From a virus, in IMG/VR virus record IMGVR_UViG_3300037258_000398, positions 1 through 28,804 of that record: 28,804 nt of DNA. One strand, 5' to 3'. Below, in pieces: positions 1-28,804 of this stretch (its first letter is position 1; every line of letters starts with the position of its first letter). The position numbers were made by a program, and so were the translations under genes. The notes below the pieces were generated by a model, which had not been told where the DNA came from, did not search any database, and worked only from the letters and a program-made list of their open reading frames with translations.

Positions 1-39
1 GCCCATTTCCTTCAGAAATGAGCGGTATTTGGGCAGCGG

Positions 40-138
40 TTAGATTTTAAGCTTCCACCGCTTGCGCCCTAATACCGCATAACCGCCAGACCACGGCGCC
101 TCATTGGATTTGAATTTGACCCGCAAGGCATAAGTCAC
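40..138 (-). CDS. small hypothetical protein (32 aa, GTG start)
   Basis: I do not recognise this 32-residue product. It starts at a GTG whose Shine-Dalgarno-like AGGAG lies about 8-9 bases upstream and overlaps the stop region of the zinc-ribbon gene before it, and it ends in TAA. The product is basic (ending KRWKLKI) with an aromatic, Gly-rich middle (APWSGGYAVLG). A good ribosome site, tight spacing to the previous gene and a protein-like composition support it. The small size and GTG start leave real doubt. It would be the last complete gene of the recombinase transcription unit in this window. Confidence 0.4.
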   Translation of the reverse strand: MTYALRVKFKSNEAPWSGGYAVLGRKRWKLKI

Positions 139-149
139 GGCGCGCGCTC

Positions 150-446
150 CTATAAAACGAGTGGTTTATTTGGGTGCTTCGCATTGAACGCGGTGAGCAC
201 TCTTGCGATCTGTCCGGGCAACATCGTCCCGGTCGCGTCGAAGGCGTCCGGTACGAGCTTGCGAAATTCAGCCGCTTGCCACGCCTTCTTTCGCTGATAG
301 GCGCACTCGCTCACGTTCTTAATCTCCGGCCGCTTACCATCCATGAGCCACGCATCATCGTGCGGACAGCCCTCCGGCGGCTCCGGATCGACCCAAAACG
401 GGAAGGCGCTTGGATCACCGCAGACCGGACAGGCATAGCGCGGCAT
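150..446 (-). CDS. small zinc-ribbon-like phage protein
   Basis: A 98-residue protein. The start at 446 is chosen because AAAGGAG lies six bases upstream; an in-frame ATG further up (488) has no such signal and would overlap the recombinase gene. The N-terminus carries a CPVC knuckle (residues 6-9) and a later CPHDD (from about 27), resembling a zinc ribbon followed by a helical tail (CAYQRKKAWQAAEFRKLVP). Zinc-ribbon proteins of this size are common in phage early and accessory regions, often without known function; nucleic-acid or protein binding is a guess. It begins about ten bases after the recombinase stop, so the two are probably co-transcribed. Confidence 0.75.
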   Translation of the reverse strand: MPRYACPVCGDPSAFPFWVDPEPPEGCPHDDAWLMDGKRPEIKNVSECAYQRKKAWQAAEFRKLVPDAFDATGTMLPGQIARVLTAFNAKHPNKPLVL

Positions 447-456
447 GACCGCTCCT

Positions 457-1119
457 TTACAACGTGGATGCACGCGGCTTGCGCGCATACTTTTTCTTGC
501 GGGTGAATTTGCCGGGCGCGACCTGCTTCCAGTGCGCGTACACGCTGGCTGGCGAAATCTTCATCCGCTTGGCGATCTTCGGCCCGCTCAGTTTCGGCTT
601 GCCGTTGGTACCATTGAGGTAATCGCCCACCAGCTTAATTCGATCCGGCGTCATGAACACGGTCGGCCCCCAGCTCTTGTCCTTGCGCCGGGCACGGACG
701 GACGCGATGGCGGCCTTGGTGCGGTGCGCAATCAATTGGCGCTCGAACTCGGCCACAAGGCCGAGGATGCCGAGGACAAACTTACCGGAAAGGGTCCCGA
801 AATCGAAATCCTCCGTCAGGGAGCGGAAGAACGCCTTCTTGGCGTAGATGCGGTCGAGCGAGGCGTAGAGCTGCCGTATGGAGCGCGCGAGCCGGTCGAG
901 GCGCCAGACGACAAGCGTGTCGCCCTCGGCAAGGTCCATGATGGCGAGGTCGAGCGCCGGGCGCTTCACGCTGCCGCCAGACACCTTTTCTGTGTGGATA
1001 TTGTCGTCTTTCACGCCAGCCTTTTTCAGCGCCTCGATCTGCATGTCGAGGTTCTGTTCCTGGGTCGAAACCCTGGCGTAGCCAACGAGGAAGCCGGTTC
1101 GGACTGGTTTTTCCATCAT
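457..1119 (-). CDS. serine recombinase (resolvase/invertase family)
   Basis: A small serine recombinase of resolvase/DNA-invertase size (219-220 aa). The catalytic domain covers residues 8-145: YARVSTQEQN holds nucleophile Ser18; VSGGSVKRPALD and GDTLVVWRLDRLARS hold the active-site arginines; EFERQLIAHRT lies on the long dimer helix. A helix-turn-helix follows (about 177-196, LSGPKIAKRMKISPASVYAHW in part) and then a very basic tail. Such enzymes resolve or invert DNA between short dimer sites; the large C-terminal region of phage serine integrases is absent. No Shine-Dalgarno precedes the ATGATG start (1119 or 1116). The leader is AT-rich, so the message may be leaderless. The substrate site is unknown, as no obvious invertible segment or res site was found here. 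Confidence 0.93.
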   Translation of the reverse strand: MMEKPVRTGFLVGYARVSTQEQNLDMQIEALKKAGVKDDNIHTEKVSGGSVKRPALDLAIMDLAEGDTLVVWRLDRLARSIRQLYASLDRIYAKKAFFRSLTEDFDFGTLSGKFVLGILGLVAEFERQLIAHRTKAAIASVRARRKDKSWGPTVFMTPDRIKLVGDYLNGTNGKPKLSGPKIAKRMKISPASVYAHWKQVAPGKFTRKKKYARKPRASTL

Positions 1120-1146
1120 TAATAACTTAAATTTTTTATCAGCCTA

Positions 1147-1163
1147 CGTCAAGTGTATTGACA
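1147..1163. promoter_or_regulatory. back-to-back divergent promoters with dyad
   Basis: The 75-base gap between the recombinase and the plus-strand operon contains TTGACA at 1158-1163 reading right and TTGACG at 1152-1147 reading left. These are sigma70-type -35 hexamers, separated by five bases and forming the inverted repeat GTCAA-N5-TTGAC. Seventeen bases beyond each lies a weak -10 candidate: TTAGGT (1181-1186) on the right and TAAGTT (about 1129-1124) on the left. Both would place the transcription start close to the ATG, giving leaderless or nearly leaderless messages. The -35 boxes are visible. The -10 assignments and use as an operator are inference. Confidence 0.5.
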
Positions 1164-1194
1164 ATGTGCCAGGGCAAGGATTAGGTTTTCCACC

Positions 1195-1491
1195 ATGCAG
1201 CCGCCGTCCCCAACCTTTGAGTGCGACTACGGCCACGATCGGCGGGAACACCGCCATCGATGCCGCTGTTGCTCGAAGATCATCGATGCCGGCGAGCGCG
1301 TGCTGATGGTGCGCCTACAGCGTAAGTCGTGGGCGCTTCATGTTGGCTGCGCCGACAAACTCAATAGCGACGCTGGCTGGACATGGCGCGACAGCTTCGA
1401 GGCGTGGGGCACCAGCCACTTGCGCGCTTGCGGGTGGAAAATACCCGAGCATCCGATGGCTCGCCCTGGCGCCATCAAGAACGCCGCCTAG
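1195..1491 (+). CDS. small Cys/His-rich protein, putative zinc finger
   Basis: A 98-residue protein with a candidate zinc site: HRHRCRCCSKIIDAGE (about 19-34) followed by SWALHVGCADKL. The order is Cys-x2-Cys then His-x3-Cys, as in treble-clef or LIM-like knuckles. The same layout recurs in the 94-aa protein at the end of this operon. It opens the plus-strand operon directly downstream of the proposed divergent promoter. A TAGG nine bases before the ATG could serve as a weak ribosome site if the message is not leaderless. The C-terminal half holds two tryptophans in WTWRDSFEAWG and no recognised fold. Function unknown. Confidence 0.75.
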   Translation: MQPPSPTFECDYGHDRREHRHRCRCCSKIIDAGERVLMVRLQRKSWALHVGCADKLNSDAGWTWRDSFEAWGTSHLRACGWKIPEHPMARPGAIKNAA

Positions 1492-1511
1492 CAGGAACGT
1501 AGGAGAGGCCC

Positions 1512-1682
1512 ATGGGAACCAGTAACGACGTGTACAACGCCGCGCCTTACATGCTTGACGCGCTACGTTTGACGCTAAAGCGCCTGACAGAGCTACGTCG
1601 CGATGACGAATCCGGCATCCGCGTTGTGATCGCCAATGCGATTGCAAAAGCGGAAGGCCGCGAACCGTCGCCGCAAGCCTGA
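1512..1682 (+). CDS. small hypothetical protein (56 aa)
   Basis: A 56-residue protein starting at an ATG preceded by a strong GGAGAGG ribosome site, 20 bases after the previous stop and 23 bases before the next start. The sequence (MGTSNDVYNAAPYMLDALRL and onward) predicts one or two amphipathic helices rich in Leu and Arg, with an acidic turn and an Ala-rich helix. I do not recognise a family. Correct ribosome-site spacing, snug fit in the operon and protein-like composition support it as real despite its size. A small regulator or helical adaptor is possible, but nothing in the sequence settles this. Confidence 0.65.
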   Translation: MGTSNDVYNAAPYMLDALRLTLKRLTELRRDDESGIRVVIANAIAKAEGREPSPQA

Positions 1683-1705
1683 GAACCAAACACAGGAACC
1701 CCGCT

Positions 1706-1933
1706 ATGACCGACATCGCCCGTTGCCCGATCTGCTGCTGGCCGCTCGCCGCGACGATGGAAGAGGGCTGCGTGCCCGGCAATTGCTCGTACCGCCCCGA
1801 TCCTCACGCGAGCCCTGCCGAATATGCGCGAGTGCGGCGCAATCGTCAGGCGCTTGCCGAGGAGGGCCGCGTATTCCGCGATCCTGATGGAAACGCGACA
1901 ACCGTTCTCGATACCTCAAACATAATTGGATAG
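1706..1933 (+). CDS. small zinc-ribbon-like protein (75 aa)
   Basis: A 75-residue protein with CPICCWPL near the N-terminus (Cys7, 10, 11) and CVPGNCSYRP (Cys22, 27), a plausible four-cysteine zinc ribbon. A charged helical segment follows (PAEYARVRRNRQALAEEGR). An AGGAA ribosome site lies eight bases before the ATG. It is the third gene of the four-gene plus-strand operon, with five bases to the next start. The pattern resembles small rhizobial phage zinc-ribbon proteins of unknown role. Binding of nucleic acid or a host protein is possible, but no substrate can be read from the sequence. Confidence 0.7.
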   Translation: MTDIARCPICCWPLAATMEEGCVPGNCSYRPDPHASPAEYARVRRNRQALAEEGRVFRDPDGNATTVLDTSNIIG

Positions 1934-1938
1934 GCCCG

Positions 1939-2223
1939 ATGTCCCATGTGACATGCGCTGGATGCGGCAAGCCAATTATGATGGGTCAGCCGAGCTACTA
2001 TCGGAACGAGTCATCAGGCATCACAGGCAAGACCTATCATTCCGAATGCACCGATCCGCTAAGAGTTAAAGCGGCCGTCGCCGCCGAGCGCGAGCGGTGC
2101 GCCAAGATCGCAGAGGAATGGCTCGAAACTTTCGGCGCTTACACCCCCGAGCATGTTAGCGCTCAGAAATGGGCAAGCGATGCTGTTCGTGACATCGCCG
2201 CCGCAATCCGCAAATCTCATTGA
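1939..2223 (+). CDS. small zinc-finger-like protein with helical tail
   Basis: A 94-residue protein with CAGCGKPIMMGQPSYY (Cys6, Cys9) and KTYHSECTDPL (His/Cys pair), the same Cys-x2-Cys plus His-x2-Cys arrangement as the first gene of this operon. This suggests a shared small zinc fold. The C-terminal half (about 42-94) is an Ala/Glu/Arg-rich helix, with EAERERCAKIAEEW-type composition typical of phage-encoded small accessory proteins. It is the last gene of the plus-strand operon. The next feature is a noncoding stretch and the terminator of the opposing late operon. Function unknown. Confidence 0.72.
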   Translation: MSHVTCAGCGKPIMMGQPSYYRNESSGITGKTYHSECTDPLRVKAAVAAERERCAKIAEEWLETFGAYTPEHVSAQKWASDAVRDIAAAIRKSH

Positions 2224-2563
2224 GAACCCCGCCACATAGGAGAACACGGAGAAAGGCAACTGGTTTGAAAGCTGACGCGGTGCCCCCTGAGCGACCTAGT
2301 AGCGAATTGAACGATGGGCCTTGCGGCCAACTTCGTCCCCTTCGTGGATAGTGAACGGAAGCAATAGCGGGGAAGTTAAATCCCGGAGCGGATAAACCCA
2401 AGAGACGGTCTAAAAGATGCCTTTCACACCCAACTTGGTCCGCCGACGAGCAGCAACGAATACCGACCGTCCCGATGCACCGTGTTCGCCTCTGTAGCAG
2501 CTTGAAGGAGAACCCCTCTACAGCTTGTGCCCATTGGCACGCTGCCCACAAGCGTCGACGTCC
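2224..2563. other. noncoding interval between convergent operons
   Basis: About 340 bases without a convincing gene on either strand. Only tiny frames are present, such as 16-26 codons beginning at ATGs near 2312 and 2418, without good ribosome sites. I see short dyads: GGCC-TTGC-GGCC near 2317-2329, and GCTTGTG with its complement CACAAGC near 2523-2552, a 7-bp arm pair around about 16 bases. It is visibly less GC-rich than the flanking genes. It could hold the 3' end of the plus-strand message, a small RNA or the remnant of a lost gene; nothing decides between these. Confidence 0.5.
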
Positions 2564-2606
2564 TAAAACAGAAAAGGCGGCCGCGGGGCTCTCGCCCTGC
2601 GGCCGC
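2564..2606 (-). terminator. intrinsic terminator of the late/lysis operon
   Basis: In the minus direction GCGGCCGC (2606-2599) pairs with GCGGCCGC (2584-2577). A G-U pair and a GGGC/GCCC extension continue the stem, giving about 13 bp around a four-base loop (2590-2593). The RNA then continues CCUUUUCUGUUUUA, a U-rich tract. An outer AACAGA/TCTGTT pair could lengthen the stem. It lies about 100 bases after the last lysis-module stop. The U tract is only on this side, so it mainly stops minus-strand transcription. Confidence 0.88.
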
Positions 2607-2707
2607 AAGTCTGTTGGGAGGACGGCGCGGGTCAGGATCGCCCCGACGCCGGCCGTCTTTCACGGCATCGCTGCCGCGACTTCGGTGGCGGATTTAACCG
2701 CCGAATG

Positions 2708-3103
2708 TCAGGGATGCGGCCGCGACGAAAGCCATTGCCCCGCTGTGGCGATGCATCCGCCGATCAGCGCTGAGGCGAACATCCAGACCCGTTCAAACGC
2801 CCGCGAATTGCCGGTGCGCTGACCGTCGCGCAGCTCGAGCTTTCCTATATGTTCCCAGACGCGACGTTGATCGTCGGCGAGCCGCTCGACCGCGGTCTTG
2901 GCGTCCTTATCGACGCGCTCGATCGCCGCTTTACCGTCTGCCTCGATCCGATCAATCGACTTTTTGATATCGCTGAGGTTCTCGGTCTTCAGATCGTGAA
3001 TTTCGCCACGGATCAAATCCTCGATACGACGCAGGCCTTCCGGTATGACCTTTTCCAGGGCGGTGACCCGCCCGTCGAGCGTGGCGATCCCGGCTTCCGA
3101 CAT
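2708..3103 (-). CDS. coiled-coil protein with C-terminal membrane anchor
   Basis: A 131-residue protein: a long charged coiled coil (about 10-95, with heptad-like stretches such as IEDLIRGEIHDLK and AIERVDKDAKTAVERLADDQ), then a single hydrophobic segment (about 105-121, VWMFASALIGGCIATAG) and a short polar tail. This is the general layout of small rhizobial and phage proteins of DUF1515 type, though I cannot confirm membership. It is the last gene of the lysis module, directly before the terminator, so an accessory holin, holin regulator or spanin-like role is possible. There is no lipobox and no secretion signal, which argues against a classical o-spanin. Confidence 0.7.
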   Translation of the reverse strand: MSEAGIATLDGRVTALEKVIPEGLRRIEDLIRGEIHDLKTENLSDIKKSIDRIEADGKAAIERVDKDAKTAVERLADDQRRVWEHIGKLELRDGQRTGNSRAFERVWMFASALIGGCIATAGQWLSSRPHP

Positions 3104-3115
3104 TCCAGTTGTTCC

Positions 3116-3589
3116 CTATGCTGGCGGTTTGATGCTGGTACGCCCCGACAACCAGAACAGCAGACCGCACGGCGACACCATGTGCCACGGCAGCGCCAGC
3201 GGGAAAGGGAATGCGCCGCCGTTGGCGAGCGCGCCGGTGCAGAAGGCGGAACAGATCAGGGAATTGCGGCCATGCCAGTCTTCCGGCAGCAGATAATCGA
3301 GGATGGCGCGCCAGTCGTAGGTTGCGCCGATCTTGTGCCGGGCCCACGCTTCAGCCTCGGCTTCCTTCGGCAGCGCCACCTCGACGAACAACTCATGCAA
3401 CATCGTTGTCTTGTCATAGCCCAAGGGCCGGATGGCGACGCCGCCGTCATAGTGCGCCCCGAGATAGCCCTCGCGCACCACGATCTCGGCATGCGACGGC
3501 GTGAAGCCAATCCATGCGGCCATGTCGCCTTCGCGGTCGCGGATCAGATCCGAGACCGGATCGTTACAAGTGACGAAGCGCAATCTCAT
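3116..3589 (-). CDS. permuted papain-like (YiiX/NlpC-P60-type) hydrolase
   Basis: A 157-residue protein. The start at 3589 forms an ATGA overlap with the preceding stop; a further in-frame ATG upstream is not needed. SHAEIVV (His33) comes before LICSAFCTGAL (Cys113). His first and Cys later is the order of circularly permuted NlpC/P60 (YiiX/YaeF-like) papain-fold enzymes. YDWRAILDYLLP between them fits the usual motif before the Cys segment. There is no signal peptide. It sits in the lysis module behind the GH25 lysozyme and holin genes, so peptidoglycan amidase or lipid/amide hydrolase activity in lysis is inferred. The substrate of these permuted enzymes is generally uncertain. Confidence 0.72.
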   Translation of the reverse strand: MRLRFVTCNDPVSDLIRDREGDMAAWIGFTPSHAEIVVREGYLGAHYDGGVAIRPLGYDKTTMLHELFVEVALPKEAEAEAWARHKIGATYDWRAILDYLLPEDWHGRNSLICSAFCTGALANGGAFPFPLALPWHMVSPCGLLFWLSGRTSIKPPA

Positions 3590-3801
3590 GACGGAAATAC
3601 CTCTTCGATCATGTCGCACATCTTCACGTAGACGGCCGCCGTGTTGCGCGGCCGACCGAGTGCGGTGGCATATTCCTGATCAGGTGTGGCGATGCCGGCG
3701 TCGGCTTTGAGCCGGTCGCACAGCGCCGCGAACGTCGCGATGATCTCGGCTCCTGCTCCGCGATCGAGCGCGGCGAGCGCCGCCGCGCGCGGAAATGTCA
3801 C
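3586..3801 (-). CDS. small hypothetical protein (71 aa, GTG start)
   Basis: A 71-residue protein whose GTG start overlaps the stop of the holin-like gene as GTGA and whose stop overlaps the next ATG as ATGA. Frame use therefore supports translation from 3801 rather than from the Arg-rich extension further upstream, which is antisense-like sequence inside the preceding gene. The product is helical (FPRAAALAALDRGAGAEIIA, ALCDRLKADAGI) with a conserved-looking RPRNTAAVYVKMCDMIEEVF end. I do not recognise it. Coupling on both sides places it in the lysis cassette; a small cytoplasmic accessory protein is all that can be said. Confidence 0.6.
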   Translation of the reverse strand: MTFPRAAALAALDRGAGAEIIATFAALCDRLKADAGIATPDQEYATALGRPRNTAAVYVKMCDMIEEVFPS

Positions 3802-4697
3802 GGGATCGGCAGCGGGATCGGCTTCGGCAGCGCCAAGAGCAGCGCATTGAGCGCGCCGATCGCGCCGGTTGCCGCGGCTGGACCGCCAGCCGCCACGACG
3901 CCACCGCCGACGCCGAGCAAGGTCAAGGTCGTGTTCAATTGGACGACTACCGGGGCGCATGCCGTATTGACCTTGGCGAGCGGGCCAGTAGGCGATTGCA
4001 GATTGGCGATCAGCGACTGAGCGTCACGGGTATCCTGAATGCCGGTCGCGATTCCGAGCTGCAAGGCATTCCCCGCGCTCGCTCCGCCAGGCGCCGTCTG
4101 TGCAGCCTGCACGATGGGCAACAGGACCTGCCAGCAGGCCACGGCGACCGTATCAGGCGGCGTCTGTGCGTTGGCGAGATCGATCGCATTGTTGAGATCG
4201 TTCGTCGTGAACTGCTGGATCAGCACCAGCGGATTTTGCTGCACCTGTTGCGCGGTCAGCTTGGCGGACGGCGCAGCCTTGCCGGCGTCGAGCACGGCGT
4301 TCGCCGGAAGGCGCGGATCGGACAGCGGTACGGGGACTGCGGCGACGCGATGATGGCGCACCAGGGCGAAGGCTGGATGCGACATGAGCGCGATCAGCGA
4401 CAGGGCGACCAGCAGCGGCAGCACCAGGACGCCGGCTTTCAGCGCCGCCACCGCCGTCGTTGCTCCTGTGACCGCTCCGGTGTTGATGACCGTCTTTTCA
4501 TGCACCTTCACCATGTTCCAGTGCGCATAGATCGACCCGCACACGCTGCCGATCGTAATGAGCCCTGGAACAACGATGCAGATCGCGGAAACGAGCTGCG
4601 AGGCTTGGCTGGCAGTGAGACAGCCTGCCATGGTCAGCATGCCGCCGAACAGCGTGAGCATCTGCCGCAGCGCATTCATCTTCTCTTGCGAGTTCAT
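3798..4697 (-). CDS. holin-like protein fused to a secreted-type domain
   Basis: A 299-residue protein with GGAGAAC about eight bases before the ATG. Residues 1-80 look like a small phage holin: a short polar start, hydrophobic segments at about 14-28 and 37-57, and the polar stretch SIYAHWNMVKVHEKT, as in phage holins of the Pam3-gp28 kind. A third hydrophobic segment (88-106) ending MSHPAFA resembles a signal peptide or anchor. It leads to a soluble region with KLTAQQVQQNPLVLIQQF and a Cys188/Cys247 pair, then a Gly/Ala-rich hydrophobic end. The lysozyme gene lies immediately upstream. Pore formation for endolysin release is inferred. The C-terminal region is not assigned. Confidence 0.75.
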   Translation of the reverse strand: MNSQEKMNALRQMLTLFGGMLTMAGCLTASQASQLVSAICIVVPGLITIGSVCGSIYAHWNMVKVHEKTVINTGAVTGATTAVAALKAGVLVLPLLVALSLIALMSHPAFALVRHHRVAAVPVPLSDPRLPANAVLDAGKAAPSAKLTAQQVQQNPLVLIQQFTTNDLNNAIDLANAQTPPDTVAVACWQVLLPIVQAAQTAPGGASAGNALQLGIATGIQDTRDAQSLIANLQSPTGPLAKVNTACAPVVVQLNTTLTLLGVGGGVVAAGGPAAATGAIGALNALLLALPKPIPLPIP

Positions 4698-4729
4698 CAG
4701 CGTGTTCTCCGTTGCAAATGAAAAACGGA

Positions 4730-5509
4730 TCAGGCGGCCGGCTGCTGCGCGTAGCCGAGCAGCGATAGAATTTCCGACATCACCCCGGCCGATGGCGGCG
4801 CAGCCGGCGCGGCCGCGGCCTTTGGCGTGCCCGGCCAGACCAGTGCCAGCGCATTCGCAGAGCCCTGGAATATCGACAGGTCCGCGTGCGCCTCAAGACC
4901 ATCAAAGGTGTGCGGCAGCGGGCCATTCCTGCCGTCGGTGAACTGCCACAGCGTCGTGCCGTTTTCCCACGGCAGCGCATGGCCGTTGACATCGACGTTT
5001 CGCCACTTCGGGCCGTACTCGCAGCCCCACAGCGGATGCGCCTCAAGGAAATCGCGCTGCACGTCCGTCGCTTGCGTGACCAACTGTTTGATGCGTGAAC
5101 CGCTATAGAGCCAGGTCGCTGCGCCGAACTTCTGATCGACTAAATCGAGGAACTGTAATGCGCTATCGAGCGACATCTGCGAGCCGGACGGGTTTGGCTC
5201 GAAATCCAACGCACGCAACATGCCGGCGAACGGCGCTGTGATGGTGATGAAGCGGTTGGCCTGCGTCTGTGCTGGCTCGCCGGTATTGAAGGCGTAGCCC
5301 CCGATCGAAAACCCGAGCTTGCCGGCGGCGTCGGCGCGACCAACAAACGCTGGATCGGTCGCACAATTGCTGCGCGTTGCTCGCAGGATCACGCCGGCGC
5401 ACGGCACACTATTATAAGACGCGGCCTTAAGCTTGCTGAAATCGGCCGGGTTCTGCGAACCCATGTCGGCCACGAAACAGACATCGGTTGCGTTCGGGGG
5501 AAATGTCAT
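4730..5509 (-). CDS. endolysin, GH25 lysozyme
   Basis: A 259-residue glycoside hydrolase family 25 muramidase, which cleaves the MurNAc-GlcNAc beta-1,4 bond of peptidoglycan. GH25 landmarks appear in order: an N-terminal Asp in CFVADMGSQNPADF (D15), GVILRATRSNCATDPAF (about 39-55), GGYAFNTGEPAQTQANRF (70-87), the active-site ALDFEPNP (D102, E104), WLYSGSRIK, LWQFTDG (187-193) and HADLSIFQG (208-216). The length matches a single catalytic domain with a short Ala/Pro-rich tail and no cell-wall-binding repeats. There is no signal peptide, so export needs the holin encoded next. The start overlaps the stop of the preceding 52-aa gene as ATGA. Confidence 0.93.
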   Translation of the reverse strand: MTFPPNATDVCFVADMGSQNPADFSKLKAASYNSVPCAGVILRATRSNCATDPAFVGRADAAGKLGFSIGGYAFNTGEPAQTQANRFITITAPFAGMLRALDFEPNPSGSQMSLDSALQFLDLVDQKFGAATWLYSGSRIKQLVTQATDVQRDFLEAHPLWGCEYGPKWRNVDVNGHALPWENGTTLWQFTDGRNGPLPHTFDGLEAHADLSIFQGSANALALVWPGTPKAAAAPAAPPSAGVMSEILSLLGYAQQPAA

Positions 5510-5664
5510 CGTTTTCTCTTTCGCTGTTTCGGCTTTTCAACAAGGCTCGCGATCACGCTGGCCACGATCGCGTCAATCTCGCGCAACGCTGAGCGGATGC
5601 GCCCGAGCGCGGAAAGGCGCTGCAGCGGCCGGCGCGGCAGTAGACGTTTGCGGCGTTTGGTCAT
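5506..5664 (-). CDS. basic microprotein (52 aa) coupled to the endolysin
   Basis: A 52-residue, strongly basic product: N-terminal MTKRRKRLLPRR, a central helix with SALREIDAIVASVIASLVE, and the end KPKQRKRKR. Its stop overlaps the lysozyme start as ATGA, the coupling used throughout this operon, and the ATG lies two bases after the stop of the 48-aa frame before it. The ribosome site is weak (GGGA). I do not recognise a family. The amphipathic, mildly hydrophobic middle between two basic ends would suit a membrane- or nucleic-acid-associated peptide, possibly a lysis accessory, but this is inference. Confidence 0.5.
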   Translation of the reverse strand: MTKRRKRLLPRRPLQRLSALGRIRSALREIDAIVASVIASLVEKPKQRKRKR

Positions 5665-5666
5665 GA

Positions 5667-5813
5667 TCAAATATCCCGGCAACGATAGGCGTCGCGTTCG
5701 GCGATAGCGGCCGCGAGCTCGCCGGCGACGTTCTCGCCGCGTTCAGCACGGACGCGCAGATTCCAGATGCGGCGCCGATAGAGCGAGTGCGTAAGGGGGT
5801 GACGGAACGGCAT
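5667..5813 (-). CDS. microprotein (48 aa)
   Basis: A 48-residue frame (MPFRHPLTHSLYRRRIWNLR and onward) whose second half, ERGENVAGELAAAIAERDAYR, reads like a regular protein helix. It ends in TGA two bases before the start of the 52-aa gene. There is no clear ribosome site. A competing 33-codon frame in another phase begins at an ATGA overlap at 5841, but its composition (many Pro, Ser, Ala) is less protein-like. I favour the 48-aa frame on composition and spacing to its neighbour, with low certainty. Function unknown. Confidence 0.4.
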   Translation of the reverse strand: MPFRHPLTHSLYRRRIWNLRVRAERGENVAGELAAAIAERDAYRCRDI

Positions 5814-5837
5814 GCGGCACCGACGATGCGCCGACGG

Positions 5838-6362
5838 TCATTGCCCGCTCGTACCCGGGAAAAAGCAGGTCGGCATGCCATCGCCGATCGCGAACAGCGT
5901 CGGCTGGCCATCGGGCGCGCTCTGGCCCCATTCGATGATGTCGGACGGCACCTCGCGCCAGCTGCCGCGATCGAGCCACCACCATTGATCGGCGCCATCG
6001 TGATGGCTCACGCGGAATTGGGTGTGCACCACGTCGCTGTGGGCGCAGCAGCCGACAAAGCCGAGGCGCTTCTGTGCCGCCGGCGTCAGCTGGGCGCGTT
6101 CGTACCAGGCGTGGACGGAAGGATCAGAGCTCGCATAGCGGCCATCGTCATGGGCCATCGCTGCCGTGACAATGAGGATCGTCGCGGCGACGATGGCGGC
6201 CGCAATCCAAAGCGCCACCAGCCTTCGATCGCGGGCGATCGCATGATCGACCGCCGGCGCGGCACAATGCGGGAAATCGCCGTGAGCCGTCAGGCTGTCG
6301 TCCGGTGGAAGCATGACGCGCGCTCCCTCTTTCCTGGCGGCTTCGAATAGGGACACGGTCAC
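5838..6362 (-). CDS. single-pass membrane protein with conserved C-terminal domain
   Basis: A 174-residue protein starting at a GTG that overlaps the previous stop (GTGA). There is a polar N-terminus, one transmembrane helix at about 49-69 (LWIAAAIVAATILIVTAAMA) and then a soluble domain with FVGCCAHSDVVHTQFRV (102-118), a Trp-rich WWWLDRGSWREVPSD and a terminal CFFPG. Proteins of this style, with a Cys-Cys motif and a final CF-P-G, occur as hypotheticals in rhizobial genomes and prophages. The domain probably faces the periplasm and could hold disulphides. It sits between envelope-targeted genes in the lysis region. No enzymatic motif is recognised. Confidence 0.75.
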   Translation of the reverse strand: MTVSLFEAARKEGARVMLPPDDSLTAHGDFPHCAAPAVDHAIARDRRLVALWIAAAIVAATILIVTAAMAHDDGRYASSDPSVHAWYERAQLTPAAQKRLGFVGCCAHSDVVHTQFRVSHHDGADQWWWLDRGSWREVPSDIIEWGQSAPDGQPTLFAIGDGMPTCFFPGTSGQ

Positions 6363-6610
6363 TTGCCGTGCGCCTTGCGGATCGCGTCGACGCAGGTGCG
6401 GCTCAGGTCGCGCCGATGCGTCTTGAAGCAGGCGATGATACCGCCGTAATGGCCGAGCCCGGCCTCGACGAGCTGGCCTATCGAGCAGAGGCGCTTCGCT
6501 TCGGGCTCACAGAACTGGCGCTCTGCGGCCGTGTAGGCCAATGCTTGCACAGGTATGGCCTCAGCGCCGCACAACGCGATGCCGAGGGCGATGATGAACG
6601 TGCGCCGCAT
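6359..6610 (-). CDS. secreted Cys-rich small protein
   Basis: An 83-residue protein with an N-terminal signal peptide (MRRTFIIALGIALCGAEA, predicted cleavage after about residue 24). The mature part has regularly spaced cysteines: FCEPEAKRLCSIG, IIACFKTHRRDLSRTC. The pattern C-x7-C...C-x10-C with an LS/T-x-C close resembles a single Cys-rich GLG1/FGFR-type repeat, a module also found in small bacterial periplasmic proteins. Its first 50 bases overlap the end of the RlpA-like gene in another frame, and its stop overlaps the next GTG. A periplasmic role is inferred; partner unknown. Confidence 0.65.
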   Translation of the reverse strand: MRRTFIIALGIALCGAEAIPVQALAYTAAERQFCEPEAKRLCSIGQLVEAGLGHYGGIIACFKTHRRDLSRTCVDAIRKAHGK

Positions 6611-6974
6611 GAACTGCTCCTAATGAAAGAACATCGACAGTGACCCGCGCCAGGCCGGAGAAGCCCAGCGCATTGGCGCCAGTCGGCGTCAGATCGATGA
6701 TGCGGCCGCGCACGTAGGGGCCGCGATCGTTGATGCGCACCAGGATGCAATTGCCCGGGGCACTTCCGCTTGGAAGGCGGCACACCTTGACCAGGGTGCC
6801 GAAAGGCACGGGGAGGCCGTCGAGGCGCCGCATGGCGGCGGTCAAGCCGGCCGGATCGAAATGTTCGCCACTCGCGGTCAGGCGGCCATAGCCATAAACC
6901 GAAGCGAGGCCGGTTTCGGCCTGTACGATCGTGACACCAGCGCAGAGCGCCATCGCGGCGAGAAAGGCTCGCAT
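6561..6974 (-). CDS. RlpA-like double-psi beta-barrel protein
   Basis: A 137-residue secreted protein. It has a signal peptide (1-19, cleavage about IVQA/ET), then a double-psi beta-barrel with the RlpA signature: GLASVYGYGRLTASGEHFDP (22-41), LTAAMRRLDG, VPFGTLVKV (57-64) and VRINDRGPYVRGRIIDLT (79-96). The last is the strongest match. RlpA proteins act on peptidoglycan (denuded glycan in Pseudomonas RlpA). There is no SPOR domain and no lipobox, so this is a minimal barrel form with a basic His-rich tail. GGGG eight bases before the ATG may be the ribosome site. It opens the envelope/lysis run downstream of the plus-strand methyltransferase region. A part in wall opening at lysis, or wall remodelling during infection, is inferred. 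Confidence 0.9.
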   Translation of the reverse strand: MRAFLAAMALCAGVTIVQAETGLASVYGYGRLTASGEHFDPAGLTAAMRRLDGLPVPFGTLVKVCRLPSGSAPGNCILVRINDRGPYVRGRIIDLTPTGANALGFSGLARVTVDVLSLGAVHAAHVHHRPRHRVVRR

Positions 6975-7010
6975 TGCATTTTCCCCACATAGGCGATTTA
7001 GGATTGACGA

Positions 7011-7042
7011 GCCGCGCTTTTTTGCGCGAGCGTTAGCGCGGC
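7011..7042. promoter_or_regulatory. alternative stem-loop between divergent genes
   Basis: GCCGCGCT (7011-7018) is perfectly complementary to AGCGCGGC (7035-7042). The inner CGCGC (7013-7017) can instead pair with GCGCG (7024-7028) around a six-T loop. These two hairpins are mutually exclusive. The element lies in the 80-base gap between the RlpA-like start and the methyltransferase start. No U tract follows on either strand, so it is not a standard terminator. An operator or leader structure is inference. Confidence 0.4.
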
Positions 7043-7054
7043 AGCGGAGGCCGC

Positions 7055-7996
7055 ATGCCTTCAGGAGCGTGGATGATGACGCTGACGCCGGAAATGCTTC
7101 GCGGCTGGTATCATTCGATAGAATTGCAGCCGGGCCTATTCACTTCCGGGCTTCCGCTGCGCGCATTATCCAATATCGCGATCGTTCGGAAAATCCTGGG
7201 GCGCTGCGAGGTGCAAGACGCCACGTGCCTCGATATCGGCACGATGGAGGGGCTGTTTTCAGTGCTGCTGCATCGTCGTGGCGCGCGGCGCGTCTTCGCC
7301 TGCGACCGTTACGATTTGCGAAACCGAATCGATATCGTCTGCGATGCACTGCGCATACCGTTGACCTATCTCAGCAGGGTGACGCTCGCCGACGCGCGAC
7401 GCATGCTGCCTCACCTGGTCGCCGACCCGTTCGATCTGATCATCTTCTCAGGGGTGCTCTACCACATGTATGATCCGATGACGGGCATCGCCTTGGTGCG
7501 ATCGATGCTGCGCCCCGGCGGCATCGCGATCATAGAGACGGCCGCTTACATGTCGCGAGGATCGGTCAGTTATTTCAATGTGCGCGGCAAGAATGCGGCC
7601 GATGTTCACAATTACTGGATGATGAGCGTCGAGTTGCTAGATTATTTGTTGCGCTATTTTCGTCTGAAGGCGCTGGACTGCGCATTCCTGCCGGTCAACA
7701 ATTTGACGGCTGAAGACGGATCGTCGTTACTTCGCGTCTGCGTCGCCTGCGAGGCCGTGAAGGACGCCCTTGCTGAACCGCCCGACGAATATATGAACTT
7801 CGCAGCGCGTGACGACGCGGTGGAATTTCCTGATTGGCTGACGGCCAAATCAGCTACACCGCTTCGTTATCAAATTACGGAAAGCAGGACGGCCTATGCA
7901 TCAGGCGCCTTGAATCTCTTCGAGACGATCAGCGCAACGGCGGCGACCGACTTTTGCGACGATGATGCTATCCTGTCGCTCGGCGCCCAATATTAA
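7055..7996 (+). CDS. class I SAM-dependent methyltransferase
   Basis: A 313-residue methyltransferase, the only plus-strand gene inside the late region. WYHSIELQPGLFTSG (about 18-32) precedes motif I ATCLDIGTMEGLFSVLL, then RRGARRVFACDRYD, and FDLIIFSGVLYHMYDP (the D-x4-S-x-V-L-Y-H-hydrophobic motif after motif III). This organisation recalls CmoB/DUF1698-like methyltransferases and those in polysaccharide clusters; the acceptor is unknown. The start is ambiguous: GGAGG is only four bases from the ATG at 7055, while AGGAG is five and eight bases before ATGs at 7073 and 7076, which may be the true start. Its stop overlaps the opposing fibre gene stop in TTAA. It is AT-richer than its neighbours (57 G+C of 120 bases at 7561-7680), suggesting recent acquisition. 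Confidence 0.9.
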   Translation: MPSGAWMMTLTPEMLRGWYHSIELQPGLFTSGLPLRALSNIAIVRKILGRCEVQDATCLDIGTMEGLFSVLLHRRGARRVFACDRYDLRNRIDIVCDALRIPLTYLSRVTLADARRMLPHLVADPFDLIIFSGVLYHMYDPMTGIALVRSMLRPGGIAIIETAAYMSRGSVSYFNVRGKNAADVHNYWMMSVELLDYLLRYFRLKALDCAFLPVNNLTAEDGSSLLRVCVACEAVKDALAEPPDEYMNFAARDDAVEFPDWLTAKSATPLRYQITESRTAYASGALNLFETISATAATDFCDDDAILSLGAQY

Positions 7997-9483
7997 CGTC
8001 TTCGCCGCGCGCCGATGAAGCCGAATGCGCTGCATGTCGAGACGGAGAAGATGGCGAGCGTGCTCATATAAATCGTCGTGGTCGACGCGAGGCTGAAACG
8101 CTTCGGCGTTAATGAAACCTGCGGATTGCCCCAATTAACGAAGATCGTGTCATTGGCGCCATTGTAGAGAAGGCCAAAACCATTGTCGGCGCTTTCGGGC
8201 GATGTGGCCGGGAACGTAGCGCTCGCCGTGCTCAGCCAGCCTGAAATTACACGTAGCGTCGTCGTCGAACCGCCGGTCAAGGCGACACAGCCCCACACAT
8301 CCCAATCACCAGCCGTCAACGAAATGCTCGTCACGTCCTTGACGGTCGTAGTTGCCAGCGAAACCGCGGCATTCGACAGGATCGATGAAGACACATATTC
8401 GCCGACGAAACCCGCGCCAGCATTATTGTTTGTAGCCGTGCCCTTGACGCCCTCCGCCAACGTCAGGGCGCCGGCGCCAGTCAGCGTCACGTTGGGAAAG
8501 TTGAGAATGTTGCCCGTGACGGTGGCATTGGCGCAATTGAAGACGTTGGCGATCGTCTGTCCGGAGTCGAAATAAAAGAGATCGGCGGCGGGATCGAAGG
8601 CCGCGTGGGCGTCGCTGGAAAACTGAAACATTTTTTTCCAGCCGACGGTGCCTTCAGCGGTTACGAGAATACCGACGTCGGTCGTCGCTCCTTGAACGCT
8701 TCCATAGGAATTGAGATATATCCCCCATCGATGGGTAATCGAAGCGCCCGTGGCGCCGCCGACCGCGGCATCGAGCCCAACGATGATCTGAGCGGAGCCG
8801 CTGGCGTCGACAAAGACATACCCGTTGACGCCCTCCATGATGCCGACATCGGCAGCGACATTGGTATAGGCCGTTCCGGCCAGAGCCGTGATCGAATTCA
8901 GCGCGTTGGTCGTTTCGCAATTCACGGCAAACATGCCAGCTTGGAAGCCGCCGTTTACGCCACCGCCCTGGGCCACGCCGGAAGCAAGAGTGAGATTGCC
9001 GCGAACGGCGGTCACATTCGAATTGCGCAGACCGAAGCTGTCGGTCCCGGTGCCACCGAGCGTATTCTGATAGGTCGCATTGACCAGGCCGAAGGGATAG
9101 GGACCCGTCGTCGTTCCCGAGCGTGGACCCGCCAGCGTCGGTCCCGCGCTGGCGCCAGGCTGGTGAAAGAGGCTCCAGCGGCCGGCGCCTTGCGACACCG
9201 CCGTCACGAGGTCGCCTGGCGCCGCGGTAAGGCTCGCACCGGCGGGACAGTTCAGATTGGTTGAATTGACGAAAGTAGGCGTACCCGTGAAGCGCAGCCT
9301 GACCCGCGCGCCGTCCGGCCACCGTGGCAATCGCGCAATCGTTCCGCTGCCCGATATCACATAGGAACTGGCATCGAGGCTGAGGCGCAATTCCGGTGTC
9401 GACGGAATCCTGCCGCCGAACCGCGGCATCGGCGGAATATTCGGCAGCGCCGGAACGACGGCGGTGCGATTGCTCCACAACAT
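7993..9483 (-). CDS. large tail fibre / receptor-binding protein
   Basis: A 496-residue protein, beta-rich and full of Gly, Ala, Thr and Asn. The N-terminal part (25-110) has strand-rich sequence ending GRWSLFHQP, a common ending of small phage fibre domains. The centre (about 125-345) has irregular repeats. The C-terminal 150 residues match a widely shared fibre head domain: GTATNNNAGAGFVGEYVSSS (348-367), then VTSISLTAGDWDVWG (384-398) and a beta-sandwich pattern to the end. It starts in a TAATG overlap with the 128-aa gene. Binding the bacterial surface is inferred from its position after the J-like gene and this C-terminal domain. Confidence 0.82.
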   Translation of the reverse strand: MLWSNRTAVVPALPNIPPMPRFGGRIPSTPELRLSLDASSYVISGSGTIARLPRWPDGARVRLRFTGTPTFVNSTNLNCPAGASLTAAPGDLVTAVSQGAGRWSLFHQPGASAGPTLAGPRSGTTTGPYPFGLVNATYQNTLGGTGTDSFGLRNSNVTAVRGNLTLASGVAQGGGVNGGFQAGMFAVNCETTNALNSITALAGTAYTNVAADVGIMEGVNGYVFVDASGSAQIIVGLDAAVGGATGASITHRWGIYLNSYGSVQGATTDVGILVTAEGTVGWKKMFQFSSDAHAAFDPAADLFYFDSGQTIANVFNCANATVTGNILNFPNVTLTGAGALTLAEGVKGTATNNNAGAGFVGEYVSSSILSNAAVSLATTTVKDVTSISLTAGDWDVWGCVALTGGSTTTLRVISGWLSTASATFPATSPESADNGFGLLYNGANDTIFVNWGNPQVSLTPKRFSLASTTTIYMSTLAIFSVSTCSAFGFIGARRRR

Positions 9484-9869
9484 TAGATGTCACCGCCATA
9501 GGCGAAGACGTTGAAGGTCTCCGCATTGTTGGTCGAGGCCTTCAGACTCCAGCCGCTCTGCAGCGTGAACGATTCAGGAAAGCTGAAATCATCCTGCCAG
9601 CCGGGAACGGTTCCCGACGGCGTCGTCGCCGTCACCGGACGCTCGTCGTAAAGCCGGGTGTTTGTTCCATCGGAAACAAACAGCCGGATCATGCCTGCCG
9701 TGACAGTACCGACGCCTTCGATGCGGCCGCCCGTGAGGCGCGAGCCGCCCGATCCGGCTGTCACAATGGTCCCATAGGTCCCGGTCGCGCCGTCGCGATT
9801 GGTGTTGCCGGTCAGGATCTGTTGCTGCCAAACCTTGGCCGTTTCGACGTATGTCGGCGAGGTCCCCAT
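9483..9869 (-). CDS. hypothetical virion-associated protein (128 aa)
   Basis: A 128-residue protein with AAGGA eight bases before the ATG. The sequence has YVETAKVWQQQILTGNTNRDG at the start, a middle with TAGSGGSRLTGGRIEGVG and a second half rich in Trp and Ser (GWQDDFSFPESFTLQSGWSL), suggesting a compact beta fold. It lies between the Mtd-N-like protein and the large fibre and overlaps the latter, so it is probably a fibre-associated baseplate or tail-tip component, a trimming chaperone, or a head domain encoded separately. I do not recognise the family. Confidence 0.68.
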   Translation of the reverse strand: MGTSPTYVETAKVWQQQILTGNTNRDGATGTYGTIVTAGSGGSRLTGGRIEGVGTVTAGMIRLFVSDGTNTRLYDERPVTATTPSGTVPGWQDDFSFPESFTLQSGWSLKASTNNAETFNVFAYGGDI

Positions 9870-9910
9870 AGCGATGTCCTTTTCAGATTTCGGGAAGGAG
9901 GAAGGGTGCT

Positions 9911-10144
9911 TTAGGAGCAGCTCGACGCGAGCACGACATTCTGGATGGTGCCAGCGGCAAGCAGCGCGATCTGCGCCTGCACGTAAGCTTCCGTCGCCTG
10001 GGGATGGCCGCCGGCGGTAGTGCCATCATGCAGCACCAGCCGGAAATTCGTCATTTCTGGTGTGACTTCACCCGCGGCGCCGGTGAAGCCTGCAACCTGC
10101 GTTGCGGTGCCGCGTCGGAGTTGAACCTGCGTTGCCGTGCTCAT
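9911..10144 (-). CDS. stand-alone Mtd N-terminal-like domain protein
   Basis: A 77-residue protein that matches the N-terminal domain of major tropism determinant (Mtd)-type phage receptor-binding proteins: VQLRRGTATQVAGF (7-20), then GEVTPEMTNF and RLVLHDGTTAGG (25-46). In Mtd-like proteins this domain attaches the fibre to the virion and is followed by a C-type lectin domain. Here the protein ends after a short helix (QATEAYVQAQIALLAAG). No lectin domain follows, so it is either a separate adaptor or a trimmed fibre. The ATG overlaps the stop of the collagen-like fibre gene (ATGA), implying coupled synthesis with that fibre. Confidence 0.8.
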   Translation of the reverse strand: MSTATQVQLRRGTATQVAGFTGAAGEVTPEMTNFRLVLHDGTTAGGHPQATEAYVQAQIALLAAGTIQNVVLASSCS

Positions 10145-11832
10145 GCTGCCAATCCGTAATCGAAGCTTTCAAGGACGCTGTCGGTGACGCTGCCAAGATC
10201 GCCGACAGGGACGGTTCCCCCGATCGGCATGCCCGATGACCAATCCGCCGTTGTGTTCGAATCCTTGGCGAACAGCACGAACGGCGACACATCGGTTTCC
10301 ATGAAGATAAACGGCGGGGATTCGTTGTCGTAGGCCGCACGCTGCGCCAGCGTGCCGGTGGCGTTGGGCGAAATCCCCTCGCCCTGATCGCCCTGAATAC
10401 CTTGCGACCCGTCGTCGCCCTTTTCGCCGGCAATCGAAATGAACCAGTTCGACGCCGCGCCAGAGCCTTCCACGTCATCGACGTCGATCGTCAGCATCGA
10501 ACCGCTATAGGAGGTCAGCACGCCTTCCATGATCTTGCTAACGTCTGCCGAAATGACCCGCAGCCGTTGTCCAAACGTCCATGCGATGCCGAGCTGGGTC
10601 GAGAAGCTTGCACTGCCGGTGCCGACCGAGACGCTTGACGTGCTCGTTCCGGAAATGACCGGCGTGGGTCCTTGCGTCCCGACCGGGCCGGGTCCGCCCG
10701 TCGCGCCCTGGATGCCCTGCAGGCCGCCAACCGAAATCGTCCAGGAGGAAGCCGTGCCGGCACCGTTGACGCCGTCGACATTGATGACCAGCGCCGCGCC
10801 GGAATAGGACGTGACCAGGCCCGACAGGCTGATCGATAGGTCCGCGCTGGTGGCGACTAGGCGCTGGCCAGATTGCCAGGCAATTCCCGACTGGGTGGTG
10901 AACGAGCGGCTGCCGGCGCCGGCAGTCACGCTCGACGTCGACGTGCCCTGGATGACCGGCGTGGCACCGGTGTCGCCCTTCGCTCCGATCAGGCCCCATG
11001 TGCCGGGGTTGGTGGCTGGGTCGACATTGGTGCTGTCCAAGAACGCCAGATAGGCGCGGCCATTGCGGTCGACGATGTCGTTGACGACGTAGGCCGTGCC
11101 GCTGTCCCATACGCCGCGGCTGTTGATGCCGATCGGCGTTGCCTGCAGCACCCAGGCGCCGGAAACCTTCAGCCACTGCTGCCAGGCGCCGGCATTGGTC
11201 TTCAGCGCATATTGGCCATCATCCCCGATGCCGGGATCCGGCGCCGCGCCGGTCACCGAGTAGATGACGCCGGCACCGGCGAGCAGCGTGAGCAGCTGCC
11301 GCGTGGTGGCCTGCGTCAATGACGGGTCGTTGCGCTGCCATGAATTGGGAATGATGCGGTAGGCGTAATCGACGACGGTCGCCGTGTGGGTGCCGGACTG
11401 CGACCCGGACGTGTTGATCGCTGCGCCACCGGGCGAAGCCGACACCGATGCACTGCTGCCGCTGATCGAGGAGCCGACGATATAATATTCTGTCCCTGCC
11501 GTGAGGCCTGTGGGCAACGCGCCAGTCGTGGCAAGCTTGATTCCGTCGTTGGGTTGCGGCGCATAGCCGGCAGGAAACGCGATGACGCCCGGGCTGGCGA
11601 TCGTGATCGTGACCGTGCCGGAAATCGGCGTGACCGCGATCGGGTCCATGAATGTGCCCGAGGCGTAGCCGGGCGAGTCGATGCTGTCGATAATCGCCGA
11701 GGCATTGAGCGCCGGGATGAACAGCTCGTCGCCCTGCACCACCGTCGCCGGCAGCCACGCGACGCCGGTGCCGGTGAAGGTTTTCGAGCCGTTGGTGACC
11801 GCGACGGTGCCGGTCGCGTAGGAGGTGGGCAT
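10141..11832 (-). CDS. modular tail fibre with collagen-like segments
   Basis: A 563-residue fibre. Residues 1-160 are beta-rich (MPTSYATGTVAVTNGSKTFT at the start, a common phage fibre beginning). At about 195-235 lies a short segment ending GAWQQWLKVSGAWV. At 239-283 lies a carbohydrate-binding-like RGVWDSGTAYVVNDIVDRNG with the end TWGLIG, resembling chitin-binding type-V/XII modules. Two copies of an 80-residue beta module follow (291-370, 390-469), each followed by Gly-x-y runs (GLQGIQGATGGPGPVG; GEKGDDGSQGIQGDQGEG). A short C-terminal region closes it. Collagen-like runs form trimeric rods in phage fibres. It sits directly after the J-like gene. Confidence 0.85.
   Translation of the reverse strand: MPTSYATGTVAVTNGSKTFTGTGVAWLPATVVQGDELFIPALNASAIIDSIDSPGYASGTFMDPIAVTPISGTVTITIASPGVIAFPAGYAPQPNDGIKLATTGALPTGLTAGTEYYIVGSSISGSSASVSASPGGAAINTSGSQSGTHTATVVDYAYRIIPNSWQRNDPSLTQATTRQLLTLLAGAGVIYSVTGAAPDPGIGDDGQYALKTNAGAWQQWLKVSGAWVLQATPIGINSRGVWDSGTAYVVNDIVDRNGRAYLAFLDSTNVDPATNPGTWGLIGAKGDTGATPVIQGTSTSSVTAGAGSRSFTTQSGIAWQSGQRLVATSADLSISLSGLVTSYSGAALVINVDGVNGAGTASSWTISVGGLQGIQGATGGPGPVGTQGPTPVISGTSTSSVSVGTGSASFSTQLGIAWTFGQRLRVISADVSKIMEGVLTSYSGSMLTIDVDDVEGSGAASNWFISIAGEKGDDGSQGIQGDQGEGISPNATGTLAQRAAYDNESPPFIFMETDVSPFVLFAKDSNTTADWSSGMPIGGTVPVGDLGSVTDSVLESFDYGLAA
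10426..10962 (-). repeat. two tandem fibre modules, period 99 residues
   Basis: The beta module at 10962-10723 (residues 291-370) recurs at 10665-10426 (residues 390-469) with no gap in the alignment. Shared landmarks include TPVI-x-GTSTSSV, GIAW-x2-GQRL, LTSYSG or VTSYSG, and the SW/NW-x-IS ending. The copies are about 99 residues apart including the collagen-like linker. The divergence between copies shows the duplication is not recent. Confidence 0.9.
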
Positions 11833-11845
11833 CTGTCAGCTCTGG

Positions 11846-14800
11846 CTATTTGATGAATTCGACAACTTTGAGAGTGGCCCCAAGAGTGGGCCGACCGGCA
11901 AGCGCCGTGTTGACTTGCACTGTGAGTTGGACGGTGTGGGTGCCGGCGCCGACGGACGCATAGGTCGAGATCGGACCGCTGCACATGAACTGCACGGTCG
12001 ATGACAGGGTCAGAGATGGGATGCTTATCTGGCCCGCGATCACGCCGTCGACGCGAACGCGAAACGTAAAGCTGATCTCTCCTGACGCTGTAAAGGTCAG
12101 CGGCTGCACAACGGCGTCAATATCGTATCGGCCGCTCGTTGCCGTGAAGCTTTCGGTGATGATGTCGACTTCCGCGGCGCCATCGGCGAACTGAATTGTA
12201 TGCGAACCGCTGGTTACCTGCGCCGCCGTCAGCGAATTATCGACGATCTTGTCCGCCGTTATGGTTCCGGCCACGATCGCAAGCGCGTTAATCGTGCCGT
12301 CGGCATACATGTCGCCGCGCAGCACGATCTTGGGAGAGCCTGCGACATTCGCGATCGCGAAGACCGGAACTGGATCTCCGCCGGTGACGCTCGGCTGCGC
12401 GACTTCGAAAGATGAGGCGACGAAGACGAATTCCGATTGCGATCCGTCGTTGAAGGCTTGGATGCTTTCGACAAACCCGTTGGTGTCGAGATTCAACGTC
12501 CATTGCGACGCGAGCTTGCCGTCGACCGTCGCGACGGCAGTGGCGTTCTCGGTGACGGTGGCGCTCAGACCATCGAGCGTCGCCGTCGTGGTTGTTGTGT
12601 AGGACGCAAACGCCGCATTGGCCGACGAGATCGCCTCGGCGTTGGTTTCGATGCTGGCGTTGGCGGTGGCGAACTGCGCCGAGACCGTGACCTGATACTC
12701 CGCGAAGCTTGAATCGATCTCATCGACCGCATTGGCGACGACGGTGACGCTGGCGTTGGTCGCCTGCACCTGGGCGATGATATTGTTGTTGATGCCATAC
12801 TTGTCGAGATAGTTCGCGGCGTCCTGTTCCTGCGCAACGCTGGCGACCAGACCCGCGGTCTTGTCGACGGCGGCCTGGATCGAGGCAAACGTCCCGGTAA
12901 CGAAATCCCGCAAGCCATCTTCGAACGACGTGATGGAGATCCGCACGTCCGGCGTGGTGACGCTGATCCAATCCGACCAATCGGTGGCCCGGATCGATTT
13001 CGGGACGTAGCGGCCGCGGGTCTCGTAATTGGTGGCAAAAATCAGGTTCTGGCTGATGATGATCGCGCCGGCGGCATAATTCTGGGTATCGCCGCGCGCC
13101 ACCACGACGCTGTTCGAAGCAAGCCGGACCTCGAACATCACCGCCGCGATATCGCCCGAGCCGTTGTCCCAGCTAAGCTCGATCGCCGCCATGTCCTGGT
13201 CGGTGTCGGAATGGACGATGATGCCAACGGCCGACCAGTCCTTGACCGGCTGCGAGGCGGGGCGAAGGAGCGCAAGCGGACCGAAGCTTAGGGCCTGTTC
13301 GTCGGTCGACGGCGTCCAGTCGTAGGCGTTCGGATCGACTTCCTTGATCTGCCACGACACGCACAGCGTCGGCAGATCGTCGCACGACAGGACATCGAAC
13401 AGCTTTGCGCTATAGCCGTTGCGCGTCGAACTCCATGACACGACGTCGAGCGGCTCGATGACGAATCCGTCCGGCGGCATCGGCAGCGCATGCTGGCGGA
13501 AGGCGCGCTCGGTATCGCGCGCCGATTTCATCAGCCGCTGCACCTGCGTGCCCGAGGTGACGAAGCTGTAGCTGATATCGACCGGCAGCCGCTGGCCACC
13601 GTCGGTTGCCTCGAGATCGGGATCGTAGAGCGGGACGGCGTCCTGTGCGTTCCAGGCCTGCGCCGGGCTGATGTATTTCGCGGTAACCGCGTTGATGGTC
13701 TGCTGCAAACTCGGAAACGGCGTAAAGGTCTGCTGGTCGGTCGAGAGCACGTCGTCATCGGAAAACGACAGCACGGCCGAGCCCGGCGCGCCGACGCGGA
13801 TCTTGTAGGTTCCCCCGATCTCGGCGAGCTTGCCGTTGCAGGCTTTCAGGAGTTCATCGATGCAATCGGCCGGCTGCGTCGCAACGCTGATCTCGCCGCC
13901 GGCGATGTATTGCAGCTCAGTGCCGCCGGCGTTGAGATCGATGGCGGTGTCGCACTCGTTCTGGCCGGCGAGCCAGCTGTCCGCCGGCAATTGCGTGTCG
14001 GTGACGGTCTGGGCGCCGTAGAGCCAGGTGCCGGCGTAGGCGATGCCGCGAAGAAGATTTTCGACGATGGTCGCCGGATTGGCCGACAGCGCCCAGGTGC
14101 TCGGATCGCCGAGCCGCTGGCTGCCCGAGCCGCCGTTCGTTGAATCAAACCGGCGATCGTAAAGCTTCACGCCATCGAGCACGAATTTGAGCTGCGGAAA
14201 GCCAGAGAACAGATTGTCGTTAAACAGCGCGGTCACCACCGCATAGGCAACGCCGGTACCGACGCGATCACTGGTGTAGGGCCTATTGGGATCGGAACCG
14301 TACAGCTGCGCCAGCGCCGCATCGGGCGTGGTCTGCGTGCCGTCATAGAACCTGATCCAGAGGTTATCGGTCCCTGCCCCGCTGGTGTAATTGAAATCGA
14401 CCGCGATGGTATGGCCCGCGGCCGAGGGATCGAAGGTCAGCGTCTTGCTCGACCGGTCGAACGAATAGCTGTCTGGCGTCTCTTCGCCAGGGTCCGTCGC
14501 CGTCATGTCGACGTCGGTCGTGTCGTCGGTGACCGAGGAGATGCTTTCGAAGGCACCGATGTTGGGCGCACTCGCAATCGACAAGGTCGGCGGCGAGCCC
14601 GACGGCGTGCCGTCGAATTCCTGCACGGCATTGGCGGAATTGTATTCCGGGACCGGAACGCCTTCGAAAACCGCGCCCGCTCCCGCATCGAACGTGCATT
14701 CGGCGCCGTTGACCCACATGCTGACGAGCCGCGTGACCGGCAAGTCCGACAGCGCGATCACCATCACCAGATAAGCGTTCGGCGTGTTGCCGGTCGCCGC

Positions 14801-15184
14801 CGTGCCCTGGCTCAGTGCACTTGCCGCCGCAGTCGCCTGGTCGGGCGAATAGGTGTTGGCGTAGACGAGCGAGCCCGCCGTCATGCCGCGCCCGACGATG
14901 AACGAGCGCGGCAATGCGCCGCCCGCCTGCAGCTTGCCTGATGTGCCGCCCGGCTGGCTCGTGACCGATGGTGTCGCGGGGGCGAGCGCCTTGGAAATGT
15001 AAGAGACCGCGGCCGAGACAGCGAAAGCGATTCCGAGGTTGATGGCGCCCGTGACCAGCTCGGCGGTGATCCCGGAGATTTCGAAGGCTGCGGCGACGGC
15101 CGCCACCGGAAGGGCGATGGCCGCCGAGCACCATAGAAACAGCAATGACGCCGTGAACCATAGGATCAGAAAAGGGCGCATCAT
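11846..15184 (-). CDS. J-like host-specificity/tail-tip attachment protein
   Basis: A protein of about 1112 residues; the start at 15184 overlaps the DUF6950 gene stop (ATGA). A hydrophobic N-terminus (MMRPFLILWFTASLLFLWCS) and an Ala-rich helix (about 25-65), typical of phage tail hub proteins, come first. The body contains GGALPRSFIVGRGMTAGS and YIAGGEISVATQPADCIDELL. Residues of about 665-745 look fibronectin III-like. After a long Ala/Thr-rich coiled region, NLDTNGFVESIQAF and FVFVASSFEVAQP (near 915) match the DUF1983 part of lambda J. The end has NALAIVAGTITADKIV, again J-like. It forms the central fibre and tail tip and recognises the host; the receptor is unknown. Confidence 0.9.
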   Translation of the reverse strand: MMRPFLILWFTASLLFLWCSAAIALPVAAVAAAFEISGITAELVTGAINLGIAFAVSAAVSYISKALAPATPSVTSQPGGTSGKLQAGGALPRSFIVGRGMTAGSLVYANTYSPDQATAAASALSQGTAATGNTPNAYLVMVIALSDLPVTRLVSMWVNGAECTFDAGAGAVFEGVPVPEYNSANAVQEFDGTPSGSPPTLSIASAPNIGAFESISSVTDDTTDVDMTATDPGEETPDSYSFDRSSKTLTFDPSAAGHTIAVDFNYTSGAGTDNLWIRFYDGTQTTPDAALAQLYGSDPNRPYTSDRVGTGVAYAVVTALFNDNLFSGFPQLKFVLDGVKLYDRRFDSTNGGSGSQRLGDPSTWALSANPATIVENLLRGIAYAGTWLYGAQTVTDTQLPADSWLAGQNECDTAIDLNAGGTELQYIAGGEISVATQPADCIDELLKACNGKLAEIGGTYKIRVGAPGSAVLSFSDDDVLSTDQQTFTPFPSLQQTINAVTAKYISPAQAWNAQDAVPLYDPDLEATDGGQRLPVDISYSFVTSGTQVQRLMKSARDTERAFRQHALPMPPDGFVIEPLDVVSWSSTRNGYSAKLFDVLSCDDLPTLCVSWQIKEVDPNAYDWTPSTDEQALSFGPLALLRPASQPVKDWSAVGIIVHSDTDQDMAAIELSWDNGSGDIAAVMFEVRLASNSVVVARGDTQNYAAGAIIISQNLIFATNYETRGRYVPKSIRATDWSDWISVTTPDVRISITSFEDGLRDFVTGTFASIQAAVDKTAGLVASVAQEQDAANYLDKYGINNNIIAQVQATNASVTVVANAVDEIDSSFAEYQVTVSAQFATANASIETNAEAISSANAAFASYTTTTTATLDGLSATVTENATAVATVDGKLASQWTLNLDTNGFVESIQAFNDGSQSEFVFVASSFEVAQPSVTGGDPVPVFAIANVAGSPKIVLRGDMYADGTINALAIVAGTITADKIVDNSLTAAQVTSGSHTIQFADGAAEVDIITESFTATSGRYDIDAVVQPLTFTASGEISFTFRVRVDGVIAGQISIPSLTLSSTVQFMCSGPISTYASVGAGTHTVQLTVQVNTALAGRPTLGATLKVVEFIK

Positions 15185-15597
15185 CCGACCCGAAATGCAC
15201 GTTTGCCCTGACTGCGCCGCACGGTACCGAGCCCATTTAAGCTCAGCACAGTCACCCGCTCGCCATTGACGACCCCGCCGCCCCAACCTTGTTCGACCTC
15301 GAACAGCATGAGGTCGCCGACACGAGCAAGAACTGGATTGATCTCCTCGAACTGCGCGGCGAGGTAGGACGGCAGGTCTGCGAAGCCCGAGGCTTTCAGC
15401 AGTGCGTCACCTTCGGCGAGCGTCTTGAACTTGCCGCGGAACGGCGCTGCCAGATCCTGCCCGGTCATCGCCAGCACGGCATCGGCCATGAACAGCGCGC
15501 AGTTGACTTCCTCGGTGTAGGGCACCCGGCGGCGCTGTTCGATCAGCGTCGACAGCCTGGCGCGCCAGTCGCGCGCGCGGGTGAGCTTCGCGGTCAT
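15181..15597 (-). CDS. DUF6950-like tail protein, NlpC/P60-related
   Basis: A 138-residue protein starting in an ATGA overlap at 15597. Key elements are VNCALFMADAVLAMTGQD with a Cys in the position of an NlpC/P60 nucleophile, LMLFEVEQGWGGG, and the ending GTVRRSQGKRAFRVG. This is the DUF6950 pattern, a family placed between tail hub and J-like genes in many alphaproteobacterial phages, where lambda has the tail peptidase K. Wall cleavage during DNA entry is the likely role. I do not see a clear catalytic His in the usual spacing, so activity is less certain than family. Confidence 0.82.
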   Translation of the reverse strand: MTAKLTRARDWRARLSTLIEQRRRVPYTEEVNCALFMADAVLAMTGQDLAAPFRGKFKTLAEGDALLKASGFADLPSYLAAQFEEINPVLARVGDLMLFEVEQGWGGGVVNGERVTVLSLNGLGTVRRSQGKRAFRVG

Positions 15598-16292
15598 GCG
15601 ATCGGTCCGCCGCCGCTTGGCGTGCCCGAACCTGAGCCTGCGGGCGTAGCCGTCGGCGAAAGCGCTGGCGTGCCGCCGGCAACGCCCCAGAACAAGATCC
15701 AATCACCGACCACGGCGGTGTCCTTGTAGAACGCGTCGGAGCCGCCGGTGCGGGCCTGCTGGCTTTCGAACGAGCGCGACTCGGTCGAGGCCCGGGTCAG
15801 TTCGCGCGTCGTCGACACGCAATTGAGCGTCACCGAGCCGTTGCCGCCCTCGGCCGGGGTGATGATCGGCGAGCCGTCGACATAGCCGACGAAGCGTGGC
15901 TTGGCGGCCGCCAGAAGCACGCGGGTGGCCGGATCGAAATAGCCGCGGTAAAGCTGCATCGGCGCGTTGCGCACGTCGTAGCCCCGCACCAGGATCGCCA
16001 CGACGGCATCGATCGCCGGCAACTCGATATCGACGCTGCGCACCGTCACGTCGGCCGTGAGCGGGATCGAGCCGATATCCATGGCGTTGCCGACGCCGTA
16101 GAAATCCCGGCTTTGCGTGACGCCGGTGCGGCCGTCGACGACGTCGCAGGTCACCGGGACCGCATCGCTCCAGAAGCCGGCGCTGAACGGATCGCCGGTC
16201 GTGAAATCCTTGGCCGTCACCCAGACGAAATCGCGCGCCACGATGCCGCGCTGGGTGATGGCGGCAAGTTCGGCGGAATCGAGCGCGCGCAT
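15594..16292 (-). CDS. tail hub/tip protein upstream of DUF6950
   Basis: A 232-residue protein. Its position, just before the DUF6950 peptidase-like gene and the J-like gene, is that of lambda L or of the GTA gp13 (DUF2163) hub. The sequence has FVWVTAKDFTTGDPFSAGFWSD, a beta-rich core with YRGYFDPATRV, and then TTRELTRASTESRSFESQQAR with a downstream DWILFWG, a typical close of such proteins. A Gly/Pro-rich tail follows. I infer an iron-sulphur-free hub subunit of the tail tip; I do not see the four-Cys site of lambda L. It starts one base after the stop of the previous gene. Confidence 0.75.
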   Translation of the reverse strand: MRALDSAELAAITQRGIVARDFVWVTAKDFTTGDPFSAGFWSDAVPVTCDVVDGRTGVTQSRDFYGVGNAMDIGSIPLTADVTVRSVDIELPAIDAVVAILVRGYDVRNAPMQLYRGYFDPATRVLLAAAKPRFVGYVDGSPIITPAEGGNGSVTLNCVSTTRELTRASTESRSFESQQARTGGSDAFYKDTAVVGDWILFWGVAGGTPALSPTATPAGSGSGTPSGGGPIA

Positions 16293-16293
16293 G

Positions 16294-16932
16294 TCAGGGA
16301 ACCTGGATCGCCGTGAACGTGATCTGGCTTGTCGTCAGGCTCGAGTCCTGGCCCGGCGTGGCAAAGCTGTAGCTGCCCGGCTGGATCATCATCTCGGCCG
16401 CCGGCTGCTTGAGCGTCACCGTGAGCCCGTTGGTGGCGCCGGTACGAATACTCGGCACCACCTCGGTCGAGGGCAGGATGCCGGAGCCGTCCGCCGTCGC
16501 ATCGGCGCAGAGTTCGTGAAACGCGCGATGCGTCGGATCGCCAAAATCGAAGCAGAACTTGTCGCCGCGCTTGAGCAAATAGCCCACCGGCAAGCCGCCG
16601 AGCTGGATATGCGACACGTCGGCCATCGCATGGATGGTGACCGACGACGCGCCGAGAATGCTGCCGGTCGGATCAAGCCGTGGATATTGCCGGCGCTGAT
16701 CCCAGACGTAGAACGTATTGAGCGATCCGCGCAGCTGGTTGACGATCGCCGCGGCATCGACCGCATCGTCGTTGTTCATGATGCCGGCCGTGATCGATGC
16801 GGTCCACACCTCGGGGCCGATGTCGGCGACGCGCGGAGTACCGCCGGCCTGGCGGGTGAATTCCTGCCGCCACTGCGGCTGAAAGGTGACGGCGCTGATC
16901 TTCAGCGCATTCATCAGAGCGGTGGTGGGCAC
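16294..16932 (-). CDS. tail-tip structural protein (distal tail-like)
   Basis: A 212-residue protein that begins four bases after the tape measure stop, the usual place of distal tail or minor tail M-like proteins. The sequence is beta-rich, with MPTTALMNALKISAVTFQPQ, YVWDQRRQYPR, a middle GDKFCFDFGDPTHRAFH, then ADGSGILPSTEVVPSIR and VTLKQPAAEMM. The GD-K-x-x-(H)-(G)D and P-x-(L/V)-R pattern occurs in many phage tail-tip proteins that link the tube to the hub. Assignment rests on position plus this weak pattern. Confidence 0.72.
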   Translation of the reverse strand: MPTTALMNALKISAVTFQPQWRQEFTRQAGGTPRVADIGPEVWTASITAGIMNNDDAVDAAAIVNQLRGSLNTFYVWDQRRQYPRLDPTGSILGASSVTIHAMADVSHIQLGGLPVGYLLKRGDKFCFDFGDPTHRAFHELCADATADGSGILPSTEVVPSIRTGATNGLTVTLKQPAAEMMIQPGSYSFATPGQDSSLTTSQITFTAIQVP

Positions 16933-16936
16933 AGAC

Positions 16937-19510
16937 CTAGACCGTCGTCATCGAACTGCGCGCACCGCGCCGGCGCGGGTCGCGATTAATCTGCGCCATC
17001 ATGTCGGGAAGTAGCCCGTTCTGCCGCTTGTTGTTGGACGAAATCGCGCTATCGATCATCTTGCCCATCAGCACGATCGAGCCATCGGCATTGGTGCTTG
17101 AATCAAACGTCGTGCCCGCGACCGGATAGACGTGCACCGCCGGCGACGTCTGCCCCGCGGCGCGCACACCGAGATGTCCGGACGACATCCGTGCAAGCGG
17201 CATGACCGCCTCATCACCGGCCTCACCCATCAATCCGACGCCGCCGTTCGCCATGGGGAAAAGCGTCGGTTGAGTCACGATGCCGTCGGGCACGCCACCA
17301 AAGGCGAACGGGACAACGCGGCCGCCACTATAGGCGTTGCCGAACGCAGCATGTCCGATGCCGCCGGTGCCAAGCGCTAGGCCGCCGGAGAGAACGCCAC
17401 TGCTGCCACCGAAGATGCCGCCCAGCGTCGCCTGCAGCGCCGCCGCTATCGGCTGCACCACCAGCATCTTGACGACCATCTGTTCGAGCGCCTTAACGAC
17501 TTCAAGCCCGAGATTGTCGAAGGCGGCGCTCGCGGTCTTCGCACCGGTGGCGATGTCGACGAGCGAGTCCCCGACATCGGTCGCCGTCGTCGTCGCAAAG
17601 GTGTCCATCTGCAGCCGCAGATCGCCGGACTGCACCTGCAATTGCTTGAGCTGCGGCAATTGCGCGATCGCGATCTGCTGCTTCTGGATAGTCTGCTCGA
17701 TGACCTGTTGGTAAGCCGCCATCGAGGTGTTCATCTGGTCTTGCGTGAGCTTGCCCTGCATCACCATGACGTTGAGCTGCGCCATCTTGGTGGCGCGCAA
17801 TTGCTCGGCCGTGACGACGTTGTTGTCGGTCAACACCTGGGTGTCGGAGGCCTGCTTCTGCGCCGCCGCGTTGGCGAGGATCATCGCCGTCTCGGCCGAC
17901 GTGAAGGTCGCGCCCTGGCGCCGTGCGTCGGTGAGCTTGTTCTCGGTCTGCGTCAGGACGTTAGTCAGCGGCGCTGCCTGCCCCAGCAGCGAGATGCGGG
18001 TATTCAGCGCCGTCTCGGAAACCTTGAGGTTTTCGCCGGCGAGCGCGCGCTGATAGGTCTGCTCGGTGATCGTACCGGCCGACAGCATGGCGTTGAGTTC
18101 GGCAACGCGCGCCTGATATTGATCGGTCGCTGTGGCCGCCGGCCCGAGCGCGCTAACAAGTTCCTTGAGCTGGGCGGCCTGGAATTGCGCCGATGGCATC
18201 GCCGGCGTCGCCGGCAGCGCGAAGCGGTCGTTGAAGCTCGCCGTCTGGTTCGCCGGCGCAGTCGCCACCGCGGTCCCGGAGTTTTTGAACGCTCCGGCGA
18301 TGGCGCCGACCGTCGATCCAGGGGTAGGATTGAATAACGATGACGCGATCGAAGCAAATCCGCTGGAGCCAAAGACATTGAGCAGGTCCCGCAAATCTCC
18401 CGAGATCGAAAATTCCTTGGCGGACCGCGAAAAGTTGAGAAACGAATTGGCGAAGGTCAGTTCCGCCTCTAGCACCGGCCCGGTGAAGATCGTGTCGAGA
18501 TTGTTGCGTGCATTAGTGGACGCCACGGTGATTTCGGAGCTGAGCTTCGACCATGCGTCGAGCTGCTGCTGCGGGATGATATCCGTCTGGTTGGCGGTCA
18601 GGCCGCCGCCCTGGCCCATCTGATTGAGCAACGGCCCCATCGAAGCGCCGCCGCGGCCAAATGCAGCGCTAAGAAGCAGCTTTTGTTGCTGCGCGCTGAC
18701 CTGAGAATAAGCCTGCGCCAATAGCTGCAGCGCAGGCGCGCCTTGCTGAACAGTTGCAAACTGCGTAAGCAACTGGCCATTCGTCTTTAGCAGCGCCGTG
18801 TAGAGCGGGCCCGATGCCGTCTGCTGGAGTTGCGCAAGGCCGGTGTTGAACTTCTCGACCTTTTGCGTCACCTGGTCGCCGCTGAGTCCGAACGCGCCGG
18901 CCGCCGTGGTCAAAATCTGTATCTGATCCGTCGTCAGATTGGTCGCTTCCGATACGGCGCGCAGCTGCACGGCGAGCTCGCCCATGCGGTCGGCTTCCGC
19001 GGTCAGCGTCGAGAACGCCTCGCCGAGGATCCCGACCGCAGCACCGGCCGCAAGCCCCCACGGCCCGAGCGAGGCGAGAAATACGCCGACAGGACCCATG
19101 CCGGCCGACAGCGCCACCATCTGCGTCTTGACGCCGCCGATGGCATTGCCGAACGCCTGGCTCAAGGTCGTCGACTGTCCGTATTTCTGGATCAGCAGGT
19201 CGTGCATCTGCGCATATTGCGCGGTGGTGATGAGGCCCTGGTTGAGCGCGTTGTTGAGCACGCCCTCGCCCTTGGCGAGCTGCTGCTGCGATTTGTACTG
19301 GCTATCGATCGAGGTGCGTAGCCGATCGTAGGCGCCTTGCGCCGAGAGCTGCTTGCTCGCGCTCGTATCGGTGACCGTCGCCATGGTGGCGCCGGTCTGC
19401 GCCACGCCCGACTGCGCGCCGGACAGCTTGTTCAACGAATCCGTGGCCGTATCCACGCCAGACGTACTGGCCTGGATCGTGATGCGGCGGATGGTGTCGA
19501 CGGTTGCCAT
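16937..19510 (-). CDS. tail tape measure protein
   Basis: An 857-residue protein that sets tail length. It is rich in Gln, Ala, Thr and Ser helices (LQQTASGPLYTALLKTNGQ, YQQVIEQTIQKQQIAIAQ), with a hydrophobic stretch around LASLGPWGLAAGAAVGILGEAF (about 146-167) and another before the Gly-rich C-terminus (GGIFGGSSGVLSGG). GLMGEAGDEAVMPLARM (about 759-775) with the following LGVRA is a hallmark of tape measure C-termini. The start overlaps the chaperone-extension stop as TGATG. Length here predicts a tail of moderate size under the usual 1.5 angstrom per residue rule of the family. Confidence 0.93.
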   Translation of the reverse strand: MATVDTIRRITIQASTSGVDTATDSLNKLSGAQSGVAQTGATMATVTDTSASKQLSAQGAYDRLRTSIDSQYKSQQQLAKGEGVLNNALNQGLITTAQYAQMHDLLIQKYGQSTTLSQAFGNAIGGVKTQMVALSAGMGPVGVFLASLGPWGLAAGAAVGILGEAFSTLTAEADRMGELAVQLRAVSEATNLTTDQIQILTTAAGAFGLSGDQVTQKVEKFNTGLAQLQQTASGPLYTALLKTNGQLLTQFATVQQGAPALQLLAQAYSQVSAQQQKLLLSAAFGRGGASMGPLLNQMGQGGGLTANQTDIIPQQQLDAWSKLSSEITVASTNARNNLDTIFTGPVLEAELTFANSFLNFSRSAKEFSISGDLRDLLNVFGSSGFASIASSLFNPTPGSTVGAIAGAFKNSGTAVATAPANQTASFNDRFALPATPAMPSAQFQAAQLKELVSALGPAATATDQYQARVAELNAMLSAGTITEQTYQRALAGENLKVSETALNTRISLLGQAAPLTNVLTQTENKLTDARRQGATFTSAETAMILANAAAQKQASDTQVLTDNNVVTAEQLRATKMAQLNVMVMQGKLTQDQMNTSMAAYQQVIEQTIQKQQIAIAQLPQLKQLQVQSGDLRLQMDTFATTTATDVGDSLVDIATGAKTASAAFDNLGLEVVKALEQMVVKMLVVQPIAAALQATLGGIFGGSSGVLSGGLALGTGGIGHAAFGNAYSGGRVVPFAFGGVPDGIVTQPTLFPMANGGVGLMGEAGDEAVMPLARMSSGHLGVRAAGQTSPAVHVYPVAGTTFDSSTNADGSIVLMGKMIDSAISSNNKRQNGLLPDMMAQINRDPRRRGARSSMTTV

Positions 19511-19836
19511 CAGCTGTCTTTGTCCTTGGCAAGCTTCAGATAGATGCCGTCGATCAGGCGGATGCTGGCGGACAACTCGTCGAATTCGTCGACGTCATCG
19601 ATGCGATAGCGCCGCGCATAGGCATCGATCGCCGTGAACCGGATCGGCCCGACGCCAAAGCCCGCTTCCCGATCGCCCGACAGCGCGCAGAACGCGACGT
19701 AGGCGAACAAAAACTCAACCGGCACATCCGGCGCGATGGCGTCTTCCGGGATCGGGTCGCCGCAATCGCGCGCCGCTTGCGCCAGCCATTCGGCGTGCGG
19801 GCCGAATTCAATGTCCCAGGCGAGCCGCGCCGTCAG
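19510..19836 (-). CDS. tail assembly chaperone extension (T of GT), made by -1 frameshift
   Basis: This frame has no good start of its own; it opens upstream only as antisense-type sequence inside the G gene. Reading after a -1 shift at 19836-19842 gives 108 residues, beginning LTARLAWDIEFGPHAEWLAQ and ending KLAKDKDS, for a 247-residue GT fusion. A helical, acidic protein of this size before the tape measure gene matches the T part of lambda GT and HK97 gp14-15. GT binds the tape measure and recruits tube subunits during tail assembly and is not part of the finished virion. The stop overlaps the tape measure start. Confidence 0.85.
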   Translation of the reverse strand: MTARLAWDIEFGPHAEWLAQAARDCGDPIPEDAIAPDVPVEFLFAYVAFCALSGDREAGFGVGPIRFTAIDAYARRYRIDDVDEFDELSASIRLIDGIYLKLAKDKDS

Positions 19837-20252
19837 TTTTTTTTTGCATCCTCCGCAGAAGCCTTGCGCCGGCTCGTAAGCAGATTGGCCGCATAGGTCA
19901 CCGCGTTGCGCAATGTCGACAGTTCCGGATCGGACAGAAGCTGCAGCGCCAGTTCCGGCGTGAACGCGATCGCCGTTGTGCCGTCCTCTTCGAAGATGCC
20001 CTCGCAGCCGAGCCACACCGTCTTGGCAATGAGCTCGTTGGTGATGCCCTCGCCGAGATCGTCGGTGACATCGGCTGCGCCGACGCGCTTGCTCAGATCG
20101 CGGAACAGCTTCGATTGCAGCCGGCGATAATCCGAATTGCCGATGCCGCGAACGCGAAGCTTTACGCCTTCGAGCCCGGGGAACGGCAGGTCCCCGATCC
20201 AGTCGCCGGCCTCGATCGCCGCCGCGTCAACGCGAATGTCGGAAAGTTTCAC
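19833..20252 (-). CDS. tail assembly chaperone G
   Basis: A 139-residue protein starting at a GTG with AGGGGTG about seven bases upstream. It has LPFPGLEGVKLRVRGIGNSDYRRLQSKLFRDL, then GEGITNELIAKTVWLGCEGI and LALQLLSDPELSTLRNAVTY, and ends KASAEDAKKN at a TGA directly after the slippery A run. The GNSD-Y-x-x-L and L-x-D-P pattern is typical of G-type tail assembly chaperones in this class of phage. It sits between the tube and the tape measure genes. Most translation stops here; a minor share continues into the T frame. Confidence 0.88.
   Translation of the reverse strand: MKLSDIRVDAAAIEAGDWIGDLPFPGLEGVKLRVRGIGNSDYRRLQSKLFRDLSKRVGAADVTDDLGEGITNELIAKTVWLGCEGIFEEDGTTAIAFTPELALQLLSDPELSTLRNAVTYAANLLTSRRKASAEDAKKN
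19836..19842 (-). promoter_or_regulatory. -1 ribosomal frameshift slippery site
   Basis: In the minus direction the zero frame reads GCA-AAA-AAA-AAC-TGA. The last heptamer A-AAA-AAC is a classic -1 slippery sequence (19842-19836), inside a run of nine A (19845-19837). The zero-frame stop follows at once. After slipping, reading continues CTG-ACG-GCG into the T frame. Efficiency cannot be read from the sequence, and no clear downstream pseudoknot was traced. Confidence 0.9.
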
Positions 20253-20298
20253 GATGTCACCCCTACGAAGAGAAGATGAAATTCGATCAGCGCGCCGC

Positions 20299-21753
20299 TT
20301 AGCTCGCGACCGGCAAATACCAGAACCGCGACACGCTCAGCATGTAGCCCAGCACCGCGTGCATCTTCGCGGCGAACGTGCCGTTGAACATGCGGCTTTG
20401 ATTCTTGGCATCAACCGGCGAGGTGCCGGAAACGCGCATGCTCGGCACGTCGAACATGACGCTCTCGCGATTGCCGTCGGTGCGGCCGGCGCGGAACATC
20501 ATCGACACGTCGGTGTCGTTGACCACGTAATTAAGCATCGTCAGATCGCCGAAATACGCCGCGAGCGTGCCCGAGACATTGAATTCGCCGTTGAGCACGC
20601 CGATGGCGCCGATCGAGCCGACGGCGAACTGGCCGCTCAGATTGTTGGCGATGTCGAGATCGACCTCGGAAATATAGGACGGTCCGCCGACCGGCACGCC
20701 GTTCACATAGAGCTCGCCGACGTGCGACGAGGCATTGAGCACCGCATACGTCGGGGCCGATACGTCGGTGGCGCCGGAGAACCGCGTCGTCGTCACGTTG
20801 CTCGCATTCGGCGCGCCCTGCCCGACCATGCTCAGTGTGCCGGTCAGGATCGAGCTCGCCTTGAACGGCAGCGACAGCTTGTCGACCTGCATGCCGGTGA
20901 AATATTCGTAGGTCGGGGACGCCAGGTCCTGCTGCTGACGTTCGAAGGTGAAGGACTGCGTGGTCGTGCCGTTGACCATGAAGTCGCCGAAGAACAGCTG
21001 GATGGTCTTGCTGGTGCCGGCATCCGTCGTCATGCCGACCGGCACGATGTCGCAGGTGAGCGTATGCGCCGCGATCGACTTGATGCGGCCCCAGCCGTTG
21101 CAGCCCGCAGTCGCAAAGTGCGTTCCGGCCGCGTCGCCGCCGATCAGCAACCACTGCCCGACAGTGAGCCCGAGCGTGGTGAAATCAAGCGACGTCGAGG
21201 CAAGCCCCGATGCGGTCGCCGTGATATCGCCAGAAGCGCCCTGCGCACCGACCACGCGGCAGAACGCGGCCGCCGGCGGCGAACCTTCCGCCGTGAACGA
21301 GGCCGACGGGAACACCACCGTGGTCGAGCCCGACGACGACACCACGAAGAGACCATTGTTCGCAGGCGTCGCAAAGCCCGACGTGAACGCCAGCATCTGC
21401 GCCTTGAACGAGGTGCCCGCGGCGACGGTCGCTGTGGTCGTGCTCAGCGCCGAAACCGCCTGGTTCGGCGTGTTGGTCCACGCGCCCTGCATCGCCCCGG
21501 CGATCATGTCGTCCTGGCCGTGAAACGACAGTTCGAAGCCCAGGTTGCCGCCGGAATCGAACTTGGTGAGGATCTGATCGGTGACCTGGCGGTCGGCCCT
21601 GATCTCGGCCGAAGTGGTGCGCGATGGCGTATAGGCGAGCTGCGACGACGTCACCCGCATGTTCTGGATCGCAGGCGTCGTGGGAGTCGTGCCTTTGGTT
21701 ACCTCGGCGACATAGCCGGTCTTTGATCGTGAACTTGAGCCGGGAATCGCCAT
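20299..21753 (-). CDS. major tail tube protein
   Basis: A 484-residue protein with AAGGAG nine bases before the ATG. The N-terminus (MAIPGSSSRSKTGYVAEVTK, then QLAYTPSRTTSAEIRADRQV, about 38-57) and FELSFHGQDDMIAGAMQGAW (73-92) are characteristic of the Phage_tube_2-type tube family. The second half repeats the theme with FTFERQQQDLASPTYEYFTG, FKASSILTGTLSMVGQGA and LNGEFNVSGTLAAYFGD. At 484 residues it is longer than the roughly 300 usual for tube proteins. The extra length lies in the middle and may form a surface domain on the tail. Position before the chaperone pair agrees. Confidence 0.88.
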   Translation of the reverse strand: MAIPGSSSRSKTGYVAEVTKGTTPTTPAIQNMRVTSSQLAYTPSRTTSAEIRADRQVTDQILTKFDSGGNLGFELSFHGQDDMIAGAMQGAWTNTPNQAVSALSTTTATVAAGTSFKAQMLAFTSGFATPANNGLFVVSSSGSTTVVFPSASFTAEGSPPAAAFCRVVGAQGASGDITATASGLASTSLDFTTLGLTVGQWLLIGGDAAGTHFATAGCNGWGRIKSIAAHTLTCDIVPVGMTTDAGTSKTIQLFFGDFMVNGTTTQSFTFERQQQDLASPTYEYFTGMQVDKLSLPFKASSILTGTLSMVGQGAPNASNVTTTRFSGATDVSAPTYAVLNASSHVGELYVNGVPVGGPSYISEVDLDIANNLSGQFAVGSIGAIGVLNGEFNVSGTLAAYFGDLTMLNYVVNDTDVSMMFRAGRTDGNRESVMFDVPSMRVSGTSPVDAKNQSRMFNGTFAAKMHAVLGYMLSVSRFWYLPVAS

Positions 21754-21765
21754 GGCGTTCGCTCC

Positions 21766-22176
21766 TTATGCGAAAAAATCGAATTGATAGCGGACAGACG
21801 ACGACAGCACCCAGTAGGCGCCGTTGTCGCCGGAGTCGTTGTCGACCGCGGGCGAGGCCTCGAAGCAAACAACGCCGGAAAACGTCACCAGACGAAACAG
21901 CGCCGCGAGCGTGCCGCAATAACCGAGGCCGGTATCGAGACCCGCTCCTCTTGGAATGCTGACGACGATCCGGATCGTGCCCTCTTCGCGCATCGTGCGC
22001 GAGCCGACCGCGGCCATGCCGATGAAGGTCTCACGGCCGACCGGAAACTGCACCGAGACGAATGCGCTGCCATCGGCCGGGGGTGCCGGATCCTCGTTCG
22101 GCAGGATGATCGCTGTCGTATTCCAGTTTGCTTGCAGCCGCGCGACCACGGCGTCGACGACAGCCTGCTGCGCCAT
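21766..22176 (-). CDS. tail terminator/completion protein
   Basis: A 136-residue protein with MAQQAVVDAVVARLQANW at the start, then VSVQFPVGRETFIGM and RMREEGTIRIVVSIPRGAGLD-like sequence, and an ending SVRYQFDFFA. The layout (N-terminal helix, beta hairpins with an R-x-x-G-x-I-x-I/V core, final aromatic strand) is that of tail terminator proteins such as lambda gpU and relatives, which cap the tube at the neck. It lies exactly between the neck protein and the tube gene, where this protein is expected. The start has only a weak ribosome site (AAGAG). Confidence 0.75.
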   Translation of the reverse strand: MAQQAVVDAVVARLQANWNTTAIILPNEDPAPPADGSAFVSVQFPVGRETFIGMAAVGSRTMREEGTIRIVVSIPRGAGLDTGLGYCGTLAALFRLVTFSGVVCFEASPAVDNDSGDNGAYWVLSSSVRYQFDFFA

Positions 22177-22191
22177 GGAGCACGACTCTTT

Positions 22192-22857
22192 TCAGTAGGC
22201 CGTAATGACGATCGCCGGCTGATTGGTGAGCCAGGTTTGCGGATGCGCGATGCGACGATGGGCGCGCGCATGGCGCTTGGCGCTTTCCGTTCCGGCCCAA
22301 TCGACGACTGCGCCGCCCGCCGGCGAGCGAAACGTGTAGCTCACCTTGGCGACATTGCCGAAGCGCGCCGACGCCAGTGTGGCCACGCCCTCGTAGACGC
22401 CTTCCGGCGCCGATTTCGACTGGCCGGCCTCGATCTTGCGCGCGTAGGGCTGCAGATTGAGGAACACATATTCCGAAGCCGGCGCTGGGCTGTCCGGGTC
22501 CGTCTCGGTGCCGTCGGCATAGAGCGTATGCGATCTCTGATAACGTCCGCTCTTGACCGGAGACGCCGCGATCAGCTGCTCGTCGACGAACGTCAGCACG
22601 TCGCCGATCAGCTGGAACTGATAAACGATCACGCCGTCGGGTGAGACCTGGTCTTCGCTCTTGCCCTGCGTGCCGTCGACGAAGGTGTCGTGCGGCGGCT
22701 CTGATCCCAGCGCGGCCGTGTTTTGTTGCTCCGCGTCGGCCAACGCCTCGCGCGCAAACTCCGCAAGCGTTGCGCTTCGCGCCTCCGGCGATAAATCTTC
22801 AGCAAGCGCGACCGCAATATCGCGGTCGATCGGATCGACCTTGACCGTGAGCCCCAT
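22192..22857 (-). CDS. HK97 gp10-like neck/minor tail protein
   Basis: A 221-residue protein with SPVKSGRYQRSH (99-110) and NLQPYARKIEAGQS followed by APEGVYE (134-156). These two motifs (P-V-x-S/T-G-x-x-x-x-S and YA-x-x-I/V-E-x-G) define gp10-like head-tail joining proteins. The N-terminal 60 residues are charged and helical, longer than in the minimal family. The C-terminus ends AHPQTWLTNQPAIVITAY. Start and previous stop overlap as TGATG. The protein likely forms part of the neck between connector and tail terminator. Confidence 0.82.
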   Translation of the reverse strand: MGLTVKVDPIDRDIAVALAEDLSPEARSATLAEFAREALADAEQQNTAALGSEPPHDTFVDGTQGKSEDQVSPDGVIVYQFQLIGDVLTFVDEQLIAASPVKSGRYQRSHTLYADGTETDPDSPAPASEYVFLNLQPYARKIEAGQSKSAPEGVYEGVATLASARFGNVAKVSYTFRSPAGGAVVDWAGTESAKRHARAHRRIAHPQTWLTNQPAIVITAY

Positions 22858-23249
22858 CAGCCGGCGACCGTCAACTCAAGCCGAACGATGCCGCTTCCAA
22901 CCGAGATCGGCTTGACGAAGGTGATGGCGCGTGACCGGCCATCGACGATGACGCGATCGGTGTTCTTCGGCAGCCACGCCGGCGACACAGAGGTCGAGGG
23001 CAGAAGCGGCGAGCGCGACACTACCTGGCCGCCAGGCCATTGCCCGGCGAGGATCTGCGTCGGCGACATGATGACCAGGCTGTCGCTTTGCGTAATGCCG
23101 CCGATCAACTCCTCGGGCCGGAAGGCGCGCACCGACGCGCGGCATTTCACATCGATATTGGCCGAGCCGACGACGCGCCGCAGCACGACGTCCTGGCCAT
23201 TCTGCGCCAACGCATCGTCGAGCGCCGTGATGCACTCGTTCGTGGTCAT
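22857..23249 (-). CDS. head closure/head-tail joining protein
   Basis: A 130-residue protein with an ATGA overlap with the gene before it. It has an N-terminal helix (ECITALDDALAQNGQDVVLRR) followed by beta-rich sequence with VKCRASVRAFRPEELIGGI, DSLVIMSPTQI and RVIVDGRSRAITFVKPI. The last resembles the barrel of SPP1 gp16/HK97 gp7-like head closure proteins, which stop DNA leakage at the portal. Order (connector, ..., closure, gp10-like, terminator) is as expected. Assignment is based on position and this loose barrel pattern. Confidence 0.72.
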   Translation of the reverse strand: MTTNECITALDDALAQNGQDVVLRRVVGSANIDVKCRASVRAFRPEELIGGITQSDSLVIMSPTQILAGQWPGGQVVSRSPLLPSTSVSPAWLPKNTDRVIVDGRSRAITFVKPISVGSGIVRLELTVAG

Positions 23250-23671
23250 GATTTATTGGCTGACCAGCTCGCCGCGGGCTCGTTCGAATCTGCTTGCTTG
23301 GAAGGCGCCTCGGACGACTCCGCGGAGCCGTCCAAGGAAGGGCCGCCGTTGGTTTGCTCCAAGCCGTCGAGGAACTCATTGATATCGCCGACCTGGTCGG
23401 CAACGGCCTTCATCGCCTTGTCGACCTTGGCATGCGTGCCGGCAAACACCGTCTTGGTGCGCACACGAGCCGCCTCGATCTTGTTCAAGATGCCTTGCGA
23501 CTGGCTGTCGACATCGCTCTGCAGCAGCCCGAGCTGCTGTCTGATGGCCGCGAGCTTTGGGGTCACGAGGCTTACTCTTTGTTCGAGAAGACTGATCCGC
23601 TCGCGCAACCGGTCGCGCTGCACACGCGCGTGATAGAGCAGGATCTGCGCGCGCAGGCGATCGAGCGGCAT
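23246..23671 (-). CDS. coiled-coil hypothetical protein of the head-tail region
   Basis: A 141-residue protein. The first 100 residues form a strong coiled coil (LLYHARVQRDRLRERISLLE, then QQLGLLQSDVDSQSQGILNKIEAARVR and so on). The rest is a low-complexity acidic Ser/Ala/Asn-rich tail. It starts one base after the 134-aa gene stop and its own stop overlaps the next ATG, so it belongs to the structural operon. I do not recognise a family; scaffold-like, inner-head or assembly roles are possible. The unstructured tail and lack of Cys or aromatic residues suggest it is not an enzyme. Confidence 0.72.
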   Translation of the reverse strand: MPLDRLRAQILLYHARVQRDRLRERISLLEQRVSLVTPKLAAIRQQLGLLQSDVDSQSQGILNKIEAARVRTKTVFAGTHAKVDKAMKAVADQVGDINEFLDGLEQTNGGPSLDGSAESSEAPSKQADSNEPAASWSANKS

Positions 23672-23672
23672 G

Positions 23673-24077
23673 TCATCGCACGGATGCCCGCACGTTCATC
23701 TGGCTGTTGCCCGCGTAGGTGCCGGTCGACACCTGCCGCACCTTCAGCGCATTGCCGAGCACGCCATCATAGACACCCTCGGATGCAAGCGCCGCATAGG
23801 CCGTCATCGCTTTCGACAGCAGCCCTTCGAGATTGCAGTGCTTGATCGCCGAGGCAGTGGTGAAATCCGCCCGCGCAATGTCGCGCCAGGTGCTGCCGCC
23901 ATCGAGCGAGGTCGAGACGATCGCCGAGCAGGTCGTGCCGCCGGAGCCATAGATGAATTCGAATTCCAAGGTGACGGCCGTCATGCCGTCGAGGTCGGGG
24001 ATGGGCGTGAATTCTTGGTCTGCCTGCGCCACGGTGATCGGCGCGGCGCACAGCGGGTAGCAACCGGGATTATCCAT
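23673..24077 (-). CDS. hypothetical structural protein (134 aa)
   Basis: A 134-residue protein. FEFIYGSGGTTCSAIVSTSL and GGSTWRDIARADF form beta strands like those of small virion beta-sandwich proteins, and GTYAGNSQMNVRASVR closes it. There is no enzyme motif. It lies 15 bases after the gp6-like connector gene and before the coiled-coil gene. Its strand pattern (TSLDGGSTWRDIA-type) resembles that of small proteins reported in rhizobial phage head-tail operons without function. A head decoration or connector accessory role is inferred from location only. Confidence 0.7.
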   Translation of the reverse strand: MDNPGCYPLCAAPITVAQADQEFTPIPDLDGMTAVTLEFEFIYGSGGTTCSAIVSTSLDGGSTWRDIARADFTTASAIKHCNLEGLLSKAMTAYAALASEGVYDGVLGNALKVRQVSTGTYAGNSQMNVRASVR

Positions 24078-24092
24078 GGAGCCTCGCGGGAA

Positions 24093-24734
24093 TCACCCGA
24101 TGACAGGGACGCGGTAATTATCGAGCAGATCAGTCACGTCCGGCGGCATGTTGCCGGTTGGCCCAGAAGAGACCCACCAGCGTTGCTCGATCACGCCCGG
24201 GATGTTGCGCTCCATCAGGAAAGGATCGCGCCCACGGCCATCCCAGCGCGCCTTGACCATCCGGATGACGGCATCGGCGACATCGACTGGAATGGTCGCA
24301 AAGCCGCCCTGATACGTCACCGCAAGCGGCCATGCCGGCCACGGTCGCGGATAGCCGTCAACGGTGAGGCGAACGAGCTGGCCGTTCTTGGCGTTGATGC
24401 GGAAGTCCGTATCCTCGACCAGCGCGTTGCCATTTTCCGTTACCGAAGAGACGCTGACCACCGGCCAGCGCGAAAGCTGCAGCGTCTGGAAATGGCCTGG
24501 AACGATACGCGGCCAGCGATCGGTCTGCGCCCAGAATTCATCCGTGATGGTCTCGGCCGGAAACACCCGGTTGCAGTACTGTGCTGCTGCCGCCGAGGAG
24601 CTCGTCAGATAGCGCTGCAGAATCGCGTCCGAGGTCTTGTTGGTGATGCTGAGCTCGTCCTTGACGATGGCGAGCGTGGTCAGGTCGTAGCTCGCGGCTG
24701 CCGTAACAACGGTCGTGATGAGAGTGGGCCCCAT
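24093..24734 (-). CDS. gp6-like head-tail connector protein
   Basis: A 213-residue protein with the helical start LTTLAIVKDELSITNKTSDAILQRYLTSSSAAAAQYCNR-type pattern (about 18-56), then FPAETITDEFW, a beta region LQLSRWPVVSVSSVTENGNAL and FRINAKNGQLVRL, and the late helix VADAVIRMVKARWDGRG. This is the fold order of the HK97 gp6/Phage_connect_1 connector, which forms a ring under the portal: helices that hold substrate DNA, with an inserted beta domain. It follows the methyltransferase-glycosyltransferase gene by about 50 bases. The 213 residues exceed the roughly 100 of the smallest members but match larger ones. Confidence 0.86.
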   Translation of the reverse strand: MGPTLITTVVTAAASYDLTTLAIVKDELSITNKTSDAILQRYLTSSSAAAAQYCNRVFPAETITDEFWAQTDRWPRIVPGHFQTLQLSRWPVVSVSSVTENGNALVEDTDFRINAKNGQLVRLTVDGYPRPWPAWPLAVTYQGGFATIPVDVADAVIRMVKARWDGRGRDPFLMERNIPGVIEQRWWVSSGPTGNMPPDVTDLLDNYRVPVIG

Positions 24735-24787
24735 CGCTCGCTCCGCTCCCCTTGATCAGATAATCGATTCCGGCACGCATCATCTGT

Positions 24788-26029
24788 TCACACCCAGCAT
24801 TCGTCGGGGACGCCGTGCTGCTGAAAGTCCGTCATCGACTGGTAGTGCACGGCAAGATTGACGTCCGGCCAGCGCGCCATTAGCTCGGCGTGGCCGATGG
24901 CAACCCGATTGGCAAGATGGAGCGAATGACCGGCCGCTTCCCATTTGCGCCAGAATTCGATGTCCTCGTCGACGTGGCCGTCGTTCCAGTCGCCCGATTG
25001 CGACGGCGTCGAATGAAACCACGGCTTCGGTAATTCGCGAAGCTTGCTCGTTCGGATCAGCGTGAGGCCGAAATGCGCGGTCCGGACCGAGGAGGTCTCG
25101 CTGTCGAAATAGCTGCGCGGGATGCGCGGCGCATTATCGCCTTCGGTGCCGCGCACGGTGAACAGCGTCGTCGGCAGATGCCGCGACGACTGGATCGGCG
25201 CCAGCGCATCGATGTCCGGCCGCAGCATCATGATCTGCATAAGCCGCGCCAAGTGACGCGGCAGGAAGATCGAATCGTAGTCGATCGTCAGGATGGCGTC
25301 GGCGTCATCCTCGGCGAGGATGCGCTCGAACACCTTCGACATCGACTGGCCCCAGAACGCGCCGCCATGCTTGCGCAGCTTCACCTTGCAGGGCATCACC
25401 GCTTCGATGGCGCAGAAGAAATTGTCCATGAAGCCAAGCCGCGGCACGCTCATCGCGCCCGACACCTTGATCTCCGACATATGAGGCTTGTAGGCCTCGA
25501 GGTTGAGCGAGATCGGATAGGCGGCGCAATCGTCGATCTCGGATTGCCACGGCTGGATCAGCACCAGGTCGAGATCGGAGAACAGCACGCGCAGCTTGTC
25601 GCGATCAAATAGCGCGCGATGATAATCGTTCTGATCGGTCTGGCCACCGAGCACATAGCCTTCGGTCGGCTGCTGTTTGCCGGCGAGATAGTCCTCAGCG
25701 ATCTTCTTGAAGTCCGGCACCGCGATGCGAAGGCGCCCGCCCTTCTTGAGCACCCGCACCCAGTCCTTGAGCACGGCGGCGATCTGGCCGTGCGGAAAAT
25801 GTTCGAGGCAATGGCTGGCGCGAATGTCGTCCACTGTCTCGTCGCCATACGGCAGCGGGAAGATTTCCGAGCCGTGATCGCGGCCGAGCGGAACGAAGCC
25901 CGGCGGCGAGACCTGGCCGGCGCCGAGATCGAGACGAACGGCCTTCTCGCCAATTACGAAAGGGGCACCGCTCGTAGCTGACTCATCGAAGCTACGGGAC
26001 GCAATCATCTGAATGTCGGGGTTCTTCAT
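24788..26029 (-). CDS. methyltransferase-glycosyltransferase fusion
   Basis: A 413-residue bifunctional protein. The start at 26029 has AGAGG about nine bases upstream; an in-frame ATG 15 codons earlier is inside the upstream hairpin region. The N-terminal half is a compact SAM-dependent methyltransferase: VRLDLGAGQ (31-39), then IFPLPYGDETVDDIRASHCLEHFPH (56-80) and LKKGGRLRIAVPDF (94-107). The C-terminal half is a GT-A-type glycosyltransferase: ADAILTIDYDSIF with the D-x-D metal site (243-255), LMQIMMLRPDIDALAPIQSS and DEDIEFWRKWEAAGH (354-368), the usual acceptor/base region. Acceptor and sugar are unknown. It lies between capsid and connector genes, so virion modification is inferred. Confidence 0.9.
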   Translation of the reverse strand: MKNPDIQMIASRSFDESATSGAPFVIGEKAVRLDLGAGQVSPPGFVPLGRDHGSEIFPLPYGDETVDDIRASHCLEHFPHGQIAAVLKDWVRVLKKGGRLRIAVPDFKKIAEDYLAGKQQPTEGYVLGGQTDQNDYHRALFDRDKLRVLFSDLDLVLIQPWQSEIDDCAAYPISLNLEAYKPHMSEIKVSGAMSVPRLGFMDNFFCAIEAVMPCKVKLRKHGGAFWGQSMSKVFERILAEDDADAILTIDYDSIFLPRHLARLMQIMMLRPDIDALAPIQSSRHLPTTLFTVRGTEGDNAPRIPRSYFDSETSSVRTAHFGLTLIRTSKLRELPKPWFHSTPSQSGDWNDGHVDEDIEFWRKWEAAGHSLHLANRVAIGHAELMARWPDVNLAVHYQSMTDFQQHGVPDECWV

Positions 26030-26055
26030 CGGAAGCGACCTCTGTCGGGAGGGTC

Positions 26056-26085
26056 GACGGGGCCAGGCCGACACCCGGCCCCGTC
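26056..26085 (-). promoter_or_regulatory. 9-bp hairpin before the methyltransferase-glycosyltransferase gene
   Basis: GACGGGGCC (26056-26064) and GGCCCCGTC (26077-26085) form a perfect nine-pair stem around a 12-base loop in the leader between the 154-aa gene and the fusion gene. The ribosome site follows about ten bases later in the minus direction. No U tract follows, so a plain intrinsic terminator is unlikely. RNA processing, stabilisation of the capsid message or reduced read-through is possible. Confidence 0.6.
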
Positions 26086-26137
26086 TATTCAGCGCTGAAA
26101 TGACTGTCCGGCTGTCGGGCCAGACCTTAACGAACGA

Positions 26138-26602
26138 TCAGCCCTCGACGAGGTTGAGGACGCCAGCCTTGGTCGCGGTGTTCGGCGCCTGCTCGGCGCG
26201 GAAGCCGTTGGCGGTAACCTCGAACGTCTGGGTCGCGGTCGGCGAGATCACGACGTTGAGGTAGCGCTTGCGGCTGCGGGCATCGACATTGAACTTGTAG
26301 GCATTCACGCCCGTGGTCTTGCCGATGGCGACCTGGAAATCGACGTTGGTCGCCGTCGCAGAGCCGCCGCGGAAGCCAACGATGTCGGCAAACGAGGTGA
26401 CGACGGTGGTGTCGCTTTCCTGGATCTTGAGAATGGACGGCGAACCCGCCTGGGTCGACGCCGACTGCGTCGTCGCGGAGATATCGATCGTGCAGTAGTC
26501 GACACCGAGCAGATCGATGTTGGCGGAAGTGAACGTGCCGGCGTTGGTCGCCGAGCCCGACCCGGTGACGGAATCGAGCAGAAGCTTGGCCTGCGGAACC
26601 AT
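26138..26602 (-). CDS. hypothetical beta-rich virion protein after the capsid gene
   Basis: A 154-residue protein with AGGAG nine bases before the ATG. It has alternating Thr/Ser/Ala strands (GSGSATNAGTFTSANIDLLG, then DYCTIDISATTQSAS), a centre with QVAIGKTTGVNAYKFNVDAR and the ending TFEVTANGFRAEQAPNTATK. The pattern suggests a beta barrel or sandwich, consistent with a small head decoration protein or a spike/fibre on the capsid. It follows the major capsid gene by about 58 bases. I do not recognise a family and no enzyme motif is seen. Confidence 0.75.
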   Translation of the reverse strand: MVPQAKLLLDSVTGSGSATNAGTFTSANIDLLGVDYCTIDISATTQSASTQAGSPSILKIQESDTTVVTSFADIVGFRGGSATATNVDFQVAIGKTTGVNAYKFNVDARSRKRYLNVVISPTATQTFEVTANGFRAEQAPNTATKAGVLNLVEG

Positions 26603-26660
26603 GTGTCTTGCTCCTATGCAAGTCGTGAAGAGGGAAAGGGGAAGCGGATCAGGTGCCGAA

Positions 26661-27989
26661 TTAGGGCGACTTCATGCCGACCAGCGGTCCGGCGGTCGCG
26701 GTGTCGCCGAGGTCGTGGCAGTTCACATCAAACCGCTCGGTACCGAGCAGTCCGATCTGATCATTCTCGAAGTAGCGATGGTCTGATCGCTTGATCGTGA
26801 CGCCGCGCCGCTCGCCCATCATCGCGGCTTTTGACAGATCGCCGAACGCGATCATGATCTTGCCGCTACCAGGCGTGGCGATCGGCAGCTTCTGCGCAAC
26901 CGATACATTGAAGCCGAGTAGCCGCTTTTCGAGGCCCATGGCGAGCACGTCGAGACGGTTGCCGCCAGCGCCAGCGAGGATCGTCGCGACCATCGTGTAG
27001 AACGCCTGCTGCGACATGTACCACTTGGCGCCAGCGATCGCGTATTGCGGCAGGAGGCCGATCAGACTCGTCAGGTCTTTCACGACCAGCGCGTTCCACG
27101 TGGCGCTCGACGCCTGGTATACGCCCCCGCCGTGGCTCGAATCGATCAGCAATTGCGTGAAGCCGCGCATACCGCCGTAGGCCGACGTGCCGTCACCGTT
27201 GAAGCCGCAATCGTCCTCCTTCGAGGCGAACGCGTAGGCCATTTCGCCGACCAGCCAGTCGGCAATGGCGACCACAGCGTCCTGCTCGATTTCGGTCGAC
27301 ATGCGGGTGAGCACGGCGGCCTTTTTGGCGGTCAGGTTGACGCCGTCCCAGGCCGCCGTCGACTCGGTCGCGGACTGGTTCTCACCGGTGAAGAATGCCG
27401 TGAGGCCGCCCGTTCGGCGCGGCCAGTTGAGCGTGTCCGAACCCATCGGCACGACCTGGCATTCCTGCCGGAAAACGCCGAATTGTTCACGAAGCACGAT
27501 GATGCTGGCCATCAGCTCTTCCGGCACAAGGAAGCCGCCAGCGCTATCGACACCTTCGCCCTGGGCCTTCTGGATCGGCACACCGCGCGACTTGCACCAT
27601 TCTTTGGCTTCGGCGTTGTCGAGCACGGTCGCCTTGAACCACATACCGACCGTGTAGGCCTGGTCGACGGCGCGCACCATGCGGCCCTCGATCTCGCGAT
27701 CGCGGAAATGCTTGATCGTGCCGTAGAGCTTATGAGCGCTCGGCGGCGCGAACGGCGTGAGCCGATCCTGGCCCGGCACAGGCGTCGCGAGATTGGCAGC
27801 GATCTTCTCGGCCTCTTCGACGCGACCGATCTGTTTGTTGATATCGACGAACTTCTCCTTCAGGGCATCGTAGATGTCCTGCTTGAAGCCTTCGTCTTCC
27901 GACTTGCCGGCCATCGCTTCGATCTCATCAGACAGCTTCGAGAGCGCCTGCTTGAGCTCGTGTTTCTTGCTCATTGTATGGGTTTCCAT
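26661..27989 (-). CDS. major capsid protein, HK97 fold
   Basis: A 442-residue protein (or 437 if the internal ATG at 27974, with GGAAA about eight bases upstream, is used; the first ATG has no clear ribosome site). An N-terminal charged coiled coil (about 7-66, KHELKQALSKLSDEIEAM and on) is the delta scaffold domain that the prohead protease removes. The mature part has GGFLVPEELMASII (151-164), a late WFAF-like FFTGENQSAT (199-208) and the hallmark GFNGDGTSAYGGMRGF (262-277), with IAFGDLSKAAMMGERRG near the end, as in HK97-fold capsids. It follows the protease gene by about 110 bases. It builds the icosahedral head. Confidence 0.95.
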   Translation of the reverse strand: METHTMSKKHELKQALSKLSDEIEAMAGKSEDEGFKQDIYDALKEKFVDINKQIGRVEEAEKIAANLATPVPGQDRLTPFAPPSAHKLYGTIKHFRDREIEGRMVRAVDQAYTVGMWFKATVLDNAEAKEWCKSRGVPIQKAQGEGVDSAGGFLVPEELMASIIVLREQFGVFRQECQVVPMGSDTLNWPRRTGGLTAFFTGENQSATESTAAWDGVNLTAKKAAVLTRMSTEIEQDAVVAIADWLVGEMAYAFASKEDDCGFNGDGTSAYGGMRGFTQLLIDSSHGGGVYQASSATWNALVVKDLTSLIGLLPQYAIAGAKWYMSQQAFYTMVATILAGAGGNRLDVLAMGLEKRLLGFNVSVAQKLPIATPGSGKIMIAFGDLSKAAMMGERRGVTIKRSDHRYFENDQIGLLGTERFDVNCHDLGDTATAGPLVGMKSP

Positions 27990-28100
27990 TTCGCTGGGAC
28001 GGCGCTGCCTGGGGCGCCTGGTGAGGCATTGCCAGCGACGCGATGCGCGGCTCCTCCGCCGGCTTGCGGCCAGCGCAGGTCGAACACGGGGAAACTGAAA

Positions 28101-28804
28101 TCAGACTTTTGCTGACTTTGCTGACGCCAGCAGTGCCTTCACCTCGGCGAGACGCTGTGCTCGCGGGTCGGCATCGGGTACGTCGGGCACCGGGACATCC
28201 ATGTTGTCGGCGGGATCCGGGTCGCCATCGTCAGACGTGTTGCTGTCGAGGACGTTCTGGATGCACTTGGTCGCGGACGCGTGATGGTCCATCGCTTCGC
28301 GCAGCAGCGCCTCGTTGGCGCTGTTGATGCGACGCCCGGACTTTATTTCGGGCGCCGGATTGGTTTTGTCGGCAGCGATGCGTTTCTCATAAGCATCGAT
28401 GATGGAGCTTGCCTCGTCGAGCACCGCGGCCGGCGCGTCAGTCTGATCGAGGCGGCCCTTGGCGGCGCTGATGCCGTCCTTCTTGGCCTTGAGCGTGTCG
28501 CCGACGATGTCCGCAAACGGCAGCTTGTAGCTGCCGCGCAGCGTCGGATTGGCCTCGTCGTGAATGAGAAAGCCACGTGCGGCTTTGCCAGCATCCGGAT
28601 GATCGCCATCGAAACCGGCGGCATCGAGCATGCGCTTGGCAGCCGCAGGTCCATCCCAACCATCTGTCGCGTCGATCGGAAGATCACGTGACGCGCCGAC
28701 CTTCCATTCCGAGGTCTCAGCCTTGGCAAGATATTTCTGCCGCGTGGTGTGCGGCGTCTTGGCCTGGCGGAAGGTCTCCTCGAGCACGTTGCGCGGCACC
28801 AACA
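28101..28804 (-). CDS. prohead protease, C-terminal part (5' end outside window)
   Basis: At least 233 residues, running off the right edge, so the beginning is not seen. The visible ttg at 28802 is not taken as a start. The C-terminal domain carries GWDGPAAAKRMLDAAGF (48-64 in window numbering), FLIHDEANPTLRGSYKLPFADIV (78-100) and AAKGRLDQTDAP, a pattern shared by C-termini of many phage head maturation proteases that remove capsid scaffold. The His-Ser protease core itself would be upstream. The tail (AEVKALLASAKSAKV) is helical. It directly precedes the capsid gene. A portal-protease fusion cannot be excluded. Confidence 0.78.
   Translation of the reverse strand, partial: LVPRNVLEETFRQAKTPHTTRQKYLAKAETSEWKVGASRDLPIDATDGWDGPAAAKRMLDAAGFDGDHPDAGKAARGFLIHDEANPTLRGSYKLPFADIVGDTLKAKKDGISAAKGRLDQTDAPAAVLDEASSIIDAYEKRIAADKTNPAPEIKSGRRINSANEALLREAMDHHASATKCIQNVLDSNTSDDGDPDPADNMDVPVPDVPDADPRAQRLAEVKALLASAKSAKV

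Follow-up and report, generated by a model that had tools for sequence, protein, structure and literature searches.

A phage head operon encodes a methyltransferase-glycosyltransferase fusion behind a covarying RNA leader

Phage conversion by glycosyltransferases is established, and phages are also well known to encode glycosyltransferases acting on DNA bases. Virion glycosylation has been documented in few phages. It is described for the mycobacteriophages Che8, Corndog and Myrna (Freeman et al. 2023, cited in PMC11256854, PMC12363180 and PMC12619734), and in the related F1 phage Maravista (PMC11256854) the transferases are encoded close to the genome's 3′ end, outside the head operon. PMC12619734 names DNA, host serotype and the virion as targets of phage glycosyltransferases.

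The analyzed DNA, a virus record of 28.8 kb (IMGVR_UViG_3300037258_000398, 28,804 nucleotides), is hereafter called the window, and our finding concerns one open reading frame within its minus-strand head operon:

24788..26029, minus strand: methyltransferase-glycosyltransferase (MT-GT) fusion gene, 413 amino acids, an open reading frame with 139 further non-redundant full-length relatives

The frame runs from an ATG at 26029 to a stop codon ending at 24788. We preferred this start over a GTG at 26074 because a GAGG (26042-26039) lies nine bases ahead of the ATG. The first-pass annotation of this DNA had proposed a single polypeptide carrying a compact methyltransferase and a GT-A-type glycosyltransferase, and we recovered both halves as well as the motifs it had named, LDLGAG (residues 33-38), TIDYDSIF (in which D250 and D252 form the DxD) and DEDIEFW (D354 and D356). 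The fusion has no membrane segment, with a maximum 19-residue hydropathy of 1.11. Sequence and profile searches of the whole fusion against the PDB gave weak methyltransferase matches only, while a BFVD fold search returned single-domain glycosyltransferases or methyltransferases at the top and no clear whole-fusion relative among the best 50 matches.

Relatives were collected by scanning IMG/VR with the fusion protein and with alignments and by one scan of species genomes. They fall into 144 clusters at 95% identity, 139 of them full length, and conservation was scored over 140 aligned non-redundant full-length sequences, including that of the window. Nearly all of the relatives are metagenomic; among 84,980 species genomes of prokaryotes there were six near-full fusions, each on a MAG contig and several with a capsid-family gene adjoining. 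One scan returned 559 relatives, a figure that we did not use as a fusion count since MT-only relatives can pass. One phage contig carries two divergent tandem copies of the fusion (L048, 3533-4891 and 5974-7152), and in three others the fusion is included in an open reading frame of 538 to 850 amino acids (L082, 2694-4940; L087, 4627-7179; L025, 5548-7164), whose added length may be open frame upstream of the gene or further domains at the N terminus.

The two halves and their diagnostic residues are arranged as follows:

25487..25939, minus strand: class I methyltransferase half, residues 31-181; PF08241 above cut-off; G36, E76, H77, H137 and N176 in 140/140
25883..25885, minus strand: residue 49, a Gly in place of the usual Asp (the motif II acid); D in 99, G in 40 and E in 1 of 140
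24815..25480, minus strand: GT-A glycosyltransferase half, residues 184-405; structure model matches STIV A197 (Z 18.1), LH3 (18.1) and mimivirus R699 (18.0)
25274..25282, minus strand: DxD metal/nucleotide-sugar motif, D250-Y-D252; both Asp in 140/140
24962..24970, minus strand: second acidic motif, D354-E-D356; D354 in 138/140, D356 in 140/140
24890..24892, minus strand: His380 (GH motif); 140/140

Because 139 further full-length fusions share these invariant catalytic residues, the open reading frame is not a chance one, and we are sure of both the architecture and its conservation.

In the methyltransferase half, residues 56-101 match Pfam Methyltransf_11 above the curated cut-off (24.5 versus 21.2 bits), and the glycine-rich motif I is the LDLGAG to which G36 belongs. 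Position 49 of class I methyltransferases is usually an acid that binds the SAM ribose, a feature that is common but not universal. The window has a glycine there, and the methyltransferase activity of the group that shares it (G49) is uncertain because the usual acidic residue is absent. Judged by its sequences, the methyltransferase half of this group is conserved and does not look decayed, with a mean pairwise identity of 62% versus 55% for the glycosyltransferase half within an 85-sequence set. We rejected G49 as a strict clade: in a midpoint-rooted tree, the common ancestor of the 40 G49 sequences holds 62 of the 140 leaves.

The glycosyltransferase half was compared with known folds through an AlphaFold2 model of the fusion, built from seven sequences and with a mean pLDDT of 73. 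Residues 184-400 of the model adopt a GT-A fold, with Z scores of 14 to 18 over about 160 to 190 residues against GT-A chains; STIV A197, the best match, has an rmsd of 2.7 over 164 aligned residues, and ColGalT1 follows at Z 14.8. The matched stretch of LH3 (about 290-520) is one that we take to be an accessory domain and not the catalytic one. The Pfam GT2 model PF13632 covers residues 246-376 below its curated cut-off (17.2 versus 27 bits), and we therefore label this half "GT-A, GT2-like" and not a member of GT2. To the glycosyltransferases of sequenced phages it is related by fold matches only, for example to mycobacteriophage Ardmore gp87; tblastn of the window protein against INPHARED (50,697 phage records) matched the methyltransferase half and gave no match to the glycosyltransferase half.

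The genes around the fusion are those of a head operon, and the neighbors named in the first-pass annotation were all identified:

26661..27989, minus strand: major capsid protein, HK97 type; PF05065, 5.6e-43
26138..26602, minus strand: 154-amino-acid beta-sandwich protein rich in Ser, Thr and Asn, a candidate acceptor and a candidate decoration protein; model pLDDT 87.7
24093..24734, minus strand: head-tail adaptor, gp6-like; phrog_442, 2.4e-32

In the order of transcription, the capsid gene is followed by the 154-aa gene, the fusion, the head-tail adaptor and then connector, tail-tube and tape-measure genes. No terminator-like site was found on the minus strand between 22000 and 28804, and cotranscription with the capsid genes is plausible, given the shared strand and the absence of such a site between them. 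The window also encodes a tail-region protein (10141-11832) with a weak CBM_5_12 match below cut-off, a possible host-binding protein.

The same domain pair is found in the head modules of other phages. Among 133 non-redundant loci with room upstream, the capsid gene lies at most five genes ahead of the fusion in 128 and a member of the 154-aa family lies upstream in 127; of the 117 loci with room downstream, 83 have the adaptor no more than four genes after the fusion. The head operon had been called an unusual place for a sugar-modifying enzyme, but this slot is the rule for the fusion family, and related phages have a hot spot of such enzymes there. We examined it in two samples of loci that were not seeded by the fusion. 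In the sample seeded by the 154-aa protein, 37 loci extended 500 bp or more downstream, and every one of them carried the fusion family, in one case (L306) without a recognizable methyltransferase half. When seeded by the capsid, 63 non-redundant loci comprised 40 with the fusion, 4 with the glycosyltransferase family but without this methyltransferase, 15 with the 154-aa family alone and 4 with none by profile.

Other enzymes are found in the slot as well. In L388 and L390, the same glycosyltransferase stands behind an unrelated Methyltransf_9-type methyltransferase (PF08003); L331 has Methyltransf_24 with an Anp1/GT2-type glycosyltransferase; L403 has the reverse order, a glycosyltransferase-like N-terminal half (read from the sequence, with Pfam silent) and a C-terminal Methyltransf_24. 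Methyltransf_23 is joined to an MptE-like domain in L341, an MptE-like domain stands alone in L340 and, by likeness, in L360, and L456 holds a GT8-like gene with a standalone glycosyltransferase. Between the 154-aa gene and the fusion, 30 loci carry inserts, 41 open reading frames that include 9 GDP-mannose 4,6-dehydratases, 8 sulfotransferases, 6 cytidylyltransferase-like proteins and also FkbM-type methyltransferases. The L017 dehydratase scores 540.8 against a TIGR01472 cut-off of 415, and the same locus has a GDP-fucose-synthase-like gene at 496.5 versus 500 bits. Together, the slot and its inserts read as a gene cassette that makes modified sugars and attaches them. No sugar-nucleotide gene was recognized among the scanned open reading frames of the window itself. 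Two cytidylyltransferase-like proteins (L076, 5324-5992; L088, 1549-2223) have, by eye, a MazG-like tail and are encoded beside a sulfotransferase, downstream of the 154-aa gene and ahead of the fusion; another open reading frame (L275, 4859-6001) joins a cytidylyltransferase domain to a weak GHMP-kinase C-terminal match.

A fold search of the 154-aa protein for a known decoration protein returned generic beta sandwiches only, with a best Z of 9.0. This protein does not need the fusion, since it is present without it in 15 of the 63 capsid-seeded loci. The converse dependence, of the fusion on the 154-aa protein, gave a 44/15/0/4 table (Fisher p 0.0065) that we rejected as evidence because the four loci scored as lacking the beta protein have a profile-missed small beta-type open reading frame at that place and because the loci share ancestry. 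Serine and threonine make up 22.3% of the 154-aa family in fusion-bearing loci versus 18.6% in the others (p 4e-5), the two sets looking like different clades. N- and C-terminal Ser/Thr positions are present in the fusion-bearing loci and absent from the others; as a pointer to the acceptor site, these columns are suggestive only, given that the sets look like different clades.

Directly upstream of the fusion is a structured RNA leader, which the first-pass annotation had missed; the two domains, GT-A catalytic residues and head-operon location that it named are supported. The leader lies downstream of the 154-aa stop codon and ahead of the start of the fusion:

26106..26125, minus strand: leader hairpin 0, GUCUGGC-CCGACA-GCCGGAC, loop CCGACA; 28/36 sites versus 1.6% by chance, 6/7 pairs with compensatory changes
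26089..26098, minus strand: 10-nt palindrome TCAGCGCTGA (UCAGCGCUGA in the leader) between hairpins 0 and 1; perfect palindrome in 31/36 sites versus 5.7% by chance, with differing sequences
26056..26085, minus strand: leader hairpin 1, 12-bp stem, loop UGUCGG; 12/12 stem pairs with compensatory changes
26039..26052, minus strand: leader hairpin 2, CCUC-CCGACA-GAGG; 4/4 stem pairs with compensatory changes

The 3′ arm of hairpin 2 is the GAGG that serves the fusion gene as its Shine-Dalgarno sequence. Pair counts for stems 1 and 2 come from 26 aligned sites, in all of which loops 1 and 2 are perfect complements. When hairpin 0 is included, 22 sites give a covariation score of 0.505 with one way of writing the loop pairing and of 0.492 with the other, compared with 0.20 for shuffled and at most 0.145 for slid partners. 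In four phages, a different loop 1 is accompanied by matching different loops on both sides:

L024: UGCCGG/CCGGCA
L027: GUUCGG/CCGAAC
L256: UGUGGG/CCCACA, with the hairpin 2 stem reduced
L274: UGUGCG/CGCACA

Single-strand folding of the leader gives a z of only -1.88, and since loop-loop pairing is outside that model, the case for the leader rests on the covariation, of which we are sure. None of the 4,227 models of Rfam 15 matched at gathering; the best (E 4.3, 9.6 bits versus a gathering threshold of 45) was the snoRNA sR10, overlapping the coding start. A search, not exhaustive, of the literature on kissing-loop leaders in phages found no matching description.

The window holds one copy of the leader, at 79.3 bits, the next best site scoring 12.1. 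Across the family, it was found in 31 of 40 G49 loci and in none of 100 others; being limited to part of the family, it is not needed by the fusion enzyme as such. Its position can also differ. In L237 and L017, a GDP-mannose dehydratase comes first and the leader lies about 40 to 50 nt before the dehydratase gene, while in L013 the leader stands behind the fusion and ahead of the dehydratase. Further copies with loop codes of their own occur behind the tail-tube gene (PF18906) in L471, L472 and L031. A protein-blind pattern scan of IMG/VR returned 22 contigs, in most of which the leader follows the 154-aa gene and precedes the fusion; L485 has it before a dehydratase followed by the fusion, L484 between fusion and dehydratase, and L483 and L487 behind the tail-tube gene. 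The copies behind the tail-tube gene (L471, 1353-1438; L472, about 1245-1330; L031, about 11540-11600; L483; L487) have the loop codes UAUCGG/CCGAUA, UGGCGG/CCGCCA or UGUCGG/CCGACA. In L481, L489, L490 and L492, no fusion, dehydratase or tail-tube gene was recognized adjoining the leader. The identified contexts place it behind structural genes and before genes presumably needed in small amounts, and its role is likely to be a low, perhaps switchable, translation of such genes. Leaderless loci often have plain stem-loops behind the 154-aa gene, some with T runs (e.g., L271, L269 and L263), and these stem-loops may be a different means of keeping the enzyme's expression down.

On balance, and with moderate confidence, we propose that the fusion, a late head-operon product, is a soluble enzyme that modifies sugars in two steps in the cytoplasm, acts on a head protein and has its translation held low by the leader RNA. 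The glycosyltransferase half would take a sugar from its nucleotide donor, perhaps, in some relatives, a GDP-linked 6-deoxyhexose made by the adjacent phage dehydratase, and attach it to a freshly synthesized head protein; the most likely acceptors are the 154-aa beta-sandwich protein, which is rich in Ser/Thr, and the capsid protein. The methyltransferase half would methylate the transferred sugar or the acceptor, and small amounts of enzyme would glycosylate and methylate the head protein before or during assembly. The leader would hold the output of the fusion at a level suited to an enzyme and separate from that of the abundant capsid proteins. Complementarity and covariation point to hairpin 2 hiding the Shine-Dalgarno sequence and to its CCGACA loop kissing the UGUCGG loop of hairpin 1, which could clamp the ribosome site. 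Hairpin 0, made first and bearing the same CCGACA loop as hairpin 2, might compete for hairpin 1 and open the site. Transcription speed, ribosomes leaving the upstream stop or a protein could tip the balance, and the effect may have the opposite sign.

Whether both halves act in the G49 group has to be weighed. Only the glycosyltransferase half might be enzymatic there, with the methyltransferase half a non-catalytic substrate-binding or dimerization module, as Gly for Asp at position 49 in 40 of 140 sequences could suggest. The glycosyltransferase of the family also stands alone in L456 and L091, and the L306/L335 lineage (contig IMGVR_UViG_3300042370_000002) keeps it and the linker behind an unrecognizable N-terminal half, a natural glycosyltransferase without the methyltransferase. 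We nevertheless consider this rather unlikely: the methyltransferase half is at least as conserved as its partner in the G49 group, its motif I glycine and LEH residues are invariant, and in other phages unrelated methyltransferases are fused at the same place.

The target can be questioned too. The first-pass annotation had set modification of a virion protein beside that of a host surface glycan, which would imply a receptor change or superinfection exclusion, as with O-antigen conversion cassettes. GT-A/GT2-like transferases, GDP-mannose dehydratases and methyltransferases do also build surface polysaccharides. However, no flippase or membrane transferase was recognized adjoining the soluble fusion, and in nearly all loci it is fixed between capsid-associated and connector genes, inside the head operon, a position from which its synthesis would come too late to shield the cell. 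We consider a host glycan an unlikely target. The lack of a membrane segment and the head-operon position favor a virion protein, and with the constant neighborhood and the sugar-nucleotide genes of relatives these make it the better of the two inferences and the likely target. Phage DNA, for which the known base-modifying glycosyltransferases offer a precedent, or a small metabolite would be a very improbable substrate, as the Pfam and PHROGs matches of the scanned window open reading frames include no modified-base genes and the constant neighbors are structural genes.

For the leader, we give a slightly better than even chance to a new class of cis-acting RNA, in which tandem hairpins share one loop code (a, a′, a) and hairpin 1 kisses hairpin 0 or hairpin 2, forming an RNA-only switch that would meter virion-modifying enzymes and low-copy genes behind abundant structural genes. 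Its competing loop-loop pairings are backed by natural covariation, with compensatory changes in stems and loops, and it suggests a way in which phages express an enzyme at a low level inside a capsid operon. Three things are new as far as our searches reach: an MT-GT architecture bound to the head operon, such fusions recurring in a single slot, and the leader RNA. A widespread enzyme family that can be recognized by sequence, sits in one slot and comes with repeated fusions and sugar-donor genes makes the extent, the sugar and the purpose of capsid glycosylation testable.

Compared with known systems, the methyltransferase half resembles the compact SAM methyltransferases (PHROG 6636, Methyltransf_11), presumably COG4627-like, in motif I, SHxLEH and compact order, and the window group differs from them by the Asp-to-Gly change at motif II and the fused glycosyltransferase. 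STIV A197 (PDB 2c0n) has a viral GT-A fold like that of the glycosyltransferase half but is a single-domain protein of an archaeal virus with 13% identity to it. LH3, ColGalT1 and R699-type enzymes glycosylate proteins; these collagen-type glycosyltransferases share the GT-A domain at 12 to 18% identity, but they are eukaryotic or from a giant virus and linked to hydroxylases rather than to methyltransferases. The O-antigen conversion cassettes (gtr) have a membrane-bound transferase, unlike the fusion, whose neighbors are head genes. Che8, Corndog and Myrna likewise have phage-encoded glycosyltransferases, and there capsid and tail-tube proteins carry glycans. The leader shares a cis hairpin over the ribosome site with leaders that mask a Shine-Dalgarno sequence, and loop-loop complementarity with kissing-loop RNAs, but differs from both in its three tandem hairpins with one co-changing loop code. 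We know of no MT-GT fusion or leader RNA in the mycobacteriophage systems; in the phages described here, the two together suggest RNA-controlled decoration of their own capsids.
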